A stretch of 64,000 nt of DNA, taken from contig JADFZZ010000024.1 of assembly GCA_015232315.1 (NCBI GenBank), forward strand, positions 1 to 64,000, read 5' to 3'. Made by a program: the position numbers and the translations under genes. The notes under the pieces are model-generated. The model saw nothing but the letters and a program-made list of their open reading frames with translations, was not told where the DNA came from and did not search any database. This document shows positions 1-64,000 of this stretch, in pieces; positions within the stretch are counted from its first letter, which is position 1, and the number at the start of each line of letters is the position of its first letter. Source of the stretch: SAR324 cluster bacterium. GTDB lineage: Bacteria; SAR324; NAC60-12.

Positions 1-1464
1 GGTTTCATGAGTCAAGCCAAGCTGTTCAAGCCGAGCGTCAAACGCACCCTGAGGCGCTTCACCGAGCATGACCAGTTTTTGCCAGCGTTCCAGCAGCGCC
101 TGGGCATCCTGATCAATCACAGGTTCCAGTGGCGAGGTCGGAGGCAGAATGATGTTGGCATGGCGGGTTGTTTCATTGAGATAAAAATCAATGGAAACCA
201 TGAAATCCAATTGTTCCAGTGCGGTGTCCAGACGTTTTCCATTCGGCGTGGACAAAACAGGATTTCCCGCAAGGGTCACCAGCGCTCGGATCTGGCCCTC
301 ACCAGGGGTCAAAATTTCATCAGCCAGTGTGGCCACCGGGAATTCACCGCCAAATTCAGGAAGCTTTCGAACACGGCTCCGACGAATAGCATAATGCCCT
401 TTTTGTCCCATTCTCGCGGTGATGTCCACGATATCCACGGCAGGTTTGGTGAACATGGCTCCACCTTCCCGATCCAGATTGCCTGTCAAAATATTGAAGA
501 CCTGAATCAGCCATTGGGTCAAAGCCCCGAATTTCTGGGTGGAAACACCCATTCGGCCATACAGCACCGCGGATTCCGCTTTGCGGAAATCTCGAACCAG
601 TTGCCGGATTGTATCCGCGGAGATTCCTGTAAATTCACTCACTTTTTCCGGTGCAAACGGTTCCACAATCGCTTGAATGGCTTCGACCCCTTCCATCATA
701 ATTTCCAACCGGCCTGAATGAACCAGATTTTCCTGGAACAGGGTATGAATCATGGCGGCCAGCAACAAAACATCTGAACCGGGCTGAATTGGAATGTAAC
801 GGGAGGCAACCCTGGCTGTTTCTGTACGTCGCGGATCAAGGACAACCACTTCCCCGCCCTGATCCTGAATTTCACGCAAACGTTTACCAATATCAGGAAC
901 GGACATCAGGCTTCCATTGGACGCCAAGGGGTTCCCTCCCAGAATCACCAGGAATCGGGTGCGTTCCACATCCGGGATAGGAATCAGGAGTTGATGTCCA
1001 TACATGAGCAACGAAACAAGCTGATGTGGCAATTGGTCAACTGATGTGGCAGAAAAGTTATTACGGGTTCTCAGGCTTTTGGCAAACATCGGGCCAAAAA
1101 TCATAGCACCCAGATTGTGGACGTTGGGGTTCCCAAGATAGACGCCCACCGCTGATTTTCCAAAGGAATTCTGGATGTCTTTCAACCGGGTGGCGACTTC
1201 ATCAAACGCTTCCTCCCAACTGATTTCCTTCCAGCCTGACTCGGTGCGTTTCAAGGGTTGACGCAAGCGGTCGGGATCATTTTGCAGATCTTGCAGAGCC
1301 ACAGCTTTCGGGCAGATATGCCCCCGACTCAGCGAATCCTCCGCATCACCACGGATGGACACAATTTCAGAGCCACGCGTCTGGATTTCAATTCCGCAAA
1401 TTGCCTCGCATAATGGGCAGGTTCGGAAATGTGACTGAAGATTGTCATGGTTTTGTTGAGACAT
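1..1464 (-). CDS. Molybdopterin oxidoreductase, N-terminal part (runs off left edge)
   Basis: This frame is open from an ATG at 1464 to the window edge, giving about 488 residues of a larger protein. The N-terminus has the Fe4S4 ligand pattern of bacterial Mo/W-bisMGD enzymes, CX2CX3CX27C, with cysteines 16, 19, 23 and 51 in TCPLCEAICG and GHICPKA. Further on, VVVLDPRRTETA and a downstream PGSDVLLLAAMI segment match the cofactor-binding core of formate dehydrogenase/nitrate reductase-like proteins. It probably oxidises or reduces a small substrate in the cytoplasm, but the substrate cannot be read from this half. There is no twin-arginine signal. A divergent gene starts at 1650, so 1465-1649 should hold promoters for both. 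The family is sure; the exact enzyme is not. Confidence 0.9.
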   Translation of the reverse strand, partial: MSQQNHDNLQSHFRTCPLCEAICGIEIQTRGSEIVSIRGDAEDSLSRGHICPKAVALQDLQNDPDRLRQPLKRTESGWKEISWEEAFDEVATRLKDIQNSFGKSAVGVYLGNPNVHNLGAMIFGPMFAKSLRTRNNFSATSVDQLPHQLVSLLMYGHQLLIPIPDVERTRFLVILGGNPLASNGSLMSVPDIGKRLREIQDQGGEVVVLDPRRTETARVASRYIPIQPGSDVLLLAAMIHTLFQENLVHSGRLEIMMEGVEAIQAIVEPFAPEKVSEFTGISADTIRQLVRDFRKAESAVLYGRMGVSTQKFGALTQWLIQVFNILTGNLDREGGAMFTKPAVDIVDITARMGQKGHYAIRRSRVRKLPEFGGEFPVATLADEILTPGEGQIRALVTLAGNPVLSTPNGKRLDTALEQLDFMVSIDFYLNETTRHANIILPPTSPLEPVIDQDAQALLERWQKLVMLGEAPQGAFDARLEQLGLTHET

Positions 1465-1649
1465 GATGTTCCTTGTGGAATAATGAAATAATCACGGATT
1501 GTAACCTAAGAACGAATAAAACGTTGCGAATATCCACTTTTTTTTGTCAATATCAAATTGGAAACGTTGTTCCAGGAAAAGGTTAATAGATTAATGGAAA
1601 CATTGAATGTGAAACTGATCTCCAGATAAGAATTATCCATGCAGAATTT
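1465..1649. promoter_or_regulatory. Divergent intergenic region
   Basis: This AT-rich spacer separates two divergently transcribed genes and must carry both promoters. I see no convincing -35/-10 pair or dyad that would let me place them. Confidence 0.3.
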
Positions 1650-2249
1650 ATGATAACCCGCATTATAATCCTCAGTTGTTTAGGCGGTATTCTATTTCAT
1701 TGGTGGCTCAATCGGACTGTGCATTACGGTCCTGGTGTGCTGGTTCCTGAAGAACCCTTCCAACAGGAGTTGAAAACCACAGAAGTATTTAATCATGACG
1801 AATTTGTAATCACTGCAATTGCACTGTTTCAGGCAAGGGCAAAAGTGCTTTCAAAAAAATATTATTCTGATGAAGGCGCAAAACTATCCCCTGTGGATCT
1901 GGCCTTGGGATGGGGACGCATGTCTGATGAAGCGATTCTTCAGGATGTGGATATATCACAGTACAATCGGTTTTATTTCTGGAAGGTTGCTACTTTTCCG
2001 ATTCCACGCAGAGAGATTGAAACACATAGCGCGAATATGCATTTCATTCCTGCCAATGATCAAGTTGCAACACAACTGGATCGTGTGAATCAAGGGGATT
2101 TGATCGGTTTCAAAGGCCGCCTTGTCAGGATTGACAGAGCAGATGGATGGCACTGGAAAAGTTCGCTGACACGTGAAGACACTGGAAATGGTGCTTGTGA
2201 ATTGATTTGGGTCGAAGCCTTTTCAATCCTGAAACCACCGCTAAATTAG
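1650..2249 (+). CDS. Membrane-anchored conserved hypothetical protein
   Basis: The product has 199 residues. Residues 1-20 form one hydrophobic segment (IIILSCLGGILFHWW), so it is probably anchored in the inner membrane with the rest in the periplasm. The body has a dense run of conserved-looking motifs: LSPVDLALGWGRMSD, then ANMHFIPAND, then a basic GFKGRLVRIDR and WHWKSSLTREDTGNGACEL. I recall similar unnamed proteins in gammaproteobacteria but cannot attach a function. It stands alone on the plus strand. The ribosome-binding site is weak, so the start at 1650 rests mainly on the hydrophobic N-terminus. Confidence 0.7.
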   Translation: MITRIIILSCLGGILFHWWLNRTVHYGPGVLVPEEPFQQELKTTEVFNHDEFVITAIALFQARAKVLSKKYYSDEGAKLSPVDLALGWGRMSDEAILQDVDISQYNRFYFWKVATFPIPRREIETHSANMHFIPANDQVATQLDRVNQGDLIGFKGRLVRIDRADGWHWKSSLTREDTGNGACELIWVEAFSILKPPLN

Positions 2250-2371
2250 TGGATGTCGCAATTTTATTTGGAAATAATTGAACATGAATGATGTCTTGTG
2301 AAAGACCTTAGCATGTGATTGTTTATCCCGGTTCAACAAAAACGATTCACTCTTTCAGGGAATTTTGATTC

Positions 2372-2875
2372 ATGGGAAAAGTCATCAGTTTTGCCGAAAA
2401 ACGGCTTCAGAAAGCACAGGAAAAGCAAAATTTTCTACTTGAAGGATACCTTGTCTGGTTGAAATGCCCTAAATGTGAAACCCTGGAATATACAGAAGTC
2501 CGAATGCCAGATGGCAGGATCCATAACCGTTGTGGTTCAATGGTTACAGAATGTGAGGTGAAAATTGATATCAGAGCGGAATATACCATTGTAACCCGAA
2601 ATTTGAAGATGTTGGAAAAATGGTTTGAAAAAACAGATATTCCCCTTGAGATTCTACGTCTTCTTGGTCCGGAAAAAAAGATGCTGGTACGAGTTCAGCA
2701 AGCAGAACTGGAATATCTGAGGCGCCTCAATATCATGGCGTTGCCGCATAAGGTTGAGCCCTATCCTGAGGAATGGGAGCCTGACAGTTCACAAAAACTG
2801 AAAAGGTTGCATCCGCTGGGAATGATCATGAGTGAGGCTCGACAGCCTGAATTGCATTTTGATGCTCAATCCTGA
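2372..2875 (+). CDS. Hypothetical protein with a zinc-ribbon-like cysteine cluster
   Basis: The product has 167 residues and I do not recognise the family. Residues around 32-62 contain CPKC followed about 20 residues later by two more cysteines (RCGSMVTEC), which could bind one zinc. The C-terminal half is charged and probably helical. There is no signal peptide. It ends 13 bases before recR and may be co-transcribed with it. A purine-rich GGGAA upstream supports the ATG at 2372. Confidence 0.6.
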   Translation: MGKVISFAEKRLQKAQEKQNFLLEGYLVWLKCPKCETLEYTEVRMPDGRIHNRCGSMVTECEVKIDIRAEYTIVTRNLKMLEKWFEKTDIPLEILRLLGPEKKMLVRVQQAELEYLRRLNIMALPHKVEPYPEEWEPDSSQKLKRLHPLGMIMSEARQPELHFDAQS

Positions 2876-2888
2876 ATGAAAGGTCTGA

Positions 2889-3479
2889 ATGGAACTGCCT
2901 GAATCACTGGACCGTTTGGTCAGAGAATTGTCCCGGTTACCCGGCATTGGTCGCAAAACCGCACAAAGGCTGGCTTTCGGTATTTTGCGCTATTCTAAAG
3001 AGGAAGCTCACCGTTTGGCACAAGCTGTGCTGGATGTGAGTGAAAAAATTCAATTTTGTCATATTTGCGGTTCCTTCACCGATCAGAATCCCTGTTTGAT
3101 TTGCCGGAAACGACCGCATGAAATTATTTGTATTGTAGAACAGCCCAATAATATTTTTTCAATTGAAAAAAGTGGGGTGTTCCGTGGTGTTTATCATGTT
3201 CTGATGGGGGCCATCTCACCGCTGGACGGTGTGGGGCCCGATCAACTCCGAATTCGTCAACTCCATGACCGAATTGAAACAGGCAACGTTCAGGAGTTGA
3301 TCATCGCGACCAATCCAACGGTTCAGGGTGAGGCAACGTCTCTGTTTCTTCAGGAACAGTTTGAGCGAATTGTTCCGAAAATCACCAGACTGGCAAGAGG
3401 TTTGCCCTCGGGGGGGGATCTGGAATATGTGGATGATACCACCATGTTACAGGCATTTTCCGGACGACAAACTTTTTAG
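2889..3479 (+). CDS. recR: Recombination protein RecR
   Basis: RecR works with RecF and RecO to load RecA on gapped DNA. The 196-residue length is normal. A helix-hairpin-helix lies at the N-terminus (LPGIGRKTAQRLAF, residues 17-30). Four zinc cysteines follow at 57, 60, 69 and 72. The TOPRIM domain starts near IICIVEQPNNIF and includes GAISPLDGVGPDQL. In many bacteria recR follows dnaX and a YbaB gene; here it follows an unrelated unknown gene, so the usual partners must lie elsewhere. Confidence 0.97.
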   Translation: MELPESLDRLVRELSRLPGIGRKTAQRLAFGILRYSKEEAHRLAQAVLDVSEKIQFCHICGSFTDQNPCLICRKRPHEIICIVEQPNNIFSIEKSGVFRGVYHVLMGAISPLDGVGPDQLRIRQLHDRIETGNVQELIIATNPTVQGEATSLFLQEQFERIVPKITRLARGLPSGGDLEYVDDTTMLQAFSGRQTF

Positions 3480-3492
3480 AAATGGTGCTAAC

Positions 3493-3960
3493 ATGAATAT
3501 GCGGATGAAATGTTTATCAAAAAAAGAATGTTTCCTGATCTGCCTGATGTTTTTTATCTTTTACTGCCTGAATGTATTTGCTAAAGAAGCAGAGAGTTGT
3601 CTGGTGAGTTGTGTCAGACAACATCCGTTATGGGGGGCAAAATCATGCCGGGAAACAGATTTTTTCATTGAAGGCCCCGGCTGTTATGAAGTATTCAGCG
3701 GTTGTCTTCAGCAATGTGGAAAGTACTCACCCAAGGCGTATATTCCTTCTCAGAAAAAACTGACTGACCAATGGCGGCAAGGTACGGTTTGTGATTCGGA
3801 AATAACAAAAATCCCACTGGATTTGATGCCTGGAACGTATGAGGTTGACCCTCAGTGGAGTGGCCGCTGTGAATGTGCCAACAGTCGTTTGATTGAGGCG
3901 CCATGTGGTCATCGCAAAGCTTCATGCCAACAAGTTTGTAACACTGATGTGATTTTTTGA
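3493..3960 (+). CDS. Secreted cysteine-rich hypothetical protein
   Basis: The product has 155 residues from the ATG at 3493. An open frame extends further upstream, but that part overlaps recR, and only the 3493 start gives a clean signal peptide (CFLICLMFFIFYCLNVFA, with likely cleavage before KEAE). The mature part has more than ten cysteines, some in CxC or CxxxC spacing (ESCLVSCVR, GRCECAN, CQQVC), which suggests a disulphide-bonded periplasmic or surface protein. I do not recognise a family. It begins 13 bases after recR. Confidence 0.6.
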   Translation: MNMRMKCLSKKECFLICLMFFIFYCLNVFAKEAESCLVSCVRQHPLWGAKSCRETDFFIEGPGCYEVFSGCLQQCGKYSPKAYIPSQKKLTDQWRQGTVCDSEITKIPLDLMPGTYEVDPQWSGRCECANSRLIEAPCGHRKASCQQVCNTDVIF

Positions 3961-3982
3961 ATAAGACATTTGGAAGGAAAGT

Positions 3983-4354
3983 ATGGAAATCAGCCATCGA
4001 ATTGAAAATGATGTGTGTGTGATCGAAATTGATGGAAATATCGCGTTGGATGGTGTCAAGGCTACAAAAAATTATATACGACCTTTTTTAAGCAATGAAG
4101 CCTTACACGCAATTTTAATCAACTTTGAAAAAGTAGATATTATTGACTCAACAGGAATCGGGTTTGTTGTTTCCGTGTTTCAGTTTCTAAGAGAACGCAA
4201 TGCCTTCCTGATTCTATATAATGTGAATAAAAAAAATCAGGAAACCTTCAGCATGACACGACTGGATAAATTTTTGAATATCGCTGGAACTGAAGGGGAG
4301 GCCTATAAAAAACTGAATCAACTTAAAGAAAGTTCCGCCTCTTCACCGGCTTAA
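3983..4354 (+). CDS. STAS-domain anti-sigma factor antagonist-like protein
   Basis: The product has 123 residues, nearly all a single STAS domain of the SpoIIAA/RsbV type. Ser56 in DIIDSTGIG sits where the phosphorylated serine lies in the family. Such proteins switch partners with a serine kinase (anti-sigma factor) in the cytoplasm. No kinase or phosphatase partner is adjacent, so the partner is unknown. A good ribosome-binding site (GGAAGGAA) precedes the ATG. The short C-terminal tail after the domain is serine- and alanine-rich. Confidence 0.85.
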   Translation: MEISHRIENDVCVIEIDGNIALDGVKATKNYIRPFLSNEALHAILINFEKVDIIDSTGIGFVVSVFQFLRERNAFLILYNVNKKNQETFSMTRLDKFLNIAGTEGEAYKKLNQLKESSASSPA

Positions 4355-4474
4355 ACCGAAATATAACAAAATGGCACGAAGCCGGAGTTACGATTCATTA
4401 TTATCAGCACCCGGTGCGTGTCCTCTCGACCTTGCCATTCCGGCATAAAGTTAACTACCTCTGACTCAGGATCT

Positions 4475-4759
4475 ATGGAACGGGAATTTATTATCAACGG
4501 AGTGAGTGTTGGACATATTTATAATCACAATGAGGAACGCGTGGCCGCATTGATCCCCGAAGTCCTCAGCGAATTTAAATTCAGAAAACTCACTGATCTG
4601 GATATTGAAGATATTTATGCGTTAACCCTGAACAGCATGCCTTCACGTTATATGCAGTTTGGCAGCGCCTTGACGATCAAGGAAGAGGAAGTCGGGGATG
4701 AAACAGTGCGGGAACAAATCCGTAAAGCCATTGAAAGGGTCATAGATAATCCACGGTAA
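4475..4759 (+). CDS. ComFB-like late competence protein family
   Basis: From the ATG at 4475 the product has 94 residues. The frame could start earlier at a GTG (4418), but that extension is not protein-like, and CAGGA stands before the ATG. The core (DIEDIYALTLNSMPSRYM) fits the ComFB domain, in which a short helical unit ends in a pattern like ALNxLPxRY. Canonical ComFB has zinc cysteines that are missing here. The role of the family outside Bacillus competence is mostly unknown. It may pair functionally with the preceding STAS gene, which is inference. Confidence 0.6.
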   Translation: MEREFIINGVSVGHIYNHNEERVAALIPEVLSEFKFRKLTDLDIEDIYALTLNSMPSRYMQFGSALTIKEEEVGDETVREQIRKAIERVIDNPR

Positions 4760-4862
4760 GACCCCCTTCTTTTAAAATCAAAATATGTGACAGATACGTT
4801 GTTCAGTTTGCTGGTTCAATGACCTCCTGCCATGTTTTCCCACACAAAAACAACTGATTTTT

Positions 4863-5627
4863 ATGACAATGATAACATGGGAATACGCATTGTTGTTGCT
4901 GGCGGTTGGAGTCATTGCCGGATTTGTGAACACTCTGGCAGGTGGTGGGTCCATGCTGACCTTGCCCGTACTCATGCTGTCAGGGATGCCGGCTGACCTT
5001 GCCAATGCGACCAACAGAGTGTCCATCTGGGGCCAATCCGCTTTTGGGGCTATGCGGTTCCATCAGCACCAGCAACTGGACGTTTCCGCGATCATTCCTG
5101 TCTTGATTCCTACGGCAAGCGGTTCCCTGATTGGTGCCTTGCTGGCTTCGTTTCTCCCACTGACATTCCTGAAGCCTGCATTGTTGATTGTTATGATTTT
5201 CATGGCGTTGATCATGGTGATCATGCCGTCTGTTCTGGAACCCGGATTGGATGAAATTCCCTTCACATTGAAGCAGAAACCTGCCGGAAACGTCGCGTTG
5301 TTCCTTTCCGGAATTTATGGAGGGTTTGTTCAGGCGGGAGTGGGATATATTCTACTTTTTTCACTCACGGGAATCCTGCGTTATCATCTGGTGAAAGCCA
5401 ACGCGTTGAAAATGACAGCAACCCTCATTTTCAGCACAATTGCCTTGGTTGTGTTTATCTGGAGAGATCAGGTTTTATGGATTCCGGGACTCATTCTTTG
5501 TGTGGGAGCCATCGTTGGCGTGCAGGCCAGTGTTTGGTTTGCGCTGAAAGCTCACCAGAAAACGCTTAAATGGATTTTGCTTGTAATGATTTTTATGACC
5601 TGTCTCGGGGCCTTCTTCAAAAAATAA
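4863..5627 (+). CDS. TauE/SafE family sulfite/organosulfur exporter permease
   Basis: The product has 254 residues with about eight hydrophobic segments. The N-terminal motif GFVNTLAGGGSMLTLPVL and the repeat-like second half (GIYGGFVQAGVGYILL) are diagnostic of the TauE/SafE (DUF81) fold. These inner-membrane proteins are linked to export of sulfite, sulfoacetate or similar anions, but the substrate here is not determined by context. The next gene (oadG) starts about 130 bases downstream and is probably a separate unit. Confidence 0.9.
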   Translation: MTMITWEYALLLLAVGVIAGFVNTLAGGGSMLTLPVLMLSGMPADLANATNRVSIWGQSAFGAMRFHQHQQLDVSAIIPVLIPTASGSLIGALLASFLPLTFLKPALLIVMIFMALIMVIMPSVLEPGLDEIPFTLKQKPAGNVALFLSGIYGGFVQAGVGYILLFSLTGILRYHLVKANALKMTATLIFSTIALVVFIWRDQVLWIPGLILCVGAIVGVQASVWFALKAHQKTLKWILLVMIFMTCLGAFFKK

Positions 5628-5756
5628 TCCACTATGCTCTTGCAAACAACAGGGACTTTCGCTAAGGGTACATCAAAGCTTTCAGGTGAGTTAGTCCCCT
5701 CATGGAAGCACTCCATTGTGGAGTTTGTCAGATTGTTTATCACAATTCATGAACGG

Positions 5757-6038
5757 ATGTTTTTTATGATAATGGATGGATTGCAGTTATTGGTCATGGG
5801 AATGGTCACCGTTTATCTTTTTCTGATCATCATGATTCTTGGCATCAACCTTGTTTCTAATCTTACGCGGGAACATTCTGAAAAAGAACGTCTCGCCATG
5901 CTCAAACAGGAACAGGAGTTGCGTGATAAAAAAAGGAAAAAATTGGCTCCTACATCAGCCGTTCAAACCGCAGGGTCCGTACCTGTCGCAGTGTTTGCCG
6001 CAGCGATTGACGCCTTCGAAGCAGATCGTAATCGCTAA
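5757..6038 (+). CDS. oadG: Oxaloacetate decarboxylase gamma chain (OadG)
   Basis: The gamma chain is a small membrane protein that ties the decarboxylase alpha subunit to the sodium-pumping beta subunit. One transmembrane helix (LLVMGMVTVYLFLIIMILGI) is followed by a charged stretch and an Ala/Pro-rich C-terminal linker, as usual for OadG. The start is uncertain: ATG at 5757, 5766 and 5772 are all in frame, and a long upstream extension to 5634 looks spurious. The gene lies 38 bases before the alpha subunit gene and belongs to the oad operon. Confidence 0.8.
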   Translation: MFFMIMDGLQLLVMGMVTVYLFLIIMILGINLVSNLTREHSEKERLAMLKQEQELRDKKRKKLAPTSAVQTAGSVPVAVFAAAIDAFEADRNR

Positions 6039-6076
6039 ATAATGCTTTTTATCAACCCCCATTTCAAAGAGGAAAT

Positions 6077-7864
6077 GTGAAAAAAATTAAATTTATGGAT
6101 ACTTCATTTCGTGATGGTTTTCAGTCCTGTTTTGGTGCCCGAGTGCTGACTAAAGATTTCATGCCGGCGCTCAAAGCCAGTGTGGAAGCGGGAATTGAGC
6201 ATTTTGAAGCTGGCGGTGGTGCCCGTTTTCAAAGTCTGTTTTTGTATTGTAATGAATCCGCGTTTGACATGATGGACCGCTTTCGCCAGGAAACAGGCCC
6301 CAATGCCAATCTTCAGACCTTGGCTCGTGGTATCAGCGTCGTGGCGCTCAGCCAACAACCCAGAGACATGATTGATCTTCATGCCAAAATGTTCAAGAAA
6401 CACGGCATGACCACCATCAGAAATTTTGACGCGTTGAATGACGCAAGAAACCTGCAATATTCAGGTGAACGGATCAAGCATCATGGCTTGAAACACCAGA
6501 TTGTAATTTCAGTCATGGATCTTCCTCCGGGTTCAGAAGGCGCTCATACTCCGGAATTTTATATGAAAACCCTGAAAGATATTCTGGCACTGAAAATCCC
6601 GTTTGATTCCATCTGTTTCAAGGATGCGTCAGGCATCGCCAATCCAGCCAAAGTGTATGAAACGTTCAAAAGCGCACGCAAGATGCTTCCTCCGGAAACC
6701 ATTCTGTGGTGTCACACACATGACACCGCCAGCCTCGGCATCTCACAATACAAAGCTGCGATCGAAGGTGGCGCGGATGGAATTGATCTTTCCAAAAGTC
6801 CTTGCAGCGGCGGAACCTGCCAGCCTGATATGCTGTCGATGATCCATGCGTTGAAAGGAACCGATTTCACACTGGATCTGGATTATGAAAAAGTTCTCAA
6901 GGCTGCTGATGCTTTTGAACAAGCCATGAGTGATTACTTTGTTCCACCAGAAGCCAAAATGATCACGCCTATGGTTACTCTGGCCCCCATGCCCGGTGGT
7001 GCGTTGACCGCTAACACCATGATGATGCGTGATACAGGCACACTGCATCTGTATCCTCAAGTGATCAAGGAAATGTCGGAAGTCGTCCGGTTGGGAGGTT
7101 TTGCGACATCTGTAACGCCTGTTTCCCAGTTCTATTTTCAACAGGCCTATACCAATGTGACACAAGGTCGCTGGAAAACCATCACCAAAGGTTACGGCGA
7201 TATGGTGCTTGGATATTTCGGAAGAACTCCTGTGAAACCGGATGCGGAAGTTGTTCGTCTGGCGGCCGAACAACTGGGTAAAAAACCATTTGATGGCGAT
7301 CCACTGGATATTCTGGAAGCTGGAATTCCCAAAGCGGAAAAAGTTCTTAAAGACAACAATCTTCCTGTCAATGATGAAAATCTGTTCATTATTGCCAGTT
7401 GCGAAACCAAAGGACTTGAATTCCTGCAAGGCAAGGCCAAAGTCAATGTTCGTAAAATTTCAGAAGAGAAAAAGAAAGAAGCTGCCGTTGAAGTCAAATC
7501 AGCACCCAAAGCAGCCCAACCCGCCTCTGGCCCACGAAACTATTCTATTCTGGTCAATGGACAGAATTATCAGGTCACAGTGTCTGATGCCGGTGGAATT
7601 CAGGCCGCCCCATCAGCCGCGCCTGCCGCGCCTGCCGCACCCAAAGTTGCTGGTCTGGATGTCAATGCGCCTGCGCCTGGAAACATTCTGAAAATTGAAG
7701 TCACTGTGGGTGATACTGTCGCTGCGGAACAGGTTCTGTTGGTCATGGAAGCCATGAAAATGGAAAATCCTGTCAAAACTCCCAAAGCTGGAAAAGTGCT
7801 GGAAATTCATGTCAGTCCCGGTGATACCGTGCAGACTGGAAATCCGTTGGTGACCATTGGTTAA
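6077..7864 (+). CDS. oadA: Oxaloacetate decarboxylase alpha subunit with biotin carrier domain
   Basis: The 595-residue protein starts at a GTG preceded by GAGGAA. Residues 1-300 are the carboxyltransferase TIM barrel, with DTSFRDGFQS at the N-terminus where most relatives have DTTLRD. A middle PYC-OADA domain follows, then an Ala/Pro-rich linker near residues 500-530, and a C-terminal biotinyl domain with EAMKME, in which Lys561 is the biotin site. The protein moves CO2 from oxaloacetate (or a related acid) to biotin; the beta subunit then decarboxylates carboxybiotin and exports sodium. Pyruvate carboxylase subunit B has the same domains, but the flanking oadG and oadB favour the sodium pump. 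Confidence 0.93.
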   Translation: MKKIKFMDTSFRDGFQSCFGARVLTKDFMPALKASVEAGIEHFEAGGGARFQSLFLYCNESAFDMMDRFRQETGPNANLQTLARGISVVALSQQPRDMIDLHAKMFKKHGMTTIRNFDALNDARNLQYSGERIKHHGLKHQIVISVMDLPPGSEGAHTPEFYMKTLKDILALKIPFDSICFKDASGIANPAKVYETFKSARKMLPPETILWCHTHDTASLGISQYKAAIEGGADGIDLSKSPCSGGTCQPDMLSMIHALKGTDFTLDLDYEKVLKAADAFEQAMSDYFVPPEAKMITPMVTLAPMPGGALTANTMMMRDTGTLHLYPQVIKEMSEVVRLGGFATSVTPVSQFYFQQAYTNVTQGRWKTITKGYGDMVLGYFGRTPVKPDAEVVRLAAEQLGKKPFDGDPLDILEAGIPKAEKVLKDNNLPVNDENLFIIASCETKGLEFLQGKAKVNVRKISEEKKKEAAVEVKSAPKAAQPASGPRNYSILVNGQNYQVTVSDAGGIQAAPSAAPAAPAAPKVAGLDVNAPAPGNILKIEVTVGDTVAAEQVLLVMEAMKMENPVKTPKAGKVLEIHVSPGDTVQTGNPLVTIG

Positions 7865-7889
7865 TGTTCTTTCCCTTTGCTTTTTAGGG

Positions 7890-7910
7890 CACCCCGACAA
7901 GTTCGGGGTG
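7890..7910 (+). terminator. Stem-loop between oadA and oadB
   Basis: CACCCCGA at 7890-7897 pairs with TCGGGGTG at 7903-7910 around a five-base loop. No T-run follows, so this is more likely an mRNA processing, stability or attenuation structure inside the operon than a full terminator. Confidence 0.5.
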
Positions 7911-7948
7911 ATTCCATAAGCGTCTTCAACTTTCAATCAAAGTGAATT

Positions 7949-9451
7949 ATGAAATACGGTTGGTTAGGGGTTTTATGTTTGATGTTGTTCTCTGCGACAG
8001 TGTGGGCAGAAGAACAGGTAAATATTACGTCTCCCCTTAGCGGAAAAGTTCTGAGGGTAGAAATCAATGCGGGAAAATTTATTTACAGTGGTGACAAACT
8101 GGCTGTGATCAAGGGGGCTGATGGCAATAAGACCGTTTTGCGTTCTGGCGTTTCGGGCCAGGTGACCAGCGTTACCATTCAGCAATATGATGAAGTCACC
8201 ATGGGACAATCGCTGGGGGTCGTTGCCACCAATGTGATCATTGCGGAAAAATCGGAAAGCAAGGAATCGGCAGCTTTGCCAAGTTTTGGCAAACTGATGA
8301 AAAATCTGTTTGATTCCACTGGACTTGCCGCCTTGATCAATGGACAAATCCATGACTGGACCGATGGTCTGGGACGGATTTTGATGATCGGTGTGGGGTT
8401 ATTGTTGATCTATCTGGCCATCAACAAGGATTTTGAACCCCTATTATTGATTCCAATCGGATTTGGTGCGGTGCTGTCCAATATTCCACTGGCTGGAATT
8501 GCTGAAACAGGTGGGCTCCTGGCATATGCTTTTGATGTCGGGATTTCAACGGGTGTTTTTCCCTTGTTGATCTTTTTGGGAGTCGGTGCCCTGACTGACT
8601 TTGGTCCGATGATCGCTAATCCCAAAACAGCGCTGTTGGGTGCGGCCGCTCAGGTAGGAATCTTTGGAACACTCATCGGTGCTTTGGCACTGAGCGAATA
8701 TATTCCAGGTATCCACTTTACCATCCGTGATGCCGCCTCTATCGGAATCATTGGTGGTGCTGATGGTCCAACCTCTATTTTTCTGGCCAGTCAACTCTCT
8801 CCCCGGTTGCTGGGCGCGATCGCGGTTGCGGCGTATTCGTACATGGCTCTGGTTCCCATCATTCAACCACCGATCATGAAAGCCCTGACCACCGAAAAAG
8901 AACGTGGAATCAAAATGGAGCAACTCCGTTATGTGTCCAAGCGGGAAAAGATTCTGTTTCCGTTGCTGGTGCTTGGCTTGTGTATTCTGCTGTTGCCCTC
9001 GGCGGCACCATTGATTGGTATGTTGATGTTTGGCAATCTTCTCCGTGAATGTGGGGTGGTTGAACGACTTTCGCAAACAGCCCAGAATGCCTTGATCAAC
9101 ATTGTGACCATATTCCTGGGATTGGGTGTTGGCAGCAAATTATCAGCCGACAAATTCCTTAATCTGGAAACACTCGGTATCCTCGTGCTGGGATTCCTGG
9201 CTTTTTGTATGGGAACAGCCGGAGGGGTACTGATGGCCAAAATCATGAATAATGTATCCAAAGATCCCATCAATCCACTGATTGGCGCGGCTGGAGTTTC
9301 AGCGGTTCCAATGGCGGCACGGGTGGTCAACAAGGTCGGTCTGGAAAGCAATTCCCAAAACTTCCTGCTGATGCACGCCATGGGACCCAACGTTTCCGGG
9401 GTACTGGGATCAGCGGTCGCTGCCGGTGTGTTGCTTGCCGTTTTGGGTTAA
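7949..9451 (+). CDS. oadB: Sodium-translocating decarboxylase beta subunit with extra N-terminal biotinyl/lipoyl-like domain
   Basis: The product has 500 residues, whereas OadB is usually about 400-435. Residues from about 115 on are a normal polytopic OadB, with [19 protein letters not shown] and the [10 protein letters not shown] motif of the ion path. The extra N-terminus has a signal peptide (residues 1-20, ending SATVWA) and then a beta-rich segment of about 75 residues in two half-motifs ([20 protein letters not shown] and [18 protein letters not shown]) typical of barrel-sandwich biotinyl/lipoyl-like or HlyD-like domains. It lacks the MKM lysine, so it is probably not biotinylated. It would sit outside the membrane. 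A bidirectional terminator follows the gene. Confidence 0.9.
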
Positions 9452-9470
9452 TCTCTCAGATTATCTCTGA

Positions 9471-9513
9471 AAAAAATTCACGGTCCCATCATCCTCGTTG
9501 GGACCGTTTTTTT
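9471..9513. terminator. Bidirectional intrinsic terminator between oadB and WS/DGAT gene
   Basis: ACGGTCCCA (9480-9488) pairs with TGGGACCGT (9499-9507). A run of T follows on the right and a run of A precedes on the left, so it can stop transcription of both convergent genes. Confidence 0.85.
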
Positions 9514-10896
9514 CTACATTCCTGTTTTTCCATCCACAGCACGTTTCAGTTCCTCAAAGGATTCTGACAGATACTTAGCAAGTTCCTGAATTTTGGGAAT
9601 GCCATCCCTGCACGCTAACAGTCCAAAACATAATTTTCCATGATAGCTCGTCACTGTGATATTCAATCCCTGCCCACCGAATAAGAACGAGACCGGATAA
9701 ATGGCTTCCATCGTCGCACCATTCAGATAAAGTTGTTCTTTAGGACCCGGATAATTGGAAATGACCAGATTGAAGGCTGGTACCGTCTGGTTTTGCATTT
9801 GAAGCAACTGAATGGTGAACATCGGGCTTTGCAGAATCAGCATGAGATTTTGAGCCGCTTCTTTGGACAGACCACTGATTTTTTCTTTTCCTTCCCTGGA
9901 AGACTCCACGATAATTCGCAAACGTTCCAGCGGGTCCGCAACATCAGTTCCCAGTTTACAGAGAATATTGCTCAACTGGTTGCTCACATGCCCTTTGCTT
10001 TGGGTTTGAATCGACACAGGCACAAAGGCGATCAGTGATTTTTCAGGCAGATCATGATGTTTCAGCAAATAATGACGCAAGGCTCCTGAGCAGATGACCA
10101 TGACCACATCATTGACGGTTGCGCCCATTTTTTTACCAATTTGTTTGATTTCAGCCAGTGACAGATCCTGGCTCGCAAACCGTCGCTGTGCGGAGGTGAC
10201 CACGTTGATGGAAGACACCGGAGCATTGAACGGAAGCGGTGCTTTCATTTTATGTGGTTCAGTCAGGTATCCTGTGGAACGCAACAGCAGATTGATCAAT
10301 TCAGGAACAGTGCTGATCTGGGCTTTTATCCTCTCCAGAAACGCTTGTTCTACAGACTCATTGTTGTCTTTTTTCTCATCAGGTACGGCCTGCCATGGCG
10401 CACGGATTTTCCGGTTTTCAGGGGATGTACTCAGTATTCGTTGAATGGCCTTCATCCTGCCGAGGCCATCAATACAGGCGTGGTGGACTTTGAAATAAAT
10501 GGCGAATCTGTCACCTTCCAGTCCTTCAATGATGTGAAATTCCCACAAGGGCCGACTTCTGTCGAGCAGGGAGCTGTGCAGTCTTGAAATCAGCGTATAA
10601 AGTTGTTCATAGCTACCTGGGCCGGGAATGGCGGAATGACGGATATGGAAATCCAGATCAATGTTGTCATCCACCACCCAATGAGGCAAGCCGAGTTTGA
10701 ATGGCGGGTATTTCAGTTTTTGATTGAAAGGCTCAATGAATTGTTTCACCTGCCTCATTCCTGTGACCAGATCTTTAAAATAATCACCGTCATAAGATTC
10801 CGGTTTCTTTAAAATCAGTACGCTGGCCACATGCATCAATTGTTCGCGTGTTTCAATCTGCAAAAAAACAGTATCAATGATATTCAAACGTTTCAT
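9514..10896 (-). CDS. Wax ester synthase/diacylglycerol acyltransferase (WS/DGAT)
   Basis: The product has 460 residues, the usual size. The acyltransferase motif HHxxxDG is present as VHHACIDG (His138, His139, Asp143). Further family signs are the ATVNDVVMVICSGALRHYL stretch and the NLVISNYPGP motif in the C-terminal half. The enzyme esterifies acyl-CoA with fatty alcohol or diacylglycerol to make storage lipid at the inner membrane. It may be co-transcribed with the upstream 1399-residue membrane protein gene, whose stop lies 21 bases before its start. Whether it makes wax esters or triacylglycerol cannot be told from sequence alone. Confidence 0.93.
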   Translation of the reverse strand: MKRLNIIDTVFLQIETREQLMHVASVLILKKPESYDGDYFKDLVTGMRQVKQFIEPFNQKLKYPPFKLGLPHWVVDDNIDLDFHIRHSAIPGPGSYEQLYTLISRLHSSLLDRSRPLWEFHIIEGLEGDRFAIYFKVHHACIDGLGRMKAIQRILSTSPENRKIRAPWQAVPDEKKDNNESVEQAFLERIKAQISTVPELINLLLRSTGYLTEPHKMKAPLPFNAPVSSINVVTSAQRRFASQDLSLAEIKQIGKKMGATVNDVVMVICSGALRHYLLKHHDLPEKSLIAFVPVSIQTQSKGHVSNQLSNILCKLGTDVADPLERLRIIVESSREGKEKISGLSKEAAQNLMLILQSPMFTIQLLQMQNQTVPAFNLVISNYPGPKEQLYLNGATMEAIYPVSFLFGGQGLNITVTSYHGKLCFGLLACRDGIPKIQELAKYLSESFEELKRAVDGKTGM

Positions 10897-10917
10897 AAAG
10901 TCCTTGTAATTAAAGAA

Positions 10918-13900
10918 TCAAAGTTGTTCCGGTGTTTGTTCCGGTGTCTCAGACTGAAGTTTGTTGGGGGTATCTGATTTCCTGTCCCGGGGTTGTCGCC
11001 AGACAATCGTTTTCCAGTAGCCATTGGTGCTGAAACATTCCCAACTCCATTTGCCCCATGAGATCAGCATGGATGCCAGCCAGATGGCCCAAAACAGCAT
11101 AAATCCACGATAAACCCACAGGGGCAATGAAATCACCTGAGCTTGCGTCAGCGTTGAGGCCGACTGATCCTGATACCATCTCAGAATGGTGCCGTTGGAG
11201 CCGTTTCCTGAAATCTGCATTTGCGGAGACCCGAGCAATCCCTGCTGAATGGTGTACAGCAACACCCCCAAAGAGCCAAACGTGAGTAGCACCAACCCGA
11301 GCTGGAGTATGTTGAATCGGAACGTTGATCCGGACTGATCCATCGAACGTCGCCAGCCGATCGCAAACAACCAGATTGTGACCAGCAGAAACGCTTCCGG
11401 CATGACAGGCGCCAGTCCCAGTCCGAGCAATATCCAGTGCAGGGATTTAAGTGGCGTGATGGTCGTTTTTCCGAGTCCCACACTGACCAGCAGAATGATC
11501 AGCAGGGTTCCCCAGAATAACACCGCCGGCCCCATCAGCGGACCACTGACCCATAAAATCCAGCGGTTTCCGGGCATCCGTACCTGAATATCGGAATTGA
11601 CTACCGGAGTTGCCATTTTCAGAGCGGGGGTTTTGGTCTGTGTGGAAAGATCCTGCTGTTGATTCCAGGAAAGATCCATGATCTGATTTCCCGGCATGAC
11701 AGGCAACACCAACTGATTCTGCTCCATTCGGGGCACCTGGGGAATTCGGTTGATCAGCACCTGATTCAACTGGCTGTCCTCAGGCAGTCGGATGGTGTAT
11801 TCGCCGCCCTTGCTGGAACGCAGATGGAACTTGAAGCGATATTCCACATGGCGTTGCCCCGGAGTCATGTGGAGTTGAGTGTAATCGACGGTCATGGTCG
11901 CGCCTTCCACGGCTTCAGGGCGATGAATTGACAACTGGATGGATTCTTCGGGCCACGGCCGCCATTCAGGAACCCACAAGCCCTGACGACTCAAATTGTT
12001 CAGTGGAGGAATTCCCTGATAATCCACATGCCACACGGGTTTGACATTCAACAGCCAGACTTCCTGCCATGCCAGCATGGATGGCGCTTTTAATTCGAGC
12101 TGTTCTTGAAACCGCAAGGTTGAATTCCATGATGTGGACTCTCCCGGAGCAAGATGGATGAGTGCCTTGCCATTTTTAACCTGAATCGCCTCGCTCATGA
12201 CGGATTCGCCCTCCAGCAGAGGAATTTCCACAATGGCCGACGAATCAGACACGTTCATGGGCGTGATCGTCGTCTGAATTTTCCATGTCAATTCAAACAG
12301 TAATTCCCGTTTTACCTGTAAAAAAGGCGGCAAGGCCTGCGTTTGCAGAACCTGCGGTTCATCCGGACTGGCTTTGACCTGTTTCTGAAGGCGGAAAAAT
12401 TGCAGGGACGGACCAACCTTGTTGTCAGCCAGAATTCCTTCAACACGCCAGCCTTCCAAAGTGACAGTCACCCTCTGCGGAATCACTTCAAAATTAAAAT
12501 CAATCACGCGCTGATCAAGAATTTTTCCGGAAATAATGATCTGTTGAATTCCCGGTTCCAGCGCCGTGGCAATCTGACCGTTGGACAATCGTGTTATCGA
12601 AGAGGGTTTCCCGTTGACCATAAGGGTATTTAATTTCCAGGACTGAATACTGCCTCCCAACGGCATCACAATATGTTCCAGCGCATGAACTTCATAGCGG
12701 ACTCTCAGCTCATCCGGAGTCATTTCAAACCAGGCCTTGGTGACAGTCGCGCATTGGGGCAAACATTCGGGCGGTCGGGTCAGCCGATTTTGAAGTTCTT
12801 TCAGCAAGCCCTCGGGAGGAAACTGGGCCTGTGCCACAGAGGGGGAAAAACTGCTGACAACCCCCAACAGCAGAAACAGGGACAGCGATAAATTCATTAA
12901 ATTTTTAAACGAATATTTGTTTCGGTCTGACCAGTGAAATTCCAGAAAGAATACAATCATCACCCCCAGAAGGATGACCTTGAGGAAAGCCAACAGCAAA
13001 TTGACCCAGGGAGGCGTGAGCCATAATGTTATTTTCTGATTTTGCGGCACAGGTCCATTCCATCCGAGATTGATCGTTTGCCAATGCCATAAGGGAATAC
13101 CACTGCCTGTTTGAAGTTGGGATTTCGGATCCATTTCATTCCAGTCCTGCTCCTGTTTTTCCATGGAAAGCATCATGGGTGCTTCAGGCAAAGCATTGTA
13201 TCCTTTCATTTCACGTTGAGGTTCAACCTGAGAGAAACCATCCATTTCCTGTTCATCGGCCATTGGCATGCTCCGTTTGGCTTTCAAGGCGGAAGAAATT
13301 CCGACACGTCCTGACATTCCCGGATTATGTAGATAATTCTGAAACATGGTTTCCACATCCATGACCTGCCATTGATTTTCCAGTTGGGGGTACAACCCTT
13401 GACGCAACTGCTGAATCATGAACGGCAATGCCGCAAAAATCAGGCTGACCAGAGCCAGAATCCGCCATGTGTGCACAAATCTTCTGAATTTTCCCACAGG
13501 GAGAACCCTCAATAACGCAACGGCGCCCAGAATATGCAGAAATACCCAGCGTGGAGCCTGGGGTTCCTGATAAATCAAGGTCATGGTGACCATTGTCAAC
13601 AGACCGGCTTTCCAACCCCACAAGCGAAACGAGGCAAACACAATCAGAAACACCACAAACAAATCCAGCAAGGTCCATCGATCGATCCATGAAGTTTGGG
13701 TGGTGTCTGTGCCCTGAACACCCCAAAGGGTCCAACCCGGAGGAAGATGCAGTCGAGCGTTCAGTGATTGCAGATCTTTCTTCCAGCCAACCACCGGCAG
13801 AGACATCGAATCCCTGATCAGTGAGCTTTCGGATTGAACATTGATTTGCCCCGGACGAACTTCAATGCCCGCAGGAGCATTCTCCGCGATCCGGGTGATG

Positions 13901-15117
13901 AGCTGGTCACGGCCATTGAGGGTCACTCGATCCAGATGAAAAATTTCGTTCATGTCAAGGCGAGTGCCTTGGCGGATCTGCCCCTGCAATTGATCCAGAA
14001 CACTGAAACCTGTGCCTTCAAAATTGAGCCAATACTGGCGTTCCAGGCCCAGTTGATCGGGTTCAGGCTGTCGTCCCCGTTTTTTTTCATTGAGGGTGAG
14101 CGCTTCACCGGGCAGTACCAACCAGGCAGGATAATTCCTCCATTCGGGCGGCATGGAGGTTTGTCCCGGATCCACCGAGGTTCCACCTTCCACCTGAACA
14201 ACCCTGAGTTCCGGATGAGAAAAAAAACTCCAGATTTCCTGCTTTGGCATCCGGTCATCACGGGATTCAACCCGCAATTGATTCAACGGTTCACTGGACC
14301 GGACAGAATAACGGATGTTCCAGTGTCCGGGGCGTACCTGAATTTTCATGGAATGGTTTTCTTCCATTCTGACAGCCAGAGGACTGTTCAAGGCGAAGGC
14401 AATCGTTTTGCCAAAAGTTCCGGGATCAATCTCGATTTCACGGGTTTTTCCTGACACATCCAGTTCCAGATGTGTGTGAATGAGGAGTGGAACCTGATCT
14501 TCAATCAGTCGGAAAACCCTGAAGCGAACAGAATCTTCTTCCACAACAGGTGGCGGTGTCGCCTTGTCAGCCGGTTGATTCAACCACAGCATTCCCTGTG
14601 TATCAAAGCGGGGTGTCCTGATTTCTGTTTTACCCACCCACAATTCAATCAGGCCGGTATTGGGGCTGATCTCCAAAAATTCCGGTAAGGTGTCCCATTC
14701 CCATAGTCCTTCAATTTCATGGGTTCCAGCGTCCAGCCAAACTTCGGATCGGTTGTCCAGTTGCCTTACCGGGACAGGTTTGCCTTTGATCGTCACATTC
14801 TGTGCCCAATGTCCGGATTTCCCGGGCAATTCAGTCCATCCTGCCTGATACACGTCCAACGCCTGAATGAAGCGTCCACCTGTTTCATGGGCATAGATTT
14901 TCAGACTGTAAGGCCAGACACAGTGTCGTTGCTGAAACTGGTTGTATAAAAAGGGGCAATTCTGTTGTTTCTGTTCATGCAGAACCCATGGAACCCATGG
15001 TTTGAGCGCTTCAGGAAGGTTTTTGATCGAGGTTGGTTCGGCCTTGATGCTGGAGGTTGCTGAGAGCAATAAAAAGAGTAGAACGGACCATGCTGAGATA
15101 TATTTAACGGCGCCCAT
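10918..15117 (-). CDS. Giant membrane protein of unknown function (1399 residues)
   Basis: I do not recognise this protein. It has a signal peptide (residues 1-26, ending SSIKA) and a large beta-rich periplasmic region (about 27-480) full of Trp, Pro and short polar strands. Hydrophobic helices occur near residues 490-570, 700-725 and 739-760, then a second periplasmic region of similar style (770-1180), and a cluster of helices near 1190-1290 and 1330-1355. The C-terminal 40 residues are polar and Gln/Pro/Thr-rich. The layout suggests an ancient duplication of a periplasmic-plus-membrane unit. The WS/DGAT gene follows 21 bases downstream. An envelope or transport role is plausible but unproven. 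Confidence 0.75.
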   Translation of the reverse strand: MGAVKYISAWSVLLFLLLSATSSIKAEPTSIKNLPEALKPWVPWVLHEQKQQNCPFLYNQFQQRHCVWPYSLKIYAHETGGRFIQALDVYQAGWTELPGKSGHWAQNVTIKGKPVPVRQLDNRSEVWLDAGTHEIEGLWEWDTLPEFLEISPNTGLIELWVGKTEIRTPRFDTQGMLWLNQPADKATPPPVVEEDSVRFRVFRLIEDQVPLLIHTHLELDVSGKTREIEIDPGTFGKTIAFALNSPLAVRMEENHSMKIQVRPGHWNIRYSVRSSEPLNQLRVESRDDRMPKQEIWSFFSHPELRVVQVEGGTSVDPGQTSMPPEWRNYPAWLVLPGEALTLNEKKRGRQPEPDQLGLERQYWLNFEGTGFSVLDQLQGQIRQGTRLDMNEIFHLDRVTLNGRDQLITRIAENAPAGIEVRPGQINVQSESSLIRDSMSLPVVGWKKDLQSLNARLHLPPGWTLWGVQGTDTTQTSWIDRWTLLDLFVVFLIVFASFRLWGWKAGLLTMVTMTLIYQEPQAPRWVFLHILGAVALLRVLPVGKFRRFVHTWRILALVSLIFAALPFMIQQLRQGLYPQLENQWQVMDVETMFQNYLHNPGMSGRVGISSALKAKRSMPMADEQEMDGFSQVEPQREMKGYNALPEAPMMLSMEKQEQDWNEMDPKSQLQTGSGIPLWHWQTINLGWNGPVPQNQKITLWLTPPWVNLLLAFLKVILLGVMIVFFLEFHWSDRNKYSFKNLMNLSLSLFLLLGVVSSFSPSVAQAQFPPEGLLKELQNRLTRPPECLPQCATVTKAWFEMTPDELRVRYEVHALEHIVMPLGGSIQSWKLNTLMVNGKPSSITRLSNGQIATALEPGIQQIIISGKILDQRVIDFNFEVIPQRVTVTLEGWRVEGILADNKVGPSLQFFRLQKQVKASPDEPQVLQTQALPPFLQVKRELLFELTWKIQTTITPMNVSDSSAIVEIPLLEGESVMSEAIQVKNGKALIHLAPGESTSWNSTLRFQEQLELKAPSMLAWQEVWLLNVKPVWHVDYQGIPPLNNLSRQGLWVPEWRPWPEESIQLSIHRPEAVEGATMTVDYTQLHMTPGQRHVEYRFKFHLRSSKGGEYTIRLPEDSQLNQVLINRIPQVPRMEQNQLVLPVMPGNQIMDLSWNQQQDLSTQTKTPALKMATPVVNSDIQVRMPGNRWILWVSGPLMGPAVLFWGTLLIILLVSVGLGKTTITPLKSLHWILLGLGLAPVMPEAFLLVTIWLFAIGWRRSMDQSGSTFRFNILQLGLVLLTFGSLGVLLYTIQQGLLGSPQMQISGNGSNGTILRWYQDQSASTLTQAQVISLPLWVYRGFMLFWAIWLASMLISWGKWSWECFSTNGYWKTIVWRQPRDRKSDTPNKLQSETPEQTPEQL

Positions 15118-15481
15118 AACGTACCTTTCAGGGAGTTACTTAGTGACAAAAAATTCAAGGAGGTGTCACTCACATCTGTAACAAACCAGAAAACCAAGGT
15201 AAAGGGGGAATAAAGTGGGGCAGACTTGTGTGTTTGACCGGGAGCAGGGCGAACACACATGTTTGCCACTAAGGAACCACAAAAGAATAACTGCCCAAAG
15301 TTTTTATCACACGCTCCCTTGCCAGGTCTGTAGAGACGCGCTATAGCACGTCTCTACGCATGCCCGGCAGGAAATGTCTTTTGAAAAGTTATGGAAGTTA
15401 TTTTTTGCGTATTCCGAAGTGTTGTGAACGGAAATGTGACCAATCCTGAAATTAATAAATCTGTGGACAACTGGTTATTCA
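15118..15481. other. 364-base intergenic region with hairpins
   Basis: No gene is visible. It holds the promoter side of the 1399-residue protein gene, a stem-loop made of TGTGTGTT (15227-15234) and AACACACA (15252-15259), and one copy of the GTAGAGACG palindromic repeat (15330-15357, listed separately). The TonB gene ends just beyond it on the same strand. Confidence 0.5.
15330..15357. repeat. GTAGAGACG palindromic repeat, copy 1
   Basis: The element begins GTAGAGACG and ends CGTCTCTAC around a short centre that includes CTATAG. Flanking bases (GTCT before, GCATGCCCGGCAGG after) are also partly shared with the copy near 55.2 kb, so the repeat unit is longer than the hairpin. It lies between genes, as REP-type elements do. 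Confidence 0.8.
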
Positions 15482-16642
15482 TCATCTCGGTTCTGCGCGT
15501 ACAGCCGGATAGACAAATCTGAAATGTACCTGGAGTTCCTGATCCTCAAAATCATCCGGCAACGCAGGCAGACTGGATGCCCCCAGGATTGCGCTCAATA
15601 CGGATTCTTCCATTTCTCCAGAAGCACCAAGGACCTGAGTCACTTCAAAATTTTTCAGGGAACCATCTCTGTTGAGCGATACCTTCACAAACACCTCACC
15701 GCCTCCGGGAACCTTACCCATCATGTAATCCATCGGCAGATTATTTCTCCAGTTATAAATCAGGGCCTTGGCCCAGCGTCCCATGTAAGATTCATACGGC
15801 CAGTCATAATTGCTCAGCGTAAAAAATGTATTTGGCCCCACACCTTTGGCTTCAGGACTTCCGGGTGGAGGCGGACTGTGATTGACCGTTTTTTTTGCGG
15901 TGGATTTGTTGGGAAAACTTTTGCCTGTAGGACGTTTGGGCGTGGGGGTCGGTGGCGTTTCGTGGGGTTTGTTGAAATCCGGGTTCAGAAAATAATTGGG
16001 GGGAAGCGGTTCAAAGACAGGCTGTTCCGCGGTTGGTTGGGGTATGATCGAAGCTTCGGGTTCCGGATGAGATTGAGACAGCATTGCGACCGATTGCTCT
16101 TGTTTCACGGTATTCTCGGGGGGTGGCAAAGCTTGCGGTTCTTGAATGTCGTTGTTCACACTTTTCGCCTGGGGGACTGGTTCCTCTGGTTGCAACATTT
16201 TTTCCGCAGGTTTGGAATTGGTTTCCGCAATTCCTTTGGGAGGTTCCTGCTGTGGTTGTTCCCTCTCTGTGGACCCCTGGAGTTTCTGGGTGCTTTGCAA
16301 CAGTTTCATGCTTAATTTTTCTGATTCCTGTTCTTGAATCAGATCATTCAGAAGTTTTGGCGGTTTTATATCCGGAGGTTGCGGGATGTCCTCATGTTTT
16401 TCCTGTTGTGGAACAGGTTGAGGGGGTTGTTCAGGTTTGGGCAGAGTTTTGACAAGTGGGGGCGAAGGCTTGGCCTTGGGTGGAAGGTCCATCAGTTCCA
16501 CTTCCAGCGGACGATCATCCCGGGTGGATTGCTCAAACCATGGGGCTGTTTTCCAAAGAAGAACACCATGAATCAGTAACGCGATCAGAAGACCAAGTCC
16601 CCAATATCCCGCTGAATCAGTACGGGGCTGTGAGTAGTTCAT
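15482..16642 (-). CDS. tonB: TonB-like energy transducer
   Basis: The product has 386 residues, longer than classic TonB (about 240). An N-terminal signal anchor (YWGLGLLIALLIHGVLLW) is followed by a very long Pro/Glu/Gln-rich spacer (about residues 50-270) that would cross the periplasm. The C-terminal 110 residues hold a TonB-type domain with GGGEVFVKVSLNRDGSLKNF and an SSLPALPDDF segment. It would pass proton-motive energy to outer-membrane transporters. No exbB/exbD or receptor gene is adjacent. The gene precedes the WS/DGAT group and follows gatC on the same strand, but the spacing suggests it is only loosely linked. Confidence 0.85.
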   Translation of the reverse strand: MNYSQPRTDSAGYWGLGLLIALLIHGVLLWKTAPWFEQSTRDDRPLEVELMDLPPKAKPSPPLVKTLPKPEQPPQPVPQQEKHEDIPQPPDIKPPKLLNDLIQEQESEKLSMKLLQSTQKLQGSTEREQPQQEPPKGIAETNSKPAEKMLQPEEPVPQAKSVNNDIQEPQALPPPENTVKQEQSVAMLSQSHPEPEASIIPQPTAEQPVFEPLPPNYFLNPDFNKPHETPPTPTPKRPTGKSFPNKSTAKKTVNHSPPPPGSPEAKGVGPNTFFTLSNYDWPYESYMGRWAKALIYNWRNNLPMDYMMGKVPGGGEVFVKVSLNRDGSLKNFEVTQVLGASGEMEESVLSAILGASSLPALPDDFEDQELQVHFRFVYPAVRAEPR

Positions 16643-16662
16643 GGTTCAGAAACATGGATGGA

Positions 16663-16944
16663 TTAACCCTGGTCAATGACTTTGGGAACTCTGAACAGGT
16701 TATTGTGAAGATAGGGGCTGAAACTGTCAGGCGTTACGCTTGATTCCTTTAAAACATCCTCCCTTGAAATTTTACAGAATTGTTCATCCCGGTCTTCAAG
16801 ATCTTGGGGAAGATCCAGTGTGTTGAGTTTTTCAAAATAATCCAGAACCTGACTGAATTGTTGGGCAAACTGGATTTTTTCTTCTGCGGTCAGTGTCAAC
16901 GAAGACAACTCGGCAATTTTATTGACCTGTTCAATGGTAAACAT
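16663..16944 (-). CDS. gatC: Asp-tRNA(Asn)/Glu-tRNA(Gln) amidotransferase subunit C
   Basis: The product has 93 residues, the normal length for GatC, the small stabilising subunit of the GatCAB complex that converts misacylated Asp-tRNA(Asn) or Glu-tRNA(Gln). Family features are the N-terminal IAELSSLTLTAEEK, the QFSQVLDYFEKLNTLD helix, and the C-terminal RVPKVID. The gatA and gatB genes, often next door, are absent here. It lies about 20 bases upstream of tonB on the same strand. Confidence 0.9.
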   Translation of the reverse strand: MFTIEQVNKIAELSSLTLTAEEKIQFAQQFSQVLDYFEKLNTLDLPQDLEDRDEQFCKISREDVLKESSVTPDSFSPYLHNNLFRVPKVIDQG

Positions 16945-17003
16945 ACTTGGGAACCTTTAAAATAAAATGGAAAACTTTCCAGAACATCATTTCTGCCGTA
17001 CAC

Positions 17004-17032
17004 GTAGAGACGCGCGAATCGCTCGTCTCTAC
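17004..17032. repeat. GTAGAGACG palindromic repeat, copy 2
   Basis: The element begins GTAGAGACG and ends CGTCTCTAC with a different centre (GCGAATCGCT). Read on the minus strand, its flanks (AGGCCT before, GTGTACGGCA after) resemble those of the other two copies. It lies between gatC and fabZ. Confidence 0.75.
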
Positions 17033-17088
17033 AGGCCTGAATTACAATTTCTACAACTTATTCTTTTGCTGTTGCTTTGTCTCCTGAG

Positions 17089-17520
17089 TTATTCAATGAT
17101 GGCGAGTTTGATTTCAGCAATCACCGCAATTTTTGAGTCAACAGTGGCTTTTCCTTCCAGAATCCACAAATTCCGTTTTTTGTTTTTGAAGGTTGTTTCC
17201 AGAATCAGTTGATCCCCTGGAACCACCTGCTTTTTGAAGCGTACATTGTCCAGTCCGCCAAACAGCACCTGAAAATTTTCCGGTGGATTTTCAAGGCTTG
17301 AATGGATCACAAACCCGGCAGTCTGAGCCAGAGCCTCCACCATCAGCACACCAGGCATGACCGGGTTTCCCGGAAAATGTCCTTCAAACACAGGATCGCC
17401 TGCGGAAATATTTTTAAGGGCTTTGCAGTATTGCCCCGGTTGGATTTCCAGAATCCGATCCACCAGCAAAAATGGATAACGATGCGGCAATACTTTTTTA
17501 ATTGCTTCCAGATCAAGCAT
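17089..17520 (-). CDS. fabZ: 3-hydroxyacyl-ACP dehydratase FabZ
   Basis: FabZ dehydrates 3-hydroxyacyl-ACP in fatty acid elongation and feeds lipid A synthesis. The 143-residue length is normal. The N-terminal LPHRYPFLLVDRI and the active-site segment FEGHFPGNPVMPGVLMVEA (His48 and Glu62 are the catalytic pair) are diagnostic. In many Gram-negative bacteria fabZ lies between lpxD and lpxA after skp; here it follows skp directly and lpxA is not next to it, so the cluster is reduced. The short gap to skp (41 bases) fits an operon. Confidence 0.97.
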   Translation of the reverse strand: MLDLEAIKKVLPHRYPFLLVDRILEIQPGQYCKALKNISAGDPVFEGHFPGNPVMPGVLMVEALAQTAGFVIHSSLENPPENFQVLFGGLDNVRFKKQVVPGDQLILETTFKNKKRNLWILEGKATVDSKIAVIAEIKLAIIE

Positions 17521-17561
17521 AACACTCCAGTTTTGTTATATTTTTCAATCTCAGATTCAGA

Positions 17562-18092
17562 TCAATGCTTTTCAGCTTTCAACGCATTGTAGCGATCAAT
17601 GATTTTCTGGGTAAAATCATCTTTATCTTCTTTCATGTATAAAATCACTTCCGCCGCGTTTTTTTCCAGCACCACATCATATTTTTCCGCAATGGAAACA
17701 GACCGGATGACCGTTTTCAGTTCCTTGAAAATTTCTTCGGTGAGACGTCGTTCTTCGGTACGGATATCCTGTTGGAATTGCTGGATTTTTCCTCGTAAAT
17801 TTTGTTGTCGTTGCCGAAGTTCTTCTTCTTTCTGGCGTTTGGTTTCCGGATTCAGCAAGGGATTGTTACTCAATTCCTCGGCCAGAGTTTTTAATTCTTC
17901 TTCTTCCAGTTTGATATCCTGCTGTTTTTGTCGCCCCTTGCTTTCCAGAATATTTTTGGAACGGATGCCTTCTTCAGATTCATTCAATGCCCGGTTAAGA
18001 TCCACCACACCAATTCTTAACGCCCATGCTGAATTGGTCACAAGCATGATTAATGAAAATATCCCGAGCCATTGCCATTTGAATTGTCTCAC
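17562..18092 (-). CDS. OmpH/Skp family periplasmic chaperone
   Basis: The product has 176 residues. A signal peptide (residues 1-24, ending NSAWA) precedes the strand IGVVDLNRALNES. A long, highly charged coiled coil (about residues 50-125, rich in Glu, Lys, Arg and Gln) forms the tentacles that hold unfolded outer-membrane proteins. The C-terminal strand (YDVVLEKNAAEVILY) completes the body domain, as in Skp. It leads a small minus-strand group with fabZ. Confidence 0.88.
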   Translation of the reverse strand: MRQFKWQWLGIFSLIMLVTNSAWALRIGVVDLNRALNESEEGIRSKNILESKGRQKQQDIKLEEEELKTLAEELSNNPLLNPETKRQKEEELRQRQQNLRGKIQQFQQDIRTEERRLTEEIFKELKTVIRSVSIAEKYDVVLEKNAAEVILYMKEDKDDFTQKIIDRYNALKAEKH

Positions 18093-18352
18093 TACGCCTC
18101 CATATTGTGAAATAACTTTGAAATTGAATTATGTTGAAAGGAAGGGTCACCATAAAAAAAACAGGATAATTATGCAATCAAAATCTCAGTGAAACTCAGA
18201 CTCATCCGGGATTGATGCGAGTCGACCGGTTGAATATAAATTTTTTTATTGAATATACTATTGATACGTATAATAGCTATGTGAAATTTACTCTAACAAA
18301 TAGTTTTGTTCGGAAGGAAATTTATTAACAATCGGATTGCTGAAAGGAACTT

Positions 18353-18703
18353 ATGAAACAATGACACCATACCACCTGTAATCTTTGCGCTCAAAATTGT
18401 GGATTGGAGGTTCTTGTTGAAAACAATCGAATTGTGCGGTCCAAGGGTGATAAAACCTATCCGGGGAGTCAGGGCTATGTTTGCCGGAAAGGCACCAGCA
18501 TTGCCAGTTATCAGCACCATCACCAGATGCCACAGGCACCCAATGTGCTCAGAGAGTTTTCCAGCAATCCTGAAAAACTATTGGTGGTGATTGATCCCAG
18601 AAAATCCGAAACCGCCAGGGTGGCCAACATTCATCTGGCATTGCGTCCGGGAACTGATGCCTTGCTGACTCGGGCGATGATTGCGACGATTACTCAGAGT
18701 TGA
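18353..18703 (+). pseudogene. Decayed molybdopterin oxidoreductase
   Basis: An AAGGA ribosome-binding site precedes ATG AAA CAA and then an in-frame TGA at 18362. The frame continues as HHTTCNLCAQNCGLEV, the CX2CX3C cluster of Mo-bisMGD enzymes, and on to GYVCRKG, which supplies the fourth cysteine. It then jumps to LLVVIDPRKSETARVANIH and PGTDALLTRAMIATI, and ends at 18703. Compared with the intact relative at 1-1464, more than 100 residues between these blocks are missing, as is the entire C-terminus. A TGG-to-TGA change is the simplest reading of the early stop, since the family often has a tryptophan or similar residue there; that is inference. Confidence 0.85.
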
Positions 18704-18803
18704 AACATTGATAACGCTTCAGGCCAACACGTAGAAACCGGGTTAATTATTGCTATTGCTAAGGAATCACGTAGTTTTACGAGTATCAGATGCAGGGTAA
18801 ATC

Positions 18804-18812
18804 TGCTATAAT
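18804..18812 (+). promoter_or_regulatory. Extended -10 promoter candidate for the hybrid kinase
   Basis: TGCTATAAT is a perfect extended -10 element about 60 bases before the ATG at 18871. No good -35 is visible, which extended -10 promoters tolerate. Confidence 0.4.
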
Positions 18813-18870
18813 GCAAAGTTATTTTTTTGAACATGCCTTAGAATAATTTCAACATTGAACAGGGTGCACC

Positions 18871-21687
18871 ATGTCCGATAACAAATTCGAGGCTGAGGTG
18901 CTTACTGAAACCTCTGGTACGGATCAAACCATCAAAGCCGTTAATAGCGAAACCATCCTGCTCAAAACAGGTGCCTTACAGAAAGCGATTTTCAATAGTG
19001 CAAACTTCTCGAGTATTGCCACCGATGAGATGGGGGTCATTCAAATCTTCAATGTCGGCGCCGAGCGTATGTTGGGCTATGCCGCCGCTGAAGTGGTGAA
19101 TAAGATCACACCCGCCGACATTTCTGATTCGGAAGAAGTGATAACGCGTGCTAAAGCGTTGAGCATTGAGTTTGGAACCACGATTGCGCCGGGTTTTGAG
19201 ACCTTGGTGTTCAAGGCTTCGCGCACAATTGAGGATGTCTACGAATTAACCTACATTAGAAAAGATGGCAGTCGCTTTCCGGCAGTCGTATCAATCACAG
19301 CGTTGCGCAATATCCAGGGTACGATCATCGGTTATCTGCTGATCGGCACGGATAATACGGCACGCAAGCAGGCAGAAGAGGCATTGCTCAAAGCAAGCGC
19401 CCTGCAGAACGCAATTTTCAACAGCGCAAACTTCTCGAGTATTGCCACCGATGAGATGGGGGTTATTCAAATCTTCAATGTTGGCGCCGAGCGTATGCTG
19501 GGCTACGAAGCCACTGAAGTGGTGAACAAGATCACACCCGCAGATATTTCCGATTCCCAGGAATTGATAAACCGTGCGAAATTGTTGAGCCTTGAATTCG
19601 GAACCACGATCGCCCTAGGCTTTGAGGCACTGGTTTTCAAAGCATCCCGCACGATTGAGGATATCTACGAATTAACCTACATCCGGAAAGATGGCAGCCG
19701 TTTTCCGGCAGTCGTTTCGGTCACAGCGTTGCGCGATACTCAAGGCGTGATCATCGGTTATTTGTTGATCGGTACCGATAATACCGCACGCAAAGAGATC
19801 GAGGCCGAACAGAAACGGCTCAGCCAACGTCTGCGTGACCAACAGTTCTATACACGCTCCCTGTTTGAATCCAATATCGATGCCCTGATGACCACCGATC
19901 CAACCAGCATCATCACCGATGTCAATAAACAGACAGAGAAACTTACCGGTTGCTCACGGGATGAATTGATTGGAGCCCCCTTCAGTAATTACTTCACCGA
20001 TCCGGAACTAGCTGAGGCCGGCATTAAACTGGCACTGACTGAAAAAAATGTCATCAACTATGAACTTACAGCGCTGTCCAGGGACGGTGTGGAAACTGAA
20101 GTCTCCCTCAATGCTACCACTTTTTATGATCGGGACAGGAAGTTGCAGGGAGTGTTTGCCGCAGCGCGGGACATCACTGAACGAAAATTTCTGGATCAAG
20201 AGCTCCATGAAAAGAATATAGAGTTGGAAAACGCGAAATCGGTAGCGGAAAAAGCCAACCACGCAAAATCAGACTTTCTTTCGAGCATGAGTCATGAACT
20301 GCGCAGTCCGCTCAATGCCATTCTCGGATTCGCCCAGTTGATGGAGTCCAACACTCCGCCACCAACACTGGACCAGCAGGAAAGTTTAGCCGAGATTCTT
20401 AAATCCGGATGGCATTTACTGAAGTTGATCAACGAAATCCTCGATCTGGCGAAGATCGAGTCCGGGCATGTGCCGCTGTCGATGGAACATGTATCGCTGG
20501 GGTCCGTCGTTGGCGAATGTCGGAGCATGCTTGACCAACAGGCGCAACAGCGTGAACTCAAGATGATCTTTCCCCCATTTGATATTCCGGTCTTTGTCTA
20601 TGCGGATCGAATCCGTGTCAAGCAGGTTCTCATCAACTTGCTGTCCAATGCGATCAAATACAACAACAAACAAGGAACCCTTGAGTTATCTGTCGTCGAC
20701 GCAACGCCGGGGAGAATCCGCGTGAGCGTCAAGGACACCGGCGATGGCCTGAAACCCGAACAAGTGGAGCAACTCTTTCAGCCGTTCAATCGTCTTGGGC
20801 AGGAAACAGGCACTGAGGAAGGCACAGGGATCGGCCTCGTGGTGGCCAAACAATTGATTGAACTGATGCAGGGCACAATCGGTGCGGAAAGTACCGTTGG
20901 CGGGGGAAGCGTGTTCTGGATTGAACTCAACTCAACTACTGCGCCAGGAGTTTCAGTGGCACAGATCAACACCATGAAATTGCCCCAACTGCATACCATC
21001 ACAGGAGAGGGGCCACACACCCTGCTCTATATTGAGGACAACCCCGCCAACCTGAAACTGGTTGAGCAAATCATGGAGCGCCATCCGGAGATAAACCTGC
21101 TGACAGCAAATCATGGAAAACTCGGGATCGAAATGGCCTACGCCAATCATCCGCGTGTCATCCTGTTAGACATCAATCTGCCTGATATCAACGGTTTTGA
21201 AGTCCTGAAAATCCTGCGTTCCAATCCAGCCACCTTGAGCATCCCCACCATTGCCCTCACCGCGAATGCCATGCCGAATGATATCAAAAAGGGCATCGAA
21301 GCGGGATTTTTCCGCTACATTACAAAACCCATCCAGATCAATGAGCTGATGAACGCGGTGAATCTGGCACTGGGACATAAGCAAAATGGCATACAGTCAA
21401 ACGTGCAGTCCGAAGAACTGAACCCTCGTCTTTCTTCCAAAATTACAAAATTTCTCATGGAAAACGGAATGTTCCATGATGTCGTGGTCAAACTACCCAA
21501 GGCTTTGATACTGCGAATGCAGGATGCCGTTAGTGTCGCGGATTTAGACCGTCTGCTTGAACTGATGGACGAACTCGAAGGAAATACCGAACTGTCACAG
21601 CATCTGAAAATGCTGGCTCGAAATTATGACTATGATACGTTGCAACACATCTTTACAAAATTGGAGGAAAACCATGACTGTCATTAA
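18871..21687 (+). CDS. Hybrid sensor histidine kinase with tandem-duplicated PAS domains
   Basis: The product has 938 residues. Two nearly identical PAS domains (about 32-172 and 174-314, 142-residue period) are followed by a third, different PAS (about 325-445) and a short coiled coil. The HisKA domain has His475 in MSHELRSPLNAILGF. The ATPase domain shows NLLSNAIKYN, DTGDGL and GTGIGL. A receiver domain follows with Asp767 in ILLDINLPDINGF, then a helical C-terminal domain often seen at the end of such hybrids. No transmembrane segment is present, so it is a cytoplasmic sensor. Its stop overlaps the next kinase gene by 14 bases, so the two are probably one signalling unit. Confidence 0.95.
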   Translation: MSDNKFEAEVLTETSGTDQTIKAVNSETILLKTGALQKAIFNSANFSSIATDEMGVIQIFNVGAERMLGYAAAEVVNKITPADISDSEEVITRAKALSIEFGTTIAPGFETLVFKASRTIEDVYELTYIRKDGSRFPAVVSITALRNIQGTIIGYLLIGTDNTARKQAEEALLKASALQNAIFNSANFSSIATDEMGVIQIFNVGAERMLGYEATEVVNKITPADISDSQELINRAKLLSLEFGTTIALGFEALVFKASRTIEDIYELTYIRKDGSRFPAVVSVTALRDTQGVIIGYLLIGTDNTARKEIEAEQKRLSQRLRDQQFYTRSLFESNIDALMTTDPTSIITDVNKQTEKLTGCSRDELIGAPFSNYFTDPELAEAGIKLALTEKNVINYELTALSRDGVETEVSLNATTFYDRDRKLQGVFAAARDITERKFLDQELHEKNIELENAKSVAEKANHAKSDFLSSMSHELRSPLNAILGFAQLMESNTPPPTLDQQESLAEILKSGWHLLKLINEILDLAKIESGHVPLSMEHVSLGSVVGECRSMLDQQAQQRELKMIFPPFDIPVFVYADRIRVKQVLINLLSNAIKYNNKQGTLELSVVDATPGRIRVSVKDTGDGLKPEQVEQLFQPFNRLGQETGTEEGTGIGLVVAKQLIELMQGTIGAESTVGGGSVFWIELNSTTAPGVSVAQINTMKLPQLHTITGEGPHTLLYIEDNPANLKLVEQIMERHPEINLLTANHGKLGIEMAYANHPRVILLDINLPDINGFEVLKILRSNPATLSIPTIALTANAMPNDIKKGIEAGFFRYITKPIQINELMNAVNLALGHKQNGIQSNVQSEELNPRLSSKITKFLMENGMFHDVVVKLPKALILRMQDAVSVADLDRLLELMDELEGNTELSQHLKMLARNYDYDTLQHIFTKLEENHDCH
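18964..19815 (+). repeat. Tandem 426-bp duplication encoding two PAS domains
   Basis: The segment starting near 18964 recurs 426 bases later (142 codons). Long stretches are identical at DNA level, for example the sequence around 19006 and 19432 (CTCGAGTATTGCCACCGATG in both). Synonymous differences are few, so the duplication is recent. Confidence 0.9.
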
Positions 21688-22795
21688 CACCTCAGGGCAT
21701 AGTCCGCTCAATATTCTGATTGTAGACGATACTCCCGCTAACCTTAAAGTCTTGAGCGATATGCTTAAAGATTTCAACTTTAAGGTGCGACCGGTTCCAA
21801 GTGGAAAACTGGCCTTGCATGCGGCAGAAAAAGAACCTCCAGATCTGATTATCCTGGATATCATGATGCCGGAGATGGATGGGTATGAAGTCTGCCGCCG
21901 ACTTAAGGAAAATGAAAAATTGAAAGAAATACCGGTCATTTTTATCAGCGCGTTGAATGAAACAAAGGATATTGTCAAGGGTTTCATCGCCGGAGGAACA
22001 GATTATATCACCAAACCCTTTCAAATTGAGGAAGTCAAAGCCCGGGTTGATATGCATCTCAAAGTACATTTCCTCCAGCTTGAACTTCAAAAAAACGCGA
22101 TAAAACTTCAGGAACTGAATGCCATGAAAGACAGATTTTTTTCGATCATCGCCCATGACTTGAAAAACCCCTTGTCGGGTATCGCGGGGGTCTCGGCAAT
22201 GATGATGAAACAGTCGCAGACCATGAAGGAAGAAAAGAAAAACCAATTGATTCAAATGATCCACGAAAGTGCCCAAAATTCCTTTAATTTGCTGGAAAAT
22301 TTATTGCTCTGGGCACGCAGTCAAAAAGATGAACTGAAATTTAATCCCGTTACGCTGGATCTCAGTAAAATGATCCATGACTGTACTGCTTTTTTAGAAA
22401 ATATGGCGCAACACAAACACATCGAACTCCTGCATGAGCTTAAGGAATCCTGCAACGCCGTTGCCGATTATGACATGATATTAACGGTCATCAGAAATCT
22501 GATCTCGAATGCGATTAAATTCACCGAACCCAATGGCACAATAACCATTTCTTGTGAAGAATCCGCGGATTCAATGATCCTGTCCGTAAAAGACAGCGGC
22601 ATAGGAATGCAGCCCGAAGACCTTGAAAAACTGTTCAATTTGGACACTGTTTCAAAAATTGGGACCTCCAAGGAAAAAGGAAGCGGATTGGGGTTGGTTT
22701 TATGTAAGGAATTTGTGGAAAAAAATGGTGGAAAAATTTGGGTGAACAGTGAATTTCAAAAAGGAAGTGAATTTTTCTTTAGCCTCCCCAAATGA
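21674..22795 (+). CDS. Response regulator-histidine kinase (REC-HisKA-HATPase)
   Basis: The product has 373 residues from the ATG at 21674, chosen because GGAGGAAAACC stands directly before it. The frame reaches further upstream only inside the preceding gene. A receiver domain comes first (phospho-acceptor Asp62 in ILDIMMPEMDGYEV), then HisKA with His161 in FFSIIAHDLKNPLSG, then an ATPase domain with NLISNAIKFT, DSGIGM and GSGLGL. It has no sensor or membrane segment. It probably receives phosphate from the upstream hybrid kinase and passes it on; no output regulator is next to it. Confidence 0.95.
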   Translation: MTVINTSGHSPLNILIVDDTPANLKVLSDMLKDFNFKVRPVPSGKLALHAAEKEPPDLIILDIMMPEMDGYEVCRRLKENEKLKEIPVIFISALNETKDIVKGFIAGGTDYITKPFQIEEVKARVDMHLKVHFLQLELQKNAIKLQELNAMKDRFFSIIAHDLKNPLSGIAGVSAMMMKQSQTMKEEKKNQLIQMIHESAQNSFNLLENLLLWARSQKDELKFNPVTLDLSKMIHDCTAFLENMAQHKHIELLHELKESCNAVADYDMILTVIRNLISNAIKFTEPNGTITISCEESADSMILSVKDSGIGMQPEDLEKLFNLDTVSKIGTSKEKGSGLGLVLCKEFVEKNGGKIWVNSEFQKGSEFFFSLPK

Positions 22796-22819
22796 AACAA
22801 TACAAAATGGAGAAACAGC

Positions 22820-23605
22820 ATGAATTACTCTGAACTTTTACAGTCCATGAAACAGGAAGAAAATGGCTGGACCGCCTTGATGACGGAAGACTGGTTGCAG
22901 GGACGAAGTGCCTTTGGCGGGATTCAGGCCGCAATCGCTGTGAAGGCGATGCGTCCTCTGGTTTCAGAGGAAATGCCCTTACGGTCACTACAGACCACTT
23001 TCATTGCGCCAGTTCCTCCAGGTACTTTCCGGGTAACCGCACAGGTCCTGCGCTCCAGCAAAAACACTACGCATGTCGAGGCACGGTTGTTGGAGGGTGA
23101 CAAAATTCTGGCACTATTGATCGGAGTGTTTGGTGGCTCCAGACCTTCCAAAATCATACGCGTCCCCCAGCAGCCAGAAGTTGTTTGTGACAAACCTGTT
23201 GAACTGCGTTTTATTCCCGGCGTGGTGCCTAATTTCACTCAGCATTTTTCCGCGTTCTGGATCCGGGGTGGATTACCGTTTTCAGGCAATCCACTTCCTG
23301 AGGTTGTTGTAGAGGTCAGTATGAAGGACTCCGGATTTGCGACTGAATCACACATTCTGGCAATCGCTGATTTTATTCCACCGGTAGCGCTTTCCATGAT
23401 GAACACACCTTCCGCAGGCAGTTCGTTGACGTGGATGCTCGAATTTCTGGGAGATTCACTCCAAAGCAGACCTCTTGAACATTGGCGTATTGACGCTGAA
23501 ATGGTTGCCGGACAAGAGGGCTACACCAGTCAATCCGTCATGATCTGGGGACCGGGCGGTGAACCTGTGGCCTTAAGTCGGCAGAGTATGGTCGTTTTTG
23601 GCTAA
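22820..23605 (+). CDS. Acyl-CoA thioesterase family protein
   Basis: The product has 261 residues. The N-terminal half (GRSAFGGIQAAIAVKAM, SLQTTFIAPVPPG, and then a VLRSSKNTTHVEARLLEG strand pair) has the double-hotdog pattern of the TesB/4HBT_3 group. The C-terminal half repeats the fold more loosely (ALSMMNTPSAGSSLTWMLEF). It would hydrolyse acyl-CoA esters in the cytoplasm. An AGGAG-like site is weak (AATGGAG). It is followed closely by a MarR regulator, which may control it. Confidence 0.85.
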   Translation: MNYSELLQSMKQEENGWTALMTEDWLQGRSAFGGIQAAIAVKAMRPLVSEEMPLRSLQTTFIAPVPPGTFRVTAQVLRSSKNTTHVEARLLEGDKILALLIGVFGGSRPSKIIRVPQQPEVVCDKPVELRFIPGVVPNFTQHFSAFWIRGGLPFSGNPLPEVVVEVSMKDSGFATESHILAIADFIPPVALSMMNTPSAGSSLTWMLEFLGDSLQSRPLEHWRIDAEMVAGQEGYTSQSVMIWGPGGEPVALSRQSMVVFG

Positions 23606-23665
23606 GCCCGTTTTTCAGTTCTCAAACGTAGCCTGAGCATTCAGGTGACTTTCAGATCAATCAAC

Positions 23666-24112
23666 ATGACGTCCATCAACCCTAACGATTGTTTATACTA
23701 TTTGATTTCCAGAGCGACGCTGGTCACTACTTCCGCCTTGAAAAAAGATTTTGAAATTGCGGGAATTCCTGAAATGAAACCCGCCTATCTGGGAGTATTG
23801 CTGTCACTCTGGAAAGAGGATGGCTTGCAGTCTGCCGAACTTGGGAGAAAAGCCGGTTTGGAACCATCAACGATGACCGGACTGTTGGATCGCATGGAAC
23901 GGGACGCGTTGATTCTCAGGCAAGCAGATCCGAACGACCGTCGTGCGCAGCGCATCTATCTGACACAAAATGGGCGAAACCTACAGGAATCTGTCATGGC
24001 TATAGTGAATCAAACGCTAAACAGGATGAATGCGGGTATTTCTGTGGAAGAGATCAATGTGGTAAAAAAGACGCTGAAAACTTTGTTATCCAATAGCCTG
24101 GGAGGCCAATAA
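23666..24112 (+). CDS. MarR family transcriptional regulator
   Basis: The product has 148 residues from the ATG at 23666; a GTG at 23645 is an alternative start. The winged helix-turn-helix is clear: LQSAELGRKAGLEPSTMTGL is the recognition region and DPNDRRAQRIYLTQNG forms the wing with the typical D-x-R-R pattern. The N- and C-terminal helices would form the dimer interface. Such regulators usually repress a neighbouring gene and respond to small phenolic or lipid ligands. The thioesterase upstream is the best candidate target. Confidence 0.92.
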   Translation: MTSINPNDCLYYLISRATLVTTSALKKDFEIAGIPEMKPAYLGVLLSLWKEDGLQSAELGRKAGLEPSTMTGLLDRMERDALILRQADPNDRRAQRIYLTQNGRNLQESVMAIVNQTLNRMNAGISVEEINVVKKTLKTLLSNSLGGQ

Positions 24113-24147
24113 TCACACAGACAAGAATTTTCCGGATTCCTGTTTCT

Positions 24148-24750
24148 CTATCGCTGACGGGACATCTCCTCAAAAATCACCTTATCATAGAGTTGATCCA
24201 CTGAACCTTGAAATTCAGTGGAGGCCAACACAAAATTTTCTCCGGCTTCATAGGTGGTTAACATCCAGCTATTGAGTTGCTCCGGAATTTTATGAAAGAT
24301 CTCCACTCGTTTGATATGAGAATTGATCAAAACATAATCTTTCAGGGATGTCAGCCGTTTGTAAAGGTTGAATTTCTCTCCACGGTCATAAGCTTCAGTT
24401 GAATGTGACAACACTTCAGCAATCAACACAGGATGATGGATGAAATCTCTGTTATGCTGTTGGTCGTCCGATGAGCATGTGATGGAAACATCCGGATAAA
24501 CAAAATGTACTTCCCGACGGGATTCAATACGGACCTTCATATCAGGTCCATGCACCTCACAGGATCTTCCTTTCAAAAACGTATGGAGTTCCCCGATCAA
24601 GTTGGTCGATATCGTGGAATGATTACGCTTTGCGCCTGCCATTGAATACAATTGGCCCTCATGAAATTCATGTTTGAGATGTGAACGGGTCTCAAATGCC
24701 AAATATTCTGTTTCAGTATAAATTTTAGAAAGTTTTCTCGCGGAGTACAT
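24148..24750 (-). CDS. Uma2 family (DUF820) endonuclease-like protein
   Basis: The product has 200 residues. The PD-(D/E)xK-like core shows in HLKHEFHEGQLYSMAGAKRN, then a YPDVSITC strand and the HPVLIAEVLSHSTEAYDRG motif that names the family. Uma2 proteins are frequent in cyanobacteria and other genomes with many copies; their cell role is unsettled. It stands convergent to marR. A repeat element (24764-24922) lies just upstream of its start. Confidence 0.88.
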   Translation of the reverse strand: MYSARKLSKIYTETEYLAFETRSHLKHEFHEGQLYSMAGAKRNHSTISTNLIGELHTFLKGRSCEVHGPDMKVRIESRREVHFVYPDVSITCSSDDQQHNRDFIHHPVLIAEVLSHSTEAYDRGEKFNLYKRLTSLKDYVLINSHIKRVEIFHKIPEQLNSWMLTTYEAGENFVLASTEFQGSVDQLYDKVIFEEMSRQR

Positions 24751-24763
24751 AGGCTTAGAACAT

Positions 24764-24922
24764 GTAAAGGTAAGCGTTCAGCCGTCAGTTATCAGTTTTC
24801 AGGAATTCTCAAGGCCTGGAAGCCAAACGATATTTTCTGCTATTGAGTTATAATGCTTCTGAAGCGCATAAACACTGAAAGCTGAATACTGAAAGCTGAA
24901 CGCTTACATGTAAAGTTAGGAA
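24764..24922. repeat. Small inverted-repeat element (MITE-like)
   Basis: The left end reads ATGTAAAGGTAAGCGTTCAG and the right end, reversed, reads TTTACATGTAAGCGTTCAG. The interior carries several copies of the short words TCAGTTATCAG and CTGAAAGCTGAA. This makes an element of roughly 150 bases with terminal inverted repeats and no coding capacity. Confidence 0.5.
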
Positions 24923-24958
24923 CGGTCATTTTTTGAATTACGGGACAGCATTGAACTG

Positions 24959-25363
24959 TTAACGGGAAACAGGCAACCCCTGTGACTGCCATTCGGCAAA
25001 ACCATGATTCATGTGCAGGACATGCTGAAAACCCAGTTGCTTCATTTTGTTCAACGCCTGACTGCTGCGTCCGCCAACCTGACAATAGACCAGATATGCT
25101 TTCGAGCGGTCCAGTTCCTGAATGTTTTTCATAAAATCTGTTGAAAAATAATTGATCAGTTTCGCCTCAGCCAGATGTCCACGGGAGAATTCCGCAGGCG
25201 TTCGGAAATCCAGAATTTCAAGGGGCTGGTCTTTTTCGTTTTGCTGAAGTGCCTGAAACGCTTCATTGGCGGATACATTCCGGAATTGTGACTTGAGCGG
25301 TTGCGCCCATAAAGTTCCTGTCATGAACAGCACGAGCCATAAACAGAGTAGCGATTGTTTCAT
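24959..25363 (-). CDS. Secreted rhodanese-domain protein
   Basis: The product has 134 residues. A signal peptide (1-20, ending TGTLWA) sends it to the periplasm. A single rhodanese domain follows, with LEILDFRTPAEFSRGHL and the active-site loop YCQVGGRS (Cys94). The loop size fits sulfur-transferring rhodaneses rather than Cdc25 phosphatases. Its start overlaps the stop of queF by four bases, so the two are translated together, although I see no functional link. Confidence 0.9.
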   Translation of the reverse strand: MKQSLLCLWLVLFMTGTLWAQPLKSQFRNVSANEAFQALQQNEKDQPLEILDFRTPAEFSRGHLAEAKLINYFSTDFMKNIQELDRSKAYLVYCQVGGRSSQALNKMKQLGFQHVLHMNHGFAEWQSQGLPVSR

Positions 25364-25830
25364 AAGTTCTCCTTTGAGGTGTGAAAGGGAGGCGTTTTTT
25401 CCCGGAGGGATTCCTGATCTTCTGAACGGATGATACAGGTGGTATCAATCCCGCCTCGAGTGTTATAAACAGTGCGGACAATGAGCACTTCAGGTTGTAG
25501 CAGTTTGTTGAGATCCTGAAATATACGGGATGTTACTGCTTCCTGAAAAATCCCCACATTTCTGAAGGAAAGATAATAATATTTAAGCGCTTTCAACTCC
25601 ACCAGCCAGTCCTTCGGAACATAGTCCACCACAATCAGTCCATAATCCGGCAAACCTGAAAAGGGACACACCGCGGAAAATTCAGGCATGCTGTAACGGA
25701 TCCACTGACGTGGTCCCTGATAGTTAAAACGTTCCAGGAAGTCTGGATTGATGGAATCTTCCGATTCAAATTTGAATATTTTGCCTTCAGCATATTCCGT
25801 GCTGGTGACATCAGCGGAAACTGTTTTCAT
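25360..25830 (-). CDS. queF: NADPH-dependent 7-cyano-7-deazaguanine reductase QueF
   Basis: QueF reduces preQ0 to preQ1 in queuosine synthesis. The product has 156 residues, the short single-domain type. The catalytic Cys55 lies in SAVCPFSGLPDYG, followed by the QueF motif ELKALKYYYLSFRNVGIFQE that binds NADPH. The C-terminal part (NTRGGID) is also typical. No other queuosine gene is nearby, and I saw no preQ1 riboswitch in the 55 bases upstream. Confidence 0.95.
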   Translation of the reverse strand: MKTVSADVTSTEYAEGKIFKFESEDSINPDFLERFNYQGPRQWIRYSMPEFSAVCPFSGLPDYGLIVVDYVPKDWLVELKALKYYYLSFRNVGIFQEAVTSRIFQDLNKLLQPEVLIVRTVYNTRGGIDTTCIIRSEDQESLREKTPPFHTSKENL

Positions 25831-25885
25831 AAACTGTTTTCAATAAGAAAAGAGTGGTAAAATCATGAAGTACGAAATGTATGTA

Positions 25886-26668
25886 TTATTGCGACAGGAG
25901 GTGAAGCACACGGAGAACATAATCATCAAACCGTTCAAAAAAGATTCTCAAGGTCTGGATAAAAAATGGCATGGTGACAGACATGAATCCAAACCCCAAC
26001 AGCAACGTCAACGGAAACCCGATCACAAATAACTGAAACTGGGGCACAGACCGGTTGAGGAGTCCAAGGATGATGTTTGCGAGAAACAGCGAAACAATCA
26101 GTGGTGCCCCAATCTGAAAACCAATGGTAAAAATACTGGAGGATAATTTTAAAAATTCTTCGACCAGATTTTCACTCAAGCCAGCCTTGCCCGGAGGAAT
26201 GATCTGATAACTTTGCACAATAGCCTGGATCACAACATGGTGCGCGTCAATCATCAGGAACACCAGAGAGGCAATGACCTTGTCAAACACCGCGATCAGT
26301 GACGATTGTTGTTGAGTGGTTGGATCAAACATGTTGGCAACGCTCAGCCCCATCTGCATTCCGATCAATTCTCCGGCAAAACTAATGGCGGCAAACATGA
26401 TTTGTCCGACCATGCCCAATGTCAAACCTATCAGCAATTCGCTGGTTACCAGAATGAGAAAATGATGAATGGCGTGAACGTCAACAGGAATGGCTGGTAG
26501 GAACGGATGGATCAAAAAGGTCATTGCCAGGGAAAAGGCAATTTTTATCCTGCCTGGAATCGCAACGTCTCCCAAAATGGGGGCTGTCATTACAATTCCG
26601 GTTATCCTGAGCAGAACCACAATAAACGCCATCAATTCTGACGCATTGTAACTGAGTAGATTGGGCAC
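25886..26668 (-). CDS. fliR: Flagellar biosynthesis protein FliR
   Basis: The product has 260 residues with about six transmembrane helices. FliR is part of the flagellar type III export gate with FliP and FliQ. Typical segments are LLRITGIVMTAPILGD near the N-terminus, GLTLGMVGQIMFAAISFAGE, and the NMFDPTTQQQSS loop. It could also be a secretion-system homologue (SctT), but the loop and length fit FliR better. The usual neighbours fliQ and flhB are absent; it stands alone between queF and a DksA-type gene. Confidence 0.9.
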   Translation of the reverse strand: MPNLLSYNASELMAFIVVLLRITGIVMTAPILGDVAIPGRIKIAFSLAMTFLIHPFLPAIPVDVHAIHHFLILVTSELLIGLTLGMVGQIMFAAISFAGELIGMQMGLSVANMFDPTTQQQSSLIAVFDKVIASLVFLMIDAHHVVIQAIVQSYQIIPPGKAGLSENLVEEFLKLSSSIFTIGFQIGAPLIVSLFLANIILGLLNRSVPQFQLFVIGFPLTLLLGFGFMSVTMPFFIQTLRIFFERFDDYVLRVLHLLSQ

Positions 26669-26730
26669 TTCTGCCTCCCTGTCCGGGGTAACTCAAAAAA
26701 TACTTTTATCCGCTCAGGAAAACGCAGGAA

Positions 26731-27111
26731 TCAATCTTCGCCGAAATTCCGGCTGTCTTCAAAAGTGTTGGCATTGCGTGCTGTGCCGCGTTCCATAGTT
26801 TCCTGACAGAAAACACAATAGCGTGTGAAGGGAAGAGCCATCAGGCGTTTTTTGCCAATTTCCTCACCGCATTCATCGCAAAATCCATAATCTCCAATTG
26901 CCATCCTTCTCAGAGCATCCTCAATCTTCAGGAGTTTGTTCCGTTCACGATCCTGCAACAGCAGTTTAAATTCGCGTTCCTGTTCTTCAACACTTTCATC
27001 GATTGGATCACCCACATCGTGATCACTGTTTATATCCTGGTTGTGTTGTTCTTCAATATCCGCCATCAACTGCGCTTTTTCCTGCATTAGAACTTGTTTA
27101 ATTTCTTCCAT
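26731..27111 (-). CDS. DksA/TraR family zinc finger protein
   Basis: From the ATG at 27111 (preceded by GAAGG) the product has 126 residues. The N-terminal two-thirds form a long charged helix pair, and the C-terminal C4 zinc finger is FCDECGEE followed by YCVFCQE. In DksA the coiled-coil tip binds in the RNA polymerase secondary channel with ppGpp; here the tip region reads DVGDPIDESVEE, with acidic residues as in the family. It may tune transcription under starvation. The leader upstream carries a small hairpin (TGATGCC at 27191-27197 with GGCATCA at 27204-27210). Confidence 0.88.
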   Translation of the reverse strand: MEEIKQVLMQEKAQLMADIEEQHNQDINSDHDVGDPIDESVEEQEREFKLLLQDRERNKLLKIEDALRRMAIGDYGFCDECGEEIGKKRLMALPFTRYCVFCQETMERGTARNANTFEDSRNFGED

Positions 27112-27390
27112 GGTTACCTTCAATAATTAGTCGGTCCGTAAACCAGAGACGGGGACTCACCCTCATCTGTAAGGAAAGCAATGATCTGGATGATGCCCTG
27201 TCAGGCATCAAATCAAGGTGTGAGGTTCTAAAAAGATCAGGTGTATATGTCAAGGAAATTGACAATTTTCTCTGTTTCCATGCAATTATATAGCATATAA
27301 AAAGCACCTAAGCAAAGTGATGGTTTGGCCATGCAGAATCCTTACCTCAAAAATTGTAACATTGTCTGAAATTACAATGTTGAGCGTTTT

Positions 27391-28701
27391 TCAGGAAACA
27401 CGCTGGAGCAAGGCTCCGAAAAATCCCATGATGCCAGCCTCTGGCAACGTTTGAAAAAACCCCTCCTCTGTGAGCCATGCCTGATAAGGCGTCTGGTCCT
27501 CAAGAAGTTTTCCCGGTGGCACAACCTGAAATGCGGGATGCTGTTGAAGAAATCTGGAAATTTGCCGCTGATTTTCTTCTGGCTCAAGTGAGCAGGTCGA
27601 ATATACCAGAAAACCGTTGATTTTGGTGACAGCCGCTCCTGATTCCAGCAGTTTCCGTTGCACAGAAACCTGCCTTAGCAGATCCTGTAATTTTGCAACA
27701 CGTTTAATGTCAGGATTTTTCCTGATGGTTCCTGTGGAAGAGCAGGGCGCATCCACCAGCACCAGATCAAACGTCTGATCGGTAAACGGCAAATTATGAC
27801 CATCAGCGGTCAACAGGAGCGGCATTTTAAAAGACAGTCGGGTCAAATTTTCTGCCAGAAGACGCATTCTGGCATGGGCGGAATCGACGGAGACCACTTG
27901 AACCGCGGCAGGATTTTCGAGCAAATGAAAGGTTTTGCCACCGGGTGCCGCACACATATCCAGAATTTTTCCTGATACCACAGAGTGTATCAGTCGCATA
28001 AACAGCCAGGAAGACACATCTTGAACAAACCATGGCCCATGCTGAAACGCTTCGCCCTGCAATAGCGATGAACCCTGAGTCAGGATCCGCCCTTCCGGTA
28101 CCAGCGGATGGGGCATGGAGTCGTCAGGAAAAACATCGGAATTATTCTTGTTCTCCAGGGAATTCTTCGAAAAAAAGGTCATGCCCTCATACTGGTTATT
28201 GGCCACACACATGGATTCTGCCAGTTCAGGACCATAAAATTGCCGCCACCGTTCAACCATCCATGCCGGATGGGAGGTTCGCACCTCCAGTGGATGCGTT
28301 TCAAGGGCTATTTTTCCTGCGGCCAGATCACGCTGAAGGTTGCGCAACACCGCATTCACCAGATTTTTTTTATGTGGAACTTTGAAAACTCCCGCGAGTT
28401 CTACGGCTTCGAAAAGTGTGGCACGCTCAGGAATTTTTTCCATGAACAACAATTCAAAAGTGCCCAATTGTAAAATGATCCGCACCACATCCGGCAGTTT
28501 ATGGAGTGGTTGGGACAAACGCGCGGTGATTTCAGTATCAAGCAGGATGCTGTTTCTAAGGATTCCCTGAAACAATGCGGAATACAACCTTCGATCTTCA
28601 CTTTTGGGGATGGAAGGCGGCAACTCTTCCGGCAACCAGCCCTGTTTCTGGAGATTCAACAAGTTTTTCACACACCAGAATCTGGCGGGATTTACAGACA
28701 T
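27391..28701 (-). CDS. rsmB: 16S rRNA m5C967 methyltransferase RsmB (Sun/Fmu)
   Basis: The product has 436 residues. Residues 1-140 are a NusB-like RNA-binding domain. The methyltransferase domain follows with ILDMCAAPGGKTFHLLE (SAM motif), DAPCSSTGTIRKNPD (motif IV, with the conserved Cys) and YSTCSLEPEENQ (motif VI catalytic Cys). It methylates C967 of 16S rRNA. The next gene on the same strand (12 bases upstream) is another RNA methyltransferase, so they probably share a transcript. Confidence 0.93.
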   Translation of the reverse strand: MSVNPARFWCVKNLLNLQKQGWLPEELPPSIPKSEDRRLYSALFQGILRNSILLDTEITARLSQPLHKLPDVVRIILQLGTFELLFMEKIPERATLFEAVELAGVFKVPHKKNLVNAVLRNLQRDLAAGKIALETHPLEVRTSHPAWMVERWRQFYGPELAESMCVANNQYEGMTFFSKNSLENKNNSDVFPDDSMPHPLVPEGRILTQGSSLLQGEAFQHGPWFVQDVSSWLFMRLIHSVVSGKILDMCAAPGGKTFHLLENPAAVQVVSVDSAHARMRLLAENLTRLSFKMPLLLTADGHNLPFTDQTFDLVLVDAPCSSTGTIRKNPDIKRVAKLQDLLRQVSVQRKLLESGAAVTKINGFLVYSTCSLEPEENQRQISRFLQQHPAFQVVPPGKLLEDQTPYQAWLTEEGFFQTLPEAGIMGFFGALLQRVS

Positions 28702-28713
28702 ACGGTACCTTTC

Positions 28714-30006
28714 TCAGCGTTCCAGCACAAGGAGTGTTTCAAAATGGGGTGTTGCCGGAAAAAAATTATACAATTTCCAGAAAACCGGGCGGTATGCCCC
28801 GAGCAAGCGTGATACATCACGGGTGCAGGTGGAAGGATTGCAGGATAAATAGATCAGTCGTTTCGGTAGTTTTTTAAGGATTTCATTGCAAAAGCCGGCA
28901 TCAAGTCCCGCACGGGGAGGATCCACCAGGATCACTTTGTCGCCCTCAATGTAATTTGGTAAAGTTTCACTGCGGCCATGCAATGCCTGATAATGAGTCA
29001 GATGATTGAGCGCGATATTGGCTGAGGCGAAGGCGACCGCGTTCCTGTCACTTTCGACCACCATACAGCTTCGAACCGCATCAGCCAGTCCAATTCCCAG
29101 GGCGCCGACCCCGCCATAGTAATCGACCAGGTGCTCATCTCTGACAAAGGGCAGTATGTCCTCAAGCACGGCATTCAAGGGAAACACATTGATCTGAAAA
29201 AAGGCCTGGTCGCCATAGCGCAGAACCCTGTGCCGGAGCACTTCTTCCAGATAGGGGATTCCCAACTGTTTGATCAATCGCGGGTGTTTCCTGTTAGTTG
29301 TTTCTTCATAAATCCAGAGTCCGGCCAGCCCTGTTTTTTCAAACAATGATTGAGCCTGTGGAAAATGTGAGGAATGGATGAACAGACTTGCCTGGATCGC
29401 CCCCCCGGTGCAGGTTCGTACAATCAGTTTTCTGAGTTGGTTGACCTCAATTTTTCGGGCTTGAAGCCATTCCAGAATGTTGTGTGCCATCTGGTTCAGC
29501 CGGGATTCCCCCAACAGACAACCACAAACAGGTTGCAGATTATGGGTTCCGCGCTGGAGCATGGCGAAGGACAATGTTCCCTGATGCATCATGAAATTGA
29601 ATTCAAGTTTGTTGCGGTAGGAAAATCGTTGGTGTTCTGTGAGCGGATGGATGGTGAAATCAAGCGGCAGTTTACAAAAACGATTGAACAATTCCCGGGC
29701 AATCTCTATTTTCCAGTGTTGCTCACAGTCAAGCGTCATGATCTGCCACGGACTGCATGAGTAAAAATGGTCTTCAACCGGTTCAATCCGTTGAGCCGAT
29801 GGTTCCAGAACCTGAAGTGTTTCCGCCTCGAGGTAATCTTTTTTTTCTTCCAGCACCGACACCTGAACCCGTTCCCCGGGCAGTGCATTTCCAACGAGTA
29901 TCACCTTCCCATTCACCCTGCCAAGCCCATTCCCTCCTGAAACCAGTTTTTCAATCTGGCATTCCAGAACTCTCTTTGGTTGTGGCGCTGAAATTTGTTT
30001 AGTCAT
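28714..30006 (-). CDS. 23S rRNA m5U methyltransferase of the RlmD/RumA family
   Basis: The product has 430 residues. A TRAM domain lies at the N-terminus (EKLVSGGNGLGRVNGKVILV). Cysteines in YSCSPWQIMTLDCEQ with a later VCGCL could hold the Fe4S4 cluster of RlmD. The SAM domain has LVDYYGGVGALGIGLAD and a DPPRAGLD strand, and the catalytic motif is LSCNPSTCTRD. It makes m5U in 23S rRNA or tRNA; RlmD, RlmC and TrmA-like members cannot be told apart with certainty here. Confidence 0.9.
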   Translation of the reverse strand: MTKQISAPQPKRVLECQIEKLVSGGNGLGRVNGKVILVGNALPGERVQVSVLEEKKDYLEAETLQVLEPSAQRIEPVEDHFYSCSPWQIMTLDCEQHWKIEIARELFNRFCKLPLDFTIHPLTEHQRFSYRNKLEFNFMMHQGTLSFAMLQRGTHNLQPVCGCLLGESRLNQMAHNILEWLQARKIEVNQLRKLIVRTCTGGAIQASLFIHSSHFPQAQSLFEKTGLAGLWIYEETTNRKHPRLIKQLGIPYLEEVLRHRVLRYGDQAFFQINVFPLNAVLEDILPFVRDEHLVDYYGGVGALGIGLADAVRSCMVVESDRNAVAFASANIALNHLTHYQALHGRSETLPNYIEGDKVILVDPPRAGLDAGFCNEILKKLPKRLIYLSCNPSTCTRDVSRLLGAYRPVFWKLYNFFPATPHFETLLVLER

Positions 30007-30042
30007 TTTTCCTTTCCCCCTTTTCCCTTTAACCTTTCCCCT

Positions 30043-31365
30043 TTAAAAAGGTTTTCCTACGAGTGAATAGAGTTTGGCTTCGGTAATGATGACATTCAGT
30101 ATGTCGCCGGGTTTTCCTGTGGAGTCCTCAATCATGATCGAATGGTTGCCACGGGTTTTTCCTGTGGGACATTGAGAAAATTTGGGATGAAATCCTTCAA
30201 GCAGTACTTCCTGTGTTGTTCCGATCATGGATTGATATTTTTCGCCAATGATTTTCTCATGCAATTCCAGCACAATTCGCAAACGTTCATTCTTAACCTC
30301 TTCAGGAACCTGTTCATCAAAGGTTGCCGCGGGAGTTCCAGGTCGTGGTGAATACTTGAAGGAGTACACCTGGTCAAACCGTGCCAGTTCCATCGCCTTA
30401 ACCGAACATTGAAAATCTTCATCGGTTTCACCGGGAAAACCCACAATCAAATCGGTGGAGATGGCGGCCTCAGGCAAATGACTGCGCAAGAGATGAACTT
30501 TTTCCATAAATTCTTCCAGCGTGTAATGCCGTCGCATGGATTTCAGAATTTTATCGGATCCTGATTGAATTGGCAGATGCATGTGTTCACAAAGGGAGGG
30601 CAATTCCACAAAGGCCCGGGCCAGATCTTCCTGAAAATCTTTGGGATGAGGGGAAATGAAGCGAAGTCTGCTGAGTCCGGGAAGCGCATCGAGTTGTCTC
30701 AATAATTCCACAAAATCCACTCCGTTGGCTTTGTAGGAATTGACGTTCTGACCCAGCAGGCAGATTTCCACAATTCCTTCAGCGACCAGTTTACGTGCTT
30801 CCTCAATAATATTTTCCGGTTCGCGGCTCACCTCAAGACCACGAGTGACGGGAACAATACAGAAGGTGCAAAAATTATTACAGCCCTTGGTGATGGAAAT
30901 ATGCGATTTGAACTGTGGTCCGGGTGGAGAGTGAAACAGGGTTTCCGGGATAAAATTTCTTACTTTTTGTTTATATTCCTTGCGTTCGGTACGCAACACC
31001 CGTTTGCCCTGACGGACCTGTTCCAGCATTTCCGGAAGATCAAACAGATTGTCTGTTCCAAAAACCATATCGACTGATTTTGCCCGTTTCAGAATGGTTT
31101 CACCTTCCTGTTGCGCCACACACCCCCCAACCCCGATGATGAGTCCGGGATGTTTCTCCTTCAGCATTTTCAATCGTCCCAGCATGCTGTAAACCTTTTG
31201 TTCAGCCTTATCTCTGACAGAACAGGTATTCAGCAGAATCAGGTCGGCGTCCTCTGTTTGATCGGTGTAAACATAGTTTTGCTGTTTCAGAATTTCGGCC
31301 ATTTTTTCAGAATCGTATTCATTCATCTGGCAACCGAAAGTTTGGATATTCACTTTTTTAGTCAT
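30043..31365 (-). CDS. miaB: tRNA-2-methylthio-N6-dimethylallyladenosine synthase MiaB
   Basis: The product has 440 residues from the ATG at 31365. The N-terminal UPF0004 domain binds one Fe4S4 cluster through cysteines in TFGCQMNEYDS, LNTCSVRDKA and GVGGCVAQQEG. The radical SAM motif CNNFCTFC follows, and a TRAM domain closes the protein. It adds a methylthio group to i6A37 of tRNAs in the cytoplasm. MiaA is not nearby. The related MtaB and RimO lack this exact N-terminal spacing. Confidence 0.95.
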   Translation of the reverse strand: MTKKVNIQTFGCQMNEYDSEKMAEILKQQNYVYTDQTEDADLILLNTCSVRDKAEQKVYSMLGRLKMLKEKHPGLIIGVGGCVAQQEGETILKRAKSVDMVFGTDNLFDLPEMLEQVRQGKRVLRTERKEYKQKVRNFIPETLFHSPPGPQFKSHISITKGCNNFCTFCIVPVTRGLEVSREPENIIEEARKLVAEGIVEICLLGQNVNSYKANGVDFVELLRQLDALPGLSRLRFISPHPKDFQEDLARAFVELPSLCEHMHLPIQSGSDKILKSMRRHYTLEEFMEKVHLLRSHLPEAAISTDLIVGFPGETDEDFQCSVKAMELARFDQVYSFKYSPRPGTPAATFDEQVPEEVKNERLRIVLELHEKIIGEKYQSMIGTTQEVLLEGFHPKFSQCPTGKTRGNHSIMIEDSTGKPGDILNVIITEAKLYSLVGKPF

Positions 31366-31614
31366 GAGCAAACCCTTGGAACTGAAAAGGAGTGTTTAAT
31401 AATTCAAGGAATCCGGGGAGGTATAAGTCTGCATGGAAAAAAACTCAATTCCAAAACCCTGCCTGACGATTTACTTTGATTGATGGAACATTTTTTGCGT
31501 TTTCATTGACGGGAAATACTGGAAACTGCTCTTGTAATTGATAGCAAGAGTGTGTCACATCCATATAAAACATCAGTCGGTTTTTTATGCACAACCCACA
31601 AATAAACAGGACTC

Positions 31615-32646
31615 ATGGGTGATGAAGACAAACTACAGAACCGTCAATCAACTGAAACAGTGCCTTCCACTTCCGAACAACTGCTGGCAAAGATCATGAG
31701 TCTGCCAACGGATCAACAGTATTATCTGGAAATCATAATCGATGGTCTGGGTGCGGGAAAAACCAAACAACAACGCCGTGCCGCCAAAAATACGGTGATG
31801 ACCATTCTGGGGATTGTTCCCTCAGACATGACACTCCTCCGCCAGATTCAACAACTGTCTCCCTCTGCCAGAGAGGATGTCAAATCATTCATTCAGGAAC
31901 AATTGCAGGCAGAACCTGAAATGGAATCACTGGTACGCACTCCAGTCTCGTCGACGCTTCCCTCAGAATTATCTGAATCCCCGGAAACGCATCCCGTTGA
32001 AGTGACATCTGCGGCTGAGGTTCAGATGGATTCCGTTGCCATGGAATCCACTCCGACTGAAGCATTGCCACAAATGGCGGAATCAGACGCCGAGACATCC
32101 CCTGACGTGAGTAATTCTGAGGCAGTGTCTGAAATATCGGCTGTGGAACCGGATTCCACGATGGCGACCGGCACTGTGGACATAGCAGAAACTGAAATAC
32201 CTGAAATGGCAACAATGGCTGAAGAACCTGAGGTGGATAATTCCCGGGACTCAGCATTATCAGAAGCAGAGACCAACGAACAACCGAGCCTTGCTGATGA
32301 AGAGAGAGCCGCCAGGGAACTTGTTGAAGCACAAGCCCGGGAAAATTACGAAAAATTTATCAGGGAACTTGAAGAACTCGACAATGTGACAGATTCAAAA
32401 ACCCGGATTCACATTTCAACACTCGGCAATGGATTGCTCATCAGTACTGATCAGGAAATTAAAAATCTGCATGAAGTGATTGATATTTACGTCGGCATGA
32501 AATTCAGGAATGTATACGGGTTATTCAAATCAGAGGACAAACACGCCGTGGAACATATCAATCCTGAAAAACTGATGTACATCATCATGAATGGAATGAT
32601 TGTGGATAATGTCCGCTATCCCGTTGAATATGAGGTTCGGGTGTGA
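31615..32646 (+). CDS. Acidic hypothetical protein, first gene of a three-gene operon
   Basis: I do not recognise the 343-residue protein. Residues 1-100 are a helical, mixed-charge segment (KIMSLPTDQQYYLEIIIDGL, then GAGKTKQQRR). Residues 100-230 are low-complexity and rich in Glu, Ser, Ala and Thr, probably disordered. Residues 235-343 look folded (HISTLGNGLLIST, DIYVGMKFRNVYGLF). Its stop overlaps the next start by four bases (GTGA). Confidence 0.65.
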   Translation: MGDEDKLQNRQSTETVPSTSEQLLAKIMSLPTDQQYYLEIIIDGLGAGKTKQQRRAAKNTVMTILGIVPSDMTLLRQIQQLSPSAREDVKSFIQEQLQAEPEMESLVRTPVSSTLPSELSESPETHPVEVTSAAEVQMDSVAMESTPTEALPQMAESDAETSPDVSNSEAVSEISAVEPDSTMATGTVDIAETEIPEMATMAEEPEVDNSRDSALSEAETNEQPSLADEERAARELVEAQARENYEKFIRELEELDNVTDSKTRIHISTLGNGLLISTDQEIKNLHEVIDIYVGMKFRNVYGLFKSEDKHAVEHINPEKLMYIIMNGMIVDNVRYPVEYEVRV

Positions 32647-33500
32647 CGACTTCTTTGCTTGAAATTTGTGTCAATGGCAGTTTTTTTCCAGAAAACCAGC
32701 CGGTATTGACAGCCAGTGATCGAGGCTTGTTGCTGGGTGATGGTTTGTTTGAAACCATTCGGGTTTATCAACAAAAACCATTTTTGATCCAGCAGCATCT
32801 GACACGAATGCTGGCATCAGCCCGCCACTTTCGTTTTCCGCTTTTGCCCGATTCCTTCGTGATCCATTCATGGCTTCAAGCGTTGATAGAGCGCAATCAG
32901 ATCCAGACCGGCTATGCGCGCGTCACCCTGACCCGTGGCCTCAAACAATCTCCCGGACTTTACCTTGATCAGGAGTCTCACCCTCAAATCATTATTGAAA
33001 CAAAACCGCTTGAATACCGGGAAATGACCTGGAACATCACCCTGGCTGAGGTCCGTCGTTCAAGAACATCCTTGATTTCCGCGCACAAAACAACCAACTA
33101 TCTGGAAAACCTGATGGTTTTGGATCAGGCAAAAAATGAGGGCTTTGATGAAGCAATTCTCTGTGTGGAAGAAGGACTGGTTCAGGAGGGCACACGCACC
33201 AACCTGTTTTTTGTCGAAGAAAACCAACTATTCACTCCACCCCTTGAATTGGGGCCCTTGCCCGGCATCACACGGGGACTTGTGATGAACCAACTCCAAC
33301 ATGGTTACCCTGTGACTGAACTTCCGTTTGCCTGGGATTCTGTTCGCATGGCTGACGAGGTGTTTTTAACCAATTCCCTGTGGGGCATTATCGAGGTTTC
33401 CCGGGTGGATGAATTGCATAAACCAGCGGGAAAAGTGACGCAGAAACTGAAGCAGGTCTATCTGCAATATGTACAATCATTTAAGGAGACAAAAATATGA
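32643..33500 (+). CDS. Aminotransferase class IV (PLP-dependent)
   Basis: The product has 285 residues and starts at a GTG. The N-terminal GLLLGDGLFETIRVYQ and the central ISAHKTTNYLENL with GFDEAILC place it in the fold-type IV group with branched-chain aminotransferase, D-amino acid transaminase and aminodeoxychorismate lyase. EGLVQEGTRTNLFFV and the PLPGITRGLV segment bind the PLP phosphate. The exact substrate cannot be decided by eye. It overlaps both neighbours by four bases, so the three genes are translationally coupled. Confidence 0.9.
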   Translation: MTTSLLEICVNGSFFPENQPVLTASDRGLLLGDGLFETIRVYQQKPFLIQQHLTRMLASARHFRFPLLPDSFVIHSWLQALIERNQIQTGYARVTLTRGLKQSPGLYLDQESHPQIIIETKPLEYREMTWNITLAEVRRSRTSLISAHKTTNYLENLMVLDQAKNEGFDEAILCVEEGLVQEGTRTNLFFVEENQLFTPPLELGPLPGITRGLVMNQLQHGYPVTELPFAWDSVRMADEVFLTNSLWGIIEVSRVDELHKPAGKVTQKLKQVYLQYVQSFKETKI

Positions 33501-34132
33501 GTCAGGATTCGTTTTATCCGTTGATGAACCGGGATGTCTGGTTTGTTCAACAAGTCCGGGAATGGGGCGAAATTCTCACAGGCTTCGAAAGCCGCAATAA
33601 ATATGAGATCATTGATGAGCATGGTAGCGCTCTCGGGTTTGTGGTCGAGGAATCAGGCGGTTTCATGGACACCCTGCTGAGACTGTTCCTGCGTTCTCAT
33701 CGGCCCTTTCGGGCTTTGATCCTTGATGCGCAGGGAACGCCTGTCTTGCAGATCATTCGTCCTTTTTTCTGGATCTGGTCATCGCTCAGCATCCTGAACA
33801 TGTCAGGGGAGCCACTGGGAGAAGTGCATCGGCGGTTTGCGCTGTTGCATCGTCAATATGACCTGCTGAACAAAGAGTTGATTCCATTTGCCAGAATATG
33901 GGCCGGATTGTTCAGGATCTGGACTTTTGACCTGAAATCTCTTGCGGATGAAACCATCGGCATGATTGCCAAAAAATGGAGCGGGATGTTTCAGGAAATG
34001 TTCACCAATTCGGATCGTTATATCATTTCCATCGACCCCTCAGTCGCTCTTGAACCCGAAGAAAAAGCTGTTGTATTTGCCACGGCCATCTCCATTGACT
34101 TTGATTATTTTGAAAAATCATCCAATTCATAA
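33497..34132 (+). CDS. Phospholipid scramblase/LURP-one-related protein
   Basis: The product has 211 residues. It has the beta-barrel repeat pattern of the scramblase-related family: NKYEIIDEHGSALGFVVEES, FLRSHRPFRALILDAQG, and then GEVHRRFALLHRQYDLLN. Bacterial members are cytoplasmic or membrane-associated and of unknown function. It ends a three-gene operon with overlapping starts and stops, which hints at a shared role with the aminotransferase that I cannot name. Confidence 0.8.
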   Translation: MSQDSFYPLMNRDVWFVQQVREWGEILTGFESRNKYEIIDEHGSALGFVVEESGGFMDTLLRLFLRSHRPFRALILDAQGTPVLQIIRPFFWIWSSLSILNMSGEPLGEVHRRFALLHRQYDLLNKELIPFARIWAGLFRIWTFDLKSLADETIGMIAKKWSGMFQEMFTNSDRYIISIDPSVALEPEEKAVVFATAISIDFDYFEKSSNS

Positions 34133-34177
34133 CCAGTCGCTGTCGCTGTAGGTCTGAAAATTTCCGGAGTACTCACA

Positions 34178-37100
34178 TTATTTCTTGTCAATCCGATACA
34201 CGCCGTTCCATTGTGCTGGAGGTAGTTTCAGAAAGGTTTCACAACGGTCAATGAACACTTGAGGGACAGGATCTTCAGGCAGAAGTTCCTGATAATTTCT
34301 GAAACAGGCCTGAGCCTCTTTCCATTTTCCTGCTTCATAGATGCTGACAGCTTCCTGAAAACTGGTGAGATGCTTCAGTTTTGCTTCCTTCAATTCGGGC
34401 CGATCATGTTCAAACACATCATAGAGCCTCGTGACAGCCTCCTTGCCTTTGACCTGCACGCTGTCAATCAAGCGCATCGGAAGAGTATGCTGATTTCCCA
34501 GAAAATTTTTGGTTTGTTCCGAAATGATCAAATCACAACCATACAGTTTTGTGAGGGATTCGATCCGTGACGCGGTATTCACCGCATCGCCCAAAACCGT
34601 AGTGTCCATGCGTTCTTCCGAGCCAATCACGCCAATGGTGACTTCACCGGTGTTGATGCCGATCCCGATCCGCAAGGGAACAGCGCCTCGTTGTTGACGA
34701 ATTACATTGAATTGAGCAAGAGCGGATTGCATACCCAAAGCGGCATACACCGCATCTCCCGGATTATCGTCAAACAAGGCCATGATCGCGTCACCAATGA
34801 ATTTATCCACAAAGCCATGATGTTCCCGAATCGGCGCTTCCATGAACTTGAGATATTCATTGAGGAACCGGAACACTTCTTCAGGCGGCATATCCTCTGT
34901 CAACGAAGTGAACGACCTGACATCTGAAAACAGCACCGACAATGTTGTTTGTCGGGCCAATCCGGTTTCCAGGGATTCTATGTCAATATTGCCCAGGCGA
35001 TTGGTGAACTGTCGGGGCACAAAGCGCTCAAACACCCGCATGGTGGCTTCAGTTTGTTGACGAGCTTGCTGTTCCTGCGCATAAATCTGGGCATTGTTCA
35101 TGGCAATCGAAACCTGGGTGGCGAACACTTCCACAATTTCCCGATCCTTCATGCTGAACACCGAAGACGCATGATGGTTTTCCAGATATAAAACGCCCTG
35201 CATCGTATCTTTCAACATGATGGGGACCGCCAGGATGGATCGCAACTGAAACGACCGAATGCTATCGCTTTTGTTCCACCGTTTTTCATGTCGCGCGTCA
35301 CGGGTCACAATCGATTGTCTGGATTCAAAAACTTCCCTGATCAAAACTTTACTGAAGCGATGGTCTTTTGGCTCCAACCGGGTTCCTCTGGCATTTCGGG
35401 CCAGGCGCAACATCACATCATCTTCACTGCACAGGCCGGTGACTTGACAACAACGGCCCACCGTGAACAGATAGCCCTGCTCAGCGCCGGACATCTGCAT
35501 GGCACCTTTGAGAACCTCCTCGAACAGCGACTGAATATCCAGTTGAGCGGATATTTTCCGGTTGATTTCCATCAGTTTGAACATATCGGCGTTGCCCTGA
35601 AGAAAGGAAGTCAGAGAGGTCGAAGATTCGCTGGTATGTTTACTCCATGTTTTCAGGTCATCCCTGAACAGTTCATAATATCCGGTGATGTCGAGTCGGA
35701 GCATTTCAGTGAGGATTTGTTCTGCTGTTTTAACCGCATTGGGTTGATGCTCCCTGAACCATGCCAGACGTTGCACCGCGAATTGCACTTGCAGTTCAAG
35801 CAGTGGCGCGTCCAGTGGTTTGGAAAAACTCCGGGCCTCCTCAAGGGCTTCCCCGGCCTTGTCGAAAAAATTCAGATTCATATACGCCCATCCCGCCATG
35901 CAGGCATACAATCCCTGCATGTAGGGGTCCGGTCGAAAATCCATCTGGATTTTTGCTTCATCCAGAAATTTCAGGGCGGTTTCAGGATCATCGTTGAATA
36001 TCGCCACCTGAATCCGTCCATACAAGGCCATTGGCCGATCAATCTGCTGTTCAGCTTTTTCGGTCCGGTTCAAAATTTCCTCAAACCGTTGAATGGCATC
36101 ACTCAGTTTTCCATTCATCCCCAACGCTCTGGCGATCAAACATTTCTCAATGGCATCGCCCATGGGGCCCATCAGGCCTGTCATCATCCCGGTGTACTCA
36201 GAATTGACCATTTCCAGAATCTTTCTGAATTCACCGCGTTCCATTTCCATGATGGCCTGAGCCGCGATTCTCAATGTTTCTCCCAGACCTGTGTTTTCGG
36301 TGTTCAACCTGTCGGCGATTTGATGAATGGTGGCTTCCAGTTCACGAAATCGCCCCTGATAACTCATCAACGACGAGAGGATGATCATATTGTTCACCAC
36401 CTCGTTATAAATTTGATATTTGAAGGACAGTTCCATGCCCCGTATGAGCAGATCGGAGCGTTCCGCATAACTCTTGCCGCTGGCAATGCGGCCCAGAATA
36501 TTGAGAATTCGGGTCAGATATTGTTCGTCTTCAGGTTCAGTCGCCATGTGGATCAACTCTTCACCAAACCGGAAGGTGTCTTGTTTGAAGCCTCTGAAAA
36601 AACTGAGCATAGCCTTGAGCCACAGAAGTTTCATGATCTGGACTTTATTGTGACCAGCCCACTTTTCCAGAGCCAGCGTTTCCTGCCATAATTTGTCATA
36701 CTCCTGAGTGTATAAAAAATTATAGCGAATGGCTTCATAGCGCACATCAAACTGTCGATCTGCGGGAATCAAACCCTCTGGTAAAGAGTTGAGATATTCC
36801 ACCGCAAGATTGAAATAAATGTTGGTCTGGCGTTGGTAGGTACGCTCATCATGCGTCAGCATCGCGGATTTGAAATAGGCTTCAAACGCCTGTTCATTGT
36901 TACCGCTTTTCGCCCAATGGAAGGCAATGTCATAAATGCTGTCCGGAGAATCCGGAAGAATCCGCTGTTTCAGAAACAGGGCAATTTCCTGATGCAGACG
37001 CGCTTTGTGGTCGGGAACGAGACTGGAAGCCAGGGATTCTCTGAGTTGAGTGTCACGGAAGGCATACAGTTTTTTGGAATCCACCATCAGGACATTGTTC

Positions 37101-39091
37101 TGAATGGCTTTGTCCAGAATGACCAGCAACTCATTGTTTTGCAGGGGCTGAAGCTCAGGATGCGCTGGAATAATCCGGAGTAGCGCTTCAAAAGTAAACG
37201 CTCTGATAAACACGGCACCGCATTGCAGTACCTTTTGTTCCTCAGGTGTGAACAGGAGCAGTTCCAGTGAACCAGCTTTTGCCGACTCCACTTCGCCCAT
37301 GAGACGTTCGGTCTGTTCCCGATCGACACGCCATGAATTGTGCTGATAATACACGGCATGATGATCCACCAATTGCTGAAGAATCTGACTCAACAAGCCC
37401 GGGTTTCCATGAACCAGATTGTAAAGACGGTTCATTAAAAAAGTCATGTCCTGTAACTTTTGGGAAAAGACACGCTGAAGCAACAGTCCAAACTGTGCCT
37501 CACTCAACGGATTGAGAAACATGTGCCTGAGCGTTGGCAAATCGAGAAGAGACAGTGTCTGTTTAAATTCTTTGGAAAGTTGTTTGTAATTGAAGGTGAT
37601 GATCCACAAAACTTTCAATTGCAAAAACCGCTTCAGATCACCAAACAGACATTGAAAAGACTGGGCATCCATGTGCTGGAGATCATCAACCATGATCACC
37701 AGAAAGTGATTGTAGCGTGCGGTGATTTCAATAAATTGATAAACCACTTCACGATAATCCTCGATCTTCCACGGATTGACGGTTCGGGATACCGGAATCA
37801 TGCCGGGTTCCAGCCAGTTTTCCAGTTCAGGAACAATTTCAAGCAGAAGCGGAAATCTGGTGTCGAAGGATTTGATGAAATATTGAACAATCGTCATTTG
37901 CTGAGCAGGTGTCATGCTTTTCAGAAACACATCAAACTGTCCCAGCAATGTTTTGAAAAAATGCATTGGTTTTTCACGGGAATCCTGACGCGACTGAACA
38001 TGCCAACATATTTTTTCGGTGGTGCTCAGTTGATTGAACAGTTCCGAGATAAACCGTGTTTTTCCAACCCGGGGTGCGCCTTCGACCAGAAGCATTTGGC
38101 CTGATCCCAGGCGCAAGGCCTGATCCCTGTATTCCATGACGGTCTTGATTTCCTGCTCACGACCCACCAGCGGATATTGTCGGGGAATGCTCCAGGAATG
38201 GTCTTCCTCACCCAGTTTGAAATGAATGGAATGAGGCGCTTGTGTTTCGGCCAGACGGACATAGCGCTGAATGTCTTTGAGCAGTCCCTGGGTGGTTCGG
38301 TAGCGGTCATCCGGATCTTTGCTGAGCAATTTGAGAATGATGTTTTCCAGAATCACCGGCACATCAGGTCTGAATTGAGTCAAAGGTTCTGGTTCCTGAG
38401 CCATATGTTGATGAATCAACAATGCCGCGTCTTCATGCTCAAAGGGAACTTTTCCGGTTAAAATCTCATACATGCAGATCCCCAGCGAATACAGATCGGC
38501 GCGATGATCCACCGGACGATGCAGGATTCCGGTTTGCTCGGGTGCCATGTAAGCCAGGGTGCCGCCCATGTGTTCCATCTGGCCTGTCACCAGATGGGAA
38601 AGTCCGAAATCGAGCAATTTGACACCCATACCATTGCGGGTATGCCGAATGAGAATATTGGCTGTTTTCAAATCAAAATGAACCCAGTTTTTTTCATGGA
38701 TAAACACCAGTGCGTCTGTTAAATCCATAAAAATTTTTAAGACCATTCCGAGATCCAGGGGGTGATGATCCTTGACAAAATGCGCGAGATTGGGGGCATC
38801 GATGTATTCCATGACCAGCATGTAAACATCATCTTCATGAAAAAAATCCTCATAATGGATAATGAATGGATGCTGGAGTTCTTTCAAGGCCTGGGCTTCT
38901 GCCTGAAAACGGAGGACCGTTTCAAGAGGGTATTTTTTCTTGCGGACATCAATGAGTTTGATGGCCTTTTCTTCACGGCTCTGGTTGTCAAATGCCAGAA
39001 GAACCTGCCCCATGCCGCCTTCGCCGAGAAGACGCTGGATCTGATACCTGTCAAGCAGGGTTTTACCAATATATGTGGAATGTCTGAGCAT
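34178..39091 (-). CDS. Ser/Thr kinase-AAA ATPase-GAF-adenylate/guanylate cyclase fusion
   Basis: The product has 1637 residues. The protein kinase domain (about 12-280) has the glycine loop LGEGGMGQV, Lys45, catalytic Asp140 in HFDLKTAN (Phe replaces the usual Arg of HRD), and DFG at 161-163. An AAA-type ATPase follows with Walker A GAPRVGKT near residue 343. A long helical TPR-like region covers roughly 640-1150. A GAF domain (about 1175-1330) contains ILAVPIMLKDTMQGVLYLEN. The class III cyclase domain (about 1375-1560) has LFSDVRSFTSLTEDM and FIGDAIMALFDD. A short helical tail ends the protein. It is a soluble, multi-input signalling protein; the kinase part resembles MalT/AcoK-like multidomain kinases. 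Confidence 0.92.
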   Translation of the reverse strand: MLRHSTYIGKTLLDRYQIQRLLGEGGMGQVLLAFDNQSREEKAIKLIDVRKKKYPLETVLRFQAEAQALKELQHPFIIHYEDFFHEDDVYMLVMEYIDAPNLAHFVKDHHPLDLGMVLKIFMDLTDALVFIHEKNWVHFDLKTANILIRHTRNGMGVKLLDFGLSHLVTGQMEHMGGTLAYMAPEQTGILHRPVDHRADLYSLGICMYEILTGKVPFEHEDAALLIHQHMAQEPEPLTQFRPDVPVILENIILKLLSKDPDDRYRTTQGLLKDIQRYVRLAETQAPHSIHFKLGEEDHSWSIPRQYPLVGREQEIKTVMEYRDQALRLGSGQMLLVEGAPRVGKTRFISELFNQLSTTEKICWHVQSRQDSREKPMHFFKTLLGQFDVFLKSMTPAQQMTIVQYFIKSFDTRFPLLLEIVPELENWLEPGMIPVSRTVNPWKIEDYREVVYQFIEITARYNHFLVIMVDDLQHMDAQSFQCLFGDLKRFLQLKVLWIITFNYKQLSKEFKQTLSLLDLPTLRHMFLNPLSEAQFGLLLQRVFSQKLQDMTFLMNRLYNLVHGNPGLLSQILQQLVDHHAVYYQHNSWRVDREQTERLMGEVESAKAGSLELLLFTPEEQKVLQCGAVFIRAFTFEALLRIIPAHPELQPLQNNELLVILDKAIQNNVLMVDSKKLYAFRDTQLRESLASSLVPDHKARLHQEIALFLKQRILPDSPDSIYDIAFHWAKSGNNEQAFEAYFKSAMLTHDERTYQRQTNIYFNLAVEYLNSLPEGLIPADRQFDVRYEAIRYNFLYTQEYDKLWQETLALEKWAGHNKVQIMKLLWLKAMLSFFRGFKQDTFRFGEELIHMATEPEDEQYLTRILNILGRIASGKSYAERSDLLIRGMELSFKYQIYNEVVNNMIILSSLMSYQGRFRELEATIHQIADRLNTENTGLGETLRIAAQAIMEMERGEFRKILEMVNSEYTGMMTGLMGPMGDAIEKCLIARALGMNGKLSDAIQRFEEILNRTEKAEQQIDRPMALYGRIQVAIFNDDPETALKFLDEAKIQMDFRPDPYMQGLYACMAGWAYMNLNFFDKAGEALEEARSFSKPLDAPLLELQVQFAVQRLAWFREHQPNAVKTAEQILTEMLRLDITGYYELFRDDLKTWSKHTSESSTSLTSFLQGNADMFKLMEINRKISAQLDIQSLFEEVLKGAMQMSGAEQGYLFTVGRCCQVTGLCSEDDVMLRLARNARGTRLEPKDHRFSKVLIREVFESRQSIVTRDARHEKRWNKSDSIRSFQLRSILAVPIMLKDTMQGVLYLENHHASSVFSMKDREIVEVFATQVSIAMNNAQIYAQEQQARQQTEATMRVFERFVPRQFTNRLGNIDIESLETGLARQTTLSVLFSDVRSFTSLTEDMPPEEVFRFLNEYLKFMEAPIREHHGFVDKFIGDAIMALFDDNPGDAVYAALGMQSALAQFNVIRQQRGAVPLRIGIGINTGEVTIGVIGSEERMDTTVLGDAVNTASRIESLTKLYGCDLIISEQTKNFLGNQHTLPMRLIDSVQVKGKEAVTRLYDVFEHDRPELKEAKLKHLTSFQEAVSIYEAGKWKEAQACFRNYQELLPEDPVPQVFIDRCETFLKLPPAQWNGVYRIDKK

Positions 39092-39254
39092 AAGCGGATG
39101 ATAAGCAAAGAAGTCTGTAAGATTGACCGGATTCCTTAAAATCTGCTTTTATTGATTTCTGAAATCCGGATGGAGCCTCATGCTTTTCATGTAGCAACAA
39201 GAGGATCGAAATGCCAAGCTACTTTCATAAAAACCCCCTGTGGTTGTATCGCAA

Positions 39255-40094
39255 TCAGGGCTGCGCGGCATTCAATTTCCAGTCATAGTCATGATCCCAA
39301 CTTTCATGATAGGACCTGAGTTTTTCTGCCAATGGTGCGTCCGCGAAGTGAATCAAATGCTCAATCACGGAAGCGTCCGTTCCACCAAAATCAGTTTTGA
39401 ACCAGTGATAGATGCTGGACAGAACCAGTTCCTCCTTTTCAAATTTTGCTCCACGTTCATGATTGATAAACGCTCTGGCCGCTGAATCAAGCAGGGTTTC
39501 CATATTTTCCCGGGTAAACGCCTGCGGTTGCAGATCGGGGCATCCCAGACTGGCGCAATTCAAGGCGTAATGCACCCGGTTATCCTGCCAGAGGGGTCTG
39601 AGGATACGGTGTTCGATGTCATTCAACGTGATTTTTTCGCCTTCAATTTCCATAAGTTTCATATCCCATGGACCAAAACTGAAAAATCCTGATTTGATAT
39701 CCCGGATGGATTGGACAGGATAGTTTTTCAAAATGATCTGCACCGTCAGAGCATTGTAAAGGTTGATCCAGAAAGCTTTTTGTTCCTGCTTTGAATAAGC
39801 TGTGATTTGAGTCTGGCTCATCTGTTTCAGATAATCCGCGAGACTTTGACGATCTTCAGTGGAGACCCGGGTATAACGGACACGATTGATTCCGGAGGCG
39901 TGTTGTGTTTCCAGATACTTGTTTAAAAATTCCTGCCAGGGTTCATGATTGATCTGATTTTGATTGACGGGATTGTTCCGCGTCCATGTTTCCCATAAAT
40001 CTGCGGATGGTGCCGCAATCACTGCCTGCATCAGGCCCAAAAATGTCAGTATGGCAAACAAAGTTTTCAGAGATTTTTGCTGATGATTCATCAT
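39255..40094 (-). CDS. DUF547 domain secreted protein
   Basis: The product has 279 residues with a signal peptide (LFAILTFLGLMQAVIAA). DUF547 covers about 80-240, with AFWINLYNALTVQIIL, HYALNCASLGCPDL (Cys residues and His suggest a papain-like or transglutaminase-like fold) and HERGAKFEKEELVLSSIYHWF. The function is not established. Two start codons, at 40094 and 40091, compete; AAGGAGG ends right before them. Part of this gene and its upstream region are copied at 45045-45266. Confidence 0.88.
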   Translation of the reverse strand: MMNHQQKSLKTLFAILTFLGLMQAVIAAPSADLWETWTRNNPVNQNQINHEPWQEFLNKYLETQHASGINRVRYTRVSTEDRQSLADYLKQMSQTQITAYSKQEQKAFWINLYNALTVQIILKNYPVQSIRDIKSGFFSFGPWDMKLMEIEGEKITLNDIEHRILRPLWQDNRVHYALNCASLGCPDLQPQAFTRENMETLLDSAARAFINHERGAKFEKEELVLSSIYHWFKTDFGGTDASVIEHLIHFADAPLAEKLRSYHESWDHDYDWKLNAAQP

Positions 40095-40585
40095 CCTCCT
40101 TTGAACAGAAACTGTTCGGGTTGTTTAAAAAATATTGGTTCTTTGGAATTGGTCATGATAAGTACCCGACCAAAAATATTTAATCATTTTTTCTGGTTCC
40201 CTACCTCTGGTGGGGAACCCTTCTTAGCCCAATACCCGTGAGTGAAATCCTGTTTGTAGTCCCGCCTTTAGGCGGAAAAGCCGCTGAAAAACCGCCTGAA
40301 GGCGGAACTACGAACTTTTCGTCACGATTTCAGAAAAACCTTCTTTAATCACATACCTCACTGTAATTGATCACTTATTAATTACAGTCCCAAATTCACT
40401 CACGGGTATTGTTCCTTATCCCACATCCAGTGGCTTGCCAACGAGCAGTGGAAGGGCACCAGAGGTGCCTTATGGAAGCGAGGGATCTTAAAGATTTCTC
40501 GCTTTTGGCTCGAAATGTCAAAATTCCAGATTTAACCCGTTCCAAGTATAATGCATTTCTAAAAGAGACTGTGCATTTTAAAAAT
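40095..40585. other. Gene-free region made of stacked repeat elements
   Basis: No gene is visible. The region holds sequence repeated at 45153-45266 (40118-40231), an inserted 180-base element (40231-40410, listed separately), and a stretch (40422-40477) with TGGCTTGCCAACGA and GCACCAGAGGTGC that is repeated near 45270-45320. At 40478-40493 GCGAGGGATCTTAAAG recurs at 45007-45022. Confidence 0.7.
40231..40410. mobile_element. 180-base MITE-like element with perfect 16-bp terminal inverted repeats
   Basis: AATACCCGTGAGTGAA at 40231-40246 is an exact inverted match to 40395-40410. Inside, an imperfect long hairpin runs from GTAGTCCCGCC (40256) to GGCGGAACTAC (40311). The element has no coding capacity. 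The copy of the host sequence near 45266 lacks it, so an apparently empty site is present in the same window. Confidence 0.7.
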
Positions 40586-41369
40586 GACTCTGTAGCGGAT
40601 GGCAATCAAAATTATACGATCTCAGTCACCCCCAGCAGCAGTTCTGCCGATACCACCGGCTACAAAACTCTGACCGCCCAAACCGTCAGTGTGAACAACA
40701 CAGATAATGATTCTCCAGGGTTCACATTGGGAACGATCAGCGGCAATACCTCTGAAGCCGGAGGCTCCGCTACCTTCACGGTGAAACTCAACAGCCAGCC
40801 CAACGGGAACGTCCTTCTAAACTTGGCCAGTTCCAACACTTCAGAAGGCACCATATCTTCTTCCTCTTTGACCTTCACGACCACGAATTGGAATGCGACC
40901 CAAACTGTGACGGTGACCGGAGTCAATGACTCTGTGGCGGATGGCAATCAAAGTTATACGATCTCAGTCACCCCCAGTAGCAGTTCCGCAGACACCACCG
41001 GCTACACAACACTGACCGCCCAAACCGTCAGTGTGAGCAACACGGATAATGATTCTCCAGGGTTCACCTAGTGGTGTAGAAAAAACATGGTCTTCCGCTA
41101 AATCTTATTGTTCAGGACTTTCTCTCGGTGGTTCGTCGAGCTGGAGATTACCCACAATTAGTGAGTTGACGATGGTATCGGGTCATTTGGAACTGTACTC
41201 CTATAGCGCGATTAATGGAACTCAGGATTATTTTACCCCTGGGTATGAAGAGGTTTGGTCTTACACGGCCTATGATACCTATGAGGCATGGGGGTGTTCG
41301 TTTGGTTATGCCGACTGTAGTTGGACTGATTTTAAGACCGAAGTATACTATGCCCGTTGTGTGCGTTAG
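40586..41369 (+). pseudogene. Broken Calx-beta-like repeat/DUF1566 surface protein
   Basis: Two copies of a 114-residue beta-sandwich repeat are visible: the first partial copy begins at NDSVADGNQNYTISV, and the next copy starts 342 bases later with nearly identical DNA. The repeat holds SEAGGSATFTVKLNSQPNG, as in Calx-beta or similar extracellular domains. The frame stops at 41071. The continuation in another frame (about 41080-41369) is a DUF1566 domain (GGSSSWRLPTISEL, then YYARCVR). A frameshift and a lost N-terminus, including any signal peptide, mark it as the remnant of a larger exported adhesin-like protein. Confidence 0.8.
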
Positions 41370-41506
41370 GGGGGCAGTGAATCTGGGATGGGGGGATTGG
41401 ATGATTTGGAAAAGGGAAAGGTTTTCAGAGGCGTGAGACCGTGCCGCCTGTGAGGGCGGTCACTGCAAAACGGTTTTCACCGCCGTGAGAGGCGGCGCTT
41501 CTGTTG
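41368..41506 (+). repeat. Island repeat, copy 1
   Basis: This copy begins GGGGCAGTGAATC, contains AGGTTTTCAGAGGCGTGAG and continues into ACCGTGCCGCC with GC-rich inverted pieces (GCCGCCT and GAGGCGGC). It follows the DUF1566 remnant and lies just past the 3' end of the Rpn gene. Confidence 0.75.
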
Positions 41507-41529
41507 GGGGAGGTTTCCACAGAGAGGTT

Positions 41530-42579
41530 CTATTCAAAGACGGCCTCTAGGCGGTCCACCTCCAGAACCCGGTCTTCCCATTGTTGTAGGATTTCAAGAG
41601 AGGAGGCTTCCAATTTTTGGGAAACCCAAGGAGGGAGTTTCCCAAATTTTTTCTCCAGAATTCTCCGCAAACTCTGCTGAATTCCTCTGAGAAATCCTTG
41701 TTGGGCACCTTGTTGGATACCTTGTTGGATACCTTGTTGGATACCTTGTTGGAGGCCTTGTTGGAGGCCTCGTTGGAGGCCTTCAGAGGTCAATTGTTCC
41801 GCAATGGTCATAAGTGTTTCTCCAGCTTGAGGGGTGACAGAATGGGTGATGATTTTTTTCAGGGTGTTCAGCGTGATCGAAGCATCCGCCTGAATCATAT
41901 ATTTCAACAAGGTTTCCAGCAGTTGCAAGGCACTTTCCTGGTTCAATAACTCCCGGAGCAGGGGCGCAATGCCTTCCAGGGTTTCCGGCAACGTTCCTTG
42001 AGCGACCGCTTTTAAGAGATGCTGGACAATACGTCCGAGGAGATCCCCTTGGATTTGCTCCCCTTGGAGATGTGACAGATTCACCAATTGATACGCAAAC
42101 TCAGGCACATACGGACGCCATAAGGTGTGGAAGGACTCTTCCAGATTCAGAAGGCTCTGAAACTGAAGGGGAACCGTCCACTCCCTTTTCCCCTGATACA
42201 ACACCAGAGGGAACACGGGTGGCAAACTCAAGACCGGATGGTCCGGGGTCGCTTGTTTCAGCAGGGAACTCCAGAGTTGGACCAGGTAACGGAGCAGACG
42301 CAAGGGCATCCAGCGATCCGGAGTGCTTTGATGTTCAAATAAAACATAGAGAACCAGCCCTTGACCGGCCCCTTGAATCCGATAAATCAGATCCGATTCA
42401 TGTTCCCGTAACTCCTCATCCACAAAACTGCCTTCCACGCACTCCAGCGTCTCCAAATCCATTTGATTCACCAGCGATTCGGGCAGGTAAGCCTGAATAA
42501 ACCCGATGGCGCTTTCTTTGCGGGAAAAAGTTTCCCGAAACAGTTTATCATGTGGGGAGAGCAGGGAAGCGTCTGACAT
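41530..42579 (-). CDS. Rpn family recombination-promoting nuclease/putative transposase
   Basis: The product has 349 residues. The N-terminal PD-(D/E)xK domain shows PHDKLFRETFS, then YLPESLV, then ESDLIYRI and LYVLFEHQS, which supply the acidic and QxS-type catalytic positions. Rpn proteins cut DNA and raise RecA-independent recombination in E. coli. Near residues 265-295 there is a row of four-residue repeats (GLQQ, GIQQ) encoded by a 12-base tandem repeat that can expand or shrink. The C-terminus is helical. A remnant of a second copy lies at 44370-44449, and related repeats stand on both sides of this gene. Confidence 0.9.
   Translation of the reverse strand: MSDASLLSPHDKLFRETFSRKESAIGFIQAYLPESLVNQMDLETLECVEGSFVDEELREHESDLIYRIQGAGQGLVLYVLFEHQSTPDRWMPLRLLRYLVQLWSSLLKQATPDHPVLSLPPVFPLVLYQGKREWTVPLQFQSLLNLEESFHTLWRPYVPEFAYQLVNLSHLQGEQIQGDLLGRIVQHLLKAVAQGTLPETLEGIAPLLRELLNQESALQLLETLLKYMIQADASITLNTLKKIITHSVTPQAGETLMTIAEQLTSEGLQRGLQQGLQQGIQQGIQQGIQQGAQQGFLRGIQQSLRRILEKKFGKLPPWVSQKLEASSLEILQQWEDRVLEVDRLEAVFE
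41695..41785 (-). repeat. 12-base tandem repeat inside the Rpn gene
   Basis: The unit CCTTGTTGGATA and close variants repeat about seven times in a row. Each unit encodes four residues (GIQQ or GLQQ), so length changes keep the frame. Confidence 0.85.
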
Positions 42580-42691
42580 CCTTAACCAGATTTTTCAAAA
42601 AAGGGTTTCCAAAGGTTGAGTTCAAAAATTGAATTCACGATGCTTACTTTCGGGGAACAAAACAAGTTTTTCCTCTTGCTTTTGTGTCCGA

Positions 42692-42770
42692 GGGGGGCAG
42701 TGAATCGGGGATGGGGGGATTGGGGGAATTGGATTATTTGAAAAAGGGAGAGGTTTTCAGAGGCGTGAGG
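42692..42770 (+). repeat. Island repeat, copy 2
   Basis: This copy begins GGGGCAGTGAATCGGGGATG and ends AGGTTTTCAGAGGCGTGAG. The sequence just before it (GAATTCACGATGCTTA, then GGGAACAAAACAAG) recurs before copy 4. It lies between the Rpn gene and the PIN toxin gene. Confidence 0.75.
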
Positions 42771-42795
42771 TTTGCTTTTGTTTCTACCTTTTTTA

Positions 42796-43242
42796 TCATT
42801 CCAAAGGATTGATAACTTTTAGAAAGTCAAAGATTTCAAAGTCTTTTGTGTTAACCGTATAGAGTCCTACCACATGATTGTTTTTTAAAGTTGCGGCGAG
42901 AGCCACATCAAACAGTCGTTTACGGGATTGTGTCTTTTGCAACAGCTCCAAGGTTGTTTGGAGTTGGGTGTGTTGTTGATGAATCAAGGAGACTCCGCTA
43001 TCGAGATAATCCTGTACGATACGGATTGCGCTTGAGAGAGAAATCGGTTTTTCCAACTGAGCCCAAGTCATCACATGAATAAATTCCATGAAGACTTGAA
43101 CGGGAATTCTAATAGATAATTTTCCTTCCGCATCCCTTTCGTTCATCACTTGTTCCACAAAGGCGGAAGCTTTGGTATGAAATACGGAGTCAGCGTTATG
43201 TGCATAAACCAGGAGATTCGTATCCAGCGCAAATAGATTCAT
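42796..43242 (-). CDS. PIN-domain toxin (VapC-like)
   Basis: The product has 148 residues. The PIN fold is shown by FALDTNLLVYAHN (Asp7), an EFIHV segment with the conserved Glu, and the late acidic residues in RKRLFDVALAATL and NTKDFEIFDF. Such toxins cleave RNA in the cytoplasm. Its start overlaps the stop of the antitoxin gene by four bases. It sits between island repeats 2 and 3. Confidence 0.9.
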   Translation of the reverse strand: MNLFALDTNLLVYAHNADSVFHTKASAFVEQVMNERDAEGKLSIRIPVQVFMEFIHVMTWAQLEKPISLSSAIRIVQDYLDSGVSLIHQQHTQLQTTLELLQKTQSRKRLFDVALAATLKNNHVVGLYTVNTKDFEIFDFLKVINPLE

Positions 43243-43481
43243 GCCCCTCTCTCTCGATAGAGAGTATCTCGATCCACATGAACGTCTGAACCTAAATGAT
43301 ATTTCTGAACTTTGAAGGTTTGGGGGGAGGCATGTCGCAAGGCATCAACCGTTGTGGGATGCTCAAGAAGGAAGGTAGGGGGCAGCAAGGTCACAATCAT
43401 TTGGGTTCCTTCCTGGAGTTCCAAAGGCTCCAGGAAGGTTACAATTCCATTTTGGACAATCGCTTCAACACTGGTTAACAT
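43239..43481 (-). CDS. Antitoxin partner of the PIN toxin
   Basis: The product has 80 residues. The N-terminal strand pair SVEAIVQNGIVTFLEPLELQ with EGTQMIV is the AF2212/DUF104-like or AbrB-like pattern common in small VapB-type antitoxins. The C-terminal half is charged and probably wraps around the toxin. It comes first in the operon, as antitoxins usually do. Confidence 0.8.
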   Translation of the reverse strand: MLTSVEAIVQNGIVTFLEPLELQEGTQMIVTLLPPTFLLEHPTTVDALRHASPQTFKVQKYHLGSDVHVDRDTLYRERGA

Positions 43482-43617
43482 AAAAAACTCCGTAAAAAAA
43501 GAGGTTCCCCTTGAGGGATTGCTTGGAAAAAAGAAGTTGTTATTGGAAGTATAGAAATTTGAAGAAAGACTGTCAAGGAACCTTTTGAAGCTGGGGAATT
43601 GAGATTCCTGAAGAAAC

Positions 43618-43725
43618 GAGGGATGGGGGGATGGTGAACAGGGAGAGGTTTTCAGAGGCGTGAGACCGTGCCGACTGGGAGGGCGGTCGCATCAAAACTT
43701 CAAAGAGAGGCGGGGCTTCTGTTTG
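43618..43725 (+). repeat. Island repeat, copy 3
   Basis: This copy lacks the first bases but has GGATGGGGGGATGG, AGGTTTTCAGAGGCGTGAG and ACCGTGCCG, followed by an inverted GAGGCGGGGCTTCTGTT segment as in copy 1. It stands between the PIN pair and the DUF433/DUF5615 pair. Confidence 0.75.
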
Positions 43726-43744
43726 GGAAAGAAAAGGAACCGCT

Positions 43745-44107
43745 TCACCGACTCCGTATGCGCAATCGAGTTTCTTCAAGAACCACAATCGTTCCAGGAA
43801 GTAGGTTGTGATCCTGTTTCAGAAATTGTTCACAAATACTAATCACATTTTGAGGATGAACGTTTTTGAACCGAAGATAGAGAATGCCATAGCAAGCTTT
43901 GCCCTCATTCATTGCTAACGTTCCAAAATCAGAATCATGAGTGAGAATAAAACGCTTTTCACGGAAGGCTATTTCTAAAAGTTCTGCATCCGAAAAACCG
44001 TACCACTTTTGCTCTTTTGCATCCAGAACATTCACCCCTTGTTGTCTTAAAAAGGCTACCACTTTAGGTGAAATATTTTCATCGGTGAGAATTTGCATCA
44101 GAATCAT
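43745..44107 (-). CDS. DUF5615 family PIN-like toxin
   Basis: The product has 120 residues. It has the Mut7-C/DUF5615 pattern, LTDENISPKVVAFLRQQG at the N-terminus, then an ILTHDSDFGTLA motif with the catalytic acidic residues. These PIN-like proteins pair with DUF433 antitoxins. The start (ATG at 44107 or 44098) lies directly after the stop of the DUF433 gene. Function as an RNase toxin is inferred from the family. Confidence 0.88.
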   Translation of the reverse strand: MILMQILTDENISPKVVAFLRQQGVNVLDAKEQKWYGFSDAELLEIAFREKRFILTHDSDFGTLAMNEGKACYGILYLRFKNVHPQNVISICEQFLKQDHNLLPGTIVVLEETRLRIRSR

Positions 44108-44108
44108 G

Positions 44109-44342
44109 TCAGGAGGCGGCTTTCAATTCCAGATAAACTTCATTTTTATAGGCCTGTGCGGCGTATTGTAAACAAGCATAGATATCGTCTTGTGAGAGTT
44201 GAGGATAATCCTCCAGAATTTCCTGAATGGACATTCTGGAGGCCAATAATTCCAGAATAAAGGATACGGAGATACGAGTCCCCTGAATAATCGGTTTGCC
44301 TCCTAAAATTTTTGAATCCACAACAATTTGATCCATAAACAA
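44109..44342 (-). CDS. DUF433 family antitoxin
   Basis: The product has 77 residues. DUF433 is a small DNA-binding helix-turn-helix family; GGKPIIQGTRISVSFILELL and EILEDYPQLSQDDIYACLQY are its typical blocks. The pair with DUF5615 is a recurring toxin-antitoxin arrangement. It lies between island repeats 3 and 4, next to an Rpn remnant. Confidence 0.9.
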   Translation of the reverse strand: MFMDQIVVDSKILGGKPIIQGTRISVSFILELLASRMSIQEILEDYPQLSQDDIYACLQYAAQAYKNEVYLELKAAS

Positions 44343-44369
44343 TCTCCGTTTTATAGTGTTTTCTTGTTG

Positions 44370-44449
44370 GGTAAGATCAGATAAGTCGGAATAAAACCCA
44401 TTGCGCTTTCTTTATGGGAAAAGGTTTCCCGAAACATTTTGTCATGAGG
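44370..44449 (-). pseudogene. Remnant of a second Rpn gene
   Basis: On the minus strand the codons read PHDKMFRETFSHKESAMGFI and then TYL, matching residues 9 to about 31 of the intact Rpn at 41530-42579. The rest of the gene is gone. The upstream sequence also matches the intact gene's upstream region, so this was a full copy once. Confidence 0.85.
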
Positions 44450-44523
44450 TTGAATCAATCATTGAATTCACGATGCTTAATTTCAGGGAACAAAACAAGT
44501 CTTTCCTCTCGTTTTTGTGTTCG

Positions 44524-44611
44524 AGGTGGGCAATGAATCGGGGATTGGGGGATTGGATTATTTGGAAAAGGGAGCAGTTTTCAGCGGTGTGAGATCGTGC
44601 CGCTTACGACC
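44524..44611 (+). repeat. Island repeat, copy 4
   Basis: This copy reads GGGCAATGAATCGGGGATTG, then TTTTCAGCGGTGTGAG and ATCGTGCCGC. It is more diverged than copies 1-3. It stands between the DUF433/DUF5615 pair with the Rpn remnant and the truncated PIN gene. Confidence 0.7.
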
Positions 44612-44661
44612 ATTGAGTCCGATGACCGTGAGTTTATTGGGGTGGCGATTCTTTCCCTAAC

Positions 44662-44980
44662 TTAAAAAATGGAGGACTTGAAAGTCTGCGATGGAAAATG
44701 GTGATCCAGAGTACAAACTTGTGAAATTCGAAGAAATTTCATCAAAGCAAAGGAAGTACAATCGGTGAAACTAAAGTCCTGATCCTGGAATTGAATCATC
44801 CAGTCCCATGCCGCTTGTTCCAGATCAGGAGTGATATGAAAAAGATTACACAGTTTTTCTGACCAGAGGGCTTCCACAAAAGACTCAAACTGTCGAAGGA
44901 GGATGTGACGCACTCTAAAAAGTGTAATCAATTCATGGCACCTTTCAAAATCAGTCAAAAGTACGTTACAGTTTGCCTGT
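44662..44980 (-). pseudogene. N-terminally truncated PIN toxin
   Basis: The frame encodes about 100 residues of the C-terminal two-thirds of a PIN protein: LLTDFERCHELITLFRVR corresponds to the central helix with the conserved Glu, and DQDFSFTDCTSFALMKFL with TLDHHF holds the late Asp motifs. The first strand with its catalytic Asp is missing. The break falls at a repeat sequence (CCGACAGAGCGAGGTGAGCG, about 44985-45004). No antitoxin is present. Confidence 0.75.
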
Positions 44981-45044
44981 GTTATCCCGACAGAGCGAGG
45001 TGAGCGGCGAGGGATCTTAAAGTGTGCTCTCCTTCGTCGAGATG

Positions 45045-45266
45045 AACGCCTGCGGTTGCAGATCGGGGCATCCCAGACTGGCGCAATTCAAGGCGTAATG
45101 CACCCGGTTATCCTGCCAGAGGGGTCTGAGAATACGGTGTTCGATGTCATTCGGGTTGTTTAAAAAATATTGGTTCTTTGGAATTGGTCATGATAAGTAC
45201 CCGACCAAAAATATTTAATCATTTTTTCTGGTTCCCTACCTCTGGTGGGGAACCCTTCTTAGCCCA
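45045..45266. repeat. Rearranged copy of the DUF547 locus
   Basis: Bases 45045-45152 match 39517-39624 inside the DUF547 gene with one visible difference. Bases 45153-45266 match 40118-40231 upstream of that gene. The 493 bases between those two pieces are missing, and TTC is present at both break points, which suggests a microhomology-type deletion. Confidence 0.93.
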
Positions 45267-45386
45267 CCTCCGGTGGCTTGCCAACGAACTGTAGAATGGC
45301 ACCAGAGGTGCATTATGGAACGGTTCCCGACGAGACGTCAGGAACCAGATTAATGTTAAAAAAAACTATGATCGGGTACTTACCTC
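45190..45386. mobile_element. Inverted-repeat element next to the epimerase gene
   Basis: GATAAGTACCCGACC near 45190 is an imperfect inverted match to GATCGGGTACTTAC near 45372-45385. Further in, CTGGTTCCCT and AGGAACCAG pair as well. The left half is also present at about 40155-40231, where the right half is absent. There is no coding capacity. Confidence 0.6.
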
Positions 45387-45451
45387 TCCAAATCAATTAG
45401 AACTTTGAAAATAATAACACAAGAAACGTACACCTTTCAGAAAAGGGATTT

Positions 45452-46408
45452 ATGAATTATTACCTTGTTACCGGAGCCGCTGGCTTCATCGGCTTTCACA
45501 CGTGCCAACGACTTCTCAAACAGGGAAAAATGGTGCTTGGTGTGGACAACCTCAATGATTATTATGATGTTCAACTCAAACAGGACAGACTGAAACAACT
45601 CAAGGAAATGCCGGGATTTATTTTCTATCAGCAGGCCCTGGAAGATCTGGAGGGCTTGAGCCAGATTTTCAAAAAGCATCAAGTGGATGTGGTATGCAAT
45701 CTGGCGGCTCAGGCTGGTGTTCGCTATTCCCTGACCAATCCGTTTGCCTACCAGAAAAGCAATCTGGAAGGATTTCTGAACATCCTGGAACTTGCCAGAA
45801 ATCATGAAGTAAAAAACTTTGTGTATGCCTCATCGTCTTCGGTGTATGGCAAAAACAAAAAACTCCCCTTCAGCGTTGAAGATCGGGTGGATCATCCCAT
45901 TTCCCTGTATGCCGCCAGCAAAAAAGCCAACGAACTCATGGCACACAGTTACAGCCACCTGTTTCAGTTGCCCACCACCGGATTGAGATTTTTCACAGTA
46001 TATGGCCCCTGGGGAAGACCGGATATGGCGTTGTTCCTGTTCACCAAAGCCATTATGGAAGATCGCCCGATTGATGTGTTCAATCATGGAAAAATGAAAC
46101 GTGACTTCACCTATGTGGATGATATTGTGACAGGTGTTGTTCAATGTCTGGAACATCCCCAACCGTATGAAGTGCTGAATATTGGCAATCACCGGTCAGA
46201 GTCGCTGGAACACTTCATTGATATTCTTGAAAATTGTCTGGGTAAAAAGGCCCATCGAAATTATCTGCCGCTTCAACCTGGCGATGTGGAAGAAACCTAT
46301 GCGGATATCAGCAGAATTCAGGAATTGTATGGGTTTGAACCCACCACCCCCATTGAACAGGGCATCCCTCGTTTTGTGGAATGGTATCGGTCGTATTACA
46401 AAATCTGA
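45452..46408 (+). CDS. UDP-glucuronate 4-epimerase-like NAD-dependent epimerase
   Basis: The product has 318 residues. The extended SDR fold shows TGAAGFIGFHTCQRLL (NAD-binding), the DNLNDYYDVQLKQDRL stretch typical of UDP-glucuronate epimerases, SSSSVYG and the catalytic YAASKKANE. RFFTVYGPWGRPDMA supports the uronate epimerase group. It would make UDP-galacturonate for surface polysaccharide. No polysaccharide cluster is adjacent. An AAGGGA precedes the ATG. Confidence 0.92.
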   Translation: MNYYLVTGAAGFIGFHTCQRLLKQGKMVLGVDNLNDYYDVQLKQDRLKQLKEMPGFIFYQQALEDLEGLSQIFKKHQVDVVCNLAAQAGVRYSLTNPFAYQKSNLEGFLNILELARNHEVKNFVYASSSSVYGKNKKLPFSVEDRVDHPISLYAASKKANELMAHSYSHLFQLPTTGLRFFTVYGPWGRPDMALFLFTKAIMEDRPIDVFNHGKMKRDFTYVDDIVTGVVQCLEHPQPYEVLNIGNHRSESLEHFIDILENCLGKKAHRNYLPLQPGDVEETYADISRIQELYGFEPTTPIEQGIPRFVEWYRSYYKI

Positions 46409-46444
46409 TCACCCTGATCTGGAACATGCAGATTGATTCTATTG

Positions 46445-48157
46445 TCACAAGCCGTATTTGAGGCGTTTGCGGTAGAGTGTCATCACCGAAATACCCAGCA
46501 GAGCCGCGGCTTTGCCTTTCCGGTAATTGGCCTGTTCCAGTGCATGCATGATAGCTTCTTTTTCTGATTTAGGCGCGGTTTTTTCTGTTTGAAATGTCTG
46601 GGGTGGCGATATGGTTCTAAGCTTTTCAGGCATATGTGCCATTTGAATGATATCCCCCTTGCTCACCGCAAAGGCATATTCAATCACATGATACAATTCT
46701 CTGACATTTCCGGGCCATGAATACTGAATCAACACCTGGAGCACATCCGGTGCGATGCCTTTCACCGTTCGATGTTCCACCCGGTTCAGGCGTTCCAGGA
46801 ACTCTGTGACCAGCAGCGAGATATCTTCAGGACGTTCATGCAGGGTTGGAAGTTTGATCGAAATCACATCCAGCCGGTAAAACAGATCTTCACGGAATTC
46901 CTGATTTTCTACCAATTGTCGGAGATCCTTGTTGGTTGCCGCAATGATCCGGACATCCACCTTGATCGATCGGGTTCCACCAACACGCTCAAATTTCTGT
47001 TCCTGGAGGGCACGCAACAATTTGACCTGTAACTCCAGTGGAATATCCCCGATTTCATCCAGAAATAAAGTTCCGCCATTGGCCAGTTCAAAACGTCCGG
47101 GCTTGGCCTGGTCCGCACCTGTGAAGGAACCTTTTTCATGACCGAAAAATTCGCTTTCAAGCAAAGTTCCCGGAATTGCCGCACAATTGACCGCATGAAA
47201 CGGTCGGGACGCACGCCGACTGCGGTCATGGATTTCAAGCGCCACAAGCTCCTTGCCGGTTCCGCTGGCACCCTGAATGAGAACCGTGGCATTGCTGGGC
47301 GCGATATCCTGGATCAACTGAAACATGTCTTTCATTCTGGGAGAGCAACTCACCATCCGGCCGAAAGCAGTATGTCGGCCTTCATGAAGTCGTTGAAGAT
47401 CGGGGGTTTCCTGGAGAAATACCAACCAACGGATACTGCTGGAGGCCTGATCCAGCATTTCGATCGAAATCTGTGCGGAAAATGAGGGCTTTCGCGGCGT
47501 GATCACGGTGGTCTGTTCATCGCGCAGTCCTGATTTTTTGCGGAAACACTCAATCAATAATCCGGAGGGCCCGGCAATGGAAGTGCCGAGCATACTGGCC
47601 GCGGGTTTGTTCAGTGCTTCAGTTTCAGTGATTCCGAGCATGTTGCACGCTTTCAGGGAAATCATCTGGATCATGAAGTTGTCATCAAGACTGACGACGC
47701 CCTGATTCATACCATCCAGTGTACTTTTCAGCAGTTGATGTGCCTGCTTCCGGGCCGCCATTTCTTTTTTGAGCGCATGGGCGGACTGAATCTGAAAAAT
47801 TGTGTTTTTGACGAGTCCTCTGATTTCATAAATGCTGACAGGTTTTTTGAGAAATACCTGAACGCCGAGTTTATAACAGAGTTCCACATCTTCATCCGTA
47901 TTATGTCCGGTGAGGATGATCACCGCATGCGTGTGGTCCGGAACAGGTTTCAGATTTTTCAGAAACTCGACACCACCCATCACCGGCATTTTGAGATCAA
48001 GCAGAACAACTTGAGGAAGATGCTTATAAAATTGCTCCAACCCGTCTTTTCCATTTTCAGCAGTGATGATTTGATAGCCTTCCTGGAATAGATACTTTGA
48101 CAGCATTTTACGGATCATCAGTTCATCATCAATGATCAGCAACCTGTTCTGGGGCAT
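46445..48157 (-). CDS. Sigma-54-dependent response regulator (REC-PAS-like-AAA+-Fis)
   Basis: The product has 570 residues. The receiver domain has the phospho-acceptor in VVLLDLKMPVMGG. A PAS-like linker (about 140-260) precedes the AAA+ domain with GASGTGKE (Walker A), the sigma-54 contact loop GSFTGAD and a Walker B in GGTLFLDEIGD. The C-terminal Fis-type helix-turn-helix is RKGKAAALLGISVMTLYRK. It activates sigma-54 promoters on phosphorylation. No kinase gene is beside it, so the pair is an orphan here. Confidence 0.95.
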   Translation of the reverse strand: MPQNRLLIIDDELMIRKMLSKYLFQEGYQIITAENGKDGLEQFYKHLPQVVLLDLKMPVMGGVEFLKNLKPVPDHTHAVIILTGHNTDEDVELCYKLGVQVFLKKPVSIYEIRGLVKNTIFQIQSAHALKKEMAARKQAHQLLKSTLDGMNQGVVSLDDNFMIQMISLKACNMLGITETEALNKPAASMLGTSIAGPSGLLIECFRKKSGLRDEQTTVITPRKPSFSAQISIEMLDQASSSIRWLVFLQETPDLQRLHEGRHTAFGRMVSCSPRMKDMFQLIQDIAPSNATVLIQGASGTGKELVALEIHDRSRRASRPFHAVNCAAIPGTLLESEFFGHEKGSFTGADQAKPGRFELANGGTLFLDEIGDIPLELQVKLLRALQEQKFERVGGTRSIKVDVRIIAATNKDLRQLVENQEFREDLFYRLDVISIKLPTLHERPEDISLLVTEFLERLNRVEHRTVKGIAPDVLQVLIQYSWPGNVRELYHVIEYAFAVSKGDIIQMAHMPEKLRTISPPQTFQTEKTAPKSEKEAIMHALEQANYRKGKAAALLGISVMTLYRKRLKYGL

Positions 48158-48176
48158 AGGGGGAACTCCGAATTAC

Positions 48177-48521
48177 TTATTCCGTTTTCTGGTTATTTAT
48201 AAAAGCTTGAATAGCGTTTTGTAGGGTTGCCAAATCTTCATGAATCGTCTGCCAAACGACTTCAAGGACAATTCCAGCATAATCATGAACCATTCTATGA
48301 CGCATCGCTATGACTTTGTGCCAGGGAATACTTGAAATTTGATGTTTAAGTTCTTCATCGATTTTGTTTGATGCTTCTCCAATAATTGTGATTTGCCTGA
48401 TAACCGCGTCTTGTGTCTTATCGTCTGACTCAAACTCATGGTAATTTGAGCCTTTAACATATTTCTTGATTCTTTCTATCGAATCAAGAATGTCAAACAG
48501 GTAAATGAATTTGTCCTTCAT
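48177..48521 (-). CDS. HepT-like HEPN toxin (DUF86)
   Basis: The product has 114 residues. The HEPN RNase motif Rx4HxY is present as RHRMVHDY (Arg74, His79, Tyr81). In characterised HepT-MntA pairs the tyrosine is AMPylated by the MNT partner to silence the RNase. The helical bundle is otherwise typical. Its start overlaps the stop of the MNT gene by four bases. Confidence 0.92.
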   Translation of the reverse strand: MKDKFIYLFDILDSIERIKKYVKGSNYHEFESDDKTQDAVIRQITIIGEASNKIDEELKHQISSIPWHKVIAMRHRMVHDYAGIVLEVVWQTIHEDLATLQNAIQAFINNQKTE

Positions 48522-48826
48522 TGTGGATCTCTATCAGCGGTATAAATCGTTTGAAGATCTTTCATAATATAGGGTTTTATTCTTTCTTTGAGGTATTTAC
48601 GAAAAACCAGGTCAATCGGTTTTTGAAATATTTTCTGAAATTTTTCTTCAATATCCATAATGGTAAACAATGATTTGGGTTGCTGGAATTCAACTAATAA
48701 ATCGAGATCACTGTCTTCTGTGGATTCTCCTCTGACATACGAGCCAAATACGCCTAAATAATTAATATCATGGTCACGGCATATTTGTTCGATCTCTGAC
48801 ATATGATCAATGGTTATTTTATTCAT
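48518..48826 (-). CDS. MntA-like nucleotidyltransferase antitoxin
   Basis: From the ATG at 48826, preceded by GAGG, the product has 102 residues; a longer frame would run into an unrelated structured sequence. The GSx10DxD motif is GSYVRGESTEDSDLD (Gly28, Ser29, Asp40, Asp42), as needed for AMP transfer to the HEPN partner. The C-terminus is basic and charged. Confidence 0.9.
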   Translation of the reverse strand: MNKITIDHMSEIEQICRDHDINYLGVFGSYVRGESTEDSDLDLLVEFQQPKSLFTIMDIEEKFQKIFQKPIDLVFRKYLKERIKPYIMKDLQTIYTADRDPQ

Positions 48827-48842
48827 AAAGACCTCGATTGTT

Positions 48843-48961
48843 ATGTACGCCCAGCATGGGCGTGAATTAATGGGGTGAAAGTCCCCTGAAGAGTAGCCAC
48901 TGGCTACGTTTCTCATGGAAGAAATAGTGTGGCAAAGCTTCCCTCTAGCCGATTGGGCTAC
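48843..48961 (+). other. Run of four consecutive stem-loops, possibly a group II intron remnant
   Basis: The plus strand has CGCCCAGCATGGGCG, GGGGTGAAAGTCCCC, GTAGCCACTGGCTAC and TAGCCGATTGGGCTA, each able to form a hairpin, within about 115 bases. The first two resemble the 5' part of some bacterial group II introns. No reverse transcriptase or 3' intron domains are present. Confidence 0.35.
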
Positions 48962-48962
48962 C

Positions 48963-49379
48963 TCACGGATTCAGAAAATGTCTAATTTCTTCAGATAACA
49001 ATGAGGCAACAAAATTAAAAATCTCTTCTGCCTTTTTCAGTGCATCCTGGAGTTCTTCGGATGTCGGTTCAAGAAGGTCTCCTGGATAACGGAATTCTGT
49101 AGCATAAGGGGTCAATATCTCCGCTGTCTCTTGGTATTGTTGGAAACTTGGGTTAATCCTGATTGCCAATTGAACAAGCAGACGAATGTCATGTGTTTTG
49201 GGAAACTCTTGATCCTGTAAAACCAAAAAACCTTTTACCGCTTTCTCACCTGCTTGTTGGCAATGATAAATAGCCACATCCGCATAGCTTTCTGGGTCAT
49301 TGCTCAACTTTTTGGCGGCCAATAAATCATGTTGTGCTTTGATTAACCAATTTTTGACCAATTCCTCTTTGTCATCCAT
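48963..49379 (-). CDS. HEPN-domain protein without the RNase motif
   Basis: The product has 138 residues. The HEPN fold of the Pfam HEPN type is shown by WLIKAQHDLLAAKKL, IYHCQQAGEKAVKGFLVLQ and the FPKTHDIRLLV loop. I find no Rx4-6H motif, unlike the HepT at 48177-48521. It overlaps the MNT gene by eight bases. Whether it is a toxin or a substrate-binding HEPN partner is open. Confidence 0.88.
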   Translation of the reverse strand: MDDKEELVKNWLIKAQHDLLAAKKLSNDPESYADVAIYHCQQAGEKAVKGFLVLQDQEFPKTHDIRLLVQLAIRINPSFQQYQETAEILTPYATEFRYPGDLLEPTSEELQDALKKAEEIFNFVASLLSEEIRHFLNP

Positions 49380-49689
49380 AAAGACGTTTTCCTCGTGATA
49401 AAATCTGATGTTCCAGAGATACGGACACTTGTGAAAACTGTTCTATTTCCTTTCGTGTTTTCACTAATATATCTAAAGGATAGGGAATATCTCTTAAACA
49501 ACGATAGGCGATAGAGGCTCGTTTAGCTGGAGAAAAATCACTCTTTGGCACTATGACGAGCAAATCCAGATCACTATCCGAATGGGGATTTCCCCACACA
49601 TGAGATCCAAATAGAAAGATGTTTTCTGGTCTAAATTCCTGTACTAATCGACTGATAATTTCAGGGAGTAATTGCTCTACTGTGTTCAT
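49372..49689 (-). CDS. MNT-type nucleotidyltransferase
   Basis: The product has 105 residues. The motif GSHVWGNPHSDSDLD (Gly28, Ser29, Asp40, Asp42) is intact. The C-terminal part (RDIPYPLDILVKTRKEIEQF) is typical of minimal nucleotidyltransferases paired with HEPN. It precedes the HEPN gene in the operon, the same order as in the neighbouring pair. Confidence 0.9.
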   Translation of the reverse strand: MNTVEQLLPEIISRLVQEFRPENIFLFGSHVWGNPHSDSDLDLLVIVPKSDFSPAKRASIAYRCLRDIPYPLDILVKTRKEIEQFSQVSVSLEHQILSRGKRLYG

Positions 49690-49784
49690 GATGTATCTTT
49701 ATCCACTTTATGAGTGTTTTGCATATTAGCCCAACGATTGAGCTAAGCTACGGCAACCAAGGGACACTGAACGTTGCCAAGTTC

Positions 49785-49893
49785 GGCACCTTTCAGAAAG
49801 ACGGAATTTTAGTTTACAGTTTGACCTTCAATGTCATGCATACATGCCTGAGCGGGAACGACAGCCAAGTGTCAACTACTGTTGAAAGGTGCC
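49785..49893. repeat. Inverted repeat pair next to the RES gene
   Basis: GGCACCTTTCA (49785-49795) is an exact inverted match to TGAAAGGTGCC (49883-49893), with 87 bases between. The right arm abuts the stop codon of the RES toxin gene. The interval has no credible gene. Confidence 0.5.
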
Positions 49894-50361
49894 TCATCTT
49901 TTATAAAGTCTTGGATCAAATTCATATTCAAAAATATCAATGATCTTAACTTCTCTAAAATCAGGATGGGACGGATTAAGCAGAAAATTCCATCCACCTC
50001 CATCCGGAACAATGGCTGAAGGAACTTGTAGCAGGAATGTTTGAGCTTGCTTGACCCATTGTGTTCCTATTTGTGCCAATTCTAAAGGTGACGGATAGTC
50101 TCTCCAATTGCCAGGGAGTTGGGAATAATCCAGTTTATTCATTTTGTGATGATCTGGAAGTTCAAAAACGGTGACGGCCCTATGTTTGGGCACCAGATTC
50201 AGCGGAGTGTGAACCAATGTTTCCAAGGTGGCCAAGGCAATGGAATCAGAAGTGTATATAACGGGAATCCCCTTCAAATTCCATCTTCCTCCTGCTTTGC
50301 GGGCACCTTCTCCAGAAAGATCACCTGCATATTGTGACTTGGACAACCGATAGACACGCAT
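49894..50361 (-). CDS. RES-domain toxin
   Basis: The product has 155 residues. The RES fold that breaks down NAD+ in known toxins is shown by YRLSKSQYAGDLSGEGARKAG with GGRWN (the conserved Arg/Glu region), the ALATLETLVHTP stretch with a second conserved Glu, and a late NPSHPDF segment with a Ser/His region. Its start touches the stop of the Xre partner gene (TAATG overlap). Confidence 0.92.
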   Translation of the reverse strand: MRVYRLSKSQYAGDLSGEGARKAGGRWNLKGIPVIYTSDSIALATLETLVHTPLNLVPKHRAVTVFELPDHHKMNKLDYSQLPGNWRDYPSPLELAQIGTQWVKQAQTFLLQVPSAIVPDGGGWNFLLNPSHPDFREVKIIDIFEYEFDPRLYKR

Positions 50362-50780
50362 TACGCAAAAACCCCATACTCAATGCGTGTCAATTCATCC
50401 AGAACCATTTCAATTCCCGATATAGTATCTACAAGATCCATTGGGGGTACATTGCCTAAGGATATATTGACCTGTTTTAGCCACATTGAGGCATCCTCAG
50501 CATCTTCAAAGACTTCAAGACTCCTGGAATATACTTTGGCAATTTGAAGCAAATGATCAGATATCGCAGAAGAAAGTAATTTATCAGGAGAATAGCGTTG
50601 TAATGTTCGTTCTGAAACATGCAGGTATTGGATCAATTCCGAGATTGGAATATGCAGGCATTCCGCTAATGAATTAATAGATTTCTTTGGAATACCCATG
50701 CGAGCAATCTCTATCAAATCAAAGGGAGTTGGAACGGGGTGTTTCAGGTTTAGTGTCCGGGCAATAAATTCATAATTCAT
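50361..50780 (-). CDS. Xre/MbcA/ParS-type antitoxin (DUF2384)
   Basis: The product has 139 residues. The N-terminal helix-turn-helix (SINSLAECLHIPISELIQYL, VSERTLQRY) and the C-terminal toxin-binding DUF2384 region (SLEVFEDAEDASMWLKQVN, then NVPPMDLVDTISGIEMV) are complete. It neutralises RES and represses the operon in known pairs. Confidence 0.92.
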   Translation of the reverse strand: MNYEFIARTLNLKHPVPTPFDLIEIARMGIPKKSINSLAECLHIPISELIQYLHVSERTLQRYSPDKLLSSAISDHLLQIAKVYSRSLEVFEDAEDASMWLKQVNISLGNVPPMDLVDTISGIEMVLDELTRIEYGVFA

Positions 50781-50908
50781 ACGTTCTCATTTTGCAGGTT
50801 GAAGAATTTTTGCCAATTGTCTTATTTATAATGTCATCTGTTAATCATTGCTTTGATATTTTTCTGCATGAGGAGCTATTTCAAATTGAATAAAACTCGA
50901 AGATCCAT

Positions 50909-50932
50909 AGTAGGGGCGACCTGCCGATCGCC
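50909..50932. repeat. GTAGGGGCGAC palindromic repeat
   Basis: GTAGGGGCGACCTGCCGATC continues into GCCCTT and forms an imperfect hairpin (GGCGA with TCGCC). It lies between the Xre gene and the 3' end of the mutase gene. Such intergenic palindromes are frequent in many genomes. Confidence 0.5.
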
Positions 50933-50955
50933 CTTAAATGAAAGATCGCTCCTGA

Positions 50956-53100
50956 TTATTGCTGTTGATTCAGTTTCATGATCACGTCATGGGCCGCTTG
51001 TGGAATGGGGGTACCGGGACCAAAAATACAGGCGACTCCCTGTTCATATAAAAAGTCATAATCTTTGGGAGGAATGACCCCACCGGCCACAACCAGAATA
51101 TCATCCGCACCCTGTTCCTTGAGGCATTGAATCAATTGCGTCACCAACGTTTTATGGCCGGCCGCCTGACTGGAAACGCCGACAACATGCACATCATTTT
51201 CAATGGCTTGCCGGGCAACTTCCTCAGGCGTCTGGAACAAGGCACCGATGTCTACATCAAAGCCCAGATCCGCAAAAGCGGTTGAAATCACCTTGGCTCC
51301 CCGATCATGACCATCCTGACCGATTTTGGCGACAAGAATTCGGGGACGACGTCCGGCTTTTTCAGCAAAACGATTGATTTCCTCTCGTACCTTATCGAAG
51401 GAATCATTGCTCCCCTGTTCATATTGACTGCTGTAAACTCCGGAAATCGACCGGATCGGCGCGTTATAACGTCCGAAATGTTTTTCAAGCGCAGATGAAA
51501 TTTCTCCAACAGTCGCACGGAGGCGGGTGGCTTCAACGGCCAGAGCCATTAAATTGCCGTCACCGGATTCAGCACAACGGGACAAGGCCTGTAAACTGGC
51601 CTGCACACGGGCTTCGTCACGGGACGCACGAATCTGTTTCAACCGTGCGATTTGTGATTCACGAACTGCGGAATTGTCCACTTCCAGTGTTTCCAGCGGA
51701 TCTTCTTTTTCCAGTCGGTATTTGTTGACACCAACGATCACTTCTGAGCCTTGGTCAATGCGGGCTTGACGGCGGGCCGCTGATTCTTCAATCCTCATTT
51801 TGGGCACACCGGATTCCACGGCTTTGGTCATGCCACCCAGAGTTTCCACTTCCTTCATGACTTCCTGCGCGGCCTTGATCAGTGAATTTGTCAGACTTTC
51901 CATAAAATAAGAACCCGCGAACGGATCGATCACATGGCGGATTCCAGCTTCTTCCTGGATGATCAACTGAGTGTTTCTCGCCACTCTGGCCGAGGTATTC
52001 GAAGGCAAAGCCAAGGCTTCATCAAAGGCGTTGGTGTGCAGGGATTGAGTGCCGCCAAGGGTGGCCGCCATGGCTTCAATGGTGGTTCGGATGATGTTGT
52101 TGAACGGATCCTGTTCCGTGAGACTCCAGCCTGAGGTCTGGCAATGAGTTCTCAGTTTCATCGAAGTAGAATTTTTGGGATTGAACTGTTGGATCATGGT
52201 TGCCCAAATGTAGCGGGCGGCTCGCAGTTTGGCGATTTCCATGAAAAAATTCATGCCTATTCCAAAAAAGAAGGAAAGCCTGGGCGCGAAATCATCAATT
52301 CCCATGCCGGTAGCCAGCCCCAGTTTCACATATTCCAGACCATCCGCCAGCGTATACGCCAATTCCTGAACCGCTGTTCCACCCGCTTCCTGAATATGGT
52401 AGCCACTGATGCTGATTGAATTGAATTTCGGCATGTTTTCGCTGGTATATCTGAAAATATCCGCAATGATTTTCATGGAAGGTGTGGGTGGGTAAATGTA
52501 GGTATTACGAACCATGAATTCTTTGAGAATATCATTCTGGATGGTTCCAGTCAGTTTATCCAGTGTAACACCCTGTTCCTCGGCCGCGACAATATATCCT
52601 GCCAATACGGGAAGAACCGCGCCGTTCATGGTCATGGAAACCGAGATTTTGTCGAGAGGAATCTGATCAAACAGAATTTTCATGTCTTCTACAGAATCAA
52701 TGGCGACTCCTGCCTTGCCCACATCGCCTTCAACTCTTGGGTGATCTGAGTCATAACCACGGTGGGTGGCCAGGTCAAACGCCACGCTGATGCCCTGTTG
52801 CCCTGCCGCAAGATTTTTGCGGTAAAACGCATTGGATTCTTCAGCCGTTGAAAATCCGGCATATTGTCTGATGGTCCAGGGACGTCCGGCATACATGGTA
52901 GCTTGTGGACCTCGAATGAAGGGAAATAACCCCGGAAGAGTGTTTAGATTTTCCAGATTTTCCAGATCTTCAGCGGTGTATAATGGTTTTATTTCAATGT
53001 CTTCCGCGGTATGCCAGTGGATGGATGATACATCTTTGCCCTTGAGTTCTTTTTGGGCACTGGCGTTCCAATCAGCTATGGTGAATGAACTTTTAGACAT
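50956..53100 (-). CDS. Methylmalonyl-CoA mutase (large/single-subunit type)
   Basis: The product has 714 residues. The TIM barrel domain has [20 protein letters not shown] and the [12 protein letters not shown] segment that lines the substrate channel. The C-terminal B12 domain has the DxHxxG motif as DGHDRG near residue 596 and [10 protein letters not shown]. It interconverts methylmalonyl-CoA and succinyl-CoA. The single long form often acts as a homodimer or with a small subunit; no small-subunit, MeaB or epimerase gene is adjacent. A strong AGGAGG ribosome-binding site lies before the ATG at 53100. Confidence 0.96.
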
Positions 53101-53418
53101 AAATGCCTCCTGTGGGGGTGATTAATCAGGGTTTGGGGGTTTTATCAAAAAAACTGTTCTTGAGAACAGACGGCAAGAGATATCGCAACTTTTGTTTACA
53201 AAGACAATTTGCTTGTGAACCTCCCGATACTTTTTCAACAGTATCTCCGCAGAAGAAAATATTCTGGCTTACGGTTGACTTTTAACTGTGTTACATTTTC
53301 AAAAATTTTTGTCAACTTCAGGAAATGTCCGGCATTTTCTGAGGATTTTGAAACACCTCCGCTGTTTCACTCAACACTCCACCGGATTTGTCACACCAGT
53401 ATTCATCATAGGAGATTT
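53101..53418. promoter_or_regulatory. Divergent control region with a CTGT-N8-ACAG dyad
   Basis: This 318-base spacer separates the mutase and aldehyde dehydrogenase genes, which point away from each other. At 53154-53169 lies CTGTTCTTGAGAACAG with seven-base perfect arms. The rest is AT-rich with no gene. Confidence 0.6.
53154..53169. promoter_or_regulatory. Operator candidate CTGT-N8-ACAG
   Basis: CTGTTCTTGAGAACAG matches the spacing of LexA boxes of gammaproteobacteria, but other dyad-binding regulators also fit. It sits 54 bases before the mutase start. Confidence 0.4.
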
Positions 53419-55059
53419 ATGTCAGAAAATTCAGCAAACCAGCATAAACCACTCATTTCTACCGTTTTGTCAGCCAATCCGGCAACGGGTGAACTTCTGG
53501 GGGAAGTACAATGCACACCGCTTGAAGAAATTCCCCAAATTTTCAAGGAAGCTCGAAAAGCCCAGAAAGTCTGGGCGGCGATGTCGTTCAGTGAACGTGG
53601 AAAACGTATCCTCAAAATCAGGGATTATCTGCTGGATCAGGGTGAAAATATTGCCAGGGTGATTTCCAAAGAAAATGGAAAAACCATTCCTGACGCGTTC
53701 AATACAGAAATTTTACCCTCCATCATGTCCTGTGACTGGTATGCGCACAAAGCTGAAAGTGTCCTCAAGGAAAAAATCATCCCTCTGGGCAGTATCATGA
53801 CCTTCAACAAACGCAACCATCTGTTGCGGATTCCCTATGGAGTGGTTGGCATCATTTCTCCCTGGAATTATCCCTTCGCCATTCCCTTTGGTGAAATCAT
53901 CATGGGATTGATGGCCGGAAATGCGATTTTATTCAAGGTGGCCCGCGAAACTCCACTGGTTGGTGTTGAAATCGAAAAAGCGATAACCGCCGCGCAATTA
54001 CCCAAAGGCTTGTGCCAGCATATCGTCGGCAGTGGCAGTCAGGTGGCAACGTCATGGTTCGAAAACGGAATTGATAAAATTTTTCTGACAGGAAGTGTTG
54101 GCGCCGGAAAAACCCTGATGCGCCAGGCCATTGATTCCATGACACCGCTGTCGCTGGAACTGGGAGGGAATGACCCGATGATTGTTCTGGAAGACGCACC
54201 GATTGACAGAGCGGTGAATGGTGCCATCTGGGCAGGATTTCAAAATTGCGGACAAAGCTGTGGAGGGGTGGAACGGGTGTATGTGCATGAATCGATCGCG
54301 GAAGAATTTCTGGCAAAACTGAAAACAAAAACTGAATCGTTACGTCAGGGCGTGGACCGGGGATATTTTGATGTGGATCTGGGTTGTATGACCACGACGG
54401 GTCAACTGATGACCGTCAAGGAACATGTGGATGAGGCACTGGCAAAAGGCGCAAGAATCTTTGCGCAATCGAAGCCTGTGACCGACTGGGATGCCAAACT
54501 TTTTTATCCTGCCACGGTGCTGGTGGATGTGACACATGACATGCTGGTCATGCGGGAAGAAACCTTTGGTCCTGTTCTGGGTGTGATGACTTTCAAAACT
54601 GAAGAAGAAGTGATTCGATTGGCCAATGATTCTCATTTGGGGCTGACATCCTCTGTCTGGACCATGGATACAAAACGAGGCCGCCGATTGGCTGAACAGC
54701 TTGAGACAGGGGTGACGACCATCAATGATCACCTTTACACGCATGGAGGGGCGGAACTCCCCTGGATCGGCTGGAAACAAAGCGGAACCGGTGCCACTCA
54801 TTCCCATTTGGGACTGGTGGAAATGACCAAGGCAAAACTGGTAAATTATGACATTGTTCCCCACATTCCAACGAATCTGTGGTGGTTCCCTGTACGCAAA
54901 TTCAAGTATGAAACCATTGTTTCCGCACCGAAGATTCTGTTTGGAAGTGACATGAAAAACAAAACAAAATCCATCCGCAGGTTGTTGCCTCAGTTGATGA
55001 AAGATCCTCAACTTCGTGAAATGACCACCATGTATCTCAAGGCAAGGATGCTTCAGTGA
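53419..55059 (+). CDS. NAD(P)-dependent aldehyde dehydrogenase
   Basis: From the ATG at 53419 (preceded by GGAGA) the product has 546 residues; an open frame further upstream has no protein-like content. The cofactor domain shows SPWNYPFAIPFGEI. Glu247 in ELGGNDP and Cys281 in CGQSCGGVER are the catalytic pair. The protein is longer than the usual 480-500 residues, with an extra C-terminal basic tail of about 60 residues (after KFKYETIVSAPKILFG). The substrate could be a fatty or a semialdehyde; the nearby lipid genes do not settle it. Confidence 0.93.
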   Translation: MSENSANQHKPLISTVLSANPATGELLGEVQCTPLEEIPQIFKEARKAQKVWAAMSFSERGKRILKIRDYLLDQGENIARVISKENGKTIPDAFNTEILPSIMSCDWYAHKAESVLKEKIIPLGSIMTFNKRNHLLRIPYGVVGIISPWNYPFAIPFGEIIMGLMAGNAILFKVARETPLVGVEIEKAITAAQLPKGLCQHIVGSGSQVATSWFENGIDKIFLTGSVGAGKTLMRQAIDSMTPLSLELGGNDPMIVLEDAPIDRAVNGAIWAGFQNCGQSCGGVERVYVHESIAEEFLAKLKTKTESLRQGVDRGYFDVDLGCMTTTGQLMTVKEHVDEALAKGARIFAQSKPVTDWDAKLFYPATVLVDVTHDMLVMREETFGPVLGVMTFKTEEEVIRLANDSHLGLTSSVWTMDTKRGRRLAEQLETGVTTINDHLYTHGGAELPWIGWKQSGTGATHSHLGLVEMTKAKLVNYDIVPHIPTNLWWFPVRKFKYETIVSAPKILFGSDMKNKTKSIRRLLPQLMKDPQLREMTTMYLKARMLQ

Positions 55060-55236
55060 TTTGACTGACTCAGGCCGGATCAACATCTGGTCAGTCCTGA
55101 ATCCACGAGAGGCCCCTCCCCCTTCGGCGCTCCTGCGCCCTTTCAGGATGTTTATGAATACTCAGGCGATTGCCTTAGGAACGGCAAAAGAATAAGTTGT
55201 AAACATTTCCCAATCCAGTCTCTCCTGTTCTGGTCT

Positions 55237-55264
55237 GTAGAGACGTGCTATAGCGCGTCTCTAC
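55237..55264. repeat. GTAGAGACG palindromic repeat, copy 3
   Basis: GTAGAGACGTGCTATAGCGC plus the closing GTCTCTAC gives a nearly perfect palindrome. The flank GTGTGCCCGACAGGAAAT on the right matches that of copy 1. Confidence 0.8.
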
Positions 55265-55323
55265 GTGTGCCCGACAGGAAATATAGTTCGGAGAAATTAT
55301 CTATTTTATTTTTCGAATGTTCC

Positions 55324-56058
55324 TTAGTTGTCTTCCTCAACCGGTTCTTCTGGAACTGTTGGTTTTTCGTGATTGGTGACCCATTCCCAGAATACCTCCC
55401 GAAAGGATGGATTCAGCAATAGACTGTTGACCAGTCCAGCCAGAGTAGTGCCTTTGGGTTCTTCTATTTCCATATAAAAATCTTTCAACAATCGCTCCAG
55501 AATCAGAAACGGATAAATTCCGGGGAGCGAAACTTCGATAAACTGAAAATCCTCTGGTTTGTTCAGGTCAATCAAATAAGAAATAACGTTTCTCTGATCA
55601 GTCACATTGGTTCGAACAATCGATTGAGAATAGCTTCGTTCGTAATCCAGTCCGTAATCAATTTGCAGTTGCTGGCGAAACACTTCTCCCTGCCTGAACA
55701 TGACAATCACGCCATTCGAATCATTCCAGGCTCCTGAAACTTTCCCGTTTGATCCACAAGTCAACGTTGAACCGGGATAACGTTGATTCCATTCTTCCAG
55801 AGTGTTCATTTTTCCAGAGGCAGAACCTGACACACATTTTTTATTGAAAAACAAAGTGTTCTGGGATGCATCAGAAATCATCTGCTGAATAAGCTGAACT
55901 TCTGTCACGAGTCCAGGTGTTATCTGGATTTCCTCAGGGGGATCTTCAGGGGGAAGTTCTGGTGGATCTTCCTGTGCCTGGAGTGTCACCACCAAACCTG
56001 CGAGCATTAACCATAAACAGAGAATATATCTGAAATGTTTGATAGTCATCGACATCAT
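55324..56058 (-). CDS. Secreted hypothetical protein
   Basis: The product has 244 residues with a signal peptide (YILCLWLMLAGLVVTLQA). A short acidic, Pro-rich segment (DPPELPPEDPPEE) follows. The middle has a YPGSTLTCGSNGKVSGAW region with two cysteines that may bridge. The C-terminus has SLLLNPSFREVFWEWV and an acidic tail. I do not recognise a family. It lies about 155 bases after the CHASE2 cyclase gene on the same strand. Confidence 0.6.
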   Translation of the reverse strand: MMSMTIKHFRYILCLWLMLAGLVVTLQAQEDPPELPPEDPPEEIQITPGLVTEVQLIQQMISDASQNTLFFNKKCVSGSASGKMNTLEEWNQRYPGSTLTCGSNGKVSGAWNDSNGVIVMFRQGEVFRQQLQIDYGLDYERSYSQSIVRTNVTDQRNVISYLIDLNKPEDFQFIEVSLPGIYPFLILERLLKDFYMEIEEPKGTTLAGLVNSLLLNPSFREVFWEWVTNHEKPTVPEEPVEEDN

Positions 56059-56162
56059 AAAACCTTTTCCCGTTTACAATTTGTCATTTTGGCGAAGGAT
56101 AAATCTTGTGCACCACGCTTTAACATCACACGTCGCTCGTACCTCACTCTGTCTGTTCTGTG

Positions 56163-56189
56163 GTTACGAGGCAGGAGGCGCCTCGTAAC
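56163..56189. terminator. Hairpin downstream of the CHASE2 cyclase gene
   Basis: GTTACGAGGC (56163-56172) pairs perfectly with GCCTCGTAAC (56180-56189) around a seven-base loop. It lies 25 bases past the cyclase stop, so it could end transcription, although the T-run is weak; it may also be a repeat. Confidence 0.5.
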
Positions 56190-56213
56190 AGAAACCTGAT
56201 TAATCGGCAAAGA

Positions 56214-58490
56214 TTATTTACTGGTTGCGGTATAAACTTTATCCCAATCTGCTGGTGGAGGGGTTCGCATGAAGTTGTGGCAACGTTCAATGAATACTCC
56301 GGAAGGTCCATCTTGTGGTAGAATTTTAAGCACCTCTTCGAATTTGGCAATTCCCTGTTCCCATTGACATTGACGGTAACATTCCAGACCTTCCGCAAAA
56401 AGTTTAAAACCCTGTTCTTGCTGTGCTGTCAAATCTCCAACCCGGCATATTATTTCATAAATACGAACAGGCTGATTGATTCCAATAACTCGAATAAGAT
56501 CAAGTTCTCGACCAACGATGGTATCCCTGCATTTCTCATAAGTCATTTCAGACATCATGAGGGTTGATTTATAAACCTTATTGGTACCTTCCAATCGGGC
56601 TGCGAGATTCACTGAATTTCCCATGATGGTGTAATCAAAACGATTTTTGCTACCCATGTTTCCCACAACCATGCGTCCTGTATTCAAACCAATCCGCTGG
56701 GCAATATGAACGCCCCATTCTTCTTTCCATTTTGGACGCAATTCAGCAACCCGGCTTTCCATTTCAAGCGTGACCAGTGCGGCTCGTGTGGCATGATCTT
56801 CGAAAGGAAGCGGCGCCCCAAAAAAAGCAATGATGGCATCCCCTTCAAATTTATCAACTGTGCCATCATATTTCATGATGATATCAGTCATTTCTGTGAG
56901 GTATTCGTTGAGGAGATGTACCAATTCATTGGGGGTTAATTTTTCGGAAATGGTAGAAAAACCAGCCACATCAGAAAACATTGCCGTCAGAATTTTTTCT
57001 TCTCCACCGAGGGACAATGCTTTGGGGTTGTCCATGAGTGTATGAATAACAGTGGGGGATAAGTATTGTTGAAACGCACCTTTGATGAATCGTTTGTCCT
57101 TGTCTGAAACAAAAAACATATATTGTGTTACACCTGCGGCAACCAAAACCATATCCACTGCCACATAAACATAACTTGGCCAGTTGAGCCAGTAATTGAC
57201 ACAATATTGATGAAAATAGGTGTAACTGATGAGTAAAAAGAAAAACATTCCGAGTCCATAAATCAATTTGATTCGTGGAAACACCAACCCGAAGATTCCT
57301 CCTAATGCCAAAATAACCAGCAACGTATATAAATGATTGAACAAGCCGAGTTGAAAATATGTGCCTGAAAGAAAGTTATCCAGGGCATTTGCATGCACCT
57401 CAACTCCAGCATAGGCTTCCGAGACAGGAGTAACTCGCAAATCAAGAATTCCAACTTCAGTGACACCCACCAACACCATTTTGCCCCGTAATTTTTCAAT
57501 CGGAATTTTATGTTCTATAATATCTACAATGGAATAATGGGGAAATGTGGTAGCCGGGCCTTTATAATTGAGCAGAATTGAGCCGTCAGGATCTGGATAG
57601 ATGACAAGATCTCCAACCACGATGCTGGAAACACCAAATTCCTCAGCATTGATACGGATACTGCTTTTCAAATGGTTGGCCAGCATTTTTAGACTGAGAG
57701 AGGGATAATATTTGTTGCCTGCTTTTCTGATGAGATGTAGTCTTCGTACCACACCATCTTCGGAATCGATATCCACATTAAAAAAACCGAATTGGGTGTT
57801 TTCAGAGGCAATTTGGGGGATCGTCATTTCGGGATAAATTTCTTCTGGTACTACAGAAAGTTGATCGAGCCATTCAAATCCCTGAATCACTGATATGGCA
57901 CTACCTTGTAAACGCTGTTGTTGCGCAATGATTTCTTCGGTTGGAATGTGGCCGATTTCTTCATTATAACTCATGAAGACATAACCCAACACGGTTCCAG
58001 GAGCCTTTGCCACCTGCTGTCCCATGAATAAATCTCCATCCAGTTCATATTCATACGACTGTAATTTTTTGAGATAATCCTGACCAGCAAATGTTTGAGA
58101 AAGTGGGTTTTTTTCAAATTGTGTCCGAACGTTATGCGCCACATTGACATCCGCGTCATTGGGTTCAGAAAACACAATATCAAAACCAATAGTGCTGGCC
58201 TGATAATATTCATTGAGGCTTTGGATCATTAGCCCAATGTACTTTCTGGACCAAGGCCATCTTCCATATTTGTCAATACTGGGACTGTCCACTGCGGCCA
58301 CTACAATCTGATCACTGTGTTCAATGGTTCCACGTCCTTTTTGAATCAGATCAATCCATTTTTTATCCATCATGTTCAAGAAACTGGTGGTGTCCCCGAT
58401 GTTCAATAAATATAAGACAATCATTCCGGTTGTCATTATTCCAGAAATTTTATTGGGGGTCATTCTTAAAAATTTTTTAATAAATTTCAT
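56214..58490 (-). CDS. CHASE2-domain adenylate/guanylate cyclase
   Basis: The product has 758 residues. An N-terminal helix (ISGIMTTGMIVLYLLNIG) leads to a periplasmic CHASE2 sensor (about 45-370), followed by three helices (near LYTLLVILALGGIFGLVF, LIYGLGMFFFLLISYTYF and VYVAVDMVLVAAGVTQYM). The class III catalytic domain has MFSDVAGFSTISEKL, DKFEGDAIIAFFGAP and DYTIMGNSVNLAARLEG, with the metal-binding Asp residues in place. The C-terminal 55 residues (RQCQWEQGIAKFEEVLKILP, ending in DWDKVYTATSK) resemble the tail of the cyclase at 34178-39091. It would turn an outside signal into a cyclic nucleotide. Confidence 0.93.
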   Translation of the reverse strand: MKFIKKFLRMTPNKISGIMTTGMIVLYLLNIGDTTSFLNMMDKKWIDLIQKGRGTIEHSDQIVVAAVDSPSIDKYGRWPWSRKYIGLMIQSLNEYYQASTIGFDIVFSEPNDADVNVAHNVRTQFEKNPLSQTFAGQDYLKKLQSYEYELDGDLFMGQQVAKAPGTVLGYVFMSYNEEIGHIPTEEIIAQQQRLQGSAISVIQGFEWLDQLSVVPEEIYPEMTIPQIASENTQFGFFNVDIDSEDGVVRRLHLIRKAGNKYYPSLSLKMLANHLKSSIRINAEEFGVSSIVVGDLVIYPDPDGSILLNYKGPATTFPHYSIVDIIEHKIPIEKLRGKMVLVGVTEVGILDLRVTPVSEAYAGVEVHANALDNFLSGTYFQLGLFNHLYTLLVILALGGIFGLVFPRIKLIYGLGMFFFLLISYTYFHQYCVNYWLNWPSYVYVAVDMVLVAAGVTQYMFFVSDKDKRFIKGAFQQYLSPTVIHTLMDNPKALSLGGEEKILTAMFSDVAGFSTISEKLTPNELVHLLNEYLTEMTDIIMKYDGTVDKFEGDAIIAFFGAPLPFEDHATRAALVTLEMESRVAELRPKWKEEWGVHIAQRIGLNTGRMVVGNMGSKNRFDYTIMGNSVNLAARLEGTNKVYKSTLMMSEMTYEKCRDTIVGRELDLIRVIGINQPVRIYEIICRVGDLTAQQEQGFKLFAEGLECYRQCQWEQGIAKFEEVLKILPQDGPSGVFIERCHNFMRTPPPADWDKVYTATSK

Positions 58491-58580
58491 AATCTTACAA
58501 TATTATGGGTTGTGCCAGGAGATTAATTAGTGTTAACGTATCAACAAGTATTTTATTGATTTGACATGAAAGGAGTTGTT

Positions 58581-58931
58581 ATGTCCCAGTTAGAAACAGA
58601 TCATCGCCCCTGGGGGTATTATGAAGTGTTGTCAGATGAGTCTGACCATAAGGTTAAACGTATAGTAGTTTATCCAGACAAACGGTTGAGTCTTCAGCGA
58701 CATCAGAAACGTCAGGAACACTGGTTTATTGTTTCCGGCACTGCCACAGTGACAGTTGGTGAATCAGAAATTTTACTGAAAGCCGGTCAATCGGTCAATA
58801 TTCCAATGGGATCAGCTCATCGTATGACTAATTCCGGAATAGAAAATATGGTATTTATAGAAATTCAGACCGGAAGCTATTTTGGTGAAGATGATATTGA
58901 ACGACTTCAGGACGATTATGGTCGTAATTAG
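58581..58931 (+). CDS. Mannose-6-phosphate isomerase-like cupin
   Basis: From the ATG at 58581 (with AAAGGAG ahead of it) the product has 116 residues. RPWGYYEVL at the start, then PDKRLSLQRHQKRQEHWFIV with the metal ligands (His, Gln, His), and IPMGSAHRMTN are the signature of the C-terminal cupin of type II phosphomannose isomerase/GDP-mannose pyrophosphorylase proteins. Here it stands alone, without the pyrophosphorylase domain. Confidence 0.9.
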   Translation: MSQLETDHRPWGYYEVLSDESDHKVKRIVVYPDKRLSLQRHQKRQEHWFIVSGTATVTVGESEILLKAGQSVNIPMGSAHRMTNSGIENMVFIEIQTGSYFGEDDIERLQDDYGRN

Positions 58932-59092
58932 TCGCTGTCGTGTGATTGAGAAATGGTGTCATTTCCACCAACTGGAGAAATCTTGATTATTGTAAAATCA
59001 GTAACTCAAGAAGTTAATGATCCCACACATCCATTATGAATGACACCTAAACACAATTTCGCGATAGAGACTCATTACCAATAATTCTTCAT

Positions 59093-59452
59093 CTATTCCT
59101 CAACTACATGGGATAATAAATCATCCATTTTAGAGTTTTTCTCTTTGGATTCCTCCCTTAAAAATCCTGTTAAACCTACCACACTGTAACGCCCTTTTTG
59201 TCCTGTTCGGTGGTGGGTTTCAATATATTGATTGGACTCAAGTTCCTTGATCGCATTTACGATACTGCTTTGACTATGGTTTAGTTTTGATGCGAGAACC
59301 TTGATAGAAATATCAATATAAGTAAGATTTTCAATAACACTTTTGCAACACAAATAAGAGTATACCTTGTATTCAATGGGATGAATCATCCAATCCTGAT
59401 TTGCTTCAAGCAAAAGATCAGGCAACTTTTTTTTGTCTATTTTTATGGTCAT
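59093..59452 (-). CDS. Winged helix-turn-helix DNA-binding protein
   Basis: The product has 119 residues. IEYKVYSYLCCKSVIENLTYI leads into a winged helix (ISIKVLASKLNHSQSSIVNA is the helix-turn-helix, ELESNQYIETHHRTGQKGRY the wing). It resembles phage-replication or MarR-type wHTH proteins without a clear family. The C-terminus is charged. It lies 37 bases after a TerB-like gene on the same strand, so they may be one unit. Confidence 0.65.
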   Translation of the reverse strand: MTIKIDKKKLPDLLLEANQDWMIHPIEYKVYSYLCCKSVIENLTYIDISIKVLASKLNHSQSSIVNAIKELESNQYIETHHRTGQKGRYSVVGLTGFLREESKEKNSKMDDLLSHVVEE

Positions 59453-59489
59453 AATCAGTTTCCTCCCGCATAATGTCCTGAAGTTTAGA

Positions 59490-59954
59490 TCAGTGTGACA
59501 GTTTCTTGATGTTATTGATGATATTTTTCACATTGCCTTTGATCTTATCAATGTCTAACTGTCCTCCCGCTTTGAAATAAGGATGTTCATTAGGATTCAT
59601 TCCCACTCGTTTCATGATTTTTGTGATAAAATCTTTTTCCTTGTCTTCAAAAACACCATCGGCTCCAGCTACAAGCGCAAGAACATCTACAAGCGCGTTT
59701 TTCGCATCGTTGGAAGTGACTTCCTGAATCATTTTTTCAACCGAAGATTTTTGTCGTATCAATTTCTGTTCATCATCTGTGACATCAATTGAGTTGAATA
59801 ATGCGGTCAGGACTTTTTTCTCACTGGGGTGAAGCTCTCCATCAGCTCTGGCCATATGGCTTGCCAACACCAGAATATCCAGATATTGCTCACGGTTTAT
59901 ATCCATAAGGTTCTCCAATTCTTGGCTGTGAATGGCAGGATTTGCTTCCTGCAT
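59490..59954 (-). CDS. TerB-like protein
   Basis: The product has 154 residues. The helical TerB/DjlA-N fold is indicated by LDILVLASHMARADGELHPSE and the second half-repeat LVDVLALVAGADGVFEDKE, each with an ADG(x)nE metal-binding pattern. TerB proteins take part in tellurite or stress resistance complexes, but no ter genes are adjacent. A short helical tail (KGNVKNIINNIKKL) follows. Confidence 0.8.
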   Translation of the reverse strand: MQEANPAIHSQELENLMDINREQYLDILVLASHMARADGELHPSEKKVLTALFNSIDVTDDEQKLIRQKSSVEKMIQEVTSNDAKNALVDVLALVAGADGVFEDKEKDFITKIMKRVGMNPNEHPYFKAGGQLDIDKIKGNVKNIINNIKKLSH

Positions 59955-60197
59955 TTTGAATATTAAAAATAGATGACATTTTTATTGAACACATTCGATC
60001 AACTTTGAAAAGATAAAATTCACAGTATTTTCAGCACCCCTATGATTCAATAAAAAACAGTAAGGGCTAATCATTTGGAATCAAAGGTGTCGAAAATTAT
60101 TTTGCTGGCTTCAAGTCTTTCTGTTAGGATGCGATTTTTTTATCAGAAAGATTCCACTCATCAAAAAAATAAATCCAATTTTTATTCAAGGTTATGT

Positions 60198-61298
60198 ATG
60201 TCAGATCAATCCTCTCAGGTCACTCCTTTGTTCCAGAAACACATTGACAGTGGCGCAACCATGGTCAATTTCGGTGGATGGAAGATGCCTGTTCGTTATT
60301 CAGGTGATAAAAAAGAACATTTTGCTGTTCGTGAGCATATTGGCATCTTTGATGTCAGCCATATGGGGGAAATCTGGGTTAAGGGAAAAAATGCCCTTCC
60401 CTTGCTCCAATATCTCACATGTAATGATGTCAACACGTTGTATCCCGGGCGTATTCAATACAATGTCCTCATGTCCAGACAGGGGGGCGCAATCGATGAT
60501 ATTCTGATTTATTGCAGGAATGATAAAGAATATCTTGTGGTCGTAAATGCTTCGAATCAGGAAAAAGATTTTTCCTGGATGAAAGAAAACAACCGGTTTA
60601 ATGCGGATATCTCCTATGAAAGCGAGAATTACGCACAGATCGCTGTTCAGGGACCAAAATCAATTGAACTCATGTCCGCGTTGGCAGGCACTGATTTATC
60701 TGGACTGAAGTATTATCATTTTATTGAAATGGAATTTCAGGGTTTTCCTGTTATCATCAGTCGAACTGGCTATACCGCATCAGATGGTTTTGAAATCTAT
60801 ATGGCACCAGGAAATGCTCCTGTATTATGGGATATACTTATTGAAAAAGGTCAGCCCTATCAATTGATTCCATGTGGGCTGGGGGCTCGTGACAGTTTGA
60901 GGGTTGAAGGGAAGATGATTCTATACGGGAATGATTTGAATGAAGAAACAACAGTTTTGGAAGCAGGACTCGGATGGATTGTAAAACTGGAAAAAGGGGA
61001 ATTCATTGGGCGTGATGTTCTGCTCATGCAGAAAGAAAAAGGCCTAACCAAAAAATGGGTTGGTTTTGAAATGCTTGATAATGGAATACCTCGACATGGA
61101 TATCCAGTTATTCAAGATGGAATTAAAATCAGTGAAGTGACCAGTGGGGTTTTTTCCCCAACTTTCAATAAACCCTTAGGCATGGCCTATCTTCCAATTG
61201 AACTCACTAAAACCGGAAGTGTAATCGAAATAGAAATTCGTAAAAAGCTGTTTAAAGCACAAGTCGTGGCAACCCCCTTTTATAAAATTCAACGATAA
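60198..61298 (+). CDS. gcvT: Glycine cleavage system T protein (aminomethyltransferase)
   Basis: From the ATG at 60198 the product has 366 residues, the normal size. The folate-binding segments include GGWKMPVRYSGDKKEHFAVR, IGIFDVSHMGEI, RTGYTASDGFEIYM and PCGLGARDSLRVEGKM. The open frame upstream of 60198 is not protein-like. T protein releases ammonia and transfers the methylene group to tetrahydrofolate. The gene leads a gcvT-gcvH-gcvPA operon. No glycine riboswitch was seen in the leader. Confidence 0.96.
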   Translation: MSDQSSQVTPLFQKHIDSGATMVNFGGWKMPVRYSGDKKEHFAVREHIGIFDVSHMGEIWVKGKNALPLLQYLTCNDVNTLYPGRIQYNVLMSRQGGAIDDILIYCRNDKEYLVVVNASNQEKDFSWMKENNRFNADISYESENYAQIAVQGPKSIELMSALAGTDLSGLKYYHFIEMEFQGFPVIISRTGYTASDGFEIYMAPGNAPVLWDILIEKGQPYQLIPCGLGARDSLRVEGKMILYGNDLNEETTVLEAGLGWIVKLEKGEFIGRDVLLMQKEKGLTKKWVGFEMLDNGIPRHGYPVIQDGIKISEVTSGVFSPTFNKPLGMAYLPIELTKTGSVIEIEIRKKLFKAQVVATPFYKIQR

Positions 61299-61388
61299 TA
61301 TTTTTTTACTGGATTCTACTGTTTATTTAGGCTTAGATGTCCTCGTTTTTTATTTTATTCCATCAATTTTCTTATGAATAGGAGACTC

Positions 61389-61778
61389 ATGAGCGAAACT
61401 CCAGCAGAGTTGTTATATACCAGAGAGCACGAATGGATTCGGATTGACGGAGATCAGGGGTATATTGGGATCACATTTCATGCTCAGCATGCCCTGGGGG
61501 ATATTGTCTTTGTTGAACTGCCAGCAGCAGATGAAGAAATTGACGCAGGAGATGAATTTGGAACCATTGAATCTGTCAAGGCTGTTTCATCGTTGTATAT
61601 GCCAGTTTCAGGGAAAGTGCTTGAGGTCAATTCTGAAGTAACCCAACAACCAGAACTGGTCAATGAAGACTGTTATGACGCATGGTTGCTCCGTATTAAA
61701 ATCACCAACAAAATTGAAATTGATAACCTTCTCAATGCAGAAGAATACGAAACGTTTTTATCGGAACTGGATGAATGA
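61389..61778 (+). CDS. gcvH: Glycine cleavage system H protein
   Basis: From the ATG at 61389 (AGGAG ahead of it) the product has 129 residues. The lipoyl site is Lys64 in FGTIESVKAVSSLY, and the start REHEWIRIDG is typical. It shuttles the aminomethyl group between P and T. Its stop overlaps the gcvPA start by four bases. Confidence 0.97.
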   Translation: MSETPAELLYTREHEWIRIDGDQGYIGITFHAQHALGDIVFVELPAADEEIDAGDEFGTIESVKAVSSLYMPVSGKVLEVNSEVTQQPELVNEDCYDAWLLRIKITNKIEIDNLLNAEEYETFLSELDE

Positions 61779-63133
61779 GATATATTCCCAATAGTGCAGA
61801 AAAACTTCAGAATGAAATGTTATCTTCCATGGGTATTCAATCGATGGAAGAACTTTTTTCATCAATCCCTGAAAATGTTCAACTTGGTCGTGATCTCAAG
61901 ATACCCCTTGGTATGTCAGAAAGTGATGAACTTGAACTATTTCAGAAAATATCGCTTAAAAATACCGGTGCGAAATTGACCAGTTTTCTGGGAGGCGGCA
62001 GCTATGATCATTTTGTGCCGCTAGTCATTGATTCACTGATATCCAGAGCAGAATTTTTCACATCCTACACTCCCTATCAACCTGAAGCCAGTCAAGGGAC
62101 CCTTCAGGCAATTTTTGAGTTTCAGACGTTCATCACCATGCTGACCGGAATGGAAGTCGCAAACGCGTCGATGTATGATGGTTCAACCGCATTGGCTGAG
62201 GCTGTGCTCATGGCCAGTCGTTTGAAAAAGAATAAAAGACAGGTTTTATATCCTGAAACCTGTCACCCGCATTATATTGATGTTCTCAAGACCTACACCC
62301 GCAATCTGAATCTTGAGTTGATTCCTGTTCCCTGTAAAGCATCTGGACAAATTGATGATGATTTCCTGATGCGATATCTGGGGAGTAATACATTATGTCT
62401 GATTGTCCAGCAACCCAACTATCTGGGTGTGATTGAAGATTTGCATCGTTTAGGTGAATTGTTAAAATCGCAAGACGCGATGTTCATCTGTTGTATTTCT
62501 GAAGCAATCAGTTTAAGTGTGCTGGAACCTCCAGGAAACGCAGGCGTGGATATTGTGGTTGGTGAAGCCCAGAGTTTTGGAATTCCATTGAGTTTTGGCG
62601 GACCATATCTTGGTTTCATGGCGACAAAGGATGAATTCAAACGTAATCTGCCAGGTCGTATTGTCGGAAAAACACTGGATATTGAGGGGCGTGATGGATT
62701 TGTTCTCACTTTATCCACTAGGGAACAACATATTCGCAGAGAAAAGGCTACCAGTAATATTTGTACCAATCAGAATCTGATTATGATGATGGCCACCATG
62801 TTTTTAACCTTGATGGGAAAAAAAGGGCTGAAAGAAATGGCTTATCAGAATGCGGCTAAAACCAGTTATCTGAAATCATTGATTGAACCACTGAGCAGCT
62901 TTAAATTTCCATACAGTGGGCCTGTTTTCAATGAATTTGTGGTGGAATGCCCCAAACCAGCGTCTGAAGTGATCCTGAGTTGTCTTCAAGACAAAGTTTT
63001 GCCTGGAATCGATCTTGGCAAATATTATCCTCAATTACCAAATTATTTACTAATCAATGTAACGGAAAAACGCAAAAAAGAGGAACTGGATCAATTGGCC
63101 GCCTGTTTCAAGGCTATTGATATGGGGGCGTGA
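61775..63133 (+). CDS. gcvPA: Glycine dehydrogenase (decarboxylating) subunit 1
   Basis: The product has 452 residues, the size of the alpha half of the split P protein. The PLP-fold features include TSYTPYQPEASQGTLQ, SMYDGSTALAEA and LSTREQHIRREKATSNIC. The PLP lysine resides in subunit 2, which is not here: after gcvPA the next gene is convergent. The beta half (gcvPB) must be elsewhere or missing. Confidence 0.96.
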   Translation: MRYIPNSAEKLQNEMLSSMGIQSMEELFSSIPENVQLGRDLKIPLGMSESDELELFQKISLKNTGAKLTSFLGGGSYDHFVPLVIDSLISRAEFFTSYTPYQPEASQGTLQAIFEFQTFITMLTGMEVANASMYDGSTALAEAVLMASRLKKNKRQVLYPETCHPHYIDVLKTYTRNLNLELIPVPCKASGQIDDDFLMRYLGSNTLCLIVQQPNYLGVIEDLHRLGELLKSQDAMFICCISEAISLSVLEPPGNAGVDIVVGEAQSFGIPLSFGGPYLGFMATKDEFKRNLPGRIVGKTLDIEGRDGFVLTLSTREQHIRREKATSNICTNQNLIMMMATMFLTLMGKKGLKEMAYQNAAKTSYLKSLIEPLSSFKFPYSGPVFNEFVVECPKPASEVILSCLQDKVLPGIDLGKYYPQLPNYLLINVTEKRKKEELDQLAACFKAIDMGA

Positions 63134-63139
63134 TTAAAA

Positions 63140-64000
63140 TCAGGAGTTGGGTAAAAATCGAGCGACATTCAACTCCTTGATGCCTTCCATGCTTGATGAG
63201 TAGGGAATCAACACAATAGTGTTGGGATTTGTTTTTTTAATTTCTCTATTTCTAATATTTTGCATTCCTCGAGTGCTGATATGGTGCAGTACTCCTTCGA
63301 AATCAAGAATTTCAAGGATGCTGTTTTCCTCAAAGGTATTTTGAGTCATTAAAACCAGATATTTATCAGGAACAACATCAACCACAGTTCCTGCATATTC
63401 AAAATTTGTTTCAGAATATCCCTGTCGATCTCCATAAAATACACTGGTGCTGTCTGCGGGCTTTATTAACGAAGCCTCAGTATATCCCCGATGTCTCACC
63501 TTAAGAAGTTCCGTTTTCCAATGCGTATCGTGGTGTTGCTCGTGATCTGAAAGAACTGATCTTAAACCATTCACATAAGACATCACGGTTGTCGCAACGT
63601 ATAAATTGCTTTTCATTCTTCCTTCAATTTTTAAACTATCGATTTCATACTTTACAAACTTCGCTAGTTGATCAATACCCTGAAGATCTTTCGAACTCAT
63701 AAAACTTTGAGTGATAGATTCCTGCTTGTGATTTGTAAAGGAATATTCAAATCGACAACTTTGGACGCATCCTCCCCTGTTGCTATCTCTTCCCGCTGTA
63801 AAATTGGATATTGTGCAATGTCCTGAGTACGCCATGCACATGGAACCATGAATAAACATTTCGACATCAATAGCCGCCATTTTTTTGATGTCAGCCGCTT
63901 GTTGAATGGAAACTTCACGACCGAGAACAATTCTCTCGACGCCAAGATTTTTCCATAATTTCGCGGAGTATTGGTTGAGGCAGGAGGCCTGGGTTGATAA
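63140..64000 (-). CDS. U32 peptidase family protein, C-terminal part (runs off right edge)
   Basis: The frame is open to the window edge on the right; about 286 residues are visible. The family signature EMFIHGSMCMAYSGHCTIS fits the PROSITE U32 pattern exactly, and RDSNRGGCVQSCR follows with the metal-binding-like cysteines. Members include collagenase-like PrtC and the tRNA/rRNA hydroxylation proteins TrhP (YegQ) and RlhA. IDSLKIEGRMKS supports the TrhP-like group. It stops six bases after gcvPA and is convergent with it. Confidence 0.92.
   Translation of the reverse strand, partial: LSTQASCLNQYSAKLWKNLGVERIVLGREVSIQQAADIKKMAAIDVEMFIHGSMCMAYSGHCTISNFTAGRDSNRGGCVQSCRFEYSFTNHKQESITQSFMSSKDLQGIDQLAKFVKYEIDSLKIEGRMKSNLYVATTVMSYVNGLRSVLSDHEQHHDTHWKTELLKVRHRGYTEASLIKPADSTSVFYGDRQGYSETNFEYAGTVVDVVPDKYLVLMTQNTFEENSILEILDFEGVLHHISTRGMQNIRNREIKKTNPNTIVLIPYSSSMEGIKELNVARFLPNS

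Follow-up and report, generated by a model that had tools for sequence, protein, structure and literature searches.

Does a protein that carries a Ser/Thr kinase and a class III cyclase on one chain use the first to control the second? The gene at 34178–39091 on the minus strand of the window (the whole 64,000-nucleotide stretch analysed here) raises this question. The earlier note on this DNA had proposed that phosphorylation is directly coupled to cyclic-nucleotide output and that the kinase, having HFD in place of HRD, may be active independently of activation-loop phosphorylation. Our preferred reading, which we hold with a probability of about 0.6, is that the gene encodes a soluble one-protein sensor in which STAND/TPR-gated assembly would switch on the C-terminal cyclase; direct kinase-to-cyclase coupling is possible.

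Domain layout and the STAND-type middle

The gene is a single unbroken reading frame with an ATG start and encodes 1637 amino acids. A chance reading frame is excluded because full-length orthologues with 43–46% identity occur in three other genomes of the same family, together with one fragment at a contig end. Four Pfam matches lie above the curated cut-offs: Pkinase (residues 16–269, 9.6e-51), AAA_16 (307–492, 9.4e-14), GAF (1185–1331, 2e-13) and Guanylate_cyc (1382–1554, 1.4e-21). Frame and matches bear out the domain combination given in the earlier note (kinase, P-loop NTPase, GAF and class III cyclase), which had not mentioned the helical/winged-helix and TPR region (approximately residues 493–1155), the conserved tail or the STAND nature of the "AAA ATPase". 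The features are as follows.

34178..39091, minus strand: whole gene, kinase – STAND NTPase – TPR – GAF – class III cyclase – tail (reading frame, Pfam, orthologues)
38285..39046, minus strand: protein kinase domain, residues 16–269, with K45, E65, D140, K142, N145 and D161-F-G
38672..38680, minus strand: HFD motif (non-RD), residues 138–140
37616..38173, minus strand: STAND-type P-loop NTPase, residues 307–492, with Walker A GAPRVGKT and Walker B VIMVDD
37016..37615, minus strand: helical and winged-helix region, residues 493–692 (predicted model m71574491191a; fold matches to the NTPase parts of MalT and Apaf-1)
35627..37015, minus strand: TPR superhelix, putative sensor, residues 693–1155 (predicted model; fold matches to MalT domain III, 1hz4, and Rap)
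35099..35539, minus strand: GAF domain, residues 1185–1331 (Pfam)
34949..35098, minus strand: helical linker, residues 1332–1381, with the swap junction near its start
34430..34948, minus strand: class III cyclase domain, residues 1382–1554, with D1390, K1430, D1434, T1498, N1505 and R1509
34181..34429, minus strand: conserved C-terminal helical tail, residues 1555–1637, ending PPAQWNGVYRIDKK

The mean Kyte-Doolittle value exceeds 1.6 in no 19-residue segment of the protein, which has no strong membrane segment and is therefore probably soluble. The gene follows a DUF547 gene of the same orientation at a distance of 163 bases. A blastp comparison of the reading frames of the window with the flanks of the orthologues found no conserved neighbourhood adjoining the cyclase-type genes. 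We found 9 promoter-like sites where chance predicts 9.2, and 9 terminators against 6.2 expected, and draw no conclusion from these counts. Elsewhere in the window, a 1399-residue reading frame (10918–15117, minus strand) has no Pfam or NCBIfam match at 1e-3, and a TTG-start frame that contains almost identical repeats and matches Calx-beta weakly (40409–41071, plus strand) adjoins a YhgA-like gene (41530–42579).

We modelled residues 292–1190 from a 30-row alignment (m71574491191a; pLDDT 83, pTM 0.67). The top PDB match of this model in Foldseek is 6mfv, a STAND protein with a TPR sensor (7e-12). A second comparison, VIA-align 2 run on Foldseek's match list, gives Z 25.9 for MalT domain III (1hz4; rmsd 4.5 over 342 residues), Z about 22 for Rap-type peptide sensors, Z 20.1 for the NTPase part of MalT (8bob; rmsd 4.2 over 379) and Z 17.6 for Apaf-1 (rmsd 4.2 over 392). 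Since generic TPR proteins such as APC/C subunits reach Z values of up to 26.3, the TPR match by itself is unspecific; the matches of the NTPase part and of 6mfv are more specific. In the model and the fold search, NTPase, helical, winged-helix and TPR parts follow one another in the order of the STAND plan. We read the middle as a probable MalT/PknK-like STAND switch with a TPR sensor, an assignment that rests on the model and on fold matches partly reflecting generic TPR repeats.

For MalT-type STANDs, PMC4381067 describes an inducer that opens the ATP-bound core and so leads to multimerisation, with ATP hydrolysis restoring the resting state; the paper lists PknK as a kinase of the STAND class. 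With a predicted STAND switch and TPR sensor in the middle, assembly driven by an inducer and pairing the cyclase domains would be a likelier trigger than phosphorylation. In the mechanism that we propose, the TPR sensor would keep the STAND module off until a putative inducer, possibly aided by a ligand of the GAF domain, opens the NTPase core, whereupon the protein would self-assemble. Two C-terminal cyclase domains would then be paired via the GAF-linker helix and make cAMP. The N-terminal kinase, competent as judged from its residues and probably not switched by activation-loop phosphorylation, would most likely modify its own protein or a partner, either providing a second output or feeding back. 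The chassis is modular: the place taken by the cyclase belongs to a histidine kinase in related genomes. Sequence or model shows the order of the domains, the intact motifs of kinase and cyclase, the STAND-TPR fold and the output swap; we infer inducer-driven assembly, cAMP as the product and the role of the kinase. The order of the two halves could also be reversed, with the kinase acting on the cyclase.

A kinase with a non-RD catalytic loop

Residues K45, E65, D140, K142, N145, D161, F162, G163, E185, D199 and R263 are present in the window kinase and in all seven orthologue rows (six distinct orthologues, as one row is a second copy from genome G048). All catalytic residues checked are intact, and we rejected a pseudokinase reading of the protein on this ground.

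The HFD motif is as the earlier note had it (catalytic loop HFDLKTAN, residues 138–145), and Phe139 stands where an RD kinase has Arg before the catalytic Asp. At this position the six distinct orthologues carry His (four, HHD) or Leu (two, HLD), and the 12 paralogues from the same genome carry Lys (ten), Arg (one) or Leu (one). In 82 distant rows, which come from the 80 best of 578 loci found by a pattern scan and were selected for similarity to the window protein, we found Lys in 70, Arg in 4, Tyr in 3, Cys in 2 and Ser, Leu and Gln in one each. The HRD Arg is present in 0/6 orthologues, 1/12 paralogues and 4/82 distant rows. The 20 other kinases of the class in our tree have HRD in 16 cases and HLD, HKD, HQD or no motif match in one case each, and kinases in reading frames of about 650 residues have HRD in 7/7. 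Since these other kinases are mostly HRD and the fused relatives are not, lack of the Arg tracks direct kinase–NTPase fusion and not the window gene. The earlier note would have given up its proposal if HFD were common in the subfamily: the non-RD state is indeed common, and Phe at position 139 occurs in the window protein only among the subfamily and distant rows. We have dropped HFD as a unique activation feature, as the Arg is missing in relatives too and PMC2176072 terms all cyanobacterial dual kinases (cbSTKIII members) "KD" kinases.

The stretch from DFG to GT comprises 13 residues in the window kinase, compared with about 19 in most of the paralogues from its genome, and its conserved Ser/Thr residues are limited to the P+1 Thr and to a Ser, largely conserved, two positions past DFG. 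Such a short stretch with few conserved Ser/Thr residues fits activation without activation-loop phosphorylation. Together with the intact catalytic residues and the non-RD loop it speaks for this part of the earlier proposal, but the loop is nothing special, being usual in the relatives. Absence of the HRD Arg alone leaves the mode of activation undecided, because EFR, a non-RD plant kinase, is phosphorylation-regulated and is described as signalling without its own catalysis (PMC8463890).

In the kinase tree, which is unrooted (rooting serves drawing only) and whose bootstrap is not fully settled, the seven chassis rows cluster as a single clade (100/99), which lies outside that of the 12 paralogues, the HstK-like kinases and most distant rows (96/85).

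Exchange of the output domain and opposite motif decay

The window cyclase has both metal-binding Asp residues of class III enzymes (D1390 and D1434) as well as N1505 and R1509, and these are kept along with K1430 and T1498 in all three orthologues with a cyclase domain. K1430 and T1498 align with adenylate cyclases, and we take them to be residues of adenylate rather than guanylate specificity; adenylate cyclases (2w01, 3r5g, 5x4t) are also the domain's best matches among solved structures. A C-terminal model (m39aea843bbf8; 4 rows, pLDDT 66, pTM 0.46) was unusable for placing the cyclase and informs the helical linker and tail only. An anti-phage assignment was rejected: PADLOC returned 45 families, and the 25 matches listed all fall on the kinase domain or, for PycC, on the cyclase region, reflecting generic homology. 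Matches in the genome (5.25 Mb) number 45 for class III cyclases and 48 for cNMP-binding domains, 46 of the latter exceeding the cut-off, which is an unusually large cyclic-nucleotide repertoire; cAMP signalling is thus rich there, and the window gene is one of many. The window holds a second cyclase gene, of the CHASE2-cyclase type (56214–58490, minus strand).

We searched 58 genomes, including the source genome, for the kinase–STAND–TPR–GAF chassis (E <= 1e-150) and found it in seven: the source genome, four further members of its family and two genomes from a different family of the class. A phylum-wide search of 52 genomes returned the same seven. The look for this domain order in other genomes that the earlier note had advised yields cyclase-type chassis in G002, G004 and G005; the G010 orthologue is truncated by a contig end before a complete GAF domain. 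In G048 and G051, HisKA/HATPase replaces the cyclase (by Pfam on G051 and by our own profile on both), and tblastn matches to the window protein end at residues 1373 and 1348. Identity of these two proteins to the window protein is 43–50% in GAF, 16–27% in the linker and 10–13% beyond. The full-length cyclase-type orthologues have 62–70% identity in the linker, 60–64% in the cyclase and 37–41% in the tail, and their kinase (55–58%) and cyclase are better conserved than the NTPase (25–32%). Judged from the alignments, the same chassis carries either a cyclase or a histidine kinase, exchanged in one direction or the other just after GAF. The two families provide a natural domain-swap, one having the cyclase and the other the histidine kinase.

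The chassis genes of G048 and G051 have a same-strand histidine kinase gene directly upstream and a convergent receiver-SpoIIE gene at the other end; none of these neighbours adjoins the window gene.

L044:7454-8803 and 13837-14769: histidine kinase and receiver-SpoIIE genes
L045:5197-6552 and 11553-12491: histidine kinase and receiver-SpoIIE genes

G048 also encodes a 1538-residue kinase-NTPase-GAF protein (L162, G048:C88) with an HRD kinase, in which local profiles gave no cyclase, SpoIIE or histidine-kinase match.

Exchange of this kind bears on whether kinase and cyclase work together at all. They might be independent outputs on one scaffold, serving separate pathways and sharing only the STAND sensor. 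Such an arrangement would account for the histidine kinase in G048 and G051 and for the free exchange in the source genome, where 13 kinase-NTPase-GAF proteins end in a SpoIIE phosphatase (nine), a cyclase (two), Hpt/HATPase (one) or no output that we found (one). We nevertheless consider it rather unlikely, since the three full-length cyclase-type orthologues retain the kinase–cyclase joining with little change in length, and this persistence hints at a shared function. The SpoIIE-type loci are given as L029–L033, L035, L037 and L039, Hpt/HATPase as L036 and the protein with no known output as L038. As nine of the 13 end in a SpoIIE-type phosphatase, kinase and phosphatase are joined in one chain there.

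In a cyclase tree of 50 rows (42 cyclases of the source genome, one weak match being left out, and eight from kinase-NTPase-GAF-cyclase proteins), the window protein groups with its three orthologues (92/100; branch present in 94% of 200 bootstrap trees). K034 from the same genome (locus L034) and the cyclases of L048, L049 and L050, whose source records are Myxococcales, Rhizobiales and Proteobacteria, respectively, group with ten of the genome's own cyclases (100/99). Taken with the kinase tree, these separate groups argue that the kinase-NTPase-GAF-cyclase order was assembled at least twice. In L050:7890-13299, kinase-NTPase and GAF-cyclase lie on two overlapping reading frames, owing either to a gene split or to a frameshift in this metagenome contig.

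The two ATP-using modules decay in opposite ways. All 82 distant rows have the Walker A Lys, 80 have the first Walker B Asp and 81 the second acid. By contrast, kinase Lys, Asp, Asn and DFG-Asp are all present in only 15, and the DFG-Asp in 17. The N-lobe alignment is uncertain in the most diverged of these rows; the change from DFG to GFG lies within a well-aligned motif. Conversely, all six orthologues have the four kinase residues, but the second Walker B acid occurs in a single one, in which Arg replaces the Walker A Lys. In G004 and G005 the Walker B pair, DD in the window protein, reads DP or DN. The set of Walker A (GxxxxGK[ST]) and two-acid Walker B is thus intact in none of the six. 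The window protein retains both sets. Its 12 paralogues keep the four kinase residues in 12/12, the NTPase set in 10/12 and the catalytic-loop Lys (position 142) in 3/12. Distant relatives therefore appear mostly to retain NTPase motifs and lose kinase residues, and the orthologues to do the reverse; the Fisher values for this opposition (3e-7 and 2e-5) treat related rows as independent and are descriptive only.

Kinase residues intact in the window protein and all six distinct orthologues, in a protein whose kinase and cyclase are, with GAF and linker, among the best conserved parts, could also suit a phosphorylation relay in cis. The kinase would phosphorylate the GAF-linker region or the cyclase, in the same or an adjacent chain, and thereby set cAMP output. 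We think this improbable: the same kinase lineage is retained in chassis proteins that end in a histidine kinase, output domains persist in distant relatives whose kinase motifs are broken, and a non-RD kinase is able to signal without catalysis (PMC8463890).

Assembly gated by the STAND module therefore remains our preferred reading, with one reservation about its resetting. Because the Walker motifs are broken in 6/6 orthologues, the subfamily may not run a normal ATP cycle, though the motifs are intact in the window protein. With the kinase fully kept in the same orthologues, autophosphorylation might conceivably replace ATP hydrolysis in resetting the cAMP-making assembly or in setting its threshold, a notion that we advance as a long shot. 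The opposite decay between lineages offers a falsifiable clue to the division of labour between the two modules.

Comparison with known systems

TIGR03903, the TOMM system kinase/cyclase fusion, likewise has kinase and cyclase in one chain; membership was ruled out by score (123.9 bits, cut-off 705.75). PKN2 of Myxococcus xanthus combines a kinase with a cyclase-like domain but, unlike the window protein, has a transmembrane segment, and the account of it in PMC1262709 names neither an NTPase nor GAF.

The MalT and PknK STAND proteins share the NTPase–helical–winged helix–TPR plan as predicted by our model, and PknK has a Ser/Thr kinase as well (PMC4381067). The window protein differs by its added C-terminal GAF and cyclase, and its orthologues by the loss of parts of the Walker motifs. 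The CP1 family of bacterial kinases is described as cytosolic and as linking the kinase to a predicted ATPase (COG3899) and to GAF/PAS, and about 40% of its members are given as pseudokinases (PMC12599244), which the window protein is not; we compared CP1 by description only. The window protein has AAA_16/STAND directly after the kinase and no 19-residue segment above 1.6, an arrangement that may correspond to the one described for CP1.

The closest known proteins are the cyanobacterial HstK dual kinases, HstK itself having been described in 2001 (reference in PMC1262709). As listed in PMC2176072, HstK/cbSTKIII proteins have an N-terminal Ser/Thr kinase, GAF, a C-terminal signalling enzyme and no HRD Arg. 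The window protein shares the N-terminal kinase and GAF; it has a cyclase for HisKA/HATPase, HFD rather than HKD, and a kinase outside the HstK-like clade of our tree, and it keeps the Glu and DFG that many cbSTKIII members have as Gln or DFS (PMC2176072). Among the chassis proteins, only those of G048 and G051 have the HisKA/HATPase end of the HstK type. Tery_2857 of Trichodesmium, entered in a table of PMC2176072 as "cbSTKII GAF, CYCc", is the published precedent; by this domain listing it has kinase, GAF and cyclase in one chain, but according to that paper it clusters with cbSTKIII kinases, unlike the window kinase. In a full-text literature search we recognised no published description of the exact architecture beyond this table row.

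Since cyclase-type and histidine-kinase-type chassis can be compared, the role of the kinase in HstK-like proteins becomes directly testable. The exchange of outputs on a shared chassis and the opposite decay of kinase and NTPase motifs are worth following; like the repeated assembly of the domain order, they are more informative than HFD. The protein is a real, conserved and patchily distributed variant of the HstK/CP1/PknK kinase-STAND kind, and its non-RD loop is ordinary.
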